Shown here: positions 1-62,453 of the stretch, in pieces | Layout: the number at the start of each line of letters is the position of its first letter | How positions within the stretch are numbered: the first letter of the stretch is position 1 | Source of the DNA: Hyphomicrobiales bacterium | Lineage (GTDB): Bacteria; Pseudomonadota; Alphaproteobacteria; Rhizobiales; Rhizobiaceae | Length of the DNA stretch: 62,453 nt | Direction: 5' to 3' | Assembly (NCBI GenBank): GCA_011087605.1 | Contig: JAALLE010000011.1 | Coordinates: 1-62,453, forward strand | Program-made: the position numbers and the translations under genes | Notes under the pieces: generated by a model | Database searches by the model: none | What the model saw: the letters and a program-made list of their open reading frames with translations, nothing else | Told to the model about the DNA's origin: nothing

Positions 1-103
1 TCTGATGGGCCGTCTATAAAAGCATCAGGTTGGGGTAGCTGGGTAGTTACGAAAATATATTAATAATTAGATTAATTATGGATTGTATTATTTCAAATTG
101 ATA

Positions 104-769
104 TCAAACACTCATGGCCAGCACCCGGCTGATCTGCTTCAGATCACGCCCGGATTCATCGTGCCAATTGTTGAATGCGTCCTGCACCTGCTGACGGGCC
201 TTTTTCGATGTTGCCGGCTTGTCGATGACGTTTTCCGCCATCAGTCTGGCCGTTACATCGGCAGACAGAATGAAACTGTCCTTGCCCATAAAACGCAAAA
301 AATATTGTCCGGTATTGCCGCCAAGTCGCGATCCCCGCTTTTTCAGCACATCCAGCAAACCGATATAATCACTATTCGGCCATTGCCCGATAAATGCACC
401 AACGCCACCTGATTCTTCTGCCAACTGGCGCACGAATATTGCGTTGTCCTGCACAGAGCGGATCTTACCGCCATGCCGCACAATGCGCGCATCCGAGACC
501 AGACGCGCCAGATCGTCATCATTGAACATCGCCACCCGGGAGGGATTGAAGCCTTCAAATGCTTCTTCAAATCCCGGCCATTTGGCCTCCACCACTTTCC
601 AGTTGAAACCGGCGTTGAATATGCATTGCGCCATTTTCGCCAGCCATCGGTCATCTGGAATGCCAGCCAGTTCTGCAGCGCTGGCAGCAGGTTCCAGCAG
701 TGATTCCAGCACTTCATCCCCACCTTTTCGCTTGCTGGCTATTTTATAAATCTCGGCAAAGCTGCGCAT
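104..769 (-). CDS. DNA-3-methyladenine glycosylase I (Tag-like) family protein
   Basis: The 221-residue product resembles the Tag superfamily, which excises 3-methyladenine from alkylated DNA. The central part has the helix-hairpin-helix-type glycosylase pattern: a stretch around residues 40-60 (KMAQCIFNAGFNWKVVE), then FNPSRVAMFNDDDLARL and a C-terminal helical region. The N-terminal Cys-Gly-Trp zinc motif of classical E. coli Tag is absent, so this belongs to a divergent subfamily and its substrate is less certain. The ATG at 769 has only a weak ribosome binding site. It is a single-gene unit; the next gene upstream on the same strand ends 111 bp away. Confidence 0.75.
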   Translation of the reverse strand: MRSFAEIYKIASKRKGGDEVLESLLEPAASAAELAGIPDDRWLAKMAQCIFNAGFNWKVVEAKWPGFEEAFEGFNPSRVAMFNDDDLARLVSDARIVRHGGKIRSVQDNAIFVRQLAEESGGVGAFIGQWPNSDYIGLLDVLKKRGSRLGGNTGQYFLRFMGKDSFILSADVTARLMAENVIDKPATSKKARQQVQDAFNNWHDESGRDLKQISRVLAMSV

Positions 770-880
770 TTTGACGGTATCCCTTCTGCCCAGGTGTTTG
801 GTTGGAATCGTAGAGATACATGTTCACACATCAATGCGCCCACCTTCAACCGGCCTTGACGAACAGCGGCGCGGTCCGAG

Positions 881-1711
881 TTACGGCTGATCCCATTGCG
901 GCGAAAAATCGTAGTCACACAATCTTTGATGACGCTTGGTCAGCGCCTCCATCGCCGCCATGTCCCCAGCGCTCAACTCAAAGTCAAACACCTGCAGGTT
1001 TTCCACCAAACGATCAGGCGACGCGGTTTTTGGGATGGCCCCCGCCCCTTCATGCTGGACATGCCATCGAAGAATGATTTGGGCCGGGGACTTATCATAT
1101 TCAGCGGCGAGCCCGGCAATAACTGAGTCGCTCAATAGCATTTGTCCCCTGCCCAGAGGGCAATAGCCCATAATGGCCATACCATGTTCGGCACATTTGG
1201 CCCGGATTTTGGTCTGGTCGATGTAGGGATGATTTTCAACCTGATTGACGACAATTGGGTAATCACAGGCATCAACCATTGCATCGATCTGACCGGTGGT
1301 GAAATTCGAAATTCCTATATGCCGTGTCCAACCGTTGCGGACAGTATCGCAAAGCAGGCGCGCCCATTGCTTAACGTTGGAGTTTTTTGGCGGCCAGTGA
1401 ATCAGCAACAGGTCGACCTGATCCAATCCAAGACGCTGAAGACTGCCTTCAACCGAGCGTTGAAACGCACCATCCGCAACTTCCGACGGCCAGACTTTGG
1501 TTGTCAGAAAAATCTCATCGCGCGATATTTTCGACTGCCGCAGGGCTGCCCCAATCTCTGATTCATTTTCATAGAATGCGGCGGTGTCGATATGCCGATA
1601 CCCGGCCGCCAAAGCCTTCAGCACAATGGAGGTGCACTCTTCCCCCTGCAACCGAAAGGTCCCCAGCCCCAAAGCCGGAATGTTTGCGCCATTCGCCGCC
1701 AGTATTTTCAT
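881..1711 (-). CDS. Aldo/keto reductase
   Basis: This 276-residue NAD(P)H-dependent oxidoreductase reduces aldehydes or ketones. The AKR tetrad is visible: Asp and Tyr in HIDTAAFYENE, Lys in TTKVW and His in LLLIHWP. The C-terminal cofactor-binding region follows (GAGAIPKTASPDRLVEN). The frame is open further upstream, but the ATG at 1711 (MKILAANG) fits the family start and has AGAG about 11 bases ahead. It is divergent from the DUF1624 gene, with about 90 bp shared for both promoters. The physiological substrate cannot be read from the sequence. Confidence 0.9.
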   Translation of the reverse strand: MKILAANGANIPALGLGTFRLQGEECTSIVLKALAAGYRHIDTAAFYENESEIGAALRQSKISRDEIFLTTKVWPSEVADGAFQRSVEGSLQRLGLDQVDLLLIHWPPKNSNVKQWARLLCDTVRNGWTRHIGISNFTTGQIDAMVDACDYPIVVNQVENHPYIDQTKIRAKCAEHGMAIMGYCPLGRGQMLLSDSVIAGLAAEYDKSPAQIILRWHVQHEGAGAIPKTASPDRLVENLQVFDFELSAGDMAAMEALTKRHQRLCDYDFSPQWDQP

Positions 1712-1801
1712 TTTTGGAATATCTCTTTTTGATTGAACTGTTGTCGCGACCACGTTTGCACATGATGGACGAAGTGCTATCGATATCACACCGTCCCTGC
1801 T

Positions 1802-2773
1802 ATGGCCAAAACCGTGTCAGAAAAATCATCAACACCGCTCCCCAGCAAGCGCATCACCCTGCTTGACGTCGTCCGCGGCGGCGCGCTGGTGGCCATGGCG
1901 ATCTATCACTTTGCCTGGGATTTGGAGTTTTTTGGCTGGTTGGCTTCGGCGACCACTCTGCAGGGCGGCTGGCTCTATTTTGCCCGTTCAATTGCTTCCA
2001 GCTTCTTGTTTCTTGTCGGTGTCAGTCTGGTGCTCGCTCACTCACAAAAATATCGATGGCCGACATTTTGGCGTCGATTTGCTCAGGTCGCAGGAGCCGC
2101 AGCGGCGATTTCCGTGGTGACATGGTTTGCCATGCCCGGCGGTCTAATCTTTTTCGGCATCCTCCATGCCATCGCCCTGTTCAGCCTGCTGGGCTTGCTG
2201 TTTGTTCAACGCCACTGGATTTTGCCCCTGCTGACGGCAGCCATTGTGTTGATGGTTTGGAAATTCTTCAGACATGATTTGTTTTACACACCGGCGCTCT
2301 GGTGGGTGGGACTGGCTCACAAACCGCCTCCGGCAAATGACTACGTCCCAATGTTTCCCTGGTTTGCCGCCGTTTTGCTTGGAATCGCCACCACCGGTTG
2401 GTTACAAACACGGGATGTCTGGCACAGGATCGCTGCAATAAAGGTAAATCGCATCGCTGAACGGCCATTGAGTTTTATTGGCCGCCACTCGTTGATTTTC
2501 TATCTCGTACATCAGCCAATATTGCTGGCGCTAATCTGGGTCTTCACATCATTCGTCATGGCGCCCGACCATACAGCCAGGTTTTCTGAAAGCTGTCAGT
2601 CAGGCTGCGTAAAAAGCCGTTCAGCGACGTTTTGCACATCCTATTGCTCTTGCATGATCACCGAGATGAAGCGGGAGAAGTTATTTACTCCCTATGTCCG
2701 GCGCAAGCTGACCGACACCCAAAACACAAGTTTGCTGACGACACGCGACCTGTGCGTCGCACGTCAGGAATAG
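1802..2773 (+). CDS. DUF1624 (heparan-alpha-glucosaminide N-acetyltransferase-like) membrane protein with Cys-rich tail
   Basis: The 323-residue integral membrane protein has about seven hydrophobic segments. The N-terminal signature of the DUF1624/HGSNAT family is present (RITLLDVVRGGALVAMAIYH), as is a later FIGRHSLIFYLVHQPI segment. Family members are putative membrane acyltransferases and the acceptor here is unknown. After the last membrane helix comes a tail of about 70 residues with the cysteine spacing CX3C-X8-CX3CXC and one more Cys near the end. I first suspected a frameshift, but the ordered cysteines and my recollection of similar tails in rhizobial relatives suggest it is genuine. 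Confidence 0.8.
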   Translation: MAKTVSEKSSTPLPSKRITLLDVVRGGALVAMAIYHFAWDLEFFGWLASATTLQGGWLYFARSIASSFLFLVGVSLVLAHSQKYRWPTFWRRFAQVAGAAAAISVVTWFAMPGGLIFFGILHAIALFSLLGLLFVQRHWILPLLTAAIVLMVWKFFRHDLFYTPALWWVGLAHKPPPANDYVPMFPWFAAVLLGIATTGWLQTRDVWHRIAAIKVNRIAERPLSFIGRHSLIFYLVHQPILLALIWVFTSFVMAPDHTARFSESCQSGCVKSRSATFCTSYCSCMITEMKREKLFTPYVRRKLTDTQNTSLLTTRDLCVARQE

Positions 2774-2822
2774 CGGCGGCGAAGCGGCCAATTTGGTTCA
2801 GATGCCTGTTGCTAATTCAGTA

Positions 2823-3170
2823 CTAGGGATGGTGTTCAGCGAATGTATGGTAGCCCGTGCGCAGGTAACGACCGTTAACCCAGCCTTGCTTCCAGCCTTT
2901 GCGAATTTTGCACCAGTCGGCCCCCTGCTTGATGATGCAACGCTCGACAAACACGATGCGGTCCCGCTTGATATGAGCGATCTTCTTGGAATGACTGGCA
3001 GGCCATTTGCGAATGTTCAACCGGTCCCATTGGGGAAAATTATCGGTAATCGCAGTATCTTCAACATGATAACCAGCAGCGGAGGCCTCGGTTGCTGCAA
3101 GGCCAATGCTCAGCATGGCGGCGGTTGCGAGTGACAGGACAATTTTTGAAACGACGTTCGTGTTTGGCAT
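2823..3170 (-). CDS. Secreted SH3b-domain protein
   Basis: The 115-residue product starts with a signal peptide (hydrophobic core IVLSLATAAMLSIGLA, likely cut after ASA). A bacterial SH3-like domain follows with the usual RLNIRKWPASHSKKIAHI and GADWCKIRKGWKQGWVNGRYL patterns. Such domains are thought to bind cell-wall or protein ligands in the periplasm. The start at 3170 (MPNTNV) is chosen over an earlier in-frame codon because a GGAGAGG Shine-Dalgarno lies just upstream. Two cysteines in the domain could form a disulfide. It is not in an operon. Confidence 0.85.
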   Translation of the reverse strand: MPNTNVVSKIVLSLATAAMLSIGLAATEASAAGYHVEDTAITDNFPQWDRLNIRKWPASHSKKIAHIKRDRIVFVERCIIKQGADWCKIRKGWKQGWVNGRYLRTGYHTFAEHHP

Positions 3171-3305
3171 TTGGGTTTCCTCTCCTGGAATCCGGGGCGG
3201 GAGAACGGGTGATGAAACCAAAATGGCACAGCTTAACTGAACGCAGTTTGAGCGCTACATTCATTTGAGGTTCAGTTTTTCGAATGACCTGACTGCTGCA
3301 CTGAA

Positions 3306-4106
3306 TCAGGTCGGATCAATGTTAAACAGATTTAACGGGAACAGATGCCCCTGCCCTTTCAACCTGGTCTGTGATTTAGGCGCCTGCATGTAACATTCGC
3401 TGTTGAACCATTTCCAGTCGTCCGCCCAGGTCCAGCAACCGGCGTCACGATAGACTTGAGCCACCTGATCGGCGAATTGTTTATCCACCGACAGGACCTG
3501 ATATTGTGGCTCGGCGGTGTCAAAATAGGTCTTGGCCAGCGGCAGGGTGCGCTCGGTGCAATAGTTCGTCATCCACAATGTAAAGCCAATTTCCTCACGC
3601 AGATCGCTCAACACCCGATGCACCTGAACATGATCCTCATGGCCATATTCCCCCCAGGGATTATGGGAGAACACATTCATGTCTGGCGTCAGTTTTCCGC
3701 GCAGACTTTCGCTCAACGCATCAAAATTCTGCCGATAATTGGTTCGAATGCCATCTTTGGGAGCGTTGCTACGACCCAGGATGCGTAAAACAGACTGCTT
3801 GGCATCGCGCAATTGGCATTGCCAACCCAATTCAATCCCAAAGGGTGAAACTTGCGGATTGTCCCAATTGGCACATCCATAGGTCGCCGCTTCAGCCATG
3901 CGCAGCGACGAAACATTGTCGCGCGGGAAATTATCCAGCGCTTTTGCCCGTGCTGGTCCGATTTTTGGGTCAGGCCAAAAATCCTCAAACACCACTATCA
4001 CCTGGTCGACCTGTTTCAGGATCGCACCAAACCACAGCAATTCGTCGTCCGGATGGGCCGCGACAATCAGCGAATTTTGAAGCATGGGTGGGCGATTATC
4101 AGCCAT
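3306..4106 (-). CDS. PIG-L family deacetylase
   Basis: The 266-residue product matches the PIG-L/LmbE family of zinc-dependent N-acetylglucosamine-type deacetylases. The metal-binding motif AHPDDE is at residues 17-22 and the second metal-ligand region is EYGHEDHVQVH. No signal peptide is seen, so it is probably cytoplasmic. Its ATG overlaps the end of the upstream acetyltransferase gene by 8 bp, so the two are almost certainly co-transcribed and translationally coupled. The pairing hints at sugar or amino-sugar remodelling, but the substrate is unknown. Confidence 0.85.
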   Translation of the reverse strand: MADNRPPMLQNSLIVAAHPDDELLWFGAILKQVDQVIVVFEDFWPDPKIGPARAKALDNFPRDNVSSLRMAEAATYGCANWDNPQVSPFGIELGWQCQLRDAKQSVLRILGRSNAPKDGIRTNYRQNFDALSESLRGKLTPDMNVFSHNPWGEYGHEDHVQVHRVLSDLREEIGFTLWMTNYCTERTLPLAKTYFDTAEPQYQVLSVDKQFADQVAQVYRDAGCWTWADDWKWFNSECYMQAPKSQTRLKGQGHLFPLNLFNIDPT

Positions 4107-5145
4107 GAGTACGTCTCAGCTTGCCGCCGAACAGTGTCAGTGCCAGCCGACCCTTCAAACTATTGGGTCGAAGAAACCGCGACATCTGGCTGGCATGCGT
4201 TCCAAACTGCATCTTGAACGGTTCGTCACCAATGGTGAAATCGAAACTGGTTCCACCCCGGGCCATCCAATCTTCGATGATCCAGTCATACATTTGCAGG
4301 CCAGGAGAATGGCGCCCGTGATTGTCGTAATCTGCGCCAATCAACAGGTAATAAAACCGTCCCTGATGGGTCAATCCAAACAGGATCCCGGCAATGCTGT
4401 TGTCAGAAGACAACACCCAGGTTTCGGCCAACCCGTTGCCGCCGCCTTCACGCGCCACTGCTGCATAGAACTTTTCAACTTCCGACGTCTGGATTGGATC
4501 TCCGTCGAACCTGCCTTTTCGAAAATGCACCAGGCACTTGATCGCCTTGGCAAAATCTTCGGCAATTTCCAACTTCTGCAGCACAACCTGATGCTGTTTC
4601 TTCCAGCGTTTGCCTTTGCGGGCCACCATGCTGGAAAGTTTGCGGTCGAGGTTATCTTTGCGCCACTGTTCAAAAGGTGGCGACAGATCAACCGCGTGCG
4701 CACCAAAGCCCGCGTCCTCAGGCTCGCTCAGTATCAGCGATTGCCAGTCTGACGCATGATCAGGCAGTGCCGGTTGAATGCGCAACATGTCGTGCGGCCC
4801 GATAGAGTTGATAAAGGTAACCGCCAATGTCGGATCCTTCTGCAATGCAGCGCGCGCCGTTTGGGTTAGCACCGGACTGGCATAATCGCTGACCCCAAGA
4901 TCTGTGGATTCGATCAGGGTGAGGCCGGATTTGGTTCGCCGTATAAGCGGGACAACGCCCAACAATTCTTCTTTTTTGCGTAGTGTTATCACCAGTTTCT
5001 CTGCGCCTCGATGGGGCGCCAGAATCTCGTAAAAATTCTCCAGCCATGTCGGAGATTGAAACGCAGTCGCACCGGAGGCGGCAAATATGTCCGCATATTC
5101 GCCACTTGAAAAATCAAAATGATTTTCTTGTCTAAATTCGATCAT
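4099..5145 (-). CDS. CelD/BcsL-type GNAT acetyltransferase
   Basis: The 348-residue protein has two GNAT-like halves, as in the CelD/BcsL (Acetyltransf_6) family. Supporting stretches are an N-terminal ATAFQSPTWLENFYEIL, a central charged region LDRKLSSMVARKGKRWKKQ and a C-terminal acceptor region GLQMYDWIIEDWMARG followed by FDFTIGDEPFK. Family members are linked to exopolysaccharide or cellulose-type polymer modification, and some add aminoacyl or acyl groups. It is the first gene of a two-gene unit with the PIG-L deacetylase. The acceptor is unknown. Confidence 0.8.
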   Translation of the reverse strand: MIEFRQENHFDFSSGEYADIFAASGATAFQSPTWLENFYEILAPHRGAEKLVITLRKKEELLGVVPLIRRTKSGLTLIESTDLGVSDYASPVLTQTARAALQKDPTLAVTFINSIGPHDMLRIQPALPDHASDWQSLILSEPEDAGFGAHAVDLSPPFEQWRKDNLDRKLSSMVARKGKRWKKQHQVVLQKLEIAEDFAKAIKCLVHFRKGRFDGDPIQTSEVEKFYAAVAREGGGNGLAETWVLSSDNSIAGILFGLTHQGRFYYLLIGADYDNHGRHSPGLQMYDWIIEDWMARGGTSFDFTIGDEPFKMQFGTHASQMSRFLRPNSLKGRLALTLFGGKLRRTHG

Positions 5146-5259
5146 CCCACCGTCGTCGTCGCCATCGCCATTTCCACGGCGACATCATGGCCGCAAAGTA
5201 ATAAATCCGGATGAACAGAGCTGGCAGACTTGTCGGGTGGTTAATAAATTACGCCGGTC

Positions 5260-6435
5260 TCAGGCAGTTTTATTGAACAATTCCCGGCCAATAAGCATGC
5301 GACGAATTTCGCTGGTTCCGCCACCGATTTCATACAATTTCGCATCGCGCAGCAGTCGCCCTGTTGCATAATCGTTGATATAGCCGTTGCCGCCAAGCAA
5401 CTGGATGGCGTCCAGCGCGATCTGGGTTGTCTTTTCCGCGGCAAACAAAATGGCTCCCGCAGCGTCCTCGCGGGTGGTTTCACCCCGGTCACATGCCTGT
5501 GCAACGGCATAGATATAGGCCTTGGTAGCGTTCATGGTGACATACATATCGGCGACTTTGCCCTGGACCAGCTGGAACGATCCGATTGGCTTACCAAATT
5601 GTTTGCGTTCGTGAATATAAGGCAAAACAATATCCATCGCAGCCTGCATGATGCCGATGGCACCAGCCGACAATACTGCCCGTTCGTAGTCCAGTCCGGG
5701 CATCAAAACCCCGACGCCATCATTGACCTGACCCAGAACATTTTCTTCCGGGACCTCGCAGTTTTCAAACACCAATTCTCCGGTTTCCGATCCACGCATG
5801 CCCAGTTTGTCGAGCTTTTGGGCGACAGAAAATCCGGCAAACTCCTTTTCGATCAAAAACGCAGTGATGCCTTTGGGACCTGCATCCATGTCCGTCTTGG
5901 CATAGACAATCAGCGTATCGGCCTGCGGGCCGTTGGTGATCCAGAATTTCGTGCCGTTGAGAATATAGCGATCACCTCTTTTTTCGGCCTTCAGTTTCAT
6001 CGAAACCACGTCCGATCCGGCCTCGGGCTCACTCATCGCAAGCGCCCCCAGATGTTCACCACTGATCAGCTTGTCGAGATAGCGGCTCTTTTGGTCATCA
6101 TTGCCCCAGCGCGCCAACTGATTGACGCATAAGTTGGAATGGGCGCCATAGGACAGGCCAACGGAAGCCGAGGCGCGGCTGACTTCTTCCATGGCAATGC
6201 AATGTTCAAGATAGCCCATGCCAACGCCGCCCCATTCTTCCGGCACGGTGATGCCATGCAGGCCAAGCTCGCCCATTTCCGGCCAGAGGTGACGGGGGAA
6301 CCAGTCTTCCTTGTCAATCCGGTCGGCCAGCGGGGCGATGTTGTCCTGCGAATAGGAGCGCACGCTGTCTCGCAGCATGTCGGCCTCTTCACCCAGATTG
6401 AAATTGAAGGACGGGACATCGTTGGGGATCATCAT
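5260..6435 (-). CDS. ivd: Isovaleryl-CoA dehydrogenase
   Basis: This 391-residue FAD enzyme oxidises isovaleryl-CoA to 3-methylcrotonyl-CoA in leucine breakdown. Acyl-CoA dehydrogenase signatures are clear: [20 protein letters not shown], the FAD region WITNGP, the IVD-type catalytic Glu in the [12 protein letters not shown] segment and the C-terminal [19 protein letters not shown]. The length fits IVD. Two adjacent ATGs (6435, 6432) both fit. The frame is open to 6612, but the extra residues look non-coding and run into the upstream GNAT gene. The usual partners (methylcrotonyl-CoA carboxylase, HMG-CoA lyase) are not here; the GNAT gene is 46 bp upstream on the same strand. Confidence 0.92.
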
Positions 6436-6481
6436 CAAAACTTTCGATTGGGCGGACAGGTTGGGCCGGTTATAGAACCGA

Positions 6482-6928
6482 CTACAGAGTATGAGAATAT
6501 TTAATAAACGGCGTCCGGTCTGCGACCTTATCATACAATATACGGCCCTGATAATTGAATTCCTGGGTGAGCCAGTAGACAGCACCCGCCCCATCTGCAC
6601 GGGCTGCATCATAGACGGCGTTGATCAAAGCGCGACCAACACCCTTGCCGCGGGTTTCCGGCAGCGTGAACAGATCGTGGAGATAGCACCGGGGCTCTGC
6701 TGACCACGTTGTGCCGTGATAGAGATAAGTGACCATGCCGACCATTTTGTTGTCTTGATCAACAGCCTTAAAACCCAAAATATCGCCATCGGGATCAATC
6801 ATGCGATCCCAGGTCTGGTGTCCAACTTCTGGTGGCAAAGTGGCTTTGTAAAACACCAGATAGGCTTCCCAAAGCGCCAACCAGTCATCGCGGTCTGCGG
6901 CGGTGAAATTTTGAATTTTTATGGACAT
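6482..6928 (-). CDS. GNAT family N-acetyltransferase
   Basis: The 148-residue single-domain GNAT has the acetyl-CoA binding loop motif [21 protein letters not shown] (about residues 88-108) and a C-terminal [17 protein letters not shown] segment typical of small-molecule or amine acetyltransferases. The start at 6928 (MSIKIQ) follows a GAGGA ribosome binding site, so an earlier in-frame start is not needed. It lies 46 bp upstream of ivd in the same direction and may be co-transcribed with it. The substrate is unknown. Confidence 0.85.
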
Positions 6929-7205
6929 GTCAGTATCCTCGACGGCAATCATATTTAGCCTAGTTGAAGCCTATCTGAGGGCCTTTCACAAGCCACATGA
7001 TTACCTGGAACCCTGTTCAGTTCCGGCCAAATTTAACGTTGAAAGCGGATTGTTGTGATTCGGTCAGCTCAATTGAAAAATACAAAAATCCGCTTCGCTG
7101 CCCGTCTTGTTCGGTGCGGGCAGGCACTTTGACGTTATCGATTGATTGTCCTGAAAGTTCCATGCATTGCCATTGGTTGATGGCTTCTTTCTGCAAAAGC
7201 ACAGA

Positions 7206-7808
7206 TCACCACATTCGTGGTTGAGCATATTCAGCATAGCCGTCATCGTATGCCCGTCCGTCGAAATCGGATTTCATCTCTTTGATGAACTCGCCAGCCG
7301 TCGGCACCGAACTGCTCTCATCCTCCCCGTTCCAAATTGCAGATCGCATGATTGCTTTGGCACATTGAAAATACATCTCGTGGATTGTCACGGCGATGAC
7401 CGTTCGCGGCAACTTGCCATTTTTCGAAAAAGATTGAGTCGTTTTTGGGTCGTCGGTCAGAACCGCTGAGCCGTTTATGCGGACCACATTGTTACAGCCT
7501 GGAACCATAAACATGAGGCTTACCCGACCGTCCCGGACGATATTTCGCAGAGAATCCAATCGGTTGTTACCTCGCCAATCAGGTATTTGCAGTGTCTTGT
7601 CATCGATGATCGTGGCCACTGGTCCATCATCTCCCCTCGGGCTGGCGTCGGTGCCCTCCGGACCCACAGTTGAAAGGACCACAAATCGTGATGCCTCAAT
7701 CCACTGGCGATATTTGGGCGTTATTTCGGTCGCGACTTTCGTGAACGCTGCTGGCACTGCATCTTCATATAGCGCTTCCAACTCATCGATTGTGGTGATT
7801 TTGTTCAT
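7206..7808 (-). CDS. Pyridoxamine 5'-phosphate oxidase-type flavoprotein
   Basis: The 200-residue product is a PNPOx-like split-barrel protein, probably binding FMN. Recognisable features are SRFVVLSTVGPEGTDASPRG, the core LQIPDWRGNNRLDSLRNI and GRVSLMFMVPG. It resembles the MSMEG_1061-type family, which are FMN-dependent enzymes of uncertain substrate, rather than true PdxH. The start at 7808 (MNKITT) has AGAAGGAG upstream. It appears monocistronic. Confidence 0.8.
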   Translation of the reverse strand: MNKITTIDELEALYEDAVPAAFTKVATEITPKYRQWIEASRFVVLSTVGPEGTDASPRGDDGPVATIIDDKTLQIPDWRGNNRLDSLRNIVRDGRVSLMFMVPGCNNVVRINGSAVLTDDPKTTQSFSKNGKLPRTVIAVTIHEMYFQCAKAIMRSAIWNGEDESSSVPTAGEFIKEMKSDFDGRAYDDGYAEYAQPRMW

Positions 7809-7943
7809 ATGTCGGCTCCTTCTGATTGGCAGATATCCTGTCGTGTTTCGCAAACGGAGCCTACTATCCAGTGGTTGCGCTGGGTCGACTTTATACCAAT
7901 CCAAAACCTGTGAACACCTAAGCAATCTACCAATCTACAAACA

Positions 7944-7976
7944 AAAAGGTCGCCGATGGAGTTTCGACGACCTTTT
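7944..7976 (-). terminator. Rho-independent terminator after the ArsR/SRPBCC pair
   Basis: A perfect 9-bp inverted repeat (AAAAGGTCG / CGACCTTTT) surrounds a 15-base loop. Read on the minus strand it ends in a run of five T residues, 30 bases beyond the stop of the SRPBCC gene. The A/T flanks make it potentially bidirectional. Confidence 0.8.
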
Positions 7977-8005
7977 CACCAAGCGCTGAAAATCTGCCGT
8001 GCAAA

Positions 8006-8449
8006 TCAAGCCTCGGCGAGGTTCAGGCTTTCCCCGGTTTCCAGATAGGTCTTCAACCGCGCGGCAATTTTGCCCCAGCCGTTCTTCACGCTGGCCAGTT
8101 CTGGGGTCACCCCAAAATGCGAAATGGTCAGCTTGCAGACTTCCGCCATTTCCTCGATTTCATAGAGATTGTGCGAGAGGTTTTCCGTGCGCTCCATAAA
8201 GGTCGGCAGGAACGTCATGGCAAGCCGTGTATAGGGGCTGGCTTCCAGTATCTCCCCCACCAGCATGGGATTGCCATCGCCGGATGTGTAGAGATATTCC
8301 GCCCCCTTTTCAAAAGAGCTTTCTATTGAAGCATCTCCCTGAAAATAGTGTTTGGTCATTTCGCCGTCGGTCAGCGCGTTCCAGAGTTTTTCTGGTGTGG
8401 TCTTGATATAGGTTTCCAGTACAAAGTCGGGCTTTTCAGAAGCACTCAT
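8006..8449 (-). CDS. SRPBCC (AHSA1-like) domain protein
   Basis: The 147-residue START/SRPBCC-fold protein of the AHSA1 type begins with FVLETYIKTTPEKLWNALTD and contains YTSGDGNPMLVGEILEASPY. Such proteins bind hydrophobic ligands and are often encoded directly after an ArsR-type regulator. Here its ATG overlaps the regulator stop codon by 4 bp (ATGA), so they are translationally coupled. The ligand is unknown. Confidence 0.88.
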   Translation of the reverse strand: MSASEKPDFVLETYIKTTPEKLWNALTDGEMTKHYFQGDASIESSFEKGAEYLYTSGDGNPMLVGEILEASPYTRLAMTFLPTFMERTENLSHNLYEIEEMAEVCKLTISHFGVTPELASVKNGWGKIAARLKTYLETGESLNLAEA

Positions 8450-8778
8450 TTTACTTCTCCTTCCAATTTGGCCTTCAAATCCAGCGTTGCGCGGGCCAGA
8501 GGCTTTTGAGTTAAGGGTTCGATCCAGCGGTCAATGACCTCCTGCAACGGCACCACGTTGAGATGATGATATTTGAACCGCCCTTGTTTGCGGCTGATCA
8601 CCAGGAATGCAGCTTCCAGCACCTTGAGATGTTTCATGACGCCAAACCGCGTCATCTCCACCCCCTGTTCGGCAAGCGAAACCTCAAGTTCCTGAAGGGT
8701 CTGGCCGTCCTGCTCGCGCAGGACATCCAGAATGAGGCGCCGCGTATCGTCGGCCAGTGCTTTGAATATTGCATCCAT
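8446..8778 (-). CDS. ArsR-family winged-helix transcriptional regulator
   Basis: The 110-residue HTH regulator opens with IFKALADDTRRLILDVL, typical of the ArsR subgroup that partners SRPBCC proteins, followed by a recognition region EMTRFGVMKHLKVLEAA. No metal-binding Cys motif (ELCVCDL type) is present, so it probably does not sense metal. It is the first gene of the two-gene unit. It likely regulates its own operon, since the adjacent divergent methyltransferase gene starts only about 150 bp away. Confidence 0.9.
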   Translation of the reverse strand: MDAIFKALADDTRRLILDVLREQDGQTLQELEVSLAEQGVEMTRFGVMKHLKVLEAAFLVISRKQGRFKYHHLNVVPLQEVIDRWIEPLTQKPLARATLDLKAKLEGEVK

Positions 8779-8839
8779 GGTTTCTTATATGTGACTAATT
8801 ACTCACGTGTCAATATGGTTACCTATATTTTTTTCCGCA

Positions 8840-8874
8840 CTCGCCGCTCGCCGCTCGCCGCTCGCCGCCCGCCG
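8840..8874. repeat. Short tandem repeat, 7-bp unit CTCGCCG
   Basis: Four exact copies of CTCGCCG lie head to tail, followed by one variant (CCCGCCG), in the gap between the ArsR gene and the divergent methyltransferase gene. It sits upstream of the methyltransferase start at 8932. Such units can change copy number by slippage; any effect on spacing or promoters here is unproven. Confidence 0.9.
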
Positions 8875-8931
8875 CCGCTTGACGCAACAGGGCGAACAAG
8901 TTCATTTGAGGAAAACCGGAGAATCCCAATC

Positions 8932-9408
8932 ATGTCTTCGCTCAAGGAAAGCCCCAACAAGTATCCCCTGCCCCCAATTATGACGATTGGCATGGTGTTG
9001 GTGTGCCTGTTGCTCGACATTTATCTGCCATTGGGCTGGGAGCCGGAACAGGTCACGATGCTAATGCGCGGTGCGGGAGTATTGCTGCTTGTTGTTGTGC
9101 TGGCGCTTGTGATCTGGGCATTTCTGACGTTTCGCAAACACAATGCCGAAATGTCTCCACATCGTGCGGCGAGTCAGTTGCTGACCAGCGGTCCATTCGC
9201 CCATTCGCGCAATCCGATTTATCTTAGCGATGTGCTTCTGGTTGCCGGATTTGGCTTCGTCCTGGGAAGCCGGTGGTTCATTTTTGGCGCCGTGGTGTTG
9301 TTTTTCCTGTTGAGTGAACTGGCGATCAAACGGGAGGAAAAACATCTTGAGGCGAATTTCCCCGAAGCCTGGGCCGACTATAAACAGCTGGTCCGCCGCT
9401 GGATCTAG
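8932..9408 (+). CDS. Isoprenylcysteine carboxyl methyltransferase (ICMT)-like membrane protein
   Basis: The 158-residue membrane protein has about four hydrophobic helices. The ICMT/PEMT C-terminal signature is present: SGPFAHSRNPIYLSDVLLVA and the terminal EEKHLEANFPEAWADYKQLV, which form the SAM pocket in relatives. Bacterial homologues are membrane methyltransferases of mostly unknown substrate. The start at 8932 follows a GGAG site. The frame is open from further upstream across the CTCGCCG repeat, but those codons look non-coding. Confidence 0.85.
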   Translation: MSSLKESPNKYPLPPIMTIGMVLVCLLLDIYLPLGWEPEQVTMLMRGAGVLLLVVVLALVIWAFLTFRKHNAEMSPHRAASQLLTSGPFAHSRNPIYLSDVLLVAGFGFVLGSRWFIFGAVVLFFLLSELAIKREEKHLEANFPEAWADYKQLVRRWI

Positions 9409-9533
9409 TTGCAACAGATTGACGCAGATGGGGAGATATTCCATAAGTCGCACATGGGGTTTGCGAACGCCCCGTGAGGCTCAGGCCCAAGAATCGCATC
9501 CACAACATCTCAGCAACGAGTAAAGGATGCACT

Positions 9534-10343
9534 ATGGCTTCTCCAAATCAGATTACCGTTTCACAACTTTCCAGGCTTATCGGCACGCCCGACTGCCCGA
9601 CACTCATTGATGTTTGCATTGATGAGGACTTTAACGACGATCCACGGCTGATACCGACAGCCCGGCGACAACCATTTGCCAAAATTCTTGAACTTGCAGC
9701 CGAATTGCAGGGGCAGCGGGTTGTGGTTATTTGCCAGAAGGGCAAAAAACTCAGTTCCGGTGCATCTGCCCTGCTTCGTTCAGCCGGCATTGCTGCAGAA
9801 GGCCTTGAAGGTGGCAATTTTGCCTGGCGGGATGCCGGACTGCCGCTGGTTCCAGTTGCGAATATTCCACCACTGACGGCAGACGGCCACACGCTTTGGG
9901 TCACACGCCACCGGCCCAAAATCGACCGCATTGCCTGCCCCTGGTTGATCCGGCGTTTCATCGATCCACGTGCGACGTTTCTTTATGTCGCCCCGGGAGA
10001 CGTGCTTGAAGTGGCCGAAAAATTCAACGCCACGCCGTTTGATATCGAAGACGTCTTCTGGAGCCATCGAGGCGACCGGTGCACGTTCGATACGATGATT
10101 GAGGAGTGGAAAATAACCAGCGAAGCGCTGGAGCGTCTGGCGAACATCGTCCGTGGTGCCGATACCGAGCGCCATGATTTGGCTCCCGAAGCAGCAGGAC
10201 TTCTTGCTGCATCTTTGGGCTTGTCACGCATGTTTCGGGACGATCTGGAACAATTGGAAGCCGGCATGTTGCTGTATGACAGCTTTTACCGCTGGGCCCG
10301 CGATGCCCATGATGAAACCCACGACTGGCCGGCCGCAAAATGA
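9534..10343 (+). CDS. chrB: Rhodanese-ChrB fusion protein, chromate resistance
   Basis: The 269-residue protein has two parts. Residues about 1-105 are a rhodanese-like domain with its loop cysteine in VVVICQKGKKLSSG. Residues about 115-265 are the ChrB C-terminal domain, shown by TRHRPKIDRIACPWLIRRFI, FLYVAPGDVLEVAEKF and CTFDTMIEEW. ChrB-type proteins sense or help detoxify chromate. The stop codon overlaps the start of chrA by 4 bp. The start at 9534 has AAAGGA upstream. Confidence 0.9.
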   Translation: MASPNQITVSQLSRLIGTPDCPTLIDVCIDEDFNDDPRLIPTARRQPFAKILELAAELQGQRVVVICQKGKKLSSGASALLRSAGIAAEGLEGGNFAWRDAGLPLVPVANIPPLTADGHTLWVTRHRPKIDRIACPWLIRRFIDPRATFLYVAPGDVLEVAEKFNATPFDIEDVFWSHRGDRCTFDTMIEEWKITSEALERLANIVRGADTERHDLAPEAAGLLAASLGLSRMFRDDLEQLEAGMLLYDSFYRWARDAHDETHDWPAAK

Positions 10344-11626
10344 GTGCTGAAGATCTTGACGGGCAACCAGGATTGGCTGAAGCCACCCGGGTGTGGGCTC
10401 GCATCGGCCTGCTCTCGTTTGGGGGACCTGCAGCGCAGATCGCGCTGATGCATCGCGAACTGGTGGAGGAGCGCAACTGGCTTTCTGAAAACCGGTTTCT
10501 CAATGCCCTGTCGTTTTGCATGTTGTTGCCGGGGCCGGAAGCCATGCAATTGGCCACCTATGCCGGATGGCGCATGCATGGCACGCTCGGCGGCTTGATT
10601 GCCGGACTATTGTTTGTTCTCCCCGGCGCTTTTGTGATGCTGGCCCTTTCGGCTCTATACGTAACGCTGGGCCAGTTGCCGCTTATCGAGAGCCTGTTTT
10701 TGGGCATCAAGGCGGCGGTTATCGTTATCGTGATCGAGGCCCTGTTGCGGGTATCGCGCAAAGCGCTAAACCGTGGTGATTATTGGGTTATTGCCGGACT
10801 GGCTTTTGTCGGCATTTTCGTTTTTGCCCTGCCCTACCCACTGATTGTTGTCGCGGCGGCAGCCTATGGTTTCCTGACAGCACGTGCTGGTGATCAAAGC
10901 TCGGTTGAAGACAATGACCTGACGCATCACGGTCTCTGGAACACGATGCGTACAATCTGCCTGTGGCTGGCCGTCTGGTTTTTGCCCCTGATTGCATTGC
11001 AAATATTTGCACCGGGGTCCCTGTTGAATCCGATCGGTGAATTCTTCTCAAAACTGGCGGTTGTGACGTTTGGCGGGGCTTACGCCGTGCTGGCCTACAT
11101 GGGACAGGATGTCGTTCAAAATTCCGCATGGCTGACCGCTGGAGAAATGATGGATGGCCTTGGGTTGGCTGAAACAACCCCCGGCCCGTTGATTTTGGTA
11201 ACCCAGTTTGTCGGCTTTTTGGCGGCTTTCAAAGAGGGGGGATTCTGGCTGGCGCTCGCCGCAACTGGCGTTACATTGTGGGCAACATTTGCACCTTGCT
11301 TTTTATGGATATTTACCGGCGCTCCCTATATCGACTGGATTTCCAACCAGCCAAGATTGAAGGGCGCGTTGTCCGCCATCACGGCCGCTGTTGTTGGGGT
11401 AATTCTCAACCTCTCGATATGGTTCGCCCTGCATGTGTTTTTCACCTCGGTCAGAAGCTGGAAATTTGGTTGGATCCAAACATCGGCGCCTGATCTGGCC
11501 ACATTGGACTGGCGTGTCGTGGTGCTGACTGTCGTATCGGCAATCGTGCTATTTCGGCTGCATTGGGGAATTGCGAAATTGCTGCTGGCCATGGCCGGTC
11601 TGGCGCTTGTGCTGGGGCAGTTTTGA
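10340..11626 (+). CDS. chrA: Chromate transporter ChrA (long-chain CHR family)
   Basis: The 428-residue membrane protein of the CHR family exports chromate from the cytoplasm. Both repeats of the two-domain form are visible. The first contains VWARIGLLSFGGPAAQIALM and LPGPEAMQLATYAGW; the second contains FSKLAVVTFGGAYAVLAYM and GLAETTPGPLILVTQFVGF. About ten membrane helices are expected. It is translationally coupled to the rhodanese-ChrB gene and converges on a MerR gene 15 bp away. Confidence 0.95.
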   Translation: MSAEDLDGQPGLAEATRVWARIGLLSFGGPAAQIALMHRELVEERNWLSENRFLNALSFCMLLPGPEAMQLATYAGWRMHGTLGGLIAGLLFVLPGAFVMLALSALYVTLGQLPLIESLFLGIKAAVIVIVIEALLRVSRKALNRGDYWVIAGLAFVGIFVFALPYPLIVVAAAAYGFLTARAGDQSSVEDNDLTHHGLWNTMRTICLWLAVWFLPLIALQIFAPGSLLNPIGEFFSKLAVVTFGGAYAVLAYMGQDVVQNSAWLTAGEMMDGLGLAETTPGPLILVTQFVGFLAAFKEGGFWLALAATGVTLWATFAPCFLWIFTGAPYIDWISNQPRLKGALSAITAAVVGVILNLSIWFALHVFFTSVRSWKFGWIQTSAPDLATLDWRVVVLTVVSAIVLFRLHWGIAKLLLAMAGLALVLGQF

Positions 11627-11641
11627 CGATTGCCCCAAACG

Positions 11642-12028
11642 CTACTGGCTGACCCCGAGTTCCGCCAACCGCTCAAAGCAATTTTCTTCGGCCAAATCCA
11701 TTTCTCTTAGCGTCTCTTCGATGTCACGACGTTTTTGTTCGAGACTGGCGCGTTTCTCGGCAATACCGGCAATCATGGCCTTGATTTGCCCCTCTTCACC
11801 TGCCGGTGCCTTATACATGGCAATGATTTCGCGAATCTCGGCGATGGAGAAACCAAGACGCTTGCCGCGCAGGATCTGTTTCAGCAGGATACGGTCAGAT
11901 GGACGAAACAAACGTGTGCGCCCGCGACGCACGGGCTTGATCAGCCCTTCGTCCTCATAAAAACGAATGGTTCGGGTCGATACGCCGAACTCCCGCGTCA
12001 ATTCTGTGATCGTATAAAATTCGCGCAT
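11642..12028 (-). CDS. MerR-family regulator, LiuR-like
   Basis: The 128-residue regulator has an N-terminal MerR helix-turn-helix (YTITELTREFGVSTRTIRFY) with wing RRGRTRLFRPSDR, then a coiled-coil dimerisation helix with QKRRDIEETLREMD. The overall pattern resembles LiuR, the regulator of leucine/isovalerate catabolism in proteobacteria. It lacks the metal-binding cysteines of MerR/CueR. An imperfect palindrome lies 50 bp upstream of its start. In this window the only leucine pathway gene is ivd, 5 kb away, so the target assignment is inference. Confidence 0.75.
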   Translation of the reverse strand: MREFYTITELTREFGVSTRTIRFYEDEGLIKPVRRGRTRLFRPSDRILLKQILRGKRLGFSIAEIREIIAMYKAPAGEEGQIKAMIAGIAEKRASLEQKRRDIEETLREMDLAEENCFERLAELGVSQ

Positions 12029-12078
12029 CTTCGCTGGCCGCTAAAAATCTGCATTTTCAAGAACGGTTAGATAAATGA

Positions 12079-12094
12079 TTTACGTAAAAGTCAA
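12079..12094. promoter_or_regulatory. Imperfect palindrome upstream of the MerR gene, candidate operator
   Basis: TTTACGTAAAAGTCAA is a partial dyad: 10 of its 16 positions match its own reverse complement, with the outer pattern TTnAC...GTnAA conserved. It lies 50 bp upstream of the MerR start codon, where an autoregulatory operator would be expected. The link to this regulator rests on position and symmetry only. Confidence 0.4.
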
Positions 12095-12287
12095 ATCCTG
12101 AGCCAACATATTTATGCCGAGGGTTTACCTCCGGTTATCTGATAAACAGAATGCCGACCCCAATTGGGCAGAATTCCTTTATCATAAACATTCAGTTATT
12201 TGGTTATTTTACAATCGATTGCCAAAGACAAGCGAATCAATATCTGAGCTCGCCTCGATCAGATCAGGCTCACCTAGTTTCAACTAT

Positions 12288-13712
12288 TTATATGTTGAAC
12301 CACCATGAGGCGAGACCCAAAAAGGCGAAAAACCCCACCACGTCGGTGACCGTCGTCACAAAAACACTTGAGGATATCGCCGGGTCTGCATCGAGCTTAT
12401 CCAGCGCAATGGGAACCAATATTCCCGACGCTGCTGCAAAAATCATGTTGACGATCATGGCGATGCCGATAATGACCCCCAAGACCGGCTGGCCAAACCA
12501 CAACACCGTGACCAGCCCCATCAGAACCGCAAAAGCGGACCCGTTAATAAGCCCCACCTGCAGTTCCTTGCGAATAATCTTGCGCGCATTGTAGGTGTCG
12601 AGATCGCGCGTTGCCAGAGCTCGAACGGCCACCGTCATGGTCTGTGTGCCGGCATTGCCGCCCATTGATGCAACGATCGGCATAAGGATGGCCAGCGCCA
12701 CCATTTGTTCAAGCGTTGCATCAAACAATCCGATCACCAGGGACGCCAGGACCGCGGTCGCCAGATTGACTGCCAGCCAGCCGATGCGTGATTTGGCAAT
12801 TGACACAATATCATCCGACAATTCCTCATCACCGACACCGGCAAGGCGCATGATATCTTCTGATGCTTCCTCCTGAATGACGTCGACGACATCATCAATT
12901 GTCAGCACCCCGACAAGCCGGTCATTTTCATCAACCACCGGCGCCGATAACAGGTCATAGCGCTCAAACAGTTGCGCCGCCTCTTCCTGATCCATTTCTG
13001 CATGAACCGGATGCGCATTGACCTCGTGAATATCTCCGACCACCGTTTCGCGCTGAGACCGCAACAGGGTATCCAGCGCCAAAGACCCGGCCAGTTTATA
13101 GCGATGATCAATGGTGAAGAGTTCGGTAAACCGCTCAGGCAAATCTTCGTCGGCCCGAATGTAGTCAATGGTCTGTCCGACCGACCAGAAGGGTGGCACG
13201 GCGATGAATTCGGTCTGCATTCGCCGACCAGCCGATTCTTCGGGATAATCCAGCGAACGGCGCAGCCTGATCCGTTCCTGAAAAGGGATCTGGGCAAGAA
13301 TATCTTCGCGCTCTTCACTTTCCAGATCTTCCAGAATGTAGACCGCGTCATCTGAATCGAGTTCGCGAACCGCCAGAGCGACTTTGTCGTTCGACAAGTT
13401 GTCAACGATCCCGAGACGAATCGCCTCATCAACTTCCGTCAGAGCGGCAAAATTAAACGCGTCACCTGCCAGTTCCACGAAACGGTCACGCAGCTCTTCT
13501 TCAAGGGCATGAAGTATGTCGCCAACTTCGGACTCATGCAGACCGTCCAAAGCTTCGCGAACAGCTTGGCTGTCGTCACCTTCGATGGCATGGCGAATGG
13601 TATCAACGACCGTTTCAAGCACCACACCATCTTCACTGTAGATCGTATCTACAATGGCTTCCGCCTCCTCACCCGGAGCGGCATCATCGGTGTGAACGTC
13701 GTCTTGGTTCAT
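12288..13712 (-). CDS. mgtE: Magnesium transporter MgtE
   Basis: The 474-residue Mg2+ channel has an N-terminal MgtE N domain (about residues 50-150, with RDRFVELAGDAFNFAALTEV), two CBS domains (about 150-270, with LLSAPVVDENDRLVGVLTI) and a C-terminal five-helix pore. The pore contains the family signature PIVASMGGNAGTQTMTVAVR. The cytosolic N and CBS domains gate the channel by intracellular Mg2+ in characterised members. An acidic extension of about 45 residues precedes the N domain. It is monocistronic; about 118 bp separate it from the K+ channel gene upstream. Confidence 0.97.
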   Translation of the reverse strand: MNQDDVHTDDAAPGEEAEAIVDTIYSEDGVVLETVVDTIRHAIEGDDSQAVREALDGLHESEVGDILHALEEELRDRFVELAGDAFNFAALTEVDEAIRLGIVDNLSNDKVALAVRELDSDDAVYILEDLESEEREDILAQIPFQERIRLRRSLDYPEESAGRRMQTEFIAVPPFWSVGQTIDYIRADEDLPERFTELFTIDHRYKLAGSLALDTLLRSQRETVVGDIHEVNAHPVHAEMDQEEAAQLFERYDLLSAPVVDENDRLVGVLTIDDVVDVIQEEASEDIMRLAGVGDEELSDDIVSIAKSRIGWLAVNLATAVLASLVIGLFDATLEQMVALAILMPIVASMGGNAGTQTMTVAVRALATRDLDTYNARKIIRKELQVGLINGSAFAVLMGLVTVLWFGQPVLGVIIGIAMIVNMIFAAASGILVPIALDKLDADPAISSSVFVTTVTDVVGFFAFLGLASWWFNI

Positions 13713-13830
13713 GGTTGAATCGCACGCAGCTGACTATTCCAACCAACTAACACAGCAAATCAGAATCGACCAAGGGAAGTTGGCAATTCCGTCGCCGAAA
13801 TTGCCGGGGTCAGCTGATGGTCAAGGCAGA

Positions 13831-14274
13831 TCAGGGTTGTGGTGGTGGCAATTGATTCGGCAACATTCTTTCAAACAATCCAACCAGGAATGCTGTGCTC
13901 AATCCGAAATTCAACAGGCCGGTGACTGCCGCCATGGCACCAAAAACCCGAAATCCGCCGCCAACGGTAACATCCCCATATCCAACGGTCGTATAGGTCA
14001 CCAAGGAAAAATAAATGGCGTCGGAAATGTTCGGCAAGGTGCCAAGCGCGATAAACGACAACGCCCAGATCCAGACCTGCAAAGTGTGAGCAAACAGGAC
14101 AATGCCAAAGCCCAGCACCAATAATTTAATGACGTGAAGCAGACTTCGCGACGCCCGGTCATGCGGCGCCATGCGCCGCAATAGTTTAATCGCTGCAACC
14201 AAAAGCACGATATGAAGCATCGAACAAATGCCAAGCACAATGCTGCCCAGCAAAATCTGCGTCACAATTGTCAT
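13831..14274 (-). CDS. Small potassium channel family protein
   Basis: The 147-residue membrane protein has the K+ selectivity filter TTVGYGDV (about residues 95-102) between two hydrophobic helices, and two further hydrophobic segments near the N-terminus. This is the ion-channel-2 pore module without any RCK or nucleotide-binding domain, so gating cannot be predicted. The C-terminus is Pro-rich and short. Same strand as mgtE, 118 bp upstream of it. Confidence 0.88.
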   Translation of the reverse strand: MTIVTQILLGSIVLGICSMLHIVLLVAAIKLLRRMAPHDRASRSLLHVIKLLVLGFGIVLFAHTLQVWIWALSFIALGTLPNISDAIYFSLVTYTTVGYGDVTVGGGFRVFGAMAAVTGLLNFGLSTAFLVGLFERMLPNQLPPPQP

Positions 14275-14512
14275 TTCGCTTCGCTTTCATCTTTTGCAGC
14301 TGACCAGACATCAGCCGCACCGAAGACTGACAAAAATTCAGCCTGCATCTCTCCTGTCGATACAGGTTTCGCCCGAATAAGATCAACCCTGATACGACAA
14401 TTCAGGCAACGTCAGTGGCAGCAGCTATCATGAGCAAATTAGCGGCTATGCAATCGTATGGCCGCCAAGCTACGCTTGGAATAACTGAAATTCGTTGCCG
14501 AAGAGACCCCCA

Positions 14513-15133
14513 ATGATCCCACAGTTCGATGATTCAACCGCGCTGCTTTTGATAGATGTGCAAAAGGGTGTGGATGATACCAGCTATTATGGAGGACCAA
14601 CCGGGCGCGTGAACAATCCCGAGGCCAAGGCGAACATTCGCAAAACCTTGCAATCCTGGCGCGCGAAGGGTGGCAAAGTTGCATTCACACAGCACGATTC
14701 AATTGAAGACGGCTCTCCCTTGAAACTATCACTTGAGTCCGGGCAGCAACTGGACGGGATGGATATCCGCCCAGGCGACATCGCTGTTTCAAAATCTGTC
14801 AACAGTGGGTTCATTGGTACGTCGCTTGAATTGGATTTGCGGCGCGCCGGCATTCAACGGCTGTGCGTGGTTGGCTTTTTCACCAATGTCTGCGTAGAAA
14901 CGACGGTTCGCATGGCCGGGAATATGGGGTTTGACACCTATTTGGTGCACGATGCGTGTTCGACCATGAACTCCATCGGTCTGGACGGCACCGATTACGA
15001 TCCTGAATTGGTGCACAATATGGCTATTGCTGGCCTGCATGGTGAATTCTGCACCGCTATCACGACACAAGATGCACTTGGATTGCTTAAAGCAGACGCT
15101 ACCCATCTCGACCGTGTACAGGGCAACGAATGA
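14513..15133 (+). CDS. Isochorismatase-like cysteine hydrolase
   Basis: The 206-residue protein has the alpha/beta fold of the isochorismatase superfamily. The catalytic triad is placed by ALLLIDVQKGV (Asp), the Lys in DIAVSKSVNSGF and the Cys in VVGFFTNVCVETTVR. Relatives include nicotinamidase, N-carbamoylsarcosine amidase and ureidoacrylate hydrolase, so amide or ureide hydrolysis is likely. The ATG at 14513 has AAGAGAC upstream. Its stop overlaps the next start by 4 bp, coupling it to the DDAH-like gene. Confidence 0.88.
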   Translation: MIPQFDDSTALLLIDVQKGVDDTSYYGGPTGRVNNPEAKANIRKTLQSWRAKGGKVAFTQHDSIEDGSPLKLSLESGQQLDGMDIRPGDIAVSKSVNSGFIGTSLELDLRRAGIQRLCVVGFFTNVCVETTVRMAGNMGFDTYLVHDACSTMNSIGLDGTDYDPELVHNMAIAGLHGEFCTAITTQDALGLLKADATHLDRVQGNE

Positions 15134-16002
15134 TATTTGGCGTTTCTTCGATGACGGCCCCTTTGCGCCAGGTTGCCGTGCGCAGGCCGGGTCCGTCTAT
15201 GGTCAATGCAGACCCGTCGGTTTGGCACTATGGCCCGCCATTTGACCGAACACGTGTCAGTGCACAGCATGATAATTTTACAAGCTGTTTGGCAGATGCC
15301 GGATGTGATGTGATCTGGATGGATAACGACGATCAGGGGATCGCCGACGCCGTGTTTACATATGACGCCTCCCTTGTAACGCCACGGGGGGCGATCCTGA
15401 TGTCACCCGGAAAAGCCCTGCGCAATGGCGAACAGGATACGCATCGGGCTTTCTTTGACAGCATCGGCATCCCCATTGGTGGAGAAATCACCGGCGATGC
15501 GCGAGCCGAAGCGGGCGATACGTTGTGGCTGGACGACACCTTGCTGGCAATTGGGCGCGGGTTTCGCACCAATGCGGCCGGAGTTTCGCAGATAACCGAC
15601 CTTCTCAAGGGCATGGGAGTGACGGCCCAGGCTTTTGACTTGCCATACTATCAGGGCCAGGACGCCTGTCTGCACCTGATGTCTTTGGTGAGTATCGTGG
15701 ACACCAGAACAGCACTTGTCTGTCTTGACCTTGTTCCCGTCGCGCTTCGTCAGTTGATGTTGGACCTCGGCTATCGATTGATTGCGGCACCTTTTGATGA
15801 ATTTCAATCAACAGGGACCCTGAGCACCAATGTGTTGGCGACAGCCCCGGGTAGATGCATCATGTTGGACGGGATTCCAAAAACCCGTGCCGCGTTGGAA
15901 AATGCCGGCATTGAGGTCACCGTGTTTGAAGGGGACGCCCTTTGTATTGGATGCGAAGGTGGGCCGACCTGTTTGACGCGGCCACTCCTGCGCAAGGCCT
16001 AA
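15130..16002 (+). CDS. Dimethylarginine dimethylaminohydrolase (DDAH)-like amidinohydrolase
   Basis: The 290-residue member of the guanidino-modifying (pentein) superfamily has the expected features: AVFTYDASLVTPRGAILMSP near residue 75, the acidic substrate-binding region EAGDTLWLDD, the catalytic His in GQDACLHLMS and the nucleophilic Cys in EGGPTCLTRPLLR at the C-terminus. Such enzymes hydrolyse arginine, methylated arginine or related guanidines to citrulline-type products. It is coupled to the isochorismatase-like gene. Which guanidine it uses cannot be told from sequence alone. Confidence 0.85.
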   Translation: MIFGVSSMTAPLRQVAVRRPGPSMVNADPSVWHYGPPFDRTRVSAQHDNFTSCLADAGCDVIWMDNDDQGIADAVFTYDASLVTPRGAILMSPGKALRNGEQDTHRAFFDSIGIPIGGEITGDARAEAGDTLWLDDTLLAIGRGFRTNAAGVSQITDLLKGMGVTAQAFDLPYYQGQDACLHLMSLVSIVDTRTALVCLDLVPVALRQLMLDLGYRLIAAPFDEFQSTGTLSTNVLATAPGRCIMLDGIPKTRAALENAGIEVTVFEGDALCIGCEGGPTCLTRPLLRKA

Positions 16003-16197
16003 AATCAGATAGCATCTTGCTTTTGGTCAGTGATGAAATCAGGCGGCCTCAGCTCCTCAATAATATTCGTGCAATTCAATAGAGTTTTGTTCGATTTGGT
16101 TGGCAATTGTGCTAGCAAAATTCATCATTGGCTTGTTCGCATTGACGTGACGCTGATATTATTCTGCGACGCTGCGACACTCACCTGGAGAATGACG

Positions 16198-17313
16198 ATG
16201 CGAAAATTGGCCACTCTAGCAGTTGCAACCTTGCTGCTGACATCCTGTGAGGGAGAAAATGACACCGCCCAGGTGAAGGATCCAATCGTCAGGGGGCTCA
16301 AAACGGTTCTGGTTCAACAGCAGGAATCAACCACCATTCGACGCTTCCCAAGTGTTTTGCAACCCGCAGAAGTGACCACTATGTCGTTTGAAATCAGCGG
16401 CAAATTGGGCCCGGTCGAATTGAAGGTCGGCCAGGTCGTCGCCGAAGGCGAAGTTTTGGCAAATCTCGACACCCGCACTCTGGAAATTCAGGTTGAATCC
16501 TCACAGGCTGCCGTGCAGCAAGCCGAAGCAACAGCTGAAAATGCGGTTGCCAATCTGGCCCGCCAGAAAGAATTATTTGACAAGAAAGTGACGACCCGCT
16601 CGAAGCTGGACGATGCCCAGACACAGGCCGCCACCAGTGCCGCAGCCCTTGCACAAGCTAAAAAGCAGTTGGAAACTTCGATTGAGAACCTCGGTAAAGC
16701 CGAATTGAAGTCAACCATTAACGGCATAGTCAATTCGGTTTTGGTGGAATCCTTTGCCATCGTCAGTCCGGGCTCTCCAATTGCAACGCTGTATCGGTCT
16801 GATGGTTTTGAAGTGTCCTTTTCCGTCAGCTATGAAGTCGTCCAGCGGTTGACAGTTGGCAAACCGGTCGCCATCAAACTTGCCGACAATCCCAGCATTG
16901 TTCTCAACGGCGTTGTCAGCGAATTGGGGTCGAAAGCCGATACGGTTTCCTCCTTCCCCATTGTCGTGGCGCTGAACGAAACCGACCCGGCGCTGAAGGC
17001 AGGTATGGCGGTGGAAGCGTCCATGGAGTTTACGGTTCCAACCGGTCAGGGCTATTTGATGCCGCTGACCATTCTACCGCTTTTCGGCAATATTGACGCC
17101 AATGCAAACACCAAAAAACCCGCAAAAACCCAAGTCTATGTCTATGACGCGGATTCCCAAACCGTGATCACCAGAGACATAACCATTGCCGGCGTGCGGG
17201 AAAATCAGGTCATTGTGGTGGATGGACTGAATACTGGAGACAGGGTTGCGTCGGCCGGGGTGTCATTCCTGCGGGACGGGCAGAAGGTCAAACTGCTGCC
17301 TGACAGCAAGTAG
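16198..17313 (+). CDS. RND efflux periplasmic adaptor, lipoprotein
   Basis: The 371-residue membrane fusion protein begins with a lipoprotein signal MRKLATLAVATLLLTSC whose lipobox ends in LTSC, so it is probably anchored to the inner membrane. A lipoyl-like half (EVTTMSFEISGKLGPVELKV), a coiled-coil hairpin (about residues 100-165) and beta-barrel domains follow. The ATG at 16198 has GGAG seven bases upstream; an ATG six bases earlier is too close to it. It is followed 8 bp later by the RND permease. No outer-membrane channel gene is nearby. Confidence 0.92.
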   Translation: MRKLATLAVATLLLTSCEGENDTAQVKDPIVRGLKTVLVQQQESTTIRRFPSVLQPAEVTTMSFEISGKLGPVELKVGQVVAEGEVLANLDTRTLEIQVESSQAAVQQAEATAENAVANLARQKELFDKKVTTRSKLDDAQTQAATSAAALAQAKKQLETSIENLGKAELKSTINGIVNSVLVESFAIVSPGSPIATLYRSDGFEVSFSVSYEVVQRLTVGKPVAIKLADNPSIVLNGVVSELGSKADTVSSFPIVVALNETDPALKAGMAVEASMEFTVPTGQGYLMPLTILPLFGNIDANANTKKPAKTQVYVYDADSQTVITRDITIAGVRENQVIVVDGLNTGDRVASAGVSFLRDGQKVKLLPDSK

Positions 17314-17321
17314 GTCGCATC

Positions 17322-20300
17322 ATGAACATTTTGACCCGCTTCGGCATTAGCCACAATCGCCTCACCATCCTCGTTATGATCGGACTCCTGCTGCAAGGCA
17401 TGATTTCCTATTCAGGTCTTTCCAAACGCGAAGACCCGTCGATTACAGTTCGTACCGTGGTCATCTCGGCCCAGTTTTCAGGCATGTCGCCGGAACGAAT
17501 TGAGGACCTGATCGCGGAGCCGATTGAACGCAAGGCCCGTGAGATCGCGGAAATTGACGACATCAAGACCCTGATCACTACCGGCAGCACAACCATCAAG
17601 CTGGATATCGGTGATTCCGTCCCCAGTTCTGCCCTTGCTGAAGTTCAACAGGACATTCGCAACAAAATGGCAGACCTTGAAAACAGTCTGCCGAAAGGTA
17701 CAAGAGGTCCCTTTGTCAATTCCAGTTACGGCAATGTCACCATCGTATCGGTTGCCATTACCGGAGAGGGCTTCAATTACAAAGAACTCAGTGACGCCGC
17801 AGAAGCCCTGCAAAAATTCGTCTATACGATTGAAGGCGTGGGTCGTGTCAGCCTGTATGGTGAACAGGACGAGCGGATTTATCTGGAGATCGACACCCGC
17901 AAACTGGCAGCCGTCGGTGTTGAAATTCAACAGGTTCTCAGTGATCTGGAATCGCAAAATGTTATTTTGCCGGCAGGTGAAGTCGATGCAGGTGGCATTG
18001 ATTTGGTGCTCGAAGCCAATGGCGACCTGAAGGACGTTGAAAGCATCAAGCAAGTGCTGACAAAAATTTCCGGCCTCAGCGGGTTTGTCCGTCTCGAGGA
18101 CCTTGTCTCGGTGCGCCGTGGCTATGTCGATCCGATGGTAAAACCGGTTTATTTTGACGGCCAGCAGTCCGTCATGGTCGCCGTGGAAATGTCGGATGGC
18201 GGGGACATTCAGGTGATTGGCAAGCGGCTGCGAGCCGCCATTGATCAACATGAAAATACCCAGCCGATCGGCATCGCCTACAATTATACCACCTACCAGG
18301 AATCGAAGGTCACTGCTTCGATCAACAATGCGCTGGAAAACGTCGCCCAGACTTTTGTGGTGGTGTTCGTCGTGATGCTGATCTTTCTGGGGCTGCGCGC
18401 CGCCTTCATCATCGCCTGTATTGTCCCATTTACCGTGATGTTTGCACTTATGGGCATGCAGCATTTGGGGGTCGAGCTTCAGCAGGTTTCAATTGCTGCG
18501 GTGATTATTTCACTTGGTCTGCTGGTTGATAACGGTCTGGTTGTGGTCGAGGACATTCAAACCAGATTGGCCCGCGGAGTGGCTCCCAAACAGGCTGCTG
18601 AAGAGGCTGGCGGTCAATTCACCGTTCCGCTGGCCGTAGCATCGATTACGACCGTATCCGCATTTATTCCACTGTTGATACTGGAGGGAACCGAAGGCGA
18701 ATACAGTTTCTCCCTTGGCGCGGTGGTCGGCGTCATGCTGTTTGGTTCCTGGCTGACGGCGCTTTATATTCTACCTGCCCTGACGGTCTGGCTGTCGAAT
18801 AACAAAAAACCATCCAAGGCTGACAATGGCCCAAATGCGCTGGTCCGGATTTATGGCGTTCTGGTCGACAGGGCGCTGAGTTTTTCGCTGATTGTCATAC
18901 CGCTGTGCTATCTGCTGGTTGCGTTTTCGGTGACGCTATTTGCCGATCTGAAAAAGGAAATGTTCCCGCTCAGTGCCCGCAATCAGTTCCTGATCTACCA
19001 GGATATGCCCAAGGGCACCGCAATATCCGCGACCGGCGCGGAGGCATTGTCGGTTCAGCAATGGTTATCCAATAAGGAAATTAATCCAGAAATTTCCAAT
19101 GTAACAACCTATGTCGGTGATGGTGGACCACGCTTCTATCTTGCCCTCAGCCCTGCCGATACCAATCCCGCCAGCGCATTCTTCCTGATCAATACAGAGG
19201 ACTTTGAAGGCGCTGTCACTGCCGCTGATCGGGCGCAACGCCACCTGCTGGAAAATCATCCCGCAGCTCGCTACAAAATCAAACGCCTCGCCATGGGCGG
19301 ATCGGAATCGGGCATCGTTGAGATTAAGATTTCCGGCCCAAATGCTGACCGGTTACTGGACCTGGCGCGTCAGGTGGAAGCAGGATTTGCCGAAGCACCG
19401 GGTGTTGTGCAAAACGAAAACGACTGGGGCAACAAGTCTCTCAAGATTGTCGTCAATGTGGCACAAGACAAGGCGCGTGAACTGGGAGTTACGTCAGAAT
19501 CTATCTCCAATGTGATGAATGCCTATTTCTCCGGCAGCACAATTTCTGAGTATCGCGAAGGTACCGATTCAATTCCCATTGTAGTTCGCGCAGAAAAGAG
19601 TTTCCGCGACAGTCTTGAAGACCTGTCAAACCTGTCGGTGTCAGCTCAGGGGCAGTTGATATCCCTCGACCGGGTGGCAACACTGTCGCCAAGGCTGGAA
19701 TTTTCGCAAATGCGGCGCGAGAACCAAAAACGACTGATCAAAATATCGGCAAAGAGTTCTCTGCTCAGTGCGGAACAGCTTTTAGCCGTCAACCGCGAAA
19801 CCATCGACAATCTCGACCTGCCAGCCGGTTTTTCAGTCGAGATAGCCGGTGAAACAACCAAAAGTGCAGAGGTCAATGAAAAATTGGCAGGTGGCTTGCC
19901 CCTCGCCTTCATGGTGATGATGATCGCGCTGATGTTCCAGTTCAACTCGGCCCGCCGGGTGATTTTGACCTTCATGACGATTCCGCTGATCATCATCGGT
20001 GCCCCACTGGCGCTGCTGATAACCAATCAACCCCTGTCATTCTTTGCGATATTGGGCATGATCTCGCTGGCCGGCATCATCATCAACAACGCCATCGTGT
20101 TGATTGACCAGGTCGATATTGAACGTCAATCCATGGAATTGCGGGATGCGGTGATAGCCGCCTCGCAAAAACGCCTCACTCCGATTATGTTGACATCTCT
20201 GACCACGGTGTTTGGATTACTGCCCATGGCGATCCTGGGTGGCGCCTTGTTTGAGCCGATGGCGACGCTGATGATCGGCGGGCTGGCAGTCGGATCAATT

Positions 20301-20408
20301 CTCACCCTGTTCTTCGTCCCCTGTGGCTATTACCTGTTTTTCCGCGGTTTCAAACGCACCAGTTCGTCTGCGAAAGATGTGCTGGAAGTAGCTGAATCGG
20401 AAAGCTAA
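17322..20408 (+). CDS. Efflux RND transporter permease
   Basis: The 1028-residue resistance-nodulation-division pump has the duplicated layout of 12 membrane helices and two large periplasmic loops. The helix-4 region reads GLLVDNGLVVVEDIQTRLAR, where many HAE1 pumps have VDDAIVVVENI. The second half carries the matching GIIINNAIVLIDQVDIE. It works with the lipoprotein adaptor just upstream to expel compounds across the envelope using the proton gradient. The substrate is unknown, and a TolC-type partner must come from elsewhere. Confidence 0.95.
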   Translation: MNILTRFGISHNRLTILVMIGLLLQGMISYSGLSKREDPSITVRTVVISAQFSGMSPERIEDLIAEPIERKAREIAEIDDIKTLITTGSTTIKLDIGDSVPSSALAEVQQDIRNKMADLENSLPKGTRGPFVNSSYGNVTIVSVAITGEGFNYKELSDAAEALQKFVYTIEGVGRVSLYGEQDERIYLEIDTRKLAAVGVEIQQVLSDLESQNVILPAGEVDAGGIDLVLEANGDLKDVESIKQVLTKISGLSGFVRLEDLVSVRRGYVDPMVKPVYFDGQQSVMVAVEMSDGGDIQVIGKRLRAAIDQHENTQPIGIAYNYTTYQESKVTASINNALENVAQTFVVVFVVMLIFLGLRAAFIIACIVPFTVMFALMGMQHLGVELQQVSIAAVIISLGLLVDNGLVVVEDIQTRLARGVAPKQAAEEAGGQFTVPLAVASITTVSAFIPLLILEGTEGEYSFSLGAVVGVMLFGSWLTALYILPALTVWLSNNKKPSKADNGPNALVRIYGVLVDRALSFSLIVIPLCYLLVAFSVTLFADLKKEMFPLSARNQFLIYQDMPKGTAISATGAEALSVQQWLSNKEINPEISNVTTYVGDGGPRFYLALSPADTNPASAFFLINTEDFEGAVTAADRAQRHLLENHPAARYKIKRLAMGGSESGIVEIKISGPNADRLLDLARQVEAGFAEAPGVVQNENDWGNKSLKIVVNVAQDKARELGVTSESISNVMNAYFSGSTISEYREGTDSIPIVVRAEKSFRDSLEDLSNLSVSAQGQLISLDRVATLSPRLEFSQMRRENQKRLIKISAKSSLLSAEQLLAVNRETIDNLDLPAGFSVEIAGETTKSAEVNEKLAGGLPLAFMVMMIALMFQFNSARRVILTFMTIPLIIIGAPLALLITNQPLSFFAILGMISLAGIIINNAIVLIDQVDIERQSMELRDAVIAASQKRLTPIMLTSLTTVFGLLPMAILGGALFEPMATLMIGGLAVGSILTLFFVPCGYYLFFRGFKRTSSSAKDVLEVAESES

Positions 20409-20567
20409 TTCCGACCAAGGCGAACACTGGTCACCTGCCCGTTCAGACACGCAATGCCCGAAGTCAAAACAGCGTTGATGGGAGTGTTGTAAACTATATG
20501 TTAAGTATTTGAATTCGCGGCAAGCTGTGGTAGGCAGAGCGACTATCTGAGTTGGGTACTTACGATT

Positions 20568-21165
20568 ATGAAATCAAACTTTCTGTCCGCAATAGTGGGG
20601 ACCGTTGCACTGTTGGCTTTTTTGGGCACAGCGCAGGCACAATCTTTTCAAATTGATGAAGCGCGATTCGGCGGCGCCTGGATTGATATGCCCTTTGGGG
20701 AAGAGGAGAGTTACTACAATTACAACTTCCCCGGCATTAACGGTGAAATACTTTTCACACCCTTTGATTTCGACATGAGCGAAGATGGTACCGAAGGCAT
20801 TTTGCGTACAATACTAACGCCACGCCTGCATGTTGGTACCACAATATCATTCGATGACGCGTCACCCAGCTCAATTTACACGGGTCTGACCTGGCACCAC
20901 CAACTCACCGAGCAATTCTTCGTAGAAGCTTCTTTTGGGGGGCGCTGCACGACGGCGAGAAAAGTCTCAAACAGATTTCAGCGACCAAGTATCAATGGGG
21001 CCTCGGGTCAAACCTGTTGTTCCGTGAATCTGTGTCGATTGGTGTCAACCTGACTGACACCATCAATGTGTTGTTGCAACTATCCCATATGTCCCATACC
21101 GAGTTGGCAGGCGCGAGAATCACGGGCAGACAGATCTGGCGCTGAAATTCGGCAAGAAATTTTAG
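20568..21165 (+). pseudogene. PagL-like lipid A 3-O-deacylase (acyloxyacyl hydrolase), frameshifted twice
   Basis: The first frame starts with a signal peptide (LSAIVGTVALLAFLGTAQA) and runs to ...VEASFGG. At the G6 run (20937-20942) the family sequence jumps to another frame (ALHDGEKSLKQ... LGSNLLFRE... QLSHMSH), which carries the HxS active-site motif of PagL. After about 21114 it jumps again to a third frame (ENHGQTDLALKFGKKF) ending at 21165. Both shifts fit single-base deletions. If intact it would be an outer-membrane beta-barrel enzyme removing an acyl chain from lipid A. Two independent shifts suggest a decayed gene; sequence error remains possible. Confidence 0.75.
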
Positions 21166-21289
21166 TCGTATAAGTTTCGCGTTTGCTGGGCGGATGCCGC
21201 CGCTGATAATTTGCCAATCGGGTTGTGCGGAGTAACAGCCTTATCCGATCGGTCCGGTATAGTTGTTAGTTCATGATCGGCCATTGCTG

Positions 21290-21440
21290 CAATTGGATGA
21301 TTGTTTCGGGTGTCGGCGGCCTGTATCAAAGGGCGCTGTGAGGTCGTTTGGTGTTTAAGTGTTGACGCCACTTCTCGATGATAATTTGAGCTTCTTTCAA
21401 TGAATAGAATATTTCACGGTTGAGCAGCTCAACGTGTGTT
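21290..21440 (-). mobile_element. Remnant of an IS3-family transposase (C-terminal end)
   Basis: Translation of the minus strand gives a stretch typical of the end of IS3-family OrfB: ELLNREIFYSLKEAQIIIEK, then WRQHLNTKRPHSAL, an in-frame TGA, and YRPPTPETI. The TGA replaces the Gly of the usual SALGYRPP pattern. Nothing upstream resembles the DDE catalytic core and no inverted repeats were found, so this is a decayed scrap. The flanks, about 21166-21289 and 21441-21592, show no recognisable gene. Confidence 0.7.
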
Positions 21441-21592
21441 GTGGATATTCCAGTTGACTGAGCGCGTGATGATGCGGTCTATCTGCTGTTCAACCGGGAA
21501 CCGCCAGTCCGGGTAACAAATCATGCGGCTTACTGAGTGTTGGAAACACCCAGCCGTAACAGGTTACAAAATCAGGGCACTAAAATCTGAAT

Positions 21593-21679
21593 TGGTGCGG
21601 CCGAGAAGACTCGAACTTCCACGGGTTTTACCCCACAGCGACCTCAACGCTGCGCGTCTACCAGTTCCGCCACGGCCGC
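21593..21679 (-). tRNA. tRNA-Leu (anticodon GAG)
   Basis: The 87-nt class II tRNA with encoded CCA has a 7-bp acceptor stem GCGGCCG/CGGCCGC, the D-arm TGGCGGAACTGGTAGACGC, the anticodon stem-loop CAGCG-TTGAGGT-CGCTG and a long variable arm, then the T-arm with GTTCGAGTC. It reads CTY leucine codons. It lies between the decayed PagL/IS region and lipB. Confidence 0.97.
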
Positions 21680-21842
21680 ACTTGCCACGTCTTTTGACTG
21701 GTCGCGGCGGTGTAACAAAGGCCATCGCCCGACACAAGCAGAAAAGCGCGTTTGACCGTAATCAACACCAATCGGGATGGATTTTACGGCCTCTGCCCTT
21801 TCTGCCCTTGTACTGGGTCGCTGGCTTTGCCACATAGCGCCC

Positions 21843-22562
21843 ATGAATACGCCCCGCGAGCTCCTGCAAACCAGCTTTTTGCCGTCCAATGGCGCGCCGG
21901 CGGTCGATTGGATCATCTCAGATGATCCGGTCGATTATCAAACGGCGATAAACTGGATGGAAGATCGTGCTCAGGCGATTGCTCAGGGGGAAGCGCGCGA
22001 ATGCGTCTGGCTGCTGGAACATACGCCTCTTTACACTGCCGGTACCAGCGCAGATTCCAGCGATCTGGTGCAGCCCGATCGGTTTCCCGTGCATCAAACC
22101 GGACGGGGTGGTCAATATACCTATCATGGCCCGGGCCAGAGGGTTGCCTATGTCATGCTTGACCTGAAACGTCGACAACCGGATGTACGGGTCTTTGTCT
22201 CGGCGCTCGAACGCTGGGTCATCGATACGCTGGACGCCTTTAACGTGGTTGGAGAACGACGCGAAGACCGGGTCGGTGTTTGGGTTGCCAGGCCGGAAAA
22301 AGCAGCACCTGACGGTCAGATTGCCGAAGACAAAATTGCCGCCATCGGCATTCGGTTGCGCAAATGGGTGTCGTTTCACGGCATCGCCATAAATGTCGAA
22401 CCCGATCTGGAACATTTTGCTGGAATCATCCCCTGTGGCGTCACCCAGCACGGCGTCACCAGCCTTATAGACCTCGGCCTGCCCGTGACACTGGCCGATG
22501 TCGATATCGCCCTGAAAGCCGCTTTTCAGCCGATATTCGGCCTGGTCGACGAACGATCCTGA
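21843..22562 (+). CDS. lipB: Lipoyl(octanoyl) transferase LipB
   Basis: The 239-residue enzyme moves octanoyl groups from acyl carrier protein to lipoyl domains of 2-oxoacid dehydrogenases and the glycine cleavage H protein. Family motifs are clear: [34 protein letters not shown], the catalytic Lys in [16 protein letters not shown] and the catalytic Cys in GIIPCGV. The ATG at 21843 fits the usual N-terminus, although no strong Shine-Dalgarno is seen; an earlier in-frame ATG at 21777 adds 22 residues. Its last 37 bp overlap the convergent MobA-like gene. Confidence 0.96.
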
Positions 22563-23143
22563 ACTGCAAAAGCGTTGGGTGTATCGAAATCCCGCGCCGC
22601 CGCCTCGCCGATTTCAACCAGAACATGTTGATCCAAATGACGCTTGATCAGGTCGCGGGCGCCCATATCTCCACCAAGTTTCAACAATTCGGGAAAAAGT
22701 GAGCCAGGAAACAGCACCGGATTGCCGGGTTTTCCACCGCACGATGCCTGTACAATGTAGCTGCCTGAATGATCTTTGAACGCTGCAATGAGGGTTTCAA
22801 TATGCGCGGAAGTTACCATTGGCATGTCACCCAGCAAGACGAGGGCCGCATCAGCCTGCATGTCCAAAGCCTGCAGAATTCCAACCCGAAGCGACGAGGC
22901 CATGCCGCTGGCAAAATCCGGGTTTTCAACACTTAAAGTGTCACTCTCCAGATGTTTGGCGAGTTTTTCCTTTTGATGTCCTGTCACCACCACCACGTTG
23001 CTTAGCGAACTTGCCTGAGCGGCCTTCAACACATGGGCAATCAGAGGCTGGCCCTGCCATATCTTGGTAAGCTTGTTCACAGTCCCCATGCGTGTTGAAC
23101 GACCGGCGGCGAGCACAATGCCGATGATCGATTGTCCAACCAT
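22526..23143 (-). CDS. MobA/MocA-like nucleotidyltransferase
   Basis: The 205-residue product has the NTP-transferase fold of the molybdenum cofactor cytidylyl/guanylyltransferase group. Visible motifs are [11 protein letters not shown] at the N-terminus (nucleotide binding), [18 protein letters not shown] (metal-binding Asp) and GNPVLFPG. In xanthine dehydrogenase/CO dehydrogenase-type systems such enzymes make molybdopterin cytosine dinucleotide. It is the last gene of the six-gene cluster and starts 3 bp after the molybdopterin-binding gene stops. Its 3' end overlaps lipB by 37 bp. Confidence 0.88.
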
Positions 23144-23146
23144 GGT

Positions 23147-24145
23147 TCAGCCTTCCCGGGGCTGCGGCCGGGCCGAGATTTCCATCAGCAGCCCCCCGAC
23201 CCCAAGGCCGGACAGATAGGACTGGTCCACCGGCAGATCGCAAATCACCCGCTGCAGCACCCAGTCAAACCCGTTTTCAGCCGGGCTGCGAGCACAACCG
23301 GGCGCGCCGATAATTGTCTTCCCATTGATTTGTCCGAGCAACAGCAAATTACCAGGATCAACGGGCATGCCAAAATAGTGTACCTGGCCGCCACAGTCTT
23401 CGATCCCCGATGGTATAACATCAGCCCGATCGGTGATCGCCGAAGCGCCAAATATGATCAACACATCGCACTCCTCCTGCAGCGCGTTTATAGCTCCGGC
23501 AACCGCATCGGAATTATGTTCGACCCTGTTTTCAGAAACGATGAGGCTTCCGGACGGACGCAGTCGATCCGCCAAAATCCGGGCGGTCTTGTCCATTGTT
23601 GCCGATTTCAGCGAGGGTAATCTTGTAGCAATCAGTCCAATCTTCAAGCGTCTGGAAGCCGTCAGTTGCAGAACTTCCCCCTGGGTGATGACATCAAGTG
23701 CTTGATTCATCAGACCATCTTCAACCGCGAAAGGAATGATCTTTACGGTCGCCACCATACGGCCGGCCTCGACAAATTCTCCGTCATTCAGGCAGGCCAG
23801 CGTGATGGAGGGAGAAATGCGGTTAAGCTGGTCAACCAATCGCCTGTCGGCCAGAAATATTCCGGTGTTTGCCGCATAGATATTGACCCGCCCGGTAAAG
23901 GCATCCGCCGAATTGAGTTGAGATTTGCATAGCGCGGAAGCGATCCGGCTTGCAGCGGCATTCTCCTCCACGTCACCCGGCTCAAGCTGCGCCACTGTCA
24001 GCCGTTCTGCCCCCATATTTTGCAGGTCCGCTATGTCCTGTTGGGTGAGAACATGTCCCTTTTTCAACCGCCGGTCGGGCAGCACAATGGCGTGGGCGAC
24101 TAGAGCATCCCTGGCTTGCGATACGGGTATCTCACCGAATTTCAC
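23147..24145 (-). CDS. Molybdopterin-binding (MoeA/MogA-like) protein
   Basis: The 332-residue protein begins MKFGEIPVSQARDALVAHAI as in MoeA-like proteins. Its C-terminal half carries the molybdopterin-binding fold, with RLKIGLIATRLPSLKSA, DVLIIFGASAITDRADVIPS, GQVHYFGMPVDPGNLLLLG and IIGAPGCARSPAENGFDWVL. In many alphaproteobacteria, to my knowledge, this part is fused to a MobA-like domain; here the two are separate genes 3 bp apart. Its start overlaps the xdhC stop by 4 bp. It probably handles molybdenum cofactor for a hydroxylase. Confidence 0.85.
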   Translation of the reverse strand: MKFGEIPVSQARDALVAHAIVLPDRRLKKGHVLTQQDIADLQNMGAERLTVAQLEPGDVEENAAASRIASALCKSQLNSADAFTGRVNIYAANTGIFLADRRLVDQLNRISPSITLACLNDGEFVEAGRMVATVKIIPFAVEDGLMNQALDVITQGEVLQLTASRRLKIGLIATRLPSLKSATMDKTARILADRLRPSGSLIVSENRVEHNSDAVAGAINALQEECDVLIIFGASAITDRADVIPSGIEDCGGQVHYFGMPVDPGNLLLLGQINGKTIIGAPGCARSPAENGFDWVLQRVICDLPVDQSYLSGLGVGGLLMEISARPQPREG

Positions 24146-24828
24146 GCCTGCGGACCTTTTCTCAATGTCTCGATAACTTCGCCAATTATCGAAACGGCTA
24201 TTTCTGCCGGGTTGGCGCCGCCAATATCCAACCCGATGGGCGCATGAATACGCTGTGTCGTCGTCTCGTCAATTCCAGCTTCTGTGAACCGCGCAAGTCG
24301 TTTGGCATGGGTCTTTCGGCTGCCCAACGCGCCGACATAAAAACACTGTTGCTGCAGCGCCGACTGCAGCGCGAAATCGTCGATTTTGGGATCGTGGGTT
24401 ACTGCCACCAGTGCCGTATAGGCATCGAGTGGGCGGTCATCCAATATTTCCTGTGGCCATTCAGCCAGCAATTCCACCGAAGGAAATCGTTCAGCCGAGG
24501 CAAAGGCGGTGCGCGGGTCAATCACCAGAACATCAAAGCCACAGGCCTGTGCCATTGGCACCAAAGCCTGGGAAATGTGCACGGCCCCGATAATCACCAG
24601 CCGTGGCGAGGGAACATGGACCTGGATGAAAGTTTCTTTCTCCTGCAAGATAACAATACCCGACTTGCCGGACTTCAACCGCTGCTCGACCTGTTGTCGC
24701 AGCGCATCATCCATCTGCGCATCACTGTTCAGCAGGACTTGTTTGCCGGTGGCAATATCAGTCACCAGCGCCACCGGCCGTCGCTCCTGCCGTGCAGCGT
24801 TTATGTCGGCGAGTATCCGGGCATCCAT
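24142..24828 (-). CDS. XdhC family protein, Rossmann part
   Basis: The 228-residue product corresponds to the C-terminal Rossmann domain of XdhC/CoxF proteins, shown by RLVIIGAVHISQALVPMAQA, DVLVIDPRTAFASAERFP, TALVAVTHDPKIDD and YVGALGSRKTHAKRL. XdhC-type chaperones bind molybdenum cofactor and insert the sulfurated form into Mo-hydroxylases. The N-terminal domain of the usual full-length protein is encoded separately just upstream (24842-25186). The stop overlaps the next start by 4 bp. Confidence 0.9.
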   Translation of the reverse strand: MDARILADINAARQERRPVALVTDIATGKQVLLNSDAQMDDALRQQVEQRLKSGKSGIVILQEKETFIQVHVPSPRLVIIGAVHISQALVPMAQACGFDVLVIDPRTAFASAERFPSVELLAEWPQEILDDRPLDAYTALVAVTHDPKIDDFALQSALQQQCFYVGALGSRKTHAKRLARFTEAGIDETTTQRIHAPIGLDIGGANPAEIAVSIIGEVIETLRKGPQA

Positions 24829-24841
24829 TTAATTCAGACCA

Positions 24842-25186
24842 CTATTGAACACTGTGAGCCACGCTGGTCACCGGTTCCAAATAGACGCGGATCTTGCCGC
24901 CACAGGAAAGTCCGACTTCCCAGGCAGTTTCGTCGGCCACGCCAAATTCGAGGACTTTTGGCTGGCCAGTTTCGATTGCTTCAACCGCCTCAAATACAAC
25001 CGCTCCTTCCACACAACCACCGGAAACCGATCCTTCAAAATTGCCTTCGGAGTCGATCACCAGATGACTGCCCACAGGGCGCGGTGCCGATCCCCAGGTC
25101 TCAATAACTGTGGCCAAAGCTACATTGCGGCCTTCCGATTGCCATTTCTGCGCCACGGCAAGCGTATCATTTTGCTGTTCCATCAT
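24842..25186 (-). CDS. XdhC/CoxI N-terminal domain protein
   Basis: The 114-residue protein matches the XdhC_CoxI domain alone: VALATVIETWGSAPRPVGSH, EGSVSGGCVEGAVV and VGLSCGGKIRVYLEP, with the conserved cysteines of the SGGC and SCGG loops. It is a stand-alone half; the Rossmann half is the next gene, 13 bp downstream. It likely forms a complex with that protein to mature a Mo-hydroxylase. Confidence 0.9.
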   Translation of the reverse strand: MMEQQNDTLAVAQKWQSEGRNVALATVIETWGSAPRPVGSHLVIDSEGNFEGSVSGGCVEGAVVFEAVEAIETGQPKVLEFGVADETAWEVGLSCGGKIRVYLEPVTSVAHSVQ

Positions 25187-25216
25187 GGATCTAATCTAGA
25201 GCAATTTGCCCACCAT

Positions 25217-26413
25217 TCAACGGGTTGATGCCGGACCAAGCGCCGCGCAGAGGTCGCCCAGCGATTCCAGCGAATGAACAGCACGGAAATCGTCCACATG
25301 AGGTAGCATGATGCGCACCCCGGCCGCCCGTGGCTCAAACCCATCAAATCGCAACAACGGGTTCAGCCAGATCAGGCGACGGCAGCTCTTGTGCAACCGT
25401 TCGATTTCTCGTTCCAGTTGCACAAGGTCACCTTCATCACGCGCCCGCTCCAGCCCGTCCGTGATCAGCAGGACAACCGCCCCCTGCCCCAAAACGCGGC
25501 GTCCCCATTGGCGGTTAAACGTTGTCAACGTTTCACCAATACGGGTTCCGCCTTCCCAGTCGACCACCGATCCTGAAACATCGTCCAGCGCCTGATCAGG
25601 ATCCTTGGCCCGCAAAGCACGGGTGATATTGGTCAGGCGGGTGCCAAACAAAAATGTGTGTACCCGCTTTCGCTTGTCCGTTAACGCATGGAGAAAATGC
25701 AGGAAAATGCGGCTGTATTGGCTCATCGATCCGGAAATATCCGCCAGCACCACCAATGGGGGCTGAACCAGGCGCGGTTCCCTGAAGCTCGGCAGGATCA
25801 AATCGCCCCCAGTATTCATTGATTTGCGCAGTACCGCCCTGGCATCAAACAAATTGCCGCGATTGGAGGGTTTGAAACGACGTGTACGCACCTGATCAAT
25901 TGGCAATTGCAGGCGTTGAATTTCCTGTCGGGCCGTGGCGAATTCCTCCGCTGTCATCTGGGCAAAATCCTTTTTGCGCAGAACTTCATTGGCACTCATT
26001 GAAAAACTTGCGTCTATCTCAATTTCGGGCCGTTCCTGTTGTTGTTTTTCTTCCTTTTGAAACAGCGCTTCGGCAGCCCGCGACTGCCCAGCCTTGGGTT
26101 TTTCCTTTTCGGCGCGGGGATCGGCCACGGGGGCAAACATGGCGATCATTTTTTCAACCAGATCACGCGAACGCCAAAACAGTTTGAACGCCTCATCAAA
26201 GACCGGGTGATCCTCCTTACGGCTGACGAAAACGCAATGCAGCGTCCAGTACAGATCGTCGCGGCTGCCAATTCCAGCCGCCTCAACTGCGCGCACTCCT
26301 TCCACCGCGGAAGCGGGCCCCACCCGCAATCCGGCATCGCGCAGGGCGCGGGCAAAATACAAGATGTTATTGGTAAGCTTGCCGACTTCCGATGACTGAG
26401 GAGCATCCGCCAT
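25217..26413 (-). CDS. coxE: CoxE-like VWA-domain protein
   Basis: The 398-residue protein has a von Willebrand A domain of the CoxE type with the metal-ion-dependent adhesion motif in VVLADISGSMSQYS (about residues 222-235). The N-terminal part contains SSEVGKLTNNILYFARALRD and a charged linker. CoxE works with the MoxR-type ATPase CoxD in assembling the CuSMoO2 active site of carbon monoxide dehydrogenase. It follows coxD by 8 bp. Related pairs also serve other enzymes, so the client is not certain. Confidence 0.9.
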   Translation of the reverse strand: MADAPQSSEVGKLTNNILYFARALRDAGLRVGPASAVEGVRAVEAAGIGSRDDLYWTLHCVFVSRKEDHPVFDEAFKLFWRSRDLVEKMIAMFAPVADPRAEKEKPKAGQSRAAEALFQKEEKQQQERPEIEIDASFSMSANEVLRKKDFAQMTAEEFATARQEIQRLQLPIDQVRTRRFKPSNRGNLFDARAVLRKSMNTGGDLILPSFREPRLVQPPLVVLADISGSMSQYSRIFLHFLHALTDKRKRVHTFLFGTRLTNITRALRAKDPDQALDDVSGSVVDWEGGTRIGETLTTFNRQWGRRVLGQGAVVLLITDGLERARDEGDLVQLEREIERLHKSCRRLIWLNPLLRFDGFEPRAAGVRIMLPHVDDFRAVHSLESLGDLCAALGPASTR

Positions 26414-26421
26414 AACGTAGC

Positions 26422-27369
26422 CTAGACCGGTTGCGCAGAAACGCCGGCCCGAGCACCATCTGCTCGCGCTTGTGATTTGATTTCATTAAGAATTTCTGCC
26501 CCTTCGCTGCCCTGAATAGCGGCGATATCGTCCTGATATTTTAGGATCACACCCAGTGTATCGGACACGGTTTGCGGATCGAGCGCCACCTTGTCGAGTT
26601 CCATCAGTGCGGTTGCCCAATCCAGCGTTTCGGCAATGCCTGGATTCTTGAACAATTCCATTTGCCGCAATCGCTGAACATAATCAACGATCTCGCGCGA
26701 CAAAGCTGCATTGGCGCCCGGCACTTTCAGCTTGACGATTTCCAGCTCCCGTTCAGCATCTGGATAATCGACCCAGTGATACAGACAACGCCGCTTCAGT
26801 GCGTCATGAATTTCGCGAGTTCTGTTTGTCGTGATGATGACAATTGGCGGCTCGGCTGCCCGAATTGTCCCAAGCTCAGGAATCGTCACCTGAAAATCAG
26901 ACAAGATTTCCAGCAAGAATGCTTCAAAGGCTTCATCGGTCCGGTCCAGCTCATCAATCAGCAGAACCGGAGCCCGGCCATCGACCTGTTGCAACGCCTG
27001 CAAAATCGGCCGCCGGATCAGGAATCGCTCGGAAAATACATCATCTTCCATCGCATCCCGGTTGGTGTCGCCGGACGCCTCGCGCATTCGAATATCAACC
27101 ATTTGGGCCGCATAATTCCACTCATAGACCGAGGAAGAGATATCCAGCCCCTCGTAGCACTGCAGGCGAATCAACGGACGGTCGAGAGCCTCTGCCAGAA
27201 CCTTGGCGATCTCGGTCTTGCCAACACCCGCCTCGCCTTCAAGAAAAAGCGGACGCTGCATCTTAAGCGCCAGATACAGCACGGTGGCCAGCGAACGGTC
27301 AGCCACATAGCTGGAGGACGTCAGCATCTCTAAGGTGTCGTCAATGGAAGCGGGAAGTGAGCGGCTCAT
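26422..27369 (-). CDS. coxD: MoxR-family AAA+ ATPase, CoxD-like
   Basis: The 315-residue AAA+ chaperone has Walker A in LEGEAGVGKTEIAKVLAEAL, Walker B in APVLLIDELDRTDEAFEAFL and sensor 1 in PPIVIITTNRTREIHDALKR. These match the MoxR/CoxD group that partners VWA proteins in metal-cofactor insertion. It is the first gene of the maturation operon (coxD, coxE, two xdhC pieces, molybdopterin-binding protein, MobA-like). A strong terminator lies 58 bp upstream, insulating it from the preceding RNA and lysE unit. Confidence 0.9.
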   Translation of the reverse strand: MSRSLPASIDDTLEMLTSSSYVADRSLATVLYLALKMQRPLFLEGEAGVGKTEIAKVLAEALDRPLIRLQCYEGLDISSSVYEWNYAAQMVDIRMREASGDTNRDAMEDDVFSERFLIRRPILQALQQVDGRAPVLLIDELDRTDEAFEAFLLEILSDFQVTIPELGTIRAAEPPIVIITTNRTREIHDALKRRCLYHWVDYPDAERELEIVKLKVPGANAALSREIVDYVQRLRQMELFKNPGIAETLDWATALMELDKVALDPQTVSDTLGVILKYQDDIAAIQGSEGAEILNEIKSQARADGARAGVSAQPV

Positions 27370-27427
27370 GGGTCTCGGCTGATAAAGTGCTTTGCCAGAA
27401 ACCTACACGTCTATGCGGCTCGGTAAA

Positions 27428-27449
27428 AGGCACCATGTCCATGGTGCCT
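27428..27449 (-). terminator. Rho-independent terminator
   Basis: Perfect 10-bp inverted repeat arms (AGGCACCATG / CATGGTGCCT) are separated by two bases. Read on the minus strand the hairpin ends in TTTTA, so it should stop transcripts from the lysE side before coxD. Confidence 0.8.
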
Positions 27450-27621
27450 CAAACAATTTGCCCGCCCCTGTTCAATTGAAAGGGACGGGCAAAGGTTAGT
27501 CGCTCAGGGGCGGTGGACGACTACCCTGTTTGAATCGGAAAACTGCAAATTCGACTTCGTTACACCTGCAAGTTTCTTCATGAGCTATCTTTACCGCGCA
27601 GAGCTCTCCGTCTCTGTGCGG
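27428..27621 (-). ncRNA. Candidate structured intergenic RNA with five successive hairpins
   Basis: The 276-bp gap between lysE and coxD has no plausible ORF but packs five inverted repeats in order on the minus strand: 27594-27621 (9 bp with one mismatch), 27540-27575 (AAACT...AGTTT plus an inner GCA/TGC), 27494-27525 (8 bp with a bulge), 27457-27493 (8+4 bp around one mismatch, TTTGCCCG...CGGGCAAA) and the terminator at 27428-27449. Two of the hairpins abut exactly. This looks like a small RNA or a long structured 3' UTR of lysE. I recognise no known family; the 5' end is a guess. Confidence 0.5.
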
Positions 27622-27645
27622 TTATGCACACAACAAAAATTGTTT

Positions 27646-28242
27646 TCAGGCTGTCAGCATCGGCCACAGGGATAATACCAGGGCGATTGCCATGGTATAA
27701 TTGAAGATCTTCAATTTTAGCGGATCTTTCAGAAAATTACGCATTATCGTGCCAAATCCTGCCCAGACCGTCACCGACGGAAAATTAATCACGCAAAAGA
27801 CAAAAACTACAATGGCGACATTCAACAGGTAATTGCCGTCCAGCGTGTAGGTCGACATGGCGACCATCGCCATTACCCAGGCTTTCGGGTTAACCCATTG
27901 AAACAATGCGGCTTCAAACAATGTCATTGGTCGCGCCGTACCGGATTGCGCTTCCACCGGCCCGGAATGGGCGATTTTCCACGCCAGATACAGCATATAG
28001 GCGCCACCTGCCAGTTTTACCCCCATAAACAGCATAGGAGTTGAATTCAGCAGCACGCCAAGCCCCAGTCCAACCGCCGCCAACAGCACGCCAAATCCCA
28101 GGGATATGCCGATCGCATGGGGGAAGGTTCGCCACCACCCGAAATTAACGCCGGAGGCAAACAGCATTATGTTGTTCGGGCCGGGAGTGATCGAGGATAC
28201 AAATGAAAAAACCAGCAATGCCAGAAATGTCGTCGTTAGCAT
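27646..28242 (-). CDS. LysE/RhtB-family amino acid exporter
   Basis: The 198-residue inner-membrane protein has six predicted helices. It begins with the family signature FSFVSSITPGPNNIMLFASG and contains GAYMLYLAWKI and ALFQWVNPKAWVMAMVAMS. Members export amino acids such as lysine, threonine, homoserine or branched-chain residues. It is the last gene after ilvI-EamA-ilvH. A perfect 12-bp inverted repeat lies 11 bp upstream of its ATG, so it may be controlled separately from ilvH. Confidence 0.92.
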   Translation of the reverse strand: MLTTTFLALLVFSFVSSITPGPNNIMLFASGVNFGWWRTFPHAIGISLGFGVLLAAVGLGLGVLLNSTPMLFMGVKLAGGAYMLYLAWKIAHSGPVEAQSGTARPMTLFEAALFQWVNPKAWVMAMVAMSTYTLDGNYLLNVAIVVFVFCVINFPSVTVWAGFGTIMRNFLKDPLKLKIFNYTMAIALVLSLWPMLTA

Positions 28243-28253
28243 GATCCACCCTT

Positions 28254-28282
28254 CAATTAGGTAAGCAATCCTTACCTAATTG
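28254..28282. promoter_or_regulatory. Perfect 12-bp inverted repeat upstream of lysE, candidate operator
   Basis: CAATTAGGTAAG and its exact reverse complement are separated by five bases in the 60-bp gap between ilvH and the lysE-type gene. Neither strand has a T-run long enough to make it a convincing terminator. The symmetry and its position 11 bp before the start codon suggest a repressor or activator site, or a hairpin limiting access to the ribosome binding site. Confidence 0.6.
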
Positions 28283-28302
28283 ATTTTACGGACAGTTGCA
28301 AG

Positions 28303-28896
28303 CTACATACCCTCGGGCCCGCGATTCATCGCGGCAATGCCGGTGCGGCAGACTTCCACCAGACCCAAAGGGGTCATGATTGAAATAAACTGTTCGATCT
28401 TTTGCTGACGTCCGGTGATTTCAAATACAAAATGCCCGACATTGGCGTCGGCGACCTGGGCACCAAAGGCCTCAGCCAGGCGCAACGCTTCAACGCGGTG
28501 CTCTCCGGTGCCGGCCACTTTCACAAGCGCCAACTCGCGTTCAAGCGGTTTTTCATAGCCCAGACGATGTGCCCGTAGCGTCAGATCGACCACCCGGTGA
28601 ACCGGCACCATGCGCTCCAGTTGCCGCTTAATTTGCTCCAGAACCTTCGGCGTGCCCTTGGAAATGATGGTAATGCGCGACAGGTGTCGGTCATGTTCGG
28701 TTTCCGATACGGTCAGGCTTTCAATATTGTAGCCGCGCCCCGAAAACAGGCCGATCACCCGAGCCAGAACCCCGGATTCGTTGTCGACCAGAACCGACAA
28801 AGTGTGCTGGACAATCACTTCTCTGTTTTCCGAGATGAAATAGGCAGAGGCAGGTGGTGTCACCACCTTATTTTGGTTCTGAACAGTGTCACTCAT
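28303..28896 (-). CDS. ilvH: Acetolactate synthase small (regulatory) subunit
   Basis: The 197-residue regulatory subunit of acetohydroxyacid synthase binds the branched-chain amino acid feedback inhibitor. The ACT domain is evident: HTLSVLVDNESGVLARVIGL, FSGRGYNIESLTVSETEH and LERMVPVHRVVDLT. The start at 28896 follows an AAAGGGG site. It lies 4 bp after the EamA gene, which separates it from ilvI; direct ilvI-ilvH adjacency is the commoner arrangement. Confidence 0.96.
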   Translation of the reverse strand: MSDTVQNQNKVVTPPASAYFISENREVIVQHTLSVLVDNESGVLARVIGLFSGRGYNIESLTVSETEHDRHLSRITIISKGTPKVLEQIKRQLERMVPVHRVVDLTLRAHRLGYEKPLERELALVKVAGTGEHRVEALRLAEAFGAQVADANVGHFVFEITGRQQKIEQFISIMTPLGLVEVCRTGIAAMNRGPEGM

Positions 28897-28900
28897 GGGT

Positions 28901-29818
28901 TCAAACCCCTTTGTTAATCGAAATAAAATTACGTTTCGGTCTGCGGCGCGCCAGAGCAACACCGCACAAAATGATCGCCAATGCCAGGGCACCATCTGCT
29001 GGCAGAGCTTCATCTACGAACAGGATGGCAAATGCAACACCATAAAGCGGAACCAGAAAATTGATCTGCGACAGGAAGCTGGCGCTGGTTCGTCTGATGA
29101 TCAAGATGATGATGATACTGCCAATCGCCGTGGGAACCACCCCGGTATAAACGGTCGCTACCCAAACATGAACGGGAGCCTGCAAGGCGGTAAGGTCTGA
29201 AAACAACAGCAGCGGCAAAGAACAGATAAATGCTGCCACCAGCAGGGAAGCTGTCGACTGTCGCCAGTCCATGCCGGTGAATTTTTTGGTGATGATTGCA
29301 TTTAGTCCGTAACAAAGAGCGGCACCGACCACGGCGTATTGCCGCACTGTCTGGTCTGCCAGGCCGGCCAGCTTTCCCGGACCGAACAAAATGATGACAC
29401 CAACCAGAGCAATGGCAAATCCGCCGAGCGAATATCGGTTGGGTTTTTCGTCTTTTGTAAATACCTGCGCCAGCAACAGGGTGAAGAGTGGCATTGTAGC
29501 CATCAGTATGGCGGCCAGTCCCGCATCAACCCGCTGTTGAGCCCAGGACAGCAGACTAAAGGGTATCGTCAGACCGATCACCCCCGCCGCAATCAACGAA
29601 ATCCAGACCGGACCTTTGGGAAAACTCAGTCCGGCAGCTTTCATCAGCACGACCAGCATGATCGCAGCAATAGCCAGTCGAAACGACACAACGAACATTG
29701 GCGGCAGAAACTGAACTGAAATTTTGGTCATCATGAAATTCGACCCCAATATCGCTCCCAACAAAAGCAACAACAGATAGTCCAGGGCCACTGGTTTTCT
29801 GGGCAATATCTCGCTCAC
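28901..29818 (-). CDS. EamA/DMT-family transporter
   Basis: The 305-residue protein has about ten membrane helices in two EamA repeats. Typical stretches are LLLGAILGSNFMMTKISVQF, ILMATMPLFTLLLAQVF and FLSQINFLVPLYGVAFAILF. Family members export amino acids or other metabolites. It sits between ilvI (14 bp upstream) and ilvH (4 bp downstream), so it must be transcribed with them. Export of branched-chain amino acids or intermediates is a reasonable inference but not shown. Confidence 0.9.
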   Translation of the reverse strand: MSEILPRKPVALDYLLLLLLGAILGSNFMMTKISVQFLPPMFVVSFRLAIAAIMLVVLMKAAGLSFPKGPVWISLIAAGVIGLTIPFSLLSWAQQRVDAGLAAILMATMPLFTLLLAQVFTKDEKPNRYSLGGFAIALVGVIILFGPGKLAGLADQTVRQYAVVGAALCYGLNAIITKKFTGMDWRQSTASLLVAAFICSLPLLLFSDLTALQAPVHVWVATVYTGVVPTAIGSIIIILIIRRTSASFLSQINFLVPLYGVAFAILFVDEALPADGALALAIILCGVALARRRPKRNFISINKGV

Positions 29819-29832
29819 CGGGATGAACCCTG

Positions 29833-31647
29833 CTAGACCAGTGCCTTGCCTTTCTCATCAATCGCCGAGCCAACTGCTTCATCTGTGGCTTCATCCGGCA
29901 ACAACATCTCGTTGTGGGCCTTGCCCGATGGGATCATCGGAAAACAGTTGGCAAGCGTGACAACACAGCAATCAAAAATCACCGGACCGGGCGTCTCAAT
30001 CATCTGTTTGATCGCCCCGTCCAGCTCTGCAGGTTTGGTGCAACGGATGCCCGTTCCCCCGTAGGCTTCGGCCAGTTTGACGAAATCCGGCATGGCTTCG
30101 GTATAGGAATTGGACAACCGGTTGCCATGCAGCAATTGCTGCCACTGTCGAACCATGCCCATATATTCGTTGTTCAGGATCATGATCTTGATCGGTGTGC
30201 CGTGCTGCAATGCAGACGACATTTCCTGAATATTCATTTGAACCGAGGCATCACCGGCAACACAAACAACAAGTGAATCCGGATGGGCAATCTGAACACC
30301 CATTGCCGCCGGCAGTCCGTAACCCATGGTGCCAAGTCCACCCGAGGTCATCCAGCGGTTGGGCTCCTCGAATCCATAATACTGAGCAGCCCACATCTGA
30401 TGCTGACCGACCTCAGTCGTAATGTATGTGTCGAGGTCCTTGGTCAGTTCATACAAACGCTCAATCGCATATTGCGGCATGATGACCGTTTTGTTGGGCT
30501 TGTAGCCAAGCGAATTGCGATCACGCCAAATATCGATCTGCTTATCCCAGGCCTTAAGGTCGGCTTTATCCGGCCTGGCCGAATGAGCCCGCCACAGGCG
30601 CACCATGTCTTCCAGAACAAGGCCGACATCGCCAATGATCGGAACATCCGCATGCACGACCTTGTTGATGGACGAGGGGTCGATATCGATGTGGATTATC
30701 TTTGCATTGGGGGCGAAGGCATCCAGACGGCCGGTAATGCGGTCGTCAAACCGCGCGCCGATACAAACCATGACATCACAGTCGTGCATCGCCATATTGG
30801 CTTCATAGGTGCCGTGCATGCCCAACATGCCGAGCCACTTGTCACCGCTCGCCGGGTAGCAGCCCAGCCCCATCAACGTAGAGGTGATTGGAAAGCCCGT
30901 CAGTTTGACCAACTCACGCAGCAGATTGGTCGCTTCAGGACCTGAATTAACAACACCGCCGCCTGAATAGATGATCGGCTTGCGAGCCGACGTCATCAGC
31001 TCCACAGCTTCTTTGATCTGCTCCAGATCACCCTTGACCTTGGGGGAATAGGCTTTTTGGTCAAATGCTGAAGGCGGATGATAGGTACCGGTGGCAAACT
31101 GAACATCCTTTGGCACATCAACAACTACCGGCCCCGGACGGCCATTGACGGCTACATGAAAGGCCTGGTGCAGAATACCAGCCAGATCATTGACATCACT
31201 GACCAGCCAATTGTGTTTGGTACAGGGTCGTGTAATGCCAACTGTATCGCATTCCTGAAACGCATCAGACCCGATCAGGGGCGTGGGCACCTGACCAGTG
31301 ATGCAAACCAGCGGAATTGAATCCATCAGCGCATCCTGAAGTGCGGTAACCGTATTTGTTGCACCAGGGCCGGAAGTCACAAGCACAACACCAGGTTTAC
31401 CGGTAGAGCGGGCATAGCCCTCCGCAGCATGTCCACCACCCTGTTCATGCCGAACAAGTATATGTCGGATCTTGTCCTGCTGATGCAATTCGTCATAGAT
31501 CGGCAAAACCGCTCCGCCGGGATAGCCAAACAGATCGGTGACATCATTGTCGATCAGCGCCTGGACGATCATTTCGGCTCCCGTCATCTCGCGTGACCCA
31601 CCGGTCTCAGTGCTATTGTCACCGCTGTTTTCGCTCTTACCAGCCAT
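29833..31647 (-). CDS. ilvI: Acetolactate synthase large (catalytic) subunit
   Basis: The 604-residue thiamine-diphosphate enzyme condenses two pyruvates, or pyruvate and 2-oxobutyrate, in the first common step of valine, leucine and isoleucine synthesis. The N-terminal ThDP region has [19 protein letters not shown] and the catalytic Glu in [20 protein letters not shown]. The C-terminal cofactor motif is [19 protein letters not shown] with a later [12 protein letters not shown]. It heads the run ilvI-EamA-ilvH-lysE and is preceded by a leader peptide and terminator typical of attenuation. Confidence 0.97.
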
Positions 31648-31716
31648 TTTTAGTTCCCATTTTCCATTTTGGAGCCCAGTGCTCCCGGTTTAAATTCCAT
31701 TTGGTCGGTTGACCAA

Positions 31717-31740
31717 TAAAAAAGGCCCCCGAAGGAGCCT
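31717..31740 (-). terminator. Attenuator terminator in the ilvI leader
   Basis: On the minus strand a 7-bp GC-rich stem (AGGCTCC with GGGGGCCT, allowing one G-U pair) with a 3-base loop is followed by six T residues. It lies 69 bp before the ilvI start and 27 bp after the leader peptide stop, the layout expected for a transcription attenuator. Confidence 0.88.
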
Positions 31741-31767
31741 GACGCGCGTTAGCATTCGTGGTGATCA

Positions 31768-31824
31768 CTACCTCACCACGCCAACGCGCTTTCTCACCAC
31801 TACCAGAATATTAGTCACACTCAT
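31768..31824 (-). CDS. ilvI leader peptide
   Basis: An 18-codon ORF, MSVTNILVVVRKRVGVVR, contains one Ile, one Leu and seven Val codons, with four branched-chain residues in a row at positions 6-10. AGG lies just before the ATG. Its 3' part overlaps an 8-bp perfect hairpin (31757-31780) and a 10-bp pairing between 31780-31789 and 31744-31753. The composition strongly suggests that ribosome stalling on scarce charged Val/Leu/Ile tRNA controls the downstream terminator. Confidence 0.85.
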   Translation of the reverse strand: MSVTNILVVVRKRVGVVR

Positions 31825-31851
31825 CTACCTGGTTAAACTTTGCTGGCGGCT

Positions 31852-31879
31852 ACAATAGTGTGGCTTTTGATTTCGTCAA
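31852..31879 (-). promoter_or_regulatory. Candidate sigma-70-type promoter for the ilvI leader
   Basis: TTGACG (31874-31879) and TATTGT (31852-31857) on the minus strand are separated by 16 bp. Transcription would start about 20 bases before the leader peptide ATG. It is the best promoter-like pair in this gap. Confidence 0.55.
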
Positions 31880-31913
31880 CGGGGCAAATCAAAAATTGTT
31901 TGCCTGAGCAGCA

Positions 31914-32669
31914 CTAACAACTAACCCGATTTCGCCCCTGCTCTTTCGCCTGATACAGCCGCTCATCAGATATTTTGAGCAATTCCTTGGGCGTCTTCAC
32001 TCCGTCAGCAGTCGAGGCCACACCGATTGAAATCGTTGGCCTCAAAATAATCACCCCAATGTCGACTCTCATCTGCTCGACCATTCGACAGACCCGCTCC
32101 GCAAAGGGTCTGATCTGGCTGGATTCAGAAAATGGCGCAACAATGCAAAACTCCTCCCCACCGGTACGGGCTACGATGTCATGTTCGCGAGTTACTTTTT
32201 GCAGATTCTGGGCCAGCTGTTTCAAAACCACGTCGCCGGCATCATGCCCATAGGTGTCGTTGACGCTCTTGAAATGATCGAGGTCAAGAGTGAGCAAGGC
32301 CAGAGGCGCGCCAATTTTGGCAAATTCAGTGACGTATTCCTCCAACGCATCTTCGAAATATCGCCGGTTGTACAGCTTGGTCAGCGGATCGGTGACCACC
32401 GCCACTTCGAGCTCCGCTGCACGGTCGGTCAACTGTTCCTGTTCGCGGTTTCTCTTGCGCAAAATCGGCATTGCAAAAAACAACCCGAAGGCCAGTGTCA
32501 AACCCATCAAAACGAGGGTGAAAAACAGTGGATTAAACGGGCCAATTGAGGGGGCATTTTGAGTGATGATTTCAGGACGCAAGCGAACGAGAACGAAGGC
32601 AGCCATAGACAAGCTCCCGACCGTGCCGGCAGCGAAAATCCAATACGCTGTATCCGCCAGTTTTCTCAT
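31914..32669 (-). CDS. Membrane-bound diguanylate cyclase (GGDEF)
   Basis: The 251-residue protein has two membrane helices (about residues 8-30 and 48-70) followed by a GGDEF domain. DPLTKLYNRRYFEDALEEY and LDLDHFKSVNDTYGHDAGD precede the active-site motif RTGGEEF, which is the catalytically competent GGEEF form. It should make cyclic di-GMP from GTP at the inner membrane. No sensory domain beyond the short periplasmic loop is seen, and no RxxD inhibitory site is found just before GGEEF. Confidence 0.93.
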   Translation of the reverse strand: MRKLADTAYWIFAAGTVGSLSMAAFVLVRLRPEIITQNAPSIGPFNPLFFTLVLMGLTLAFGLFFAMPILRKRNREQEQLTDRAAELEVAVVTDPLTKLYNRRYFEDALEEYVTEFAKIGAPLALLTLDLDHFKSVNDTYGHDAGDVVLKQLAQNLQKVTREHDIVARTGGEEFCIVAPFSESSQIRPFAERVCRMVEQMRVDIGVIILRPTISIGVASTADGVKTPKELLKISDERLYQAKEQGRNRVSC

Positions 32670-32809
32670 CTATCTCCCGTTCCCCAAAGCCCGTCCTGGG
32701 AAAGCGATTGCTTCCGGTTACTTCATCGTCCGATGCACAGAAGTACATCCCACAATTTCGTTTTAAAGCGAAAGTCTAAATGAGCGGATAATCACCTGCC
32801 GCAAACGCT

Positions 32810-33700
32810 CTATTTTCCAGCATCGAAATTCCAACTGTTGTCGAACTGGCCATTGAACCATGTCGACTGGCGCTTGGCATACTGCCGCGTGGCAGCTTTT
32901 ATCTGCTCTGTAGCCTCATTAAGAGAAAATTTACCATGCAGAAAATTTCCCAATTGAGGCACTCCAATTGCTTTCAATACAGTCGCTTCTGGTGGCAAAT
33001 TTAACTGCAAAAGAGCTTTCACTTCATCTACCGCGCCATTCTCGATCATCCAATCAGTACGGTGGTTTATCCGCGCATGAAGCAGTTTCCGCAACGGCAT
33101 GAGGACAGTTTTTCGAACCGATTTTCCGGTCAGAATCGGTCTGGAATGTGGCAGGTTCTGGAAGTGGGACAAAGGCTTTCCAGTCGCTGAAATTACCTCC
33201 AATGCGCGGGCGATTCTGTGCCCGTCACCAGCCCTTAATCCGGCCGCTCCGTCGGGGTCAAGCAGGGCCAGTTTTTGGTGTAGTTTTTCGCTGCCAAACT
33301 GCTCCAGTTGAAGCCGAATTTCCTGACGAATTTCGAGTGGTATGTCGGGAGTTTCAGCAATGCCATTTTCGAGCCCGCGAAAGTATAATCCCGTGCCTCC
33401 GACAAACACTGGAATTCGGCCGCGCGACCAAATATCAGCCGCAACAAGTTCAGCATCATGAAGCCAGCGGGCAACCGAATATGGTTTATCCAGCTCCGCA
33501 GTCGCATAAAGATGATGCGGAACCTTTTTCAGATCGTCGGCGTCTGGCCGGGCGGTCAGGACATTCAAAACCGGGTAGACCTGCATTGAGTCGGTGTTGA
33601 CGATTTCGCCGTCAAAACGCAACGCTTCCTCAACAGCAAGCTTGGACTTGCCGCTGGCGGTTGGTCCCGCTATCAAAATCGCGTCCGGTCTTTGCACCAT
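32810..33700 (-). CDS. miaA: tRNA dimethylallyltransferase MiaA
   Basis: The 296-residue enzyme adds a dimethylallyl group to A37 of tRNAs that read UNN codons. The P-loop AGPTASGKSKLAVEEAL is at the N-terminus. DSMQVYPVLNVLTARPD and GGTGLYFRGLENGIAETP are typical MiaA motifs, and the C-terminus has ATRQYAKRQSTWFNGQ. It is divergent from serB, with only 23 bp between the two start codons, so the promoters overlap. Confidence 0.97.
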   Translation of the reverse strand: MVQRPDAILIAGPTASGKSKLAVEEALRFDGEIVNTDSMQVYPVLNVLTARPDADDLKKVPHHLYATAELDKPYSVARWLHDAELVAADIWSRGRIPVFVGGTGLYFRGLENGIAETPDIPLEIRQEIRLQLEQFGSEKLHQKLALLDPDGAAGLRAGDGHRIARALEVISATGKPLSHFQNLPHSRPILTGKSVRKTVLMPLRKLLHARINHRTDWMIENGAVDEVKALLQLNLPPEATVLKAIGVPQLGNFLHGKFSLNEATEQIKAATRQYAKRQSTWFNGQFDNSWNFDAGK

Positions 33701-33723
33701 TCCTCACAGATAGTTTTTTATCC

Positions 33724-34614
33724 ATGGCCTTTTCAGACCGAGTTGCCACACTCATTGCCAATCCCGCCAATCCCTGCCTGACGCCTGAACTGGCAGAACA
33801 GGCCCGTCAGATCACCGGCGCCAGCGCGGTTTATTTTCTGGCCGACGGCATTGCCTGCGATATGCCACTGCCACAAACTGACGATCAATGGCAGTCCGAA
33901 TTACGGGCGCTTCTGGACGGCCAGCCTGTCGACTGGGTGGTACAAGAGGCAGAGGATCGACGCAAGAAGGCATTGCTTGCCGATATGGATTCGACTTTGA
34001 TCCAGCAGGAATGCATCGATGAATTGGCAGCGGAAGCCGGTGTTGGTGCCAAAGTCGCCGACATCACAGCCCGCGCCATGCGGGGTGAACTCGAATTTGA
34101 ACCGGCGCTGCGCGAACGTGTCGGCCTGTTACGGGGATTGCCCTTATCAATTATCCAAAAAGTCCTGGACGAACGCATCACGCTGATGCCGGGCGGGAGA
34201 CAGCTGGTTGCCACGATGAAAGCAAATGGAGCCTATTGTGCCCTGGTATCCGGTGGATTTACCCAGTTCACATCCTCTATCGCCACAAGGTTGGGCTTTG
34301 ACGAACACCGAGCCAATACGTTTAAGGAGGATGGCACCACATTGTCCGGTGAAGTGATCCCGCCAATTCTCGGACGCGACGCAAAAGTCCAGGCACTGAA
34401 GGATGTGGTGGAAAAAACTGCCATCGAAACCAGCGACGTGATTGCCGTGGGCGATGGGGCAAATGATCTGGGCATGCTCAACCTGGCGGGTGCCGGGGTA
34501 GCGCTTCATGCCAAGCCCATCGTTGCCGAACAGGCCCGCTTTCGCATCGACCATGGTGACCTGACCGCCCTTTTGTACATTCAGGGATATCGAAAATCGG
34601 ACTTTGTTGAATGA
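33724..34614 (+). CDS. serB: Phosphoserine phosphatase SerB
   Basis: The 296-residue HAD-superfamily enzyme performs the last step of serine synthesis. HAD motif I is KALLADMDSTLIQQECIDEL, with the nucleophilic Asp at the first D of DMDST; later motifs are CALVSGGFTQFTS and IAVGDGANDLGMLNLAGAG. An N-terminal extension of about 75 residues resembles the region found in other SerB proteins. The stop overlaps the following GNAT start by 4 bp. Confidence 0.96.
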   Translation: MAFSDRVATLIANPANPCLTPELAEQARQITGASAVYFLADGIACDMPLPQTDDQWQSELRALLDGQPVDWVVQEAEDRRKKALLADMDSTLIQQECIDELAAEAGVGAKVADITARAMRGELEFEPALRERVGLLRGLPLSIIQKVLDERITLMPGGRQLVATMKANGAYCALVSGGFTQFTSSIATRLGFDEHRANTFKEDGTTLSGEVIPPILGRDAKVQALKDVVEKTAIETSDVIAVGDGANDLGMLNLAGAGVALHAKPIVAEQARFRIDHGDLTALLYIQGYRKSDFVE

Positions 34615-35183
34615 GAACAGATTCACAAATCGAGACCGAACGTCTGATCATCAGACATTGGACATTAAGCGAAGACGACCGAGCCTTTTTTCACTTCATC
34701 CTGTCGGATGAGACGGTGCGTCACTTTTATCCTTCGCGCAAAGACCGCCAGCAGGCAGACGAACTCCTCGAAGGTCTGGTCGAAAAGGATTCAGATTCAG
34801 GCCTGAAATGGGGAGTAGCTTGCCTCAAAGCATCCGGACGACCAGTTGGATTCACCGGTCTTGGAAGCGTCACCTATGACACCCCGTTTTCGCCCTGCGT
34901 TGAAATTGGCTGGCTCTACCATCCAGACGTCTGGGGGCAAGGTCTAGCCACGGAAGCCGGAATTGCCCTGTTGAAACATGGCTTTGAGGATCACGGCCTG
35001 GACCAGATTGTTGCCTTTGCTGTCCATAACAACCGCCCATCAATCGCCGTGATGGAGCGCATTGGGTTGTTAAAAGTGGAGGACGGTGGGTTCGACCATC
35101 CCGGAGTTGGCGACAGTCACCCGCATCTCAAACGCCATGTGCTCTATTCATTGACAGCCGGCGATTGGAAAGCCCAGCAATAG
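34611..35183 (+). CDS. GNAT N-acetyltransferase, RimJ/RimL-like
   Basis: The 190-residue acetyltransferase of the Acetyltransf_3 type begins IETERLIIRHWTLSEDDRAF and has the acetyl-CoA loop in WLYHPDVWGQGLATEAGIAL followed by AFAVHNNRPSIAVMERIGL. Relatives acetylate ribosomal protein N-termini or small molecules. It is coupled to serB by a 4-bp overlap and converges on degP, whose stop codon is only 2 bp away. Confidence 0.9.
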   Translation: MRTDSQIETERLIIRHWTLSEDDRAFFHFILSDETVRHFYPSRKDRQQADELLEGLVEKDSDSGLKWGVACLKASGRPVGFTGLGSVTYDTPFSPCVEIGWLYHPDVWGQGLATEAGIALLKHGFEDHGLDQIVAFAVHNNRPSIAVMERIGLLKVEDGGFDHPGVGDSHPHLKRHVLYSLTAGDWKAQQ

Positions 35184-35185
35184 AA

Positions 35186-36682
35186 CTACAGTTTCAAAAC
35201 AATAAAGCTGAGCTGACCGTCCTTGGAAGCGACAAGTAGAAGAGCCTTCTTGCGGCCTTCCTTTTCCAGCGCTTCCAGGCGTTTCGCCACATCCTCGGGT
35301 TTGCTGATCGCTTCCTGACCGATTTCAGCAATGACGCTGCCAACCACAATGCCCTTCTCAGCCGCCGCCGATCCGGCTTCGACCTTGGTCACCAACACAC
35401 CATTTACGTCGGCCGATATGGAGAATTGTTTGCGCGCCTCATCGTTCAGCTCGCCAAACGTCATGCCAAGAGCGGATATTTCAGCTTTCGCGTCAGGCTC
35501 ATTTGATGAGTCCGAAGGTTTTGCGGAGGCGAGCTTCTCACTGTCCTCCAACCGACCCAGTGTCACCGGAACGGTTTCTTCCTTGCCTTTGCGCAGCACC
35601 ACGACATCCACGGCCTTGCCAACCGGTGTTTCTGCGACGATTCGCGGCAGGTCTCGCATCTGTTCGATGGCCTTGCCATCAAATTCTAAAATAACATCAC
35701 CTACCAGAATACCCGAATTCTTGGCAGGTCCCTTGGGGGTGAGTCCGGCGACGAGCGCACCACGGGCTTCGGCCATGGAAAGGCTCTCGGCAATATCATC
35801 TGTAACCGGTTGGATGCTGACACCGAGCCAACCACGGCGGGTTTCGCCAAAATCACGCAGTTGTTGAATCACGGTGATCGCCAGATCTGCAGGAATTGAA
35901 AACCCAAGGCCGATGGACCCGCCTGACGGCGAAATGATTGCCGTATTAATCCCGATCACATCGCCGTCCATATTAAACAATGGACCACCGGAGTTACCTC
36001 GGTTGATCGCCGCATCGGTTTGAATGAAATCGTCATACGGGCCTGACCGAATATCGCGATTGATGGCTGATACAATGCCCAAAGTAACCGAGCTTCCCTG
36101 ACCAAACGGGTTGCCTATTGCCATCACCCAGTCCCCTACCCTGGCATTTTTTGACGATCCAAAAGAGACAGCCTGCAGCGGCTTTTCCGGCGTCACTTTC
36201 AACACCGCAATATCGGTTTTGGGGTCTGTGCCGATGACAGAGGCAATCAGTGAGGATCCATCAGAAAAATCGACGGTAATTTCATCTGCATCAGCGATAA
36301 CATGATTATTGGTGATGATGATGCCTTCGGGGTCGACCACAAACCCCGATCCCAGGGATTGTACTTTACGGGGCTGACGGCGACCACTATTGCCTTCTTC
36401 CTGTTGTTTGAAGAACTCGTCGAAAAAATCCTGAAATGGTGAACCTTCGGGCACGCGAGGCCGTGGCAGACCGGTCTGACCTTCGGGACCCTTGACGTTT
36501 TGAGAGGTTGAAATATTGACCACCGCACCGATCAGGCTTTCGGCAAGATCAGCAACTGATACAGGGCCCGCAGCCCGAGCCATTCCGCTGACATAGCGAA
36601 TATCGCTCTTCAATGCGGCAATATTGACCAGCGCAAATGCCGTGCAAAGTGCGAACACTTTCCAGAATGCAGTAAATTTCAT
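35186..36682 (-). CDS. degP: Periplasmic serine protease, DegP/HtrA (Do) family
   Basis: The 498-residue protein has an N-terminal signal or anchor segment, a trypsin-like domain and two PDZ domains. The catalytic triad is visible: His in IIITNNHVIADADE, Asp in GTDPKTDIAVLKV and Ser in INRGNSGGPLF. It degrades or refolds misfolded envelope proteins. The ATG has GGAG upstream. It is the most downstream gene of the thyA-folA-hflK-hflC-DUF2065-degP series, with a 160-bp gap after DUF2065 that may hold its own promoter. Confidence 0.95.
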   Translation of the reverse strand: MKFTAFWKVFALCTAFALVNIAALKSDIRYVSGMARAAGPVSVADLAESLIGAVVNISTSQNVKGPEGQTGLPRPRVPEGSPFQDFFDEFFKQQEEGNSGRRQPRKVQSLGSGFVVDPEGIIITNNHVIADADEITVDFSDGSSLIASVIGTDPKTDIAVLKVTPEKPLQAVSFGSSKNARVGDWVMAIGNPFGQGSSVTLGIVSAINRDIRSGPYDDFIQTDAAINRGNSGGPLFNMDGDVIGINTAIISPSGGSIGLGFSIPADLAITVIQQLRDFGETRRGWLGVSIQPVTDDIAESLSMAEARGALVAGLTPKGPAKNSGILVGDVILEFDGKAIEQMRDLPRIVAETPVGKAVDVVVLRKGKEETVPVTLGRLEDSEKLASAKPSDSSNEPDAKAEISALGMTFGELNDEARKQFSISADVNGVLVTKVEAGSAAAEKGIVVGSVIAEIGQEAISKPEDVAKRLEALEKEGRKKALLLVASKDGQLSFIVLKL

Positions 36683-36844
36683 CTTTCAACTCCCGATATT
36701 CACTGGTCTTGCCTGAACCATCACCGGCTCATGAAAACCTGATTATACTATCAAGCCCGAAACATTATGGCGAGAAAAGGTCGCAATTAAAATCTCGGCG
36801 AATTCCTGGCAGGATCAGCTGTCTTTTCAACGGCCCCAACCATC

Positions 36845-37030
36845 TTATCCTCGAACCATCCACACCAGACCGACACCCACACCCAGCGCGATCAGCCCGG
36901 CGCGTCTCAGCGTCGATTCCTCCATCTGGCTGATGTCATGGGCGAGTTTTTTGGCCATCGATGGAGCACCCGCATAGAGCGCCCCTTCAATAGCCAAAAA
37001 TACGCCAATGATACTGAACAGCTCCACCAT
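36845..37030 (-). CDS. DUF2065 family small membrane protein
   Basis: The 61-residue protein has two hydrophobic helices (FSIIGVFLAIEGALYAGAP and RAGLIALGVGVGLVWMVRG) flanking a short charged loop. DUF2065 genes commonly follow hflC in proteobacteria, and here the gene is 15 bp after it. The function is unknown; a role connected with the HflKC/FtsH complex is suggested only by position. Confidence 0.9.
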   Translation of the reverse strand: MVELFSIIGVFLAIEGALYAGAPSMAKKLAHDISQMEESTLRRAGLIALGVGVGLVWMVRG

Positions 37031-37045
37031 ATGGCGGCTCCTCAG

Positions 37046-37951
37046 TTAGTTGCCGGTCGGGCTGGGGGTTCCCAATCCTTTAGCATCCTGGAAGAACTTG
37101 AAGAATTCAGAATTTGGCGACAGAACCAATGTGGTATCTGAATTTTCAAGCGCCGTCTTATAGGCCGCCATTGAGCGGTAAAAGGCAAAGAATTCAGGAT
37201 CTTGCTGGTAGGCCTCGGCAAAGGTCCTGTTACGTTCCCCCTCACCTTCACCGCGCAGGATTTCTGATTCCCGCTGGGCTTCAGCCTTGATTTCCACCAC
37301 CTGACGGTCGGCAGAAGCCTTGATGCGTCGCGCGGCTTCCTGACCACGTGCCCGAATACGTTCGGCTTCAGCCAGCCGTTCCGCGCTCATCCGCTGGAAT
37401 GTCTGATCAGAAACTTCGGCGGTCAGATCGGTACGCCGAACCCGCACATCATCGACTTGAATGCCAAGGTTTTCAGCTTCCGGTCGCATCTGGTCGCGAA
37501 CTTCAAACATCATCGCCGAACGCTCTTCCGACAGCGCCGCTTCAAATCCACGACGACCATAGGTTTGACGCAAAGCAGCATCGAGTCGCGACCGCAGACG
37601 GGTTTCAGCCTGTTGTTGTGATGCGCCGACTTGCTCCCTGAATTTGCGCGGATCGGAGATCCGATACGTCATGAAGGCATCCACCTCGTAAAACTTACCA
37701 CCCGACACCTGAACGCGAATATCATCCAGATCAAAGCGCAAAAGACGGTCTTCAATGATCAGCACAGTATCAAGACCGGCAAATCCAAACGGCAGTTTGA
37801 AATTCAGGCCCGGCTCTTTTTCGACCCGAACAATTTCACCAAACCGCAAGACAATGGCCTGTTCACGCTCGTCGACGACGAAGAATGAACTCCACAGGGT
37901 GACAACAACCAGACCGACAAGGCCCAGAATAAATCCAAATCGATTACTCAT
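37046..37951 (-). CDS. hflC: FtsH protease modulator HflC
   Basis: The 301-residue SPFH/band-7 protein has one N-terminal membrane helix (LGLVGLVVVTLWSSFFVV), then the band-7 domain (FGEIVRVEKEPGLNFKLPF) and a coiled-coil region (AERLAEAERIRARGQEAARR). With HflK it forms a periplasmic cage around the membrane protease FtsH. Its ATG overlaps the hflK stop by one base (TAATG), indicating translational coupling. Confidence 0.96.
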   Translation of the reverse strand: MSNRFGFILGLVGLVVVTLWSSFFVVDEREQAIVLRFGEIVRVEKEPGLNFKLPFGFAGLDTVLIIEDRLLRFDLDDIRVQVSGGKFYEVDAFMTYRISDPRKFREQVGASQQQAETRLRSRLDAALRQTYGRRGFEAALSEERSAMMFEVRDQMRPEAENLGIQVDDVRVRRTDLTAEVSDQTFQRMSAERLAEAERIRARGQEAARRIKASADRQVVEIKAEAQRESEILRGEGEGERNRTFAEAYQQDPEFFAFYRSMAAYKTALENSDTTLVLSPNSEFFKFFQDAKGLGTPSPTGN

Positions 37952-39087
37952 TAGTTTGACCCCGTGTTGCGTTTGTTGATTTCCGGTAGCGGAAGATAAG
38001 GCACGACGCCGGTACCGTTGGCACCGGATTCCATGATGACCTTGCTGGAATCTTTCAAGACACCTTCCATGGTCTCAAGAAACAGGCGCTTGCGTGTCAC
38101 CACCGGGGCTTTCACATATTGCTCATAGACCGAAAGGAAGCGTTGCGCTTCACCCTGGGCTTCCTGAACGATACGGTTTTTATAACCGGCAGCGTCTTCA
38201 CGGATCTGGGCAGCTTCACCGCGTGCTTCACCTAAAGCCTTGTTGCTGTAACGGTTGGCTTCTTCCTGAAACTGATCTTCGTTCTGCTCGGCGCGCTGCA
38301 CCTCGTCAAACGCGTCAGCCACTTTCGGCGGAGGAGCCACGTCCTCGATGTTTAACGCCCGAATGCCAATGCCGGTCCCATAATTGTCCAGCATGGTTTG
38401 GGTGATGTCCCGGACTTCCTGAGTGATTCCCTGACGGTCATCACGGAAGATATCCTGGGCCGGGCGACGTCCGACGATTTCGCGCATCGCACTTTCGGCG
38501 ACCTCTTCAACCATGCCGCTTGGGTCGTTGACCTTAAACAGGAAGTCTTTTGGATTGGCGACGCTGTACTGAACCGAGAATGTTACATCAACGATGTTCT
38601 GATCGCCCGACAACATCAGCCCCTGGCGCGATCCACCGCGCCCGGTTGAGCCAATATTGACCTGACGAACACCGATATTGACTTTATCGGCCCGTTCAAA
38701 AGGCCACCATGCAAAATGCAGGCCCGCTTCATTCACGTCATCACGCGGGACCCCAAAGACGGTTTCCACCGCCAATTCGTCCGCTTCCACCTGATAGGCA
38801 CAGGAAAAGGCATAAAGGCCAACTGCCGCTACAGCTATCAGTCCGAGACCAGCAGCACTGAATTTGGCACCGCCGCCGCCGCCACCGCCGCCGCCAGGAA
38901 TGATGTTTTTGAGCCGGTCCTGACCGCGTTTCAGAATTTCTTCGAGATCAGGTGGTTGCTGTCCACCGCCATCGGGGCGCTGTGGGCCTCTCGGGGGCTG
39001 GCCCCAAGGGCCGCCGCCGCCACCGCCGCCGCCGCTGCCATTGCTGCCGTTATTTTGACCTCCACCGGTCTGGTTACTCCAGGGCAT
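37951..39087 (-). CDS. hflK: FtsH protease modulator HflK
   Basis: The 378-residue SPFH/band-7 protein has a Gly/Gln/Pro-rich cytoplasmic N-terminus with polyglycine runs (residues about 8-80), one membrane helix (LGLIAVAAVGLYAFSCAYQV) and the band-7 domain (VETVFGVPRDDVNEAGLHFA). It partners HflC. The start at 39087 (MPWSNQ), preceded by AAGGAC, is preferred over a start 14 codons earlier. Confidence 0.95.
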   Translation of the reverse strand: MPWSNQTGGGQNNGSNGSGGGGGGGGPWGQPPRGPQRPDGGGQQPPDLEEILKRGQDRLKNIIPGGGGGGGGGAKFSAAGLGLIAVAAVGLYAFSCAYQVEADELAVETVFGVPRDDVNEAGLHFAWWPFERADKVNIGVRQVNIGSTGRGGSRQGLMLSGDQNIVDVTFSVQYSVANPKDFLFKVNDPSGMVEEVAESAMREIVGRRPAQDIFRDDRQGITQEVRDITQTMLDNYGTGIGIRALNIEDVAPPPKVADAFDEVQRAEQNEDQFQEEANRYSNKALGEARGEAAQIREDAAGYKNRIVQEAQGEAQRFLSVYEQYVKAPVVTRKRLFLETMEGVLKDSSKVIMESGANGTGVVPYLPLPEINKRNTGSN

Positions 39088-39231
39088 ATCTTGTCCTTGA
39101 ATTGGGCGCAGCAATTTTGCTGCAGCCATAGGGTTTGTTAATTTGTTATAGGTATCTAAACTGTCGCTTTCAACGCGGCAATTTTTTTATAATTTCTGGC
39201 ATTTAGTACGGTTTAACGCGGCACATTCACC

Positions 39232-39744
39232 TTATGCCTTTCTTTGATAAATGATATAGGTGGTTTCTGCTGTGTCCTTTTCTCCGCAAGGCACCTGCTG
39301 ACGACTGATTTCCTGCCAGATTGCAGGATCCAAATCAGGAAACACGGTGTCCCCAGTCGGCGACGCATGAACCTGCGTCAAATGAATTACATCTGCAAAA
39401 TCAACAGATTGACGGTAAATATCTCCACCACCGACCACACAGACTTCATCCTGTCCAGATGCCAGTGCCACCTCTTTGGCAACGCTGAATGCTGTTTCCA
39501 GTGAATGAACCGGGACAACTCCTTCTGCCTGCCATGACTTATCACGGGTGATGACAATCGAGGTGCGTCCCGGCAAAGCCTGTCCGATCGCTATGAATGT
39601 TTTTCTGCCCATGATCATTGGTTTGCCAAGTGTCAGGGCTTTGAAGCGCTTCAAATCCGTCGACAATTGCCACGGCATATCACCTTCCAACCCGATGACG
39701 CCGTTTTCAGCAACCGCCACGACAATTGAGACACGAATGTCCAT
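39232..39744 (-). CDS. folA: Dihydrofolate reductase
   Basis: The 170-residue enzyme reduces dihydrofolate to tetrahydrofolate with NADPH. Family motifs are present: VAVAENGVIGLEGDMPWQLS with the substrate-binding acid, GKPMIMGRKTFIAIGQALPG, and VCVVGGGDIYRQSVDFAD. It lies 8 bp after thyA, a functional pair because thymidylate synthase produces dihydrofolate. Confidence 0.97.
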   Translation of the reverse strand: MDIRVSIVVAVAENGVIGLEGDMPWQLSTDLKRFKALTLGKPMIMGRKTFIAIGQALPGRTSIVITRDKSWQAEGVVPVHSLETAFSVAKEVALASGQDEVCVVGGGDIYRQSVDFADVIHLTQVHASPTGDTVFPDLDPAIWQEISRQQVPCGEKDTAETTYIIYQRKA

Positions 39745-39752
39745 GCTTTACC

Positions 39753-40547
39753 TCACACAGCTATTGGCGCCTTGATATGCGCATCCGGGTGATAATCCAC
39801 AAGCTCAAAGTCATCAAATTGAAATGAAAATATATCGCGAATTTGTGGATTGACGCGTATCTGCGGCAGGCTTTTGGGTTGGCGGGCAAGTTGCTCACGC
39901 GCCTGGTCGAAATGATTGGCGTAGAGATGGGCATCGCCAAGCGTGTGAACAAAGTCACCCGGCTCCAGATCGCAAACCTGCGCTACCATCATGGTCAGCA
40001 GAGCATAAGAAGCAATATTGAAGGGAACGCCAAGAAAGATGTCGCCCGAGCGCTGGTATAACTGACAGGACAATTTGCCGTCAGCGACATAAAATTGGAA
40101 CAGCGCATGACAGGGCGGCAGCGCCATTTGATCGACCAATGCCGGGTTCCAGGCAGAAACGATCAGACGACGGGAATTTGGGTTAGTTTTTATCTGCTCC
40201 ACCACTCCGGCAATCTGATCAAGCGTCGTCCCGTCAGACTTTGGCCAAGAGCGCCACTGAACTCCGTAAACCGGTCCCAATTCGCCGTTTTCATCGGCCC
40301 AGTCATCCCAGATGGAAACGCCGTTTTCCTTCAAATAGCTGATGTTGGAACTGCCCTGCAGAAACCACAGCAACTCGTGAATAATAGACTTCAAATGCAG
40401 CTTTTTTGTCGTCAGAACCGGAAACCCTTCCGACAGATCAAACCGCATCTGATGACCGAATATCGAACGCGTGCCGGTGCCGGTCCGGTCACCCCGGTCG
40501 GTTCCATGATTTATCACGGTGTCAAGCAAGGTCAGATATTGGCGCAT
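39753..40547 (-). CDS. thyA: Thymidylate synthase ThyA
   Basis: The 264-residue enzyme methylates dUMP to dTMP using methylenetetrahydrofolate. The active-site Cys is in [16 protein letters not shown]. Other conserved blocks are [58 protein letters not shown] and [14 protein letters not shown]. It is the first gene of the thyA-folA-hflKC run. Confidence 0.98.
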
Positions 40548-40754
40548 GGCGGTCCAGAAGATTTTCGAATCATTTGACAGACTCTATCACGACGACCAAT
40601 TCGACAATCGCCGCATCGCTCCATCCACAAGAGCCCACTCACAGGATGTAGCTAAATATTACTGCTAGTCTTGATGATTGAAGTTCCGTCAACTACGCTG
40701 AATCACGAACCAATTAAACCACATAATATTGCACCAACGGGGAGATACACTCAA

Positions 40755-41096
40755 ATGAGCAAACGTGACGAACTGATCGCCAAATATGCCGAAGATCTGA
40801 AAAGCAAATGCGGCATGACCGCCGATATGGATTTGCTCACCAAGGTGACAATTGGATGTGGCCCGGCGATTTATAATGACGACGCCTCGACCGTATCCGG
40901 TACTGACCAGTCAGAACTGGACACTGTGAAAAACAACTTCCTGATCAAGAAGCTTGGCCTCAGCGATGGTGCCGCGCTCGATGCAGGTATCGACGCCGTG
41001 ATCACCACCTACGGCAAGTCCAACCGCAATAAATATCGCGCCGTTGTCTATTACATGCTGACCAAGCATTTCGGCAAAGAAAGCGTATACGGCTAA
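40755..41096 (+). CDS. DUF2853 family protein
   Basis: The 113-residue protein opens MSKRDELIAKYAEDLKSKCG and has AAIYN-type and NRNKYRAVVYYMLTKHFGK stretches recalled from DUF2853. It has no signal peptide or membrane helix and is probably a small helical cytoplasmic protein of unknown function. The start at 40755 has GGGGAG upstream. It is monocistronic, followed by a strong terminator 35 bp after the stop. Confidence 0.85.
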   Translation: MSKRDELIAKYAEDLKSKCGMTADMDLLTKVTIGCGPAIYNDDASTVSGTDQSELDTVKNNFLIKKLGLSDGAALDAGIDAVITTYGKSNRNKYRAVVYYMLTKHFGKESVYG

Positions 41097-41131
41097 ATCT
41101 TCACGCGATAATTCGCTGATCTAAATTAAAA

Positions 41132-41158
41132 GGGCGCCCCCTACCGGGCGCCTTTTTT
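41132..41158 (+). terminator. Rho-independent terminator after the DUF2853 gene
   Basis: A GC-rich perfect stem (GGCGCCC / GGGCGCC) with a six-base loop is followed by six T residues. Confidence 0.92.
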
Positions 41159-41217
41159 GTTGCCCGGCCCGCCATCGCCCCATTGGCAGCGGGCAAGCTG
41201 ACAATTGCAATCAACCC

Positions 41218-41246
41218 TTTCAAAAGCCACCAACCGTGCCTATATT
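41218..41246 (+). promoter_or_regulatory. Candidate promoter for ssrA
   Basis: TTTCAA (41218-41223) and TATATT (41241-41246) are separated by 17 bp and lie just before the first folded part of the tmRNA gene. Confidence 0.5.
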
Positions 41247-41251
41247 GGGTT

Positions 41252-41582
41252 TGTCGGGGCAACCCGACTATGGTGATAAATGACCTTTGTAATAAGCCAT
41301 TCGGACCCGGGGGCGGTACCCGGCGCCTCCACCAAACTGCACAGGGCGTAATGATTGCGCAGTTTGGCGGGGGCGAAATAGGATCGACGAGGGTGTAAAG
41401 ACTGCGTTTTCACTCGGCATGGTACCCACCGATATCGGGCCATTATAATAGTTGCAAATGATAACAACTATGCGGAAGCACGGATCGCAGCGTAAGCTGT
41501 GCTAAGTCTTCAAATTAACTCCTAGCGGTTCGCACTGTTAGGCGGGGTTCGGAGGTACCTGGCAACAGAAACCTCCACTAAT
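41252..41582 (+). ncRNA. ssrA: tmRNA (ssrA), circularly permuted two-piece form
   Basis: The acceptor piece comes first and ends with GCCTCC-ACCA at 41325-41334. An intervening hairpin segment (AAACTGC...GCAGTTT) follows, then the coding piece beginning GGGGGC at 41369, which pairs with GCCTCC to rebuild the acceptor stem. GGATCGACGAGGG resembles the conserved 5' tmRNA region. The tag reading frame at 41454-41495 is ANDNNYAEARIAA then TAA, and the 3' pseudoknot region ends near GGAGGT...ACCTCC at about 41576. This gene order is characteristic of alphaproteobacteria. tmRNA rescues stalled ribosomes and tags the product for proteolysis. The outer ends are approximate. Confidence 0.93.
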
Positions 41583-41659
41583 TTCTTACTATTTCCTAGT
41601 GCGGATTGACTTTTAGGCAGCTATAGTCATTTCAATCAAACCCTAAGTCACCTGACCAG

Positions 41660-42241
41660 ATGTCCGATAAAACCAACCCACCTGAAGTTGAAGATCTTAT
41701 TCGTTACGACATCCTGGCTCAGGAAGCACTGCGCACTGTGGTCAAAAAGGTGTTGCAGGAAGTATCCCGCACAGGACTGCCCGGCGACCACCATTTTTAC
41801 ATTACCTTCGATACTCAATATTCCGGCGTGCGCATGTCGAGCCGCATGCGGGATAAATATCCCGAAGAGATGACCATCGTTGTCCAACATCAGTTTTGGG
41901 ATCTTGAAGCCACCGACCATGGATTTTCCATTGGATTGTCTTTTGACAATGTCCCCGAAGCCCTGTCGATACCGTTCGCTGCGGTGCGGGGATTTTTCGA
42001 TCCGTCGGTGCAGTTTGGACTGCAATTTGAAGCTGTTGATGAGGACGCGGACGCTACATCGCCTGAAGATAACGATGATGAGGGCAACGCTTTGCCGTCA
42101 CCGCCGAAGAGAGAGCGACTAACCGACGCCAGCGGCGACAGCGGTGATAGCGGTGATAGCGGTGACGGAGGAGAATCTGAAGATTCGGCCGAGGAAACCT
42201 CCGCAGACGTGGTTTCTCTGGACGCATTCCGCAAAAAATAA
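41660..42241 (+). CDS. sspB: SspB-family ClpXP adaptor (alpha-type)
   Basis: The 193-residue protein matches the SspB-like family of alphaproteobacteria: IRYDILAQEALRTVVKKVLQ, GDHHFYITFDTQYSGVRMS and FDNVPEALSIPFAAVRGFFD. A flexible acidic tail with GDS/GDG repeats follows, ending in VVSLDAFRKK, which looks like the ClpX-binding tail peptide. SspB captures ssrA-tagged proteins and delivers them to ClpXP. It starts about 80 bp after the tmRNA gene, a meaningful neighbour. Confidence 0.93.
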   Translation: MSDKTNPPEVEDLIRYDILAQEALRTVVKKVLQEVSRTGLPGDHHFYITFDTQYSGVRMSSRMRDKYPEEMTIVVQHQFWDLEATDHGFSIGLSFDNVPEALSIPFAAVRGFFDPSVQFGLQFEAVDEDADATSPEDNDDEGNALPSPPKRERLTDASGDSGDSGDSGDGGESEDSAEETSADVVSLDAFRKK

Positions 42242-42245
42242 TCCG

Positions 42246-42461
42246 ATGAACAAACGCTCGGTTTCAATTCGAGGGCACCGCACTTCATTTTCTTTGGAAG
42301 ATGAATTCTGGGATGAATTGAAGCAGCTGGCCGATGCACGCCAGATGTCAGTCGCTCAACTGGTAACGCAGGTCGATCTGCGCCGTCAGGAAACCGAAAA
42401 CCTGTCCTCTGCCCTTCGCCTGTTTGTGCTGCGCCAGCTAAAAGCCAAACTTGCCGACTAA
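42246..42461 (+). CDS. Ribbon-helix-helix domain protein
   Basis: The 71-residue protein has a predicted RHH fold: a beta strand (RSVSIRGHRTSFSLED) followed by two helices (FWDELKQLADARQMSVAQLV and LSSALRLFVLRQLKAKL). Such proteins usually bind DNA as dimers. The ATG is 4 bp after the sspB stop, so the two are co-transcribed. Targets are unknown. It converges on the AsmA gene, with 21 bp between stops. Confidence 0.85.
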   Translation: MNKRSVSIRGHRTSFSLEDEFWDELKQLADARQMSVAQLVTQVDLRRQETENLSSALRLFVLRQLKAKLAD

Positions 42462-42482
42462 TCAGTCAGAGTTGTAAAATAC

Positions 42483-45400
42483 TCACTCGACATTTTCGTA
42501 AGTGTCCAGCCGGATGCGGTCGGCGGCTTCTTTTGCCTGTTTGCGCAACAAGTCGATCTCTTCCTGTCGGCGTTCGCGGCGTCCTGCTTCCAATGCGGCT
42601 TCGCGGGCGGCGCGTTTTTCTGCGGCGACGATCTCCGCTTCAATGCGTCTGCGCTCAATTTCCTCGCGCCGCCGCCTTGCTTCCTCGCGGCGGCGTTGTT
42701 CTGCCTGTTCAATTTCAAGCAGGCGAATGCGTTCCCGTTCGACTTCGGCAATGCGCTTGACCTCTTCCTGAAGCGCATAGATGCGGGCCACCTGCTGCAA
42801 CCTCTGACGCTCCAGAATTTCCGAGCGCTGAGCCTCAAACTCCCGTTCACGTCTCTCGCTCACCCGCATCCCCAGATAGGTGGAAAACAGACTGGCGTCG
42901 AGCTTGTGGTCAACCTCACCATCAGCGACATTTATCGACATGGCAAATTCAGGCACAGCGCCAATCACCACTTCCTTGCCCGGATCGAACGCAACCTTCG
43001 TCGCCAGTTCAGCCTGACGCGACGACAGATCATATTTGCCGGAACCATTCAGTTTAAGAGCATCGTTTACCAGCGAGATGCTGTTGACCCGCAAACTGCC
43101 GGTTGCCACGGTGAAGGGCAATTCGATATCACCAAATGACGACCTGCCGGATATAAATTTGGCTTCCAGCAAATTCTCTGCCTGGTCGGAGAGTTCCTCG
43201 TCTTTGATGGCATCTGCAGCTTTCAGCAAGGACTTAAAAGCCCGGCTGTTGACCCCGGCGACGGACCCCTTTTCAACCTTCAAACTGCCGCTGGCAGTGA
43301 TCTGGGACAACATCGAGCTGGTATCAGCCCCAGCGGTTTCAAAGGTGCCACCCAGGGTCAGTTTTCCAGCCAGTCCGCGCGGCAGACCGGCCAGACGACT
43401 GACCAGTCCAAGATCAGCATTTGCCAGCAGAAGCTGCCCATTGAAGGCGCGCCCAGCCGTTGACTGGGCCAAAGAAATGGCTCCCAAAATCTTGCCCGAG
43501 AGCCAGTTGGCCTCCAGTCCTTCCAGGCTGACGTCACCGTTGCGGATTTCCATTTCTGCGCGCATGTCACGCGCCGGAGGATATTCATCCGTCATGGTCA
43601 CCAAAGATGATGTCAATTCAATATCTGCATCGAGACCCGCCAGAATTGGTTGGATGGCAATGTCGCCGGTCTCTTGGACCTCACCATTTTCCTGCTGATC
43701 GCCGACAACGCTCGTATAAACCAATGCGGAGAGCGTTTCTGAATCCAGATTTGACAGTTGCAGAGCGCCCTTTAATTGCGGACGCGGTCGTTTTTTTGCA
43801 TCCAGCGACAATTCGCCGGTAAATTTTGAGCTGCCGATATTGCCGCTTAGGTCACTGGCCTGCAGGCGCGAATTTTTGATCGAAAGAAGCGTTTCGATCT
43901 CAGCGTCCACACCCTGTCCGAAGCCCGGCAGTGGCAGTCCCGACAGAAGAATAACCTGATCAATATCCAGCAATTCCCCCTTCAATTTGAGTTCACCATC
44001 GAGGGTCAGATTCTGATCTTCAACCACCGGTTTGATTGTTCCCGCACCGCTAATATATCCCCCTGTCACGGTTAAGGCAGCATCCGTTTTCAGTCCCTGC
44101 CGGGCGATGCCGGAAGCAGAAACCCGCATTGCCGCCCGTCCCGCCCCTTCTACAGAAATTGCCGGCACACCGAATTGCAACAACAATTGTGAGGCTTCAT
44201 CATTGACCACAATTAACTTGCCGTCGATCTGCTGCCGATTGAGCGAAGTCGCGATATTGTCGCCGGAAAGCTGGGCATCAATCTCGCTGTTACCTGAGCG
44301 TCCTACTGCCTTGATGGAATAGCCGTCCTTCTTGCCCTCAAACTCAAAATCCAGTTGCGTGTTCTCAATCAGAAAGCGGTCTTTGATGAACCTATTGACC
44401 AGGGGAAACGGTCCAAACCGCTTGTTCAACCTGTCAAGAATTCGGCTTGGATCATCGGCGGTAAAACTGGTTGAGAGTTGACCTACCGGCCGCTTGCTCA
44501 ATTGGTTTACAACACCACTGATGTTGAGTGCGGCATTGTCCATGTTGCCAATTTCGAGCTGGTCAATTGTCAGTTTGTCATCCTGAACGTTCAATCGGGC
44601 AATAACGTTATTCGCTTCAAGGCCGGATATCGCCATCGAATTTGCATTCAGATCCAGATCAAGGTTGTGACCTTCCACCAGGCGACGACTGCTGCCGCCG
44701 CCAGCGCCGCTAGCGCCGCTGGCAAACAGGTCAAACAGGCTGCTCAATTGATCAAAATCGACGGCATCTCCGGCCAGTTTGGCAATCAGATTGGGACGCT
44801 GCCCATTGGGAGATTCCCTTCGAATGCTGCCTTTCAAAACTTCCTGATTTAAGATCAGTTCAACATTGTCGAACTCAATCAATTCGCCGGAAATTGAAGC
44901 ATTTGCTGAAAATCCTGCTGCCGTCAGATCACGAATAGCCGGACTGACCTGCGAGCCAAGCCATTTGGCAAATCCGGAGGGCTGGCTGGAAGCAAGAATC
45001 AATTCGCCCTGATAGCCAAAATCATCTCCCAGTTTTAAAAATCCATCGGCCCGCAATTCGGTGCGACCGGGAAGCTGGGCCTCAAGATTGTTGATCTGCC
45101 AACCAGTGCCGGAATCGGACGGACGCAAATCCATGCCGACCTCGCGGATTACGGTATCTCCAGCCACAACGGCCGGCAAATAGAGGTTTACCTCGCCGTC
45201 AGCTTTAAATCGGGGAACTCGGGCAAGGAACTCACGGAAAAGCGCCAGGCGTTTTGAAAAGCCAAGCCCCTCACCTTTGCGCGCATCGAACCGTTCAACA
45301 TTAACTTGCTGACCCTCGGCGCGAACTCTGAACGAAAAATCCTCGCCAAACACCGCTTGCCCGTTGCCGTTCAACCGATAGGGATCATCGCTGGACCCGA

Positions 45401-46265
45401 TTTTCAGCTCGAAGGCCGGGACGTTGGCTCCACCACTGACAATCTCCAGGTCACTTTCCAAACGGACCGGAAACGCTTCCTCGCGCCCCGGCCGTCTGAA
45501 TTCGATCAGATCCTTGGCTTCCTGTTGCGCCATCGGCGACAATTTCATCGTGCCCTTCCAGGCTGGCACACCACCCTTGAAAGACAATGGGCCATTAAAT
45601 TCAAGGTCATAGGGAAGGCTCTTGGTCTCCACATCGACCGTCAGACGAATTTGCTGGCTGTCTTGCCAGATGCCCGTTGTTGCCGAGATTCTGAATTTTT
45701 CTCTCTCATGAGCAAGCGTTCCATCAACCAGCCAGGGGCCGGCGAAGGATTTTGCTGACGCAATGGCATTCAAATCCACAAATTCAGAGGTGCGGTTAAA
45801 CCGGGCGTCAATTACTGTTACTCGTCCATCGCTGATTGTAATGTTTTCCAATGACACATTGGCATTTTGCAACTGCCCATTTTGGTTATTGAATTCGGGA
45901 ATGTTCAATTGACCGGACTTGTCCAGTTCAACGCTCATTACGGGTTTCGACAATTGCATGTCGACCACCACCACATTGCCTTTCAGCAAAGGTGCGAGTT
46001 CGACATCAATCTTGAAACTGTCCGCCACGAGGATGGGAACCGCATCGCCTGATGCTCCAATTTCGATCTCGGTAAACGTCACCGATGGCAGCGGCAGCAG
46101 TTTAATTGAAGCCGACCCTTTTACATTGACGGGCAATCCAAGGGTCAGGCTGGCTTCCTGCTCAAAGCGGGACTTGAACTGGTTCCAGTAGATATAGGAG
46201 GGCAATACCAGCGCTGCAATCAGAGCCAGAACCAGCAGACTTCCAAGAAAGGCAAAAAACCTCAT
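42483..46265 (-). CDS. AsmA-family envelope protein with charged coiled-coil tail
   Basis: The 1260-residue protein begins with one membrane anchor (FLGSLLVLALIAALVLPSYI) followed by the AsmA domain (LGLPVNVKGSASIKLLPLP). A long beta-rich body and the C-terminal AsmA-like repeat region follow (LKLNGSGKYDLSSRQAELAT). AsmA-type proteins are thought to move phospholipids across the periplasm. Residues about 1165-1255 form a highly charged Arg/Glu segment likely to be a coiled coil, which I do not recall from standard AsmA proteins. It is the only gene in its unit apart from a possible link to the FAD oxidase 76 bp upstream. Confidence 0.88.
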   Translation of the reverse strand: MRFFAFLGSLLVLALIAALVLPSYIYWNQFKSRFEQEASLTLGLPVNVKGSASIKLLPLPSVTFTEIEIGASGDAVPILVADSFKIDVELAPLLKGNVVVVDMQLSKPVMSVELDKSGQLNIPEFNNQNGQLQNANVSLENITISDGRVTVIDARFNRTSEFVDLNAIASAKSFAGPWLVDGTLAHEREKFRISATTGIWQDSQQIRLTVDVETKSLPYDLEFNGPLSFKGGVPAWKGTMKLSPMAQQEAKDLIEFRRPGREEAFPVRLESDLEIVSGGANVPAFELKIGSSDDPYRLNGNGQAVFGEDFSFRVRAEGQQVNVERFDARKGEGLGFSKRLALFREFLARVPRFKADGEVNLYLPAVVAGDTVIREVGMDLRPSDSGTGWQINNLEAQLPGRTELRADGFLKLGDDFGYQGELILASSQPSGFAKWLGSQVSPAIRDLTAAGFSANASISGELIEFDNVELILNQEVLKGSIRRESPNGQRPNLIAKLAGDAVDFDQLSSLFDLFASGASGAGGGSSRRLVEGHNLDLDLNANSMAISGLEANNVIARLNVQDDKLTIDQLEIGNMDNAALNISGVVNQLSKRPVGQLSTSFTADDPSRILDRLNKRFGPFPLVNRFIKDRFLIENTQLDFEFEGKKDGYSIKAVGRSGNSEIDAQLSGDNIATSLNRQQIDGKLIVVNDEASQLLLQFGVPAISVEGAGRAAMRVSASGIARQGLKTDAALTVTGGYISGAGTIKPVVEDQNLTLDGELKLKGELLDIDQVILLSGLPLPGFGQGVDAEIETLLSIKNSRLQASDLSGNIGSSKFTGELSLDAKKRPRPQLKGALQLSNLDSETLSALVYTSVVGDQQENGEVQETGDIAIQPILAGLDADIELTSSLVTMTDEYPPARDMRAEMEIRNGDVSLEGLEANWLSGKILGAISLAQSTAGRAFNGQLLLANADLGLVSRLAGLPRGLAGKLTLGGTFETAGADTSSMLSQITASGSLKVEKGSVAGVNSRAFKSLLKAADAIKDEELSDQAENLLEAKFISGRSSFGDIELPFTVATGSLRVNSISLVNDALKLNGSGKYDLSSRQAELATKVAFDPGKEVVIGAVPEFAMSINVADGEVDHKLDASLFSTYLGMRVSERREREFEAQRSEILERQRLQQVARIYALQEEVKRIAEVERERIRLLEIEQAEQRRREEARRRREEIERRRIEAEIVAAEKRAAREAALEAGRRERRQEEIDLLRKQAKEAADRIRLDTYENVE

Positions 46266-46341
46266 GCCTGTCGGATCCTGAATTCGTGCTGCATATGCCT
46301 CATGCCCACGTGCTTTGGGGTGTGATCAAAGTTCAAAAAAT

Positions 46342-47754
46342 TCAATCCAATCTAATCACTTTGCCCGGATTCATAATATTATCTGGATCAATTGACCGTT
46401 TTATGGCTGCCATCACGTCAATTCCCAAACCCTGCTCCAGTCGCAAAAAACGAACTTTGCCCTGCCCAATCCCGTGCTCCCCAGTACAGGTGCCATCCAT
46501 CGCAATGGTACGTAGATTCAAGCGTTCAATCATTTCCTCAGCCCGCGCAACTTCGTCAGCATCCTCCATCATGATCAACGGCGACACATGAAAATTTCCG
46601 TCGCCCACATGACCAATTATCGGCGCTATCAACTCAAGTTCTTCGACATCCTCAATGGTTTGGGAAATGCATTCTGCCAGTCGTGAAAGCGGGACACAGG
46701 CATCGGTTGCAATCCCCTCACATCCAGGACGATGGGCAAGCATGCCGTAATAGGCGTCATGGCGCGCTTTCCATAGTTTATTGCGTTCTTCAACCGTATG
46801 AACCCATTGAATATCTGATCCGCCGAATTCTGATGCAATATCGTTAAACAATTGCAATTGTTCAGCCACTCCCGCATCTGTGCCATGGAATTCAAGCATC
46901 AGGGTTGGCTTCAACTGATAGGACAGGCCGGAGTAGTCATTGATGATCTCGGTCATCAAGCGATCGAGCAATTCGATGCGGGCGACCGGCAACCCGGTCT
47001 GCATCGCCACAATTGTTGTATTGCAAGCGTCTTCAACTGACGGAAACTGGCACACACCAGCGGAAATGTTTTCCGGAATCCCGTGCAACCGCAGTGTCAT
47101 TTCGGTAATGATGCCAAGTGTACCTTCAGACCCGACAATGAGGCGGGTCAAATCATAGCCAGCGGCGGATTTACGTGCCCGTCCACCGGTTTTCACCACG
47201 CTGCCGTCCGGCATCACCACGGTGAGATTGATGACATTTTCCCGCATTGTTCCATAGCGCACCGCGTTGGTGCCGGAAGCCCGGGTTGAAGCCATCCCCC
47301 CCAAGCTGGCATCGGCACCAGGGTCGATTGGAAAAAACAGGCCCTGATCGCGAAGATGCACGTTCAATTCCGAGCGCGTCACGCCAGGTTGGAGGATTAC
47401 ATCCAGATCTTCGGCATTGACCGCAAGAATCTTATTCATCATCATCATATCAACACTGATTCCCCCTGCCGGCGCATTGACGGCACCTTCCAGCGAAGTT
47501 CCGGTGCCAAAGGGAATGATCGGCACCCGGTGCTGGGCACAAACGCCGACAATCTCCTGAACTTCCTCAGTTGAATTGGGGAACACCACAGCATCGGGAA
47601 GCTGCGGCGGAATGTAAGTCATTGTATGTGTGTGCTGTTCCAGCAGACTTTGATTGGTCTGTAACTGATCGCCAAACCGTTGTTTGAGTACACCGATAGC
47701 CGTAGCAATCCCCTCAGAATTGCGTTCCGATGGTTCCAGATCGGCCAGCGCCAT
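46342..47754 (-). CDS. FAD-linked oxidase, GlcD/D-lactate dehydrogenase type
   Basis: The 470-residue flavoprotein of the FAD_binding_4/GlcD family is likely a D-2-hydroxyacid dehydrogenase. The FAD-binding part has PDAVVFPNSTEEVQEIV, VPIIPFGTGTSLEGAV and GADASLGGMASTRASGTNAV. The C-terminal part has IIGHVGDGNFHVSPLIMME and GTCTGEHGIGQGKVRFL. It resembles cytochrome-type D-lactate dehydrogenases. The start at 47754 has AGGGAGC upstream. It is divergent from the thioesterase gene, about 105 bp apart. Confidence 0.92.
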   Translation of the reverse strand: MALADLEPSERNSEGIATAIGVLKQRFGDQLQTNQSLLEQHTHTMTYIPPQLPDAVVFPNSTEEVQEIVGVCAQHRVPIIPFGTGTSLEGAVNAPAGGISVDMMMMNKILAVNAEDLDVILQPGVTRSELNVHLRDQGLFFPIDPGADASLGGMASTRASGTNAVRYGTMRENVINLTVVMPDGSVVKTGGRARKSAAGYDLTRLIVGSEGTLGIITEMTLRLHGIPENISAGVCQFPSVEDACNTTIVAMQTGLPVARIELLDRLMTEIINDYSGLSYQLKPTLMLEFHGTDAGVAEQLQLFNDIASEFGGSDIQWVHTVEERNKLWKARHDAYYGMLAHRPGCEGIATDACVPLSRLAECISQTIEDVEELELIAPIIGHVGDGNFHVSPLIMMEDADEVARAEEMIERLNLRTIAMDGTCTGEHGIGQGKVRFLRLEQGLGIDVMAAIKRSIDPDNIMNPGKVIRLD

Positions 47755-47859
47755 AGCTTGCTCCCTGCATTTTCTTCGTGGTGCTCTTGTTTCACACCCC
47801 AACAGCCAATACCAGACTATCAGAAAGCAAAATTCGGTCCACAGTTTGGAGAAGCCAAT

Positions 47860-48342
47860 ATGTCACAAAATACGGCCCCGCATATTTCCCCGTTGATGGG
47901 ACTTGAAGAGCAATGGATCGATTACAACGGCCATCTCAACATGGCCTATTACAACGTCTTGTTTGATCGAGGCTGTGATACGTTCTTCGAAGAGATGGGG
48001 CTGGGTCCTCACTATATCAAGGAGCGTAACCTGAGCTTCTATACGGCCGAAGCCCATATTCGCTATGCACGAGAACTGCATCTGGGAGATCAGGTCAGGG
48101 TTTCAATGCAAATTGTTGATTATGATGAAAAACGTATTCACGCCTATGCTGAGCTGCATCACCAGGACGGCTGGCTGTCTGCCACATCAGAAACCATGTC
48201 ACTACATGTTGATATGAGCGGCCCGAAAGTTGCGCCATTTCCAGATGATATTATGGAAAACATAAAACAAATAGCCGAAAATCACGGTGATTTACCAAGT
48301 TCACAGAACATTGGCCGACGCATCGAAATCAAACGCAAATAG
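47860..48342 (+). CDS. Hotdog-fold thioesterase
   Basis: The 160-residue hotdog-fold protein of the YbgC/4-HBT type has the conserved start WIDYNGHLNMAYYNVLFDRG, with the Asn-Gly-His-Leu-Asn active-site region, then HIRYARELHLGDQVRVS and SETMSLHVDMSG. Members hydrolyse acyl-CoA or carnitinyl-CoA. GGAGAAG precedes the ATG at 47860. It is followed 47 bp later by the ClC gene in the same direction. Confidence 0.88.
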   Translation: MSQNTAPHISPLMGLEEQWIDYNGHLNMAYYNVLFDRGCDTFFEEMGLGPHYIKERNLSFYTAEAHIRYARELHLGDQVRVSMQIVDYDEKRIHAYAELHHQDGWLSATSETMSLHVDMSGPKVAPFPDDIMENIKQIAENHGDLPSSQNIGRRIEIKRK

Positions 48343-48389
48343 GTGTAGGCTAATTTCAGGGGTAAAAAGTCTATCGGGGAAACGGTGTA

Positions 48390-50021
48390 ATGCCTGAGAT
48401 AATCCGTCGATTGCCGTCCATCCTTCGCGGTTGGGTCACGCCCAATTTGCAGATGTTCATATCCTCACGCGAGCCCCAGTTGTGGATGATCTCGGTGATG
48501 ATCGGCCTGTGTGTATCGATTGCCGCAATCCTGTTTCGCCTATTGATACTTAACACCCAATTTCTCTGGCTCGGCGTGGCCTCAGAAACAGTTGCTTCAT
48601 CGGCGAAGCAAATCCACTGGTTGTGGATTTTGCTGGCTCCGGCCGTTGGTGGTCTGTTGGTTGGCTGGCTCCTTACCAGGTTCATGCCCGCCCGCCGCAC
48701 CTACGGTGTCGCTGACGTGATCGAGGCGAAAGCCTATGGCGGCCGCGACATTGAGCTTAAATCCGGTCTGGGTTCTGCCGTCATCAGCGCCCTGTCGCTC
48801 GGTTTTGGTGCCAGTTCGGGCCGTGAAGGTCCCATGGTTCACCTGGGCGCAACTCTTGCAACCTATGTGACCGACAAATTCAGACTGCCGGACTGGGGGC
48901 GTCGCACCCTTCTCGCCTGCGGTGTCGCCAGCGCGGTCTCGGCATCGTTTAATGCGCCAATTGCAGGCGTGCTGTTTGCCCATGAAGTGGTGCTTGGCCA
49001 TTATGCGAAACGGGCATTCATTCCAATCGTCATTTCGTCAGTCATGGGCACCATCGCAACGCGATTATGGTTTGGGGATGCTGCGGCATTTTCCATTCCG
49101 GCCTATCAGATCACCTCGTTTCTCGAAGTTCCTGCCTTTGCATTGCTCGGCGTAACCTGCGGCATTATCGCGATCATCTTTCAGTTCAGCCTGATTGCCA
49201 CAGATCATGTCGCCCGCTCCATTGTCATGCCGCTTTGGCTGCGTCCGGCAGTCGGTGGATTGATGATCGGCTGTATTGGCGTCTTTCTTCCCGAAATTCT
49301 CGGTGTCGGATACGAGGCCACCGATATGGCATTGAAAAACCACCTGGCCCTGTCGATGCTGATCACGCTGATTGTTGCCAAAACCGCGGCAACATCCATC
49401 ACCCTTGCCTCACGTTTTGGCGGCGGGGTGTTTTCGCCATCACTCTATATTGGCGCGATGACTGGCGGTGCATTCGGCCTGATCGCCTCACGGGTGTTCC
49501 CGGAACTGGCCTCTTCTGAGGGCCTATATGCAATTCTCGGCATGGGGGCGTTGGCCGGTGCAGTGATCGGAGCCCCCATTTCGACCGCTGTGATGGTGTT
49601 TGAACTGACCGGTGGTTACGCGTTGTCTCTGGCACTTCTGTTGACGGTATCCATCGCCATTGGAGTAAATCAAGCAATCCACGGTCGGTCTTTCTTCCAA
49701 TGGCAGTTGGAGACACGGGGCCTGCGTGTCCAGGACGGACCGCACCGAATGATGGTGCGCAATACGCGGGTGGCAGATTTCATGGTGCCGCTGGATGAAT
49801 CGGACGATGATGTTTTCGATCCAGAACAGGACATTATACCTCTGCGAGCCGATACCAGTCTGGAAGTCGCCATGCGCCAGTTCGATGATCAGGGTTCCCC
49901 ACGACTGCCGGTGATCGATGCCCGCGACAACACCAAAATTATCGGCTGGGCATCCCAACTCCGAGCATTGCGAACCTACAACAACGCCCTGGTTGACATG
50001 AGTGTCGAGGAGCACCGCTAG
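48390..50021 (+). CDS. ClC-family chloride channel/antiporter with CBS region
   Basis: The 543-residue membrane protein has the ClC signatures GASSGREGPMVHLGA (with the gating Glu in GREGP) and GGGVFSPSLYIGAMTGGAFG, and about ten membrane helices. The cytoplasmic C-terminus (about residues 455-540) carries CBS-like sequence (TRVADFMVPLDES and PLRADTSLEVAMRQFDDQGS). The gating Glu suggests Cl-/H+ exchange, but that residue also occurs in channels. Confidence 0.93.
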   Translation: MPEIIRRLPSILRGWVTPNLQMFISSREPQLWMISVMIGLCVSIAAILFRLLILNTQFLWLGVASETVASSAKQIHWLWILLAPAVGGLLVGWLLTRFMPARRTYGVADVIEAKAYGGRDIELKSGLGSAVISALSLGFGASSGREGPMVHLGATLATYVTDKFRLPDWGRRTLLACGVASAVSASFNAPIAGVLFAHEVVLGHYAKRAFIPIVISSVMGTIATRLWFGDAAAFSIPAYQITSFLEVPAFALLGVTCGIIAIIFQFSLIATDHVARSIVMPLWLRPAVGGLMIGCIGVFLPEILGVGYEATDMALKNHLALSMLITLIVAKTAATSITLASRFGGGVFSPSLYIGAMTGGAFGLIASRVFPELASSEGLYAILGMGALAGAVIGAPISTAVMVFELTGGYALSLALLLTVSIAIGVNQAIHGRSFFQWQLETRGLRVQDGPHRMMVRNTRVADFMVPLDESDDDVFDPEQDIIPLRADTSLEVAMRQFDDQGSPRLPVIDARDNTKIIGWASQLRALRTYNNALVDMSVEEHR

Positions 50022-50051
50022 CAGCGACGGTGGCGGTGGCGGCGGCAAATG

Positions 50052-51341
50052 TCAGCGGGGACTTTCCGGCAATGTCAGACTGATCAACAATCCGCCCAAA
50101 GCCGTCATAAACAGTATGACGAACGCCGTTTGAAAGTCTTCAGGTTGATAGATACGCGACCCATCCAACATAGTGCCATCCCACATATAGTCCAACACGA
50201 CACCAACCAGCGGCTGCAGCAACGCTCCTGATGCCACCGTCATTGCATTGACAATTCCGGAGACGGATCCGGCAATTGAAGCATCGGAAGTTTCCCGCAC
50301 CAGCGCAAAGCTCGGCACCATCGCGGCGCCTGAAAATCCGGCAATGATGAACAGTCCGGTTGAAACCGCCAAAGGAGGTTGTGGAAGGAAGGCCACGCAA
50401 CCCAATGCGCAGGTCAGGACCAAAAGCCCGCCAATCAACAACGCCTTGCGTTTATGCAGGCGATCGGAAAGCCATCCGCATGCCGGTGCACCGAGCGCCC
50501 ATCCAAACAGCAACAGGGAAACCAGATAGGCCGCCTGAGGTCGATCCAGATCATAGGTCCGCATAAAATAGGGCACGCCCCAAAGTCCACCGAGAACCAG
50601 CATCGGACCTGACATGGCGCCCGCAACCAACGCAATCTTCCAGGTATTCCACAGCGATGCCGCACGCCGTAATCCCCGCCACACTTCGGACCAGGCCTGC
50701 ACCTGCTTGGGTTCGTCTTGTTCAGATTCTGCAGGCGCATCGCGCACAAACATGAATATGGCCAGGGCCAGCAACAGGCCAAATATTCCCAGTCCCCATT
50801 GGCTGGCACGCCATCCATAAGTTTCGACGAACACGGCCAAAGGCCCCTGCCCTAATATTCCGCTGAACATCGCCAGGCCGGTCAAGAACGCAAAACGTTG
50901 CGGCGGAAACCAACGTGCCGCCAAACTCATCGAGCCCAAAAATCCGACCGCCGAACCAATGCCAATCAGGATCCTCCCCGCATAGGCAACAGCCAGTGAT
51001 TCCGCAGCCCCAAACAGAAACGAGCCAAGCCCGGCAAGCAAGACAGCAACGGATAACAATAAGCGCGGCCCCAACCTGTCCAGCAAGGCACCCAGTGGTA
51101 CTTGAAGCAAAAAATAGGGATAAAAATAAAGCGCCGACAAGACCCCCAACATGCCACCACCAATGGCAAAATCGCGCATCAGGTCCGATACCATCACGCC
51201 GGGCGTCACCCGATGGAAAAACGCGTAGCCAAAAGCCAGGGCCGACAAAGACCAGATCAACCAGCCGCGCCAACTCGGGGAAATACTGCTGTGCTTGTTT
51301 GACACGACCGGGCCTGTTGAGGGTGCTTTCGCGGCACACAC
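50052..51341 (-). CDS. Major facilitator superfamily transporter
   Basis: The 429-residue protein has 12 predicted helices, with LIWSLSALAFGYAFFHRVTP in the first and the MFS loop motif GALLDRLGPRLLL between helices 2 and 3. A GRILIGIGSAVGFLG stretch follows. It resembles oxalate/formate- or nitrate-type anion porters only loosely, so the substrate is unknown. The start is a GTG at 51341; no ATG occurs before the first helix, so a non-ATG start is required. It converges on the ClC gene. Confidence 0.88.
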   Translation of the reverse strand: MCAAKAPSTGPVVSNKHSSISPSWRGWLIWSLSALAFGYAFFHRVTPGVMVSDLMRDFAIGGGMLGVLSALYFYPYFLLQVPLGALLDRLGPRLLLSVAVLLAGLGSFLFGAAESLAVAYAGRILIGIGSAVGFLGSMSLAARWFPPQRFAFLTGLAMFSGILGQGPLAVFVETYGWRASQWGLGIFGLLLALAIFMFVRDAPAESEQDEPKQVQAWSEVWRGLRRAASLWNTWKIALVAGAMSGPMLVLGGLWGVPYFMRTYDLDRPQAAYLVSLLLFGWALGAPACGWLSDRLHKRKALLIGGLLVLTCALGCVAFLPQPPLAVSTGLFIIAGFSGAAMVPSFALVRETSDASIAGSVSGIVNAMTVASGALLQPLVGVVLDYMWDGTMLDGSRIYQPEDFQTAFVILFMTALGGLLISLTLPESPR

Positions 51342-51537
51342 TCTGCTTCCATGTCGCCCGGTTCAAGTGCTTTTTTCAATAACCTGGGAACCTTGTACGG
51401 AAATCGCCCAGTCCTGCAGCGCCTTGCACGGACCGTAATCACCAGCACGTCACGGCTGGTGAGCTTTGTGCCAGCAAACCATCAATCCTGTTGGCGCAAG
51501 CCTGTTCAGCGACGCAAAAACCGCCTAAGACCAAAAC

Positions 51538-54039
51538 ATGAACGATTGGGCTTCGAATCACCCTGAAGGGGGCATTGCTGCGCGCGCACTGGGCGCCAGT
51601 CGTGCTGCCGTGCCCGATGTTGACAGCCAGGCTTATATGGCGGGCCTCAATCCGGAACAAAAAGAGGCCGTGCTCACAACAGAAGGCCCTCTGCTGGTTC
51701 TGGCCGGAGCCGGCACCGGCAAAACCCGGGTCCTGACCTCACGCATCGCTCATATTCTGCAGCAACGACTCGCCTGGCCAAGCCAGATTCTTGCGGTGAC
51801 CTTTACCAATAAAGCCGCCCGCGAAATGAAAAATCGAATTGGCGGCATGGTTGGCGAGACCGTTGAGGGCATGCCGTGGCTGGGAACATTCCATTCCATT
51901 TGCGTCAAGATACTGCGTCGTCACGCAGAACTTGTCGGGTTGAAATCCGGTTTCAGCATTCTCGACACGGATGATCAGATCCGCCTGCTCAAACAGTTGA
52001 TCCAGGCTGAAGGCATTGATGACAAACGCTGGCCGGCGAGACAGCTGGCCGGACTGATTGACGGTTGGAAGAACAAGGCGCTCGCCCCTGCCGATATTTC
52101 GGAAGGCGATGCACGCGCCTTTGGCAACGGCCGGGGTCGCGAGCTATATGCCGCTTATCAAGAGCGCTTAAAAATCCTCAACGCCTGTGATTTTGGGGAT
52201 CTTCTGGTCGAATGCATCCGCCTGTTTCGTGAAAATTCTGACGTGCTGCGCGACTATCAGGGACGATTTAAATATATCCTCGTTGACGAATATCAAGACA
52301 CCAATGTAGCGCAATATCTGTGGCTGCGACTGCTCGCCCAGCCACGCCAGGCCGAAATGTCCAGCGGCGCACATCTGGAGGCGGAAAAAGCCTCCGGCCT
52401 GCACCCCTCCGATGGCTCAGATGAAACTGCAGAAAATGCAGGGCTGACCAACATCTGCTGTGTCGGCGATGATGACCAGTCGATTTATGGTTGGCGCGGC
52501 GCAGAAGTCGACAATATTTTGCGTTTCGACCGCGATTTCAAAGGCGCCAAAGTCATTCGACTGGAACGCAACTATCGCTCCACGTCCCACATCCTGAAAG
52601 CGGCTTCGCATCTCATCACCCACAATGAAGGTCGGTTGGGAAAAACCCTGTTCACCGATGTCGCAGACCCGGACGAAGCCAAGGTTCACGTTGCCGCGGG
52701 TTGGGATTCAGAAGAAGAAGCCCGGGCCATTGGCGATGAAATCGAAAGCCTGCAGTCGAAGTCGCACAGTCTCAACGAGATCGCCATTTTGATGCGCGCT
52801 TCTTTTCAAATGCGTGAATTTGAAGACCGTTTCGTTTCGCTGGGCCTCAATTATCGGGTCATCGGCGGACCGCGTTTTTATGAACGCATGGAAATCCGCG
52901 ATGCCATGGCTTATTTCCGGGTCACCTGTCAGCCGGCCGATGATCTGGCCTTTGAGCGCATCGTAAACACGCCAAAACGCGGGCTCGGCGAAGCGACAGT
53001 CCGCATTATTCGGGATCACGCGCGGGCACGTCGCATCCCAATGTTGCAGTCCGTTCATGAATTGGTTGAAACCGAGGAACTGAAACCCAAGCAACGCACC
53101 ACGTTGAAAACCCTGGCGCTCAATTTTGGCCGCTGGTCCGAGCTTGTCGAAACCGCCAAACATACCGATCTGGCGGAAATGATTTTGGACGAATCCGGTT
53201 ATACCGAATTCTGGCAAAATGACCGCAGCGCAGAAGCTCCCGGACGGCTAGACAATCTCAAAGAACTTGTCCGCTCGATGGAGGAGTTTGAAGGCATGCG
53301 CGGCTTTCTGGAGCATGTCTCGCTGGTGATGGACACTGAAAACGATCCTAATCTGGACGCTGTCAATCTGATGACCCTGCACAGCGCCAAAGGGCTGGAG
53401 TTCGATACGGTTTTTTTGCCCGGTTGGGAGGAAGGCCTGTTTCCCCACCAGCGCAGTCTGGATGAGGGTGGCCGGTCCGGCCTGGAAGAAGAACGACGGC
53501 TGGCCTATGTTGGCATTACCCGGGCCCGACGCAATTGTCACATCTGGTTCGTATCCAACCGACGCATTCACGGCCAGTGGCAGTCCAGCATCCCGAGTCG
53601 GTTTATTGATGAACTGCCGGCGGAAAATGTCGAGGTTATGGAGCCATCAGGTTCCTATGGTGGATATGGCGCGGCCGGATCCGGCGGCACCTATGGCAAC
53701 AGCCGGTTTGATACCTCTGATCCGTTCAGCAATTCGGGCTACACCTCCCCCGGCTGGCGACGGGCCCAGGCCAACGCCAACGAGGATACGGCCAAAAACT
53801 GGGGCACCCGGTCCGGCTACAAGTCGACCTATTCGGGCGGCCCGCGGACGATTGAAGGTGAACTGGTTGCCAAGTCTGTCATCGGTGCTGAGGACAGCAG
53901 TTTTAACGTCGGCGAACGGGTTTTTCACATGAAGTTTGGCTACGGTTCAATCAGTTCCATCGACGGTAACAAACTCACAATCAACTTTGAAAAGGCCGGC
54001 GAAAAACGAGTTTTGGATTCCTTCGTCGAGCGGCACTAG
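51538..54039 (+). CDS. pcrA: UvrD/PcrA-type DNA helicase
   Basis: The 833-residue superfamily 1A helicase works in nucleotide excision repair and fork maintenance. Motifs in order are LAGAGTGKTRVLTSRIAHIL (Walker A), TFTNKAAREMKNRI, ILVDEYQDTNVAQYLWLRL (motif II), VGDDDQSIYGWRGAE (III), NYRSTSHILKAA (IV), MTLHSAKGLEFDTVFLPGWE (V) and EERRLAYVGITRARR (VI). The tail is Gly/Ser-rich and ends in a Tudor-like KFGYGSISSIDGNKLTINFE. About 35 residues are inserted between motifs II and III. Confidence 0.96.
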   Translation: MNDWASNHPEGGIAARALGASRAAVPDVDSQAYMAGLNPEQKEAVLTTEGPLLVLAGAGTGKTRVLTSRIAHILQQRLAWPSQILAVTFTNKAAREMKNRIGGMVGETVEGMPWLGTFHSICVKILRRHAELVGLKSGFSILDTDDQIRLLKQLIQAEGIDDKRWPARQLAGLIDGWKNKALAPADISEGDARAFGNGRGRELYAAYQERLKILNACDFGDLLVECIRLFRENSDVLRDYQGRFKYILVDEYQDTNVAQYLWLRLLAQPRQAEMSSGAHLEAEKASGLHPSDGSDETAENAGLTNICCVGDDDQSIYGWRGAEVDNILRFDRDFKGAKVIRLERNYRSTSHILKAASHLITHNEGRLGKTLFTDVADPDEAKVHVAAGWDSEEEARAIGDEIESLQSKSHSLNEIAILMRASFQMREFEDRFVSLGLNYRVIGGPRFYERMEIRDAMAYFRVTCQPADDLAFERIVNTPKRGLGEATVRIIRDHARARRIPMLQSVHELVETEELKPKQRTTLKTLALNFGRWSELVETAKHTDLAEMILDESGYTEFWQNDRSAEAPGRLDNLKELVRSMEEFEGMRGFLEHVSLVMDTENDPNLDAVNLMTLHSAKGLEFDTVFLPGWEEGLFPHQRSLDEGGRSGLEEERRLAYVGITRARRNCHIWFVSNRRIHGQWQSSIPSRFIDELPAENVEVMEPSGSYGGYGAAGSGGTYGNSRFDTSDPFSNSGYTSPGWRRAQANANEDTAKNWGTRSGYKSTYSGGPRTIEGELVAKSVIGAEDSSFNVGERVFHMKFGYGSISSIDGNKLTINFEKAGEKRVLDSFVERH

Positions 54040-54150
54040 CGCGGCCACCTTACATATTGGAAATGTTCACGCTCTAACCAATGGGTGAATTCATCGACCT
54101 GATGAACCCATGGGACAATTCTCCCTGCTCGCCACACACCGCCGGTCAGG

Positions 54151-54164
54151 TTGATCTAAGTCAA
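54151..54164 (+). promoter_or_regulatory. FNR/FixK-type anaerobox upstream of ppk2
   Basis: TTGATCTAAGTCAA is a perfect TTGA-N6-TCAA dyad and also fits the T/G half-site preference (TTGAY-N4-RTCAA). A TTTATA -10-like hexamer lies at 54192-54197, giving a start about 45 bp from the dyad centre, close to the -41.5 position of FNR class II promoters. Regulation by an FnrL/FixK-type protein under low oxygen is inferred. Confidence 0.65.
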
Positions 54165-54227
54165 TGAACTTTTCTCACCACGCAGTAGATTTTTATAAGG
54201 AGTTTAGTCAATCAGCGGGAGCAGAAA

Positions 54228-55199
54228 TTGGTCACCCCAAAACCAAAGCAGAGCGTTGGGAAAACGAGCGGAGAGGCATTACAAGCCCCATCAAATTCCA
54301 TCGCCGATATGATGATAGGCAGCCCAGATGCGCCTCTCAGTGAAGCCGATCAGGCTCGCCAATTCTTTGAAAACGGTGAATACCCCTATCAGGACAAGAT
54401 TTCCTCGTCGGACTACGAAAGCCAAAAGAAGGCGCTGCAGGTTGAACTGCTGAAAGCTCAGGAATGGATCAAGGCTAGCGGCCAGAAAGTCGTCTTGCTG
54501 TTTGAAGGCCGCGACGCTGCCGGCAAGGGCGGAACGATCAAACGCTTTATGGAGCATCTCAATCCCCGTGGTGCGCGCGTCGTTGCCCTCGACAAGCCGA
54601 CCGACCGGGAAAAGTCGCAATGGTATTTTCAACGCTATGTCAATCATCTGCCGGCCGCCGGTGAAATGGTGATGTTCGACCGCTCCTGGTACAACCGCGC
54701 CGGTGTCGAACGGGTAATGAGCTTTTGCACCCCCAATGATTATCTTGAATTCATGCATTCAGCCCCGGAACTCGAGCGGATGCTGGTGCGGTCCGGCATC
54801 GTACTGTTCAAATACTGGTTTTCAGTAACCCGCGACGAGCAAAAACACCGCTTTGAATCACGAGAGCTCGAGCCGTTGAAACAATGGAAATTGTCCCCCA
54901 TTGACCGCCAATCCCTGAACAAGTGGGAAGACTATACGGAAGCCAAGGAAGCAATGTTTTTTTATACCGATACTGCTGACGCACCCTGGACAATCATCAA
55001 ATCCAACGACAAGAAACGTGCCCGTTTGAACTGTATGCGACACTTTCTCAGCACTCTTCCCTATACCGGCAAAGATCAATCCGTCGTTGGTCAGCCCGAC
55101 ACCCTGATCGTCGGATCCAGCCATGATGTTATCGGTCGCAGTCCGCATATTCTGGGCAAAAGTCTTCATCCAGAGCAACAAAAGGTCCGTAAAAAGTAA
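54228..55199 (+). CDS. ppk2: Polyphosphate kinase 2
   Basis: The 323-residue PPK2-family kinase transfers phosphate between polyphosphate and nucleoside diphosphates. The Walker A region is VVLLFEGRDAAGKGGTIKRF, the lid region ARVVALDKPTDREKSQWYFQ and Walker B VMFDRSWYNRAGVERVMSF; KWKLSPIDRQSLNKWEDYTE follows. It matches single-domain PPK2. TTG at 54228 is the likely start because GGGAG lies six bases upstream; the next in-frame ATG at 54309 has no such site and cuts 27 residues. An anaerobox precedes it. Confidence 0.92.
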   Translation: MVTPKPKQSVGKTSGEALQAPSNSIADMMIGSPDAPLSEADQARQFFENGEYPYQDKISSSDYESQKKALQVELLKAQEWIKASGQKVVLLFEGRDAAGKGGTIKRFMEHLNPRGARVVALDKPTDREKSQWYFQRYVNHLPAAGEMVMFDRSWYNRAGVERVMSFCTPNDYLEFMHSAPELERMLVRSGIVLFKYWFSVTRDEQKHRFESRELEPLKQWKLSPIDRQSLNKWEDYTEAKEAMFFYTDTADAPWTIIKSNDKKRARLNCMRHFLSTLPYTGKDQSVVGQPDTLIVGSSHDVIGRSPHILGKSLHPEQQKVRKK

Positions 55200-55239
55200 G
55201 CCATTTCAAACTTTGTACATTTTCAGACAGGAGAATTTT

Positions 55240-55479
55240 ATGTCGCACGTTCCCCACTAACTCGCTGAAGAGTTTCCAGATAAAACCGACATGATGCATG
55301 ACCTCAAGATCAGCGACGCGCATTTTGTCCGCCTGTCGGATGAATATCATCAGATCAATCGACAGATTCATCGGGTGGAAACTGGCGTTGAACCAACATC
55401 GCAACAGTTTGAAACCGAGCTGCGTAAGAAACGCATGGTGTTGAAGGATCAGATCGCCTCCATTCTGGCCCAGGCCTGA
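55240..55479 (+). pseudogene. DUF465 (YdcH-like) gene with a nonsense codon at position 7
   Basis: From an ATG at 55240 with GGAG ahead, the frame reads MSHVPH, then TAA, then LAEEFPDKTDMMHDLKISDA and on to RMVLKDQIASILAQA at 55479. DUF465 proteins normally begin M-x-x-VPHELxEEFP, so the TAA at 55258 stands where GAA (Glu) is expected, a single G-to-T change. An internal ATG at 55291 could still give 62 residues carrying most of the helical hairpin. It may be a recent mutation or a sequence error. Confidence 0.8.
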
Positions 55480-55614
55480 CAAAGCTTCCTCAATTTTGCT
55501 GCTTTCAGGAGCGCGATGGGCCTGAACAAATCAGCGCGGTGGCAATAAGTGACTTCATCGGCCAGGCCGCCTGTTGTAGGATGAACCCAATACAGCAAGC
55601 TTTGGAGATGCACA

Positions 55615-56175
55615 TTGGCACTTCTCGACACCCCCATCTGTGATTTTGGCGCTCCCGCCCCGTCCTTTAACCTGGCGACACCAGCGGGTGCTGCCCATTC
55701 GCTTGAGCAATCAGTCGGTCCCAACGGTCTGCTGGTTGTGTTCATCTGCAATCACTGCCCCTATGTGGTGGCGATTGGCGATCGATTGGCGCAAGACGCC
55801 AAGACCTTGCAAGAAGAAGGTTTTGGTGTCGTTGCAATCATGTCCAACGACTATCAGGACTACGCCGCAGACAGCCCGGAAAACATGGTGAAATTCGCCG
55901 ATAAATACGGGTTTACATTTCCCTATCTGGTGGATGAAACCCAGCAGGTTGGACGCGCCTATGGTGCGGTGTGCACACCAGATTTCTTCGGCTATAACCG
56001 TAATCTGGAACTGCAATATCGCGGCCGCATCGATGACTGTCGTCCGGGTGCCACCCAGGACCAAATTGATAGCCGGTCAACCGATCTGCTGAATGCCATG
56101 CGGCAGATTGGTGAAACCGGCGAAGGGCCGCGCGATCAGATTGCCTCTGCCGGGTGCTCGATCAAATGGCGTTAA
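55615..56175 (+). CDS. Thioredoxin/peroxiredoxin-like redox protein
   Basis: The 186-residue thioredoxin-fold protein of the AhpC/TSA-redoxin type has the active-site motif in FICNHCPYVVAIGDRLAQDA, a CXXC dithiol. VDETQQVGRAYGAVCTPDFF contains the cis-Pro region. It lacks a signal peptide and is probably cytoplasmic. The start is TTG at 55615, preceded by GGAG seven bases upstream; no suitable in-frame ATG exists. Its stop abuts the stop of the convergent helicase with no gap. Confidence 0.85.
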   Translation: MALLDTPICDFGAPAPSFNLATPAGAAHSLEQSVGPNGLLVVFICNHCPYVVAIGDRLAQDAKTLQEEGFGVVAIMSNDYQDYAADSPENMVKFADKYGFTFPYLVDETQQVGRAYGAVCTPDFFGYNRNLELQYRGRIDDCRPGATQDQIDSRSTDLLNAMRQIGETGEGPRDQIASAGCSIKWR

Positions 56176-57735
56176 TTATTTCGACCTGAAATTTCCGCCA
56201 CCGCTGCGGCCACCACGCTCGCCGCCACCGCCACCGCCGCCGCCGCTGCGGCGACGTTTGCCGCCTGATCTGGAGGAACCGGGGCGTCCGGACTTTGAAT
56301 GTCCAGGTTTGCTGCTCTTTGGTTTTCTGGATCCCGGTTTAGTTGTATTCGGCCGGGCCGCTGAGGGATTGCCGGCTTGAGATTTCGCCGCCTGAGATTT
56401 CGCCGCCTGGGGTTTCGCCACCGGTGGTTTTCCGGAGCGACCTCTGGAACGAGGCTTGCGCTTTTTCTTTGGCGCCCCGTCGGCATCTACATGGCCTGCT
56501 GATCCACCCCTGCCCCGGTTGCGGGCAACGGGTGGCGCATATTCGTTTTCGCTGCCGTCGCTGCCCGCCACCGGAATTTCGATTTCCATCAAACGCTCGA
56601 CCTGGCGCAATAATTTACGTTCTTCAGGCGAGCATAGGGCAATTGCAGATCCTTCTCGCCCCGCCCGCGCCGTCCGCCCAATGCGATGGACGTAGTTTTC
56701 AGGAACTTCCGGCAGATTAAAATTGTAGACATGGGTGACGGCAGGAATATCGATGCCGCGCGCCGCAACATCGGTCGCAACGAGAATACGTACCTCACCC
56801 GTTTTGAAAGCTTTCAGCGCCCTGTCGCGCTGTCCCTGACTTTTGTTGCCGTGGATGGATGCGGCTGCAAAACCATGGGCGACCAGCACCTTCATCAGTT
56901 TTTCCGCCCCGTGCTTGGTCCGGGCAAAAACCAGCGACAGATCATTCTCCCGCTCTGCCAACATGGTTTTCAACAGATCGGCCTTGCCTTTGGCATGGAC
57001 GAAATAGACACTCTGACGCACCTTGTCTGCCGCTTTGCCGGGGGGCGCGACTTCAACTCTTTTCGGGTCATTCAAATAGGCCTTTGACAATTCTGCGACT
57101 GTCGCTGGCATGGTTGCTGAAAACAGCAATGTCTGACGGGGGGTGCCAAGCAGTTTGGCAATTTTTCGCAGGTCATGAATAAAGCCCAGATCGAGCATCT
57201 GATCGGCTTCATCGAGCACCAGATATTGCACTTCCTGCAGCTTCACAGCACCGCGATCCACCAAATCCAACAACCGCCCCGGTGTTGCGACGAGAATATC
57301 GGTGCCGCGCAGCAAATGTTTGATCTGCGGATTGATTGACTGGCCACCCACCACAGAGCTGACCCATACCGGTGTTTTCTTGACATAGGTGCGCAGATTA
57401 TCGGCAATCTGATTGACCAGCTCACGGGTCGGCGCGAGCACCAGACAGCGAGCGGTTTTCTTTGCCGGAGGCTGATGGTCCTTCAACAGCAGATCCACAA
57501 GCGGCAAGCCAAATGCCGCAGTCTTTCCAGTACCGGTCTGGGCAAGGCCCATCACATCATGGCCGGCCAGCACCAAAGGAATAGCCTGCACCTGGATTGG
57601 GGTTGGCCGGGCAAGGCCCAGCACTGCCAGTGGTCGCACAACCTGGGCTGACAGGCCCAGGGCTGAAAATGGATTGTCACTGGCGATAGACGTGTCACGC
57701 TGTTGCGTCACAGCGCTGTTATTTGGTTCGGCCAC
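56176..57735 (-). CDS. DEAD-box RNA helicase, RhlE-like
   Basis: The 519-residue ATP-dependent RNA helicase has the Q motif (PTPIQVQAIPLVLAG), Walker A AQTGTGKTAAF, YLVLDEADQMLDLGF (DEAD), LLFSATMP (SAT) and the C-terminal HRIGRTARAGREG. The last 120 residues are basic and low-complexity, with AKPQAAKSQAAKSQA repeats and runs of Gly, probably for RNA contact. The start is GTG at 57735 with AAGGGG upstream. It likely remodels RNA or ribosome precursors. Confidence 0.93.
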   Translation of the reverse strand: MAEPNNSAVTQQRDTSIASDNPFSALGLSAQVVRPLAVLGLARPTPIQVQAIPLVLAGHDVMGLAQTGTGKTAAFGLPLVDLLLKDHQPPAKKTARCLVLAPTRELVNQIADNLRTYVKKTPVWVSSVVGGQSINPQIKHLLRGTDILVATPGRLLDLVDRGAVKLQEVQYLVLDEADQMLDLGFIHDLRKIAKLLGTPRQTLLFSATMPATVAELSKAYLNDPKRVEVAPPGKAADKVRQSVYFVHAKGKADLLKTMLAERENDLSLVFARTKHGAEKLMKVLVAHGFAAASIHGNKSQGQRDRALKAFKTGEVRILVATDVAARGIDIPAVTHVYNFNLPEVPENYVHRIGRTARAGREGSAIALCSPEERKLLRQVERLMEIEIPVAGSDGSENEYAPPVARNRGRGGSAGHVDADGAPKKKRKPRSRGRSGKPPVAKPQAAKSQAAKSQAGNPSAARPNTTKPGSRKPKSSKPGHSKSGRPGSSRSGGKRRRSGGGGGGGGERGGRSGGGNFRSK

Positions 57736-57840
57736 GATTGCCCCTTGGGCGTTGTTTGCTGCTTTCGCGGCAATGGGAAAGCCGGTCTATCGGTTCCGCA
57801 CAACGGAATGTCAAGCGGAACCGGCTTTTCAAACTAATGC

Positions 57841-60072
57841 TTACAGGACGCCACGTGCCTTCAGACGGGTCGCGGCTTCCATATTCATGGCTTTGCCCAG
57901 AGCAGTGTCACGGCCATAGACGTCGCCATAAAACAACACCTTGCCATCATCGTCCGGCCAGGCGGTAAAATAGGCAACATAGACAGGTATTTCCTGACTG
58001 AGTTGCTGCTTGTTATTCGCCCCCGATGCCAGTCTTGAGGCAATATGACCTTCGTTCGACCCCAACACCGCTGCCGCCATGGCGCGCGGTTGTGCCAGCC
58101 GTACACAGCCATGGCTGAAGGCGCGGCGGTCACGGCGAAACAGGCTCTTGGCCGGTGTGTCATGCATATAAATCGAGTGCTTGTTGGGGAACATGATCTT
58201 CAGTTCGCCAAGTGCATTTCGGGAACCTGGGGGTTGGCGAACATTGTAAGGGAAGTTTCGCCCGACACTCCACCAGTCAACGCTACCTGAAGAAATAGGC
58301 GTGCCCCGCTGGGTCGTGATCTCATACCCCTGATCGTCCAGATAATACGGATTATCCATCAGCTTGGGCAACATTTCGTTGACCAGGATCGACCGCGGCA
58401 CGCCCCAATAGGGATTATATTCCACATATTCGATTTTATCGTGGAAAAACGACGTTTGATTTGCCGGCTTGCCGACCACGGCCCGCATCGACAATTGAGT
58501 TTTGCCACCGTTTATATAGCTGGCGCGATAGGCTGGCTGGTTGATGAAAACATGGGTATTTCCCAATTGATCGGGATGCCAGCGCAAACGCTCCATCGCA
58601 TATATGACTTTGTTCAACCGCACATTCGGATCAGACGTCTTCATCTTGGAAATTGTGTTCCTGCCGATAATGCCGTCGGCTTTCAGACCGCTGGACGATT
58701 GAAAGTCCTTGATCATGGCAACCACTTCGTCGGAATAGATCCCCTCATCGTGGTGCTCAGCAAACACGTCAAAATGATCGGCCAACAATTTCGATGGAGC
58801 TTTGCGGCGAATGCTCTCTACGATATTTTCAAGCTGGTCACTGGTCTGACCCGGACGGACAAATGTTTTTGGCGCGATGGTGATGGAATCATAGCCGACG
58901 GTGGTTTCGCGCAATCCGACAAGCTCGCGCCGCAGTTCGGCAAACACCTTGTCCTGGGGATGTTGATCCAACATGATCTGGGCGATATCCGGCGCATCAG
59001 TCATCTGCTCCAGCAATGCCGCGTAATCAGCCTTGATATTTGCAAAATCGTGATAGCCACTGATCCGGTTGGGGTCGACATAGCCATTTTTGGCGTCCGC
59101 CATATAACGCAATGTTGCTGCTGTCAGGGCGAATTCAAATTCGATCGACGCTTTCAACAGATCCGCCTCTGTTGCATCATCGCCCACTGTCATCAGGGGC
59201 AAGGCATAATCCTCAATCCGCAGACCATAGGACTGGGCATCGGCCAGAACGTGTAAGGCACTGTTGGCCTTCTGATTGATTTTGCCGCTCTCATCAATCC
59301 ACAGGAACAAAGGATTAGCTTGATAATGGGCAACCAACGCCTTGCCCAGCGGTTTGCGGGCCCGCAGTTTTATCTCGCTCAAATGGCTGTGGCCGGCCGA
59401 CAGGCGAACTTTTGTCGGTTCGGTATCCAGATCATCGACTGCAACCGGCTGGGAAGCCAAAGTCGGTTCAACACTTTCAGCACCATCAACCGCGATTGCC
59501 GTGGCCTCAACCAACGGAGCTTCAATCTGTGTAGCCTCAACCACGATGGTTTCATTCGCTGCGGGTTCAGCTTGAACAAGTGTATTTGAATCCGCATTTG
59601 CTTCAGCAGCGACGGTAGCAGTGGAGACGGTCGCTGCCAGAGGCGCGGCAACGCTCGATTCAGCAACAATCGGCGTATCGGCTGCTGCATCCACCAATTC
59701 GGTAGATCCGGTTGTGGCAACCAATGCGTCCGGCTGGTCAACTGACGCGGTGGTTTCAACCAGAAGTTTTTCTTCGTGTGCAGCAAAGCTTTTGGCCAGA
59801 CCGCCCAGATTTACGGCAACCAGACTTGTCGGGACATAAGTCTTAAAACTTGGCCCTTTGATACGGGCGCCGCCGGTTATCCGCTGCCTTTCCCGCAAAA
59901 GTACACGCCGTTCCCTCTCGCGAACAGCTGCGCGTTTCTTGCGGCGCCGTTCTGCGGCACGCGGAAACAGGACTTCAAACAGCGATCTGGCTTCCGCCGG
60001 ATTGTTGTTGATGACGATTGGTTCGGACGACAAAAATGTCGTTGCTAGGATAACGGCAAGTATTCGGCGCAT
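57841..60072 (-). CDS. Murein L,D-transpeptidase (YcbB/LdtD-type)
   Basis: The 743-residue secreted protein has a signal peptide (RRILAVILATTFLSSEPIV), a basic segment (residues about 38-65, RRRKKRAAVRERERR), a low-complexity Ala/Val/Thr/Glu stretch (about 95-215), a scaffold domain, a peptidoglycan-binding domain (YSDEVVAMIKDFQSSSGLKA) and the YkuD domain with HDTPAKSLF and the active-site RAFSHGCVRLAQ. The cysteine forms 3-3 peptide cross-links in murein. ATG at 60072 gives the proper signal peptide; an earlier start at 60135 would bury it. Confidence 0.92.
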   Translation of the reverse strand: MRRILAVILATTFLSSEPIVINNNPAEARSLFEVLFPRAAERRRKKRAAVRERERRVLLRERQRITGGARIKGPSFKTYVPTSLVAVNLGGLAKSFAAHEEKLLVETTASVDQPDALVATTGSTELVDAAADTPIVAESSVAAPLAATVSTATVAAEANADSNTLVQAEPAANETIVVEATQIEAPLVEATAIAVDGAESVEPTLASQPVAVDDLDTEPTKVRLSAGHSHLSEIKLRARKPLGKALVAHYQANPLFLWIDESGKINQKANSALHVLADAQSYGLRIEDYALPLMTVGDDATEADLLKASIEFEFALTAATLRYMADAKNGYVDPNRISGYHDFANIKADYAALLEQMTDAPDIAQIMLDQHPQDKVFAELRRELVGLRETTVGYDSITIAPKTFVRPGQTSDQLENIVESIRRKAPSKLLADHFDVFAEHHDEGIYSDEVVAMIKDFQSSSGLKADGIIGRNTISKMKTSDPNVRLNKVIYAMERLRWHPDQLGNTHVFINQPAYRASYINGGKTQLSMRAVVGKPANQTSFFHDKIEYVEYNPYWGVPRSILVNEMLPKLMDNPYYLDDQGYEITTQRGTPISSGSVDWWSVGRNFPYNVRQPPGSRNALGELKIMFPNKHSIYMHDTPAKSLFRRDRRAFSHGCVRLAQPRAMAAAVLGSNEGHIASRLASGANNKQQLSQEIPVYVAYFTAWPDDDGKVLFYGDVYGRDTALGKAMNMEAATRLKARGVL

Positions 60073-60396
60073 ATCGAAATAACCCAGTTGCAAAAATTGC
60101 AAAGCCGAATGAATTCTAACTTTGCAGTGTCCCACAGCCTGTGTTTAGCAACAAAAGCTTTCCATGCAATTACGGCAGGGCAATGTTCAGATCACTTTCT
60201 TGCTATTTTGACAGGCATTTTGTCCTACCTGTTGCATAGATACATCGTTTTTTGACGTTACGTAAGGCGTCGAGGCTCATTATTGCTATAATTTTGCAAT
60301 GAAAAGCTTCTGTACCGGCGCCTGAATCACGTAAGATTCGCTACCAACAGATGCCCTGCTCTCAAGTTTTGAAATTCGGCAGACAGGGGATCGGGT
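60073..60396. other. 324-bp gap without a recognised gene
   Basis: The gap separates the L,D-transpeptidase start from the NDUFA9-like stop. It contains a plus-strand TATAAT (60287-60292) whose nearest TTGACG is 29 bp away, too far for a normal promoter, and a short GAATC...GATTC repeat near 60330-60345. No coding or RNA feature is convincing. Confidence 0.6.
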
Positions 60397-61365
60397 TTAC
60401 AGACCGCGATTGGCCTCAAACTGACCGTGCTTGCGAAACCGTACAAGATATTGCGGCAGCACGGTTGCCAGACTGGCCGGCACGATGCCCAATTGCTCAA
60501 ATGTGTGACCGTCACTTTGGCTATCCATCGAGACGATGTTGTCAGATTTCAGCAATTCCACCTGATCCGGCGTAATTGGCGCCCCCGGCAGATATTGCGC
60601 AAACTGGCCAATAAAACCGGCAATCGCAAACGGCAAATGAACCAGCAGCCGGTTCCTGCCAACAACCTCCAACATCCGTTCAAGGCATTGTTTAAACGAC
60701 AAAATCTCCGGACCACCCAATTCCCATACTGAACCGGGCTCGAGATCGCCTTCCACGGCCTTGACCACTGCCTGGGCAATATCACCGACATAGACAGGCT
60801 GAAACTTGGTTTCACCACCACCAATCAGCGGCAGGACCGGAGACAGTTGGGCCATTGCAGCAAAGCGGTTGAAAAAGTCGTCTTCCGGGCCAAAAATGAT
60901 GGACGGACGCAGGATAATTGCCTGCGGATTAGCGGATTTCACCAGAGCTTCGCCCAGCGCCTTGGTGCGGGCATAGACTGATTCAGAATTTTCATCCGCA
61001 CCGATCGCTGACACCTGCACCATTTTAGCACCCGAAGCAGTGGCAGCTTCCGCCACCCATCCGGCGCCCCGGGCTTGCACTCCGTCAAAGGACTGCTTGC
61101 CGGTTTCGGCAAGAATTCCGACCAGATTGACGACAATGTCAGCGCCTTCCACGGCGCGATCTATCGACCATTTATAGCGCAAATTGGCCTGCACGCAGTG
61201 AATTTGCCCAACATTTCCAAGTGGTTGCAAATGTCCGGCCAGGTCGGGGCGACGGCAGGCAACGCGAACGCGATAGCCTTTTGCGGCAAGTGCTCTAACG
61301 ACATAGCGTCCCAAAAACCCTGATCCACCAAAAACGGTGACGAGTTTGAGATTGGCATTTTGCAT
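60397..61365 (-). CDS. Complex I NDUFA9-like NAD(P)-binding protein
   Basis: The 322-residue protein of the extended SDR/NmrA type has VTVFGGSGFLGRYVVRALAA at the N-terminus (GxxGxxG nucleotide-binding turn), VVNLVGILAETGKQSFDGVQ and ILRPSIIFGPEDDFFNRFA. This is the pattern of the NDUFA9 (39-kDa) family linked to respiratory complex I in alphaproteobacteria and mitochondria. The active-site YxxxK of true reductases appears as YARTK. The start at 61365 has GGAG upstream. Confidence 0.9.
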   Translation of the reverse strand: MQNANLKLVTVFGGSGFLGRYVVRALAAKGYRVRVACRRPDLAGHLQPLGNVGQIHCVQANLRYKWSIDRAVEGADIVVNLVGILAETGKQSFDGVQARGAGWVAEAATASGAKMVQVSAIGADENSESVYARTKALGEALVKSANPQAIILRPSIIFGPEDDFFNRFAAMAQLSPVLPLIGGGETKFQPVYVGDIAQAVVKAVEGDLEPGSVWELGGPEILSFKQCLERMLEVVGRNRLLVHLPFAIAGFIGQFAQYLPGAPITPDQVELLKSDNIVSMDSQSDGHTFEQLGIVPASLATVLPQYLVRFRKHGQFEANRGL

Positions 61366-61562
61366 GGACGAGCTCCGGAAATTGCTGGCAAATATATATG
61401 CAAACTTACTACTCCCATTTGCCGCGTGACGAAAGTCCATGGTCTATAATATCGCAAGTTTTATGGTGTTGATTGCGGGTGATTGAAAATCAATCTGGTT
61501 GATTTCCAATTTGCAATTGACACGCCCCTCACATCGCCCTACACCGCCAGCGCGCTCCTGAT

Positions 61563-61649
61563 GCCCAGGTGGCGGAACTGGTAGACGCGCTAGCTTCAGG
61601 TGCTAGTTTCTGTATGGAAGTGGAGGTTCGAGTCCTCTCCTGGGCACCA
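61563..61649 (+). tRNA. tRNA-Leu (anticodon CAG)
   Basis: The 87-nt class II tRNA with encoded CCA has acceptor stem GCCCAGG/CCTGGGC, the D-arm with GGCGGAACTGGTAGACGC, the anticodon stem-loop CTAGC-TTCAGGT-GCTAG, a long variable arm and the T-arm GGTTCGAGTCC. It decodes CUG leucine codons. The DNA downstream (61650-61906) shows no recognisable gene and may be the edge of an inserted element. Confidence 0.97.
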
Positions 61650-61906
61650 CATACATGTAAATCAAACGGATTGTTTCGTTTATTTTCAGCAATTTAAACG
61701 CCAGTACCCCGAAATTACCGACAACCTGTACACCTATGGTTACACCTACTGTGGATCGCACCCCCGTCGAATTTCGGGGAAACGGGCGATTTGCCCTGTT
61801 GCGTTCGGATCGAAGCGGATTGTAGGGATTTTTTAGGCATCGCCTCAATGTCCTTGCTTGCGGTGTTTGGGGACGGTTCAAGCGGTGGCAACGCTTGGCC
61901 GTCCCG

Positions 61907-62272
61907 TCAATGATTAATCGTGATCGTCAGGTCTTCTGGCCTCACCTCGTATTTGAGCGCCTGGACAGCCTTGGCCTCGTCTATGATCAACGATTCAACG
62001 CATTCCATTGAACCAATCAAATATTCTTCAAACGCATCATTGCCGGCCAACTTAACGTTCGCCGACCCGGCTTTAGAGTCCGCGCGCCGTCGTTTCCATG
62101 CGGTTTGCCAAGCTTCCTGGAATTGCTCCAGGGCTTCATCCCTCGGCAACAGGAAGGTCGACACTCGGTTATCTTTCTTGGTGTAGGCAATGACCAGAAC
62201 GTGGCGGGCATCACCCAGGCCTTGGAATTCATCAGCCGTCGGGTGGGTCGGGTCTATCGGGGTCACAACCAT
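61907..62272 (-). CDS. Hypothetical protein
   Basis: The 121-residue protein is not recognised. It starts MVVTPIDPTHPTADEFQGLG, has a mixed alpha/beta-looking middle (HVLVIAYTKKDNRVSTFLLP) and a helical region (EALEQFQEAWQTAWKRRRAD), and ends RPEDLTITINH. There is no signal peptide or membrane helix. No good Shine-Dalgarno precedes the ATG at 62272; the frame stays open 17 codons further upstream without a start codon. It stands alone downstream of tRNA-Leu(CAG), so it may belong to an integrated element. Confidence 0.55.
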   Translation of the reverse strand: MVVTPIDPTHPTADEFQGLGDARHVLVIAYTKKDNRVSTFLLPRDEALEQFQEAWQTAWKRRRADSKAGSANVKLAGNDAFEEYLIGSMECVESLIIDEAKAVQALKYEVRPEDLTITINH

Positions 62273-62404
62273 TGAGTTGGTGGCTGCAACCTTTATGGCA
62301 GCCCAAACACGCGGGGCTGGACATCATTGGTCGGATTTCCACCGATGTTCACTATCTGGCAATAGCGGACGTTGGCCAAAAATCGGCGAATGGCCGCTAT
62401 GCGG

Positions 62405-62453
62405 AGAGGCTGTGTGAAAAGTCCGTTCGTTTGCGGATCATGCTATAATTCCC
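62405..62453. mobile_element. Possible end of an insertion sequence, cut by the window edge
   Basis: GAGGCTGTGTGAAAA at 62405-62419 resembles the terminal inverted repeat of several transposon families that start with GGCTGTGTGAAAA. A TATAAT follows about 30 bases on, as in IS promoters. The matching far end lies outside the window, so this is tentative. Confidence 0.35.

Follow-up and report, generated by a model that had tools for sequence, protein, structure and literature searches.

A covarying hairpin pair between lysE and coxD as a candidate small RNA gene within one bacterial genus

The stretch of DNA analysed here (the window) comprises 62,453 nucleotides and is contig C33 of a host genome of 4.19 Mb in 177 contigs, from an uncultured member of the Rhizobiaceae. 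It carries a gene for a LysE-type translocator (lysE), with ilvH (acetolactate synthase small subunit) upstream, and then the gene for a MoxR/CoxD-like AAA ATPase (coxD), which is followed by genes for a CoxE-like VWA protein and an XdhC/CoxI protein. The gap between lysE and coxD lacks any ORF of at least 60 aa, in agreement with the initial annotation, which had read it as an undescribed structured RNA on the minus strand: five hairpins in a row, the last of them a terminator with a T tail, making up a small RNA or a structured 3' UTR of about 200 nt that could regulate the lysE or cox units. The gap is present in a single copy in the host genome (E <= 0.001), which speaks against a repeat element. 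Other RNAs were recognised elsewhere in the window, namely the Rhizobiales sRNA Atu_C8 (RF02502) at 31708-31822 (minus strand), just 5' of the frame for the acetolactate synthase large subunit, a chrB-a cis-regulatory RNA (RF03078) at 9451-9536 (plus strand) and a permuted alphaproteobacterial tmRNA (RF01849) at 41214-41579 (plus strand). The features of the gap and its flanks are collected in Table 1.

Table 1. Genes, putative signals and hairpins at the lysE-coxD gap (window coordinates)
Feature	Position	Strand	Remarks
LysE-type translocator (lysE)	27646-28242	minus	PF01810
Palindrome TGTGCATAACCGCACA, probable CRP/FNR-family operator	27615-27630	minus	TGTG-N8-CACA in 13/13 loci
First hairpin of the initial annotation	27594-27621	minus	broken in G002; outside the conserved unit, in the promoter region
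-10-like hexamer TAAAGA	27588-27593	minus	shared offset from the palindrome, 13 loci
Predicted sRNA transcript, ~132 nt	27450-27581	minus	both ends inferred: start from palindrome/-10-like spacing, end from terminator
Hairpin 1	27494-27525	minus	9/9 pairs changed on both sides, 84.6% of cells paired (13 genomes)
Invariant loop letters GCCCCU	27506-27511	minus	identical in 13/13
Terminator hairpin	27457-27493	minus	12/14 pairs changed on both sides, 94.4% of cells paired
T-rich tail	27450-27456	minus	weak in the window (AATTGTTT); long T runs in several relatives
Last hairpin of the initial annotation	27428-27449	minus	near-perfect palindrome AGGCACCATG-GA-CATGGTGCCT, then TTTT; broken or absent in G002
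Probable promoter box of coxD (GACGTGTAGGTTTC)	27398-27411	minus	T(G/A)TA box 5' of coxD in 12/13 loci
MoxR/CoxD-like AAA ATPase (coxD)	26422-27369	minus	

For the minus strand of 27425-27645, the predicted folding energy is -86.1 kcal/mol, compared with -61.2 +/- 4.6 for its shuffles (z = -5.4), and none of the 200 shuffles is as good. The inverted repeats lie where they were first placed, and two of the stem-loops abut at 27493/27494. The plus strand is likewise well folded (z = -4.6) and the gap contains several strong palindromes, which would suit chance hairpins, or a palindrome or repeat element acting at the DNA level without any RNA. Since one well-folded sequence cannot tell which hairpins matter, relatives were examined.

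With the gap as query, BLASTN gave a match better than chance in the sister species G002 only (E 8e-58); the runner-up had E 0.02. When the region 5' of coxD was inspected in the relatives, the element was found in 13 of the 15 genomes of the genus (G000-G003 and G005-G013); the putative sRNA is invisible to BLASTN past a sister species, yet it can be found via the same gap beside a conserved gene. Its plan within the genus is hairpin 1 with a CGATCGCCCCTGAA-type loop, followed by a terminator hairpin of freely changing letters. In the alignment of the 13 genomes (A5), 21 of the 23 pairs have changed on both sides and 90.6% of the cells pair, the latter value dropping to 37-53% after sliding by 1-3 columns. 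None of 500 shuffles of A5 reaches any of the five measures, a count which is not to be taken as a probability because the sequences are related. These compensatory changes uphold the reading of the gap as a structured RNA on the minus strand. They contradict an origin of the hairpins by chance or at the DNA level, which is also at odds with the single copy of the gap and which we consider scarcely credible.

As judged from the alignment, the conserved unit is hairpin 1 plus the abutting terminator hairpin, throughout the genus. In hairpin 1 the stem varies more than the loop, a pattern that a seed or binding site in the loop would be expected to show. A model of the element matches 13 of the 15 genus genomes at 51-87 bits (E <= 4.9e-11), with one strong copy in each; these 13 are the model's own training sequences, so that the result demonstrates the copy number and not an independent discovery. 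In G004, where coxD and ilvH are ~3.4 kb apart, the model yields nothing but a weak match at another site (E 0.0056); in G014, a 0.9 Mb genome with no match to coxD or ilvH, it finds none.

The five hairpins had been described as one unit, which is true only of the two forming the conserved pair; the outermost two are broken in G002, and the weaker fold at ~27541-27577, predicted in the window and at a similar place in G002, is absent from the 13-genome consensus. The first hairpin is located between the palindrome and the -10-like hexamer and so probably falls outside the transcript. The last hairpin does end in TTTT and may represent a second terminator, but in this species only. Most likely, the RNA ends with the terminator hairpin that abuts hairpin 1, for which the covariation and the T runs of the relatives speak; a simple consensus scan flagged neither this terminator nor its T tail. 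Two additional candidates were rejected. Pairing of the loop with the G-rich 5' part to form a pseudoknot is unsupported (mean z -0.11 over the 13 sequences, lowest p 0.08). A frame from 27581, considered as a leader peptide, has 25 codons in the window, whereas in G002 it stops after 7 codons.

Between lysE and the RNA lies a conserved promoter-like region. Its TGTG-N8-CACA palindrome precedes the loop letters by 106-121 nt in all 13 loci, and the fuller form TGTGA-N6-TCACA occurs in eight of them, the window not being among these. The listing from which these counts come had required the palindrome itself; no locus was lost by this, because the model search gives the same 13 loci. A TATAAT-like hexamer, counted without gaps from the palindrome, yields 36 summed matches, a value reached by 11 of 2000 shuffles. 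The shared offset of the hexamer would put the palindrome centre near -41.5, which is the class II position of CRP-activated promoters. A consensus scan of 27200-28400 gave no sigma-70 promoter. The predicted transcript, ~132 nt, is shorter than the ~200 nt proposed initially.

Across whole genomes, TGTGA-N6-TCACA is not above the control in G000 (one site, control 2) and G002 (4 vs 4), and it is above the control in G006 (4 vs 2), G011 (11 vs 0) and G013 (12 vs 4). The host genome encodes Crp/Fnr-type proteins, with eight matches to PF13545, five of them above the cut-off. Two of these proteins (L205 and L206) have, as read by eye, an RE-VVSR helix, which we take to resemble that of E. coli CRP. 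The helix IETISR of L204 is presumably FNR/FixK-like. Also by eye, L207 has the helix PENLSR and L208 has an ArsR-like look.

In 11 of the 13 loci the RNA comes immediately after lysE on the same strand, and it might be the structured 3' UTR of that gene (or of an ilv-lysE unit), from which a 3'-derived sRNA may be processed. However, no lysE was detected upstream in G005 or G012, in the latter of which the element directly follows ilvH, and the promoter-like region separates lysE from the RNA. We therefore find this origin improbable, and of the two forms suggested in the initial annotation, the small RNA is retained and the lysE 3' UTR is not. In the window, the RNA also stands directly upstream of coxD on the same strand, as a cis-acting leader (attenuator) would; nevertheless, coxD has a promoter-like box of its own in nearly all loci (Table 1), and 1.2 kb separate it from the RNA in G011. 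A leader of coxD is thus very unlikely, and the earlier idea of a cis element of the cox unit is abandoned.

Rfam (release 15, gathering scores) has no family in the gap. At a relaxed threshold, the best match within 27300-27750 (E 1.5) is a thermometer that misses its gathering score by 39 bits, and the loci of 11 relatives gave nothing relevant. In the accessible parts of the literature searched, including PMC3927594, we found no description of an RNA in the lysE-coxD gap, and one may be in print elsewhere. The sequence letters GAUCGCCCCU did not occur in the literature searched. A conserved RNA structure that lies between genes and closes with an intrinsic terminator agrees with a trans-acting bacterial sRNA, and the predicted RNA represents a new family within this familiar kind.

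Several known systems are close to it in some respects. CyaR is a CRP-activated sRNA of enterobacteria which pairs through a C-rich or unstructured region. The element resembles it as a predicted sRNA gene behind a CRP-type site with presumed pairing via a C-rich loop, whereas no relation in sequence or in Rfam was found, and a CRP/FNR-family regulator and target mRNAs are presumed here. The “cuckoo” or anti-Shine-Dalgarno type sRNAs of alphaproteobacteria are defined by CUCCUCCC loops; the plan of a C-rich-loop hairpin followed by a terminator is common to both, but the loop in alignment A5 is CGAUCGCCCCUGA, and Rfam matches of the CUCCUCCC-loop type in the window are elsewhere than in the gap, or there are none. 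Atu_C8, too, is a structured Rhizobiales RNA near the ilv genes; it differs in place and family, and the model of the element scores its site at only 10.1 bits.

To follow the spread of the element, the model was run with strict filters on samples of 61 genomes of relatives, 397 of the order and 394 of the family. Matches occurred in 67 of the 397 order genomes at E <= 0.1, the host genome included, and in 21 of the 394 family genomes at E <= 0.001, six of these being in the genus. We read 26 match loci (L094 improperly, with its short flank) and 27 of a further, overlapping set of 29 (L094 and L102 were skipped); of the 15 family matches outside the genus, 14 were read (G642 was left out). 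Among the loci read outside the genus, none combined the loop letters with the palindrome, and most were ordinary-looking terminators; GCCCCT occurs in a different context in L078, L272 and L284, and L280 (G718) has a stretch resembling hairpin 1 but no terminator. A strict core pattern, searched over 84,980 species genomes, was found in seven contigs, all of G001, G005, G006, G007, G008, G011 and G013; it was built to fit those genomes and tests the spread of that core only. All seven contigs come from metagenome assemblies of uncultured Rhizobiaceae. Other genera in which ilvH is followed by a lysE-like frame (L141, L142 and L145, inspected by eye) lack the element, the best model scores being 6.3-7.1 bits, and plasmids and phages gave no relevant match.

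Other hairpin-terminator arrangements came to light in these searches. In L093, L095 and L101 (family f38 of the same order), a nearly identical element consists of GGCATCGTG...GTCGTCCCTAGTAA...CACGATGCC and then a terminator; it has no Rfam match, and it is similar to the lysE-coxD RNA in plan, not clearly in descent. L097 and L098 (family f23) have a similar hairpin pair with a common GCTCCTGTCGCCGTCCCGAG stretch ahead of the terminator, also with no Rfam match. The recurrent 16-mer CCATGGACATGGTGCC, a short exact match in many relatives, was discarded as unrelated to the hairpin, being held in protein frames: it is present in 10 of the 12 loci examined, nine times inside one conserved protein (...IAMDMVPRISRAQ...), presumably alanine dehydrogenase/pntA-like, and once in another frame.

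We suggest, with a probability of roughly 0.7, that the element is an independent gene for a trans-acting sRNA under a CRP/FNR-family regulator; its transcription, the regulator, activation rather than repression, mRNA pairing and the targets are what we infer from the sequences compared. A CRP/FNR-family protein would bind the palindrome, probably near -41.5, and activate the promoter. The resulting transcript of ~115-135 nt would consist of a variable 5' part, the hairpin with its C-rich loop (CGAUCGCCCCUGA in most species) and the terminator hairpin. It would probably act in trans, with the exposed GCCCCU pairing with G-rich stretches, such as AGGGGC, of target mRNAs. Enterobacterial CyaR likewise pairs with target mRNAs.

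Candidate targets were sought with the complement of the loop. The 14-nt complement, with at most one mismatch, has 32 matches in 15 genomes, eight of which are the RNA gene itself, compared with three for a control that contains CTAG and is a poor one; no gene is shared among the 30 matches with loci. The seed AGGGGCGA before ATG gives 99 matches in four genomes against 33 for the control, and of the 60 examined, chosen for a short gap, 25 have a frame of at least 40 aa, none related to another. For the seed CAGGGGCG before ATG, there are at least 154 matches (control 23). Instead of pairing with mRNAs, the loop could bind a protein or another sRNA and titrate it as a sponge; the stronger conservation of the loop than of the stem and the lack of a shared mRNA target would fit this. 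Yet no partner is known, and the search for targets had a limited reach (for a single seed, 60 of its 99 matches in four genomes, and one 14-nt complement). We rate a sponge without mRNA pairing as unlikely.

Going beyond the trans-acting sRNA gene itself, one may tentatively see here, at slightly less than even odds, a genus-confined sRNA family that would have originated at the ilv-cox junction and whose structure strong selection would have maintained. Its invariant C-rich loop would answer to a CRP/FNR-type signal and serve globally for pairing or titration. The element adds a small-RNA family for which a hypothesis is ready, with a regulator site, a seed loop and a terminator. A small hairpin, CTTCAGGGGCGATCTGAAG, was also noticed in L157 (G012:C43:13342-13355); it has no Rfam match, stands directly before a terminator and carries a loop complementary to the GCCCCU-type loop, which may mark it as a partner or be coincidental.
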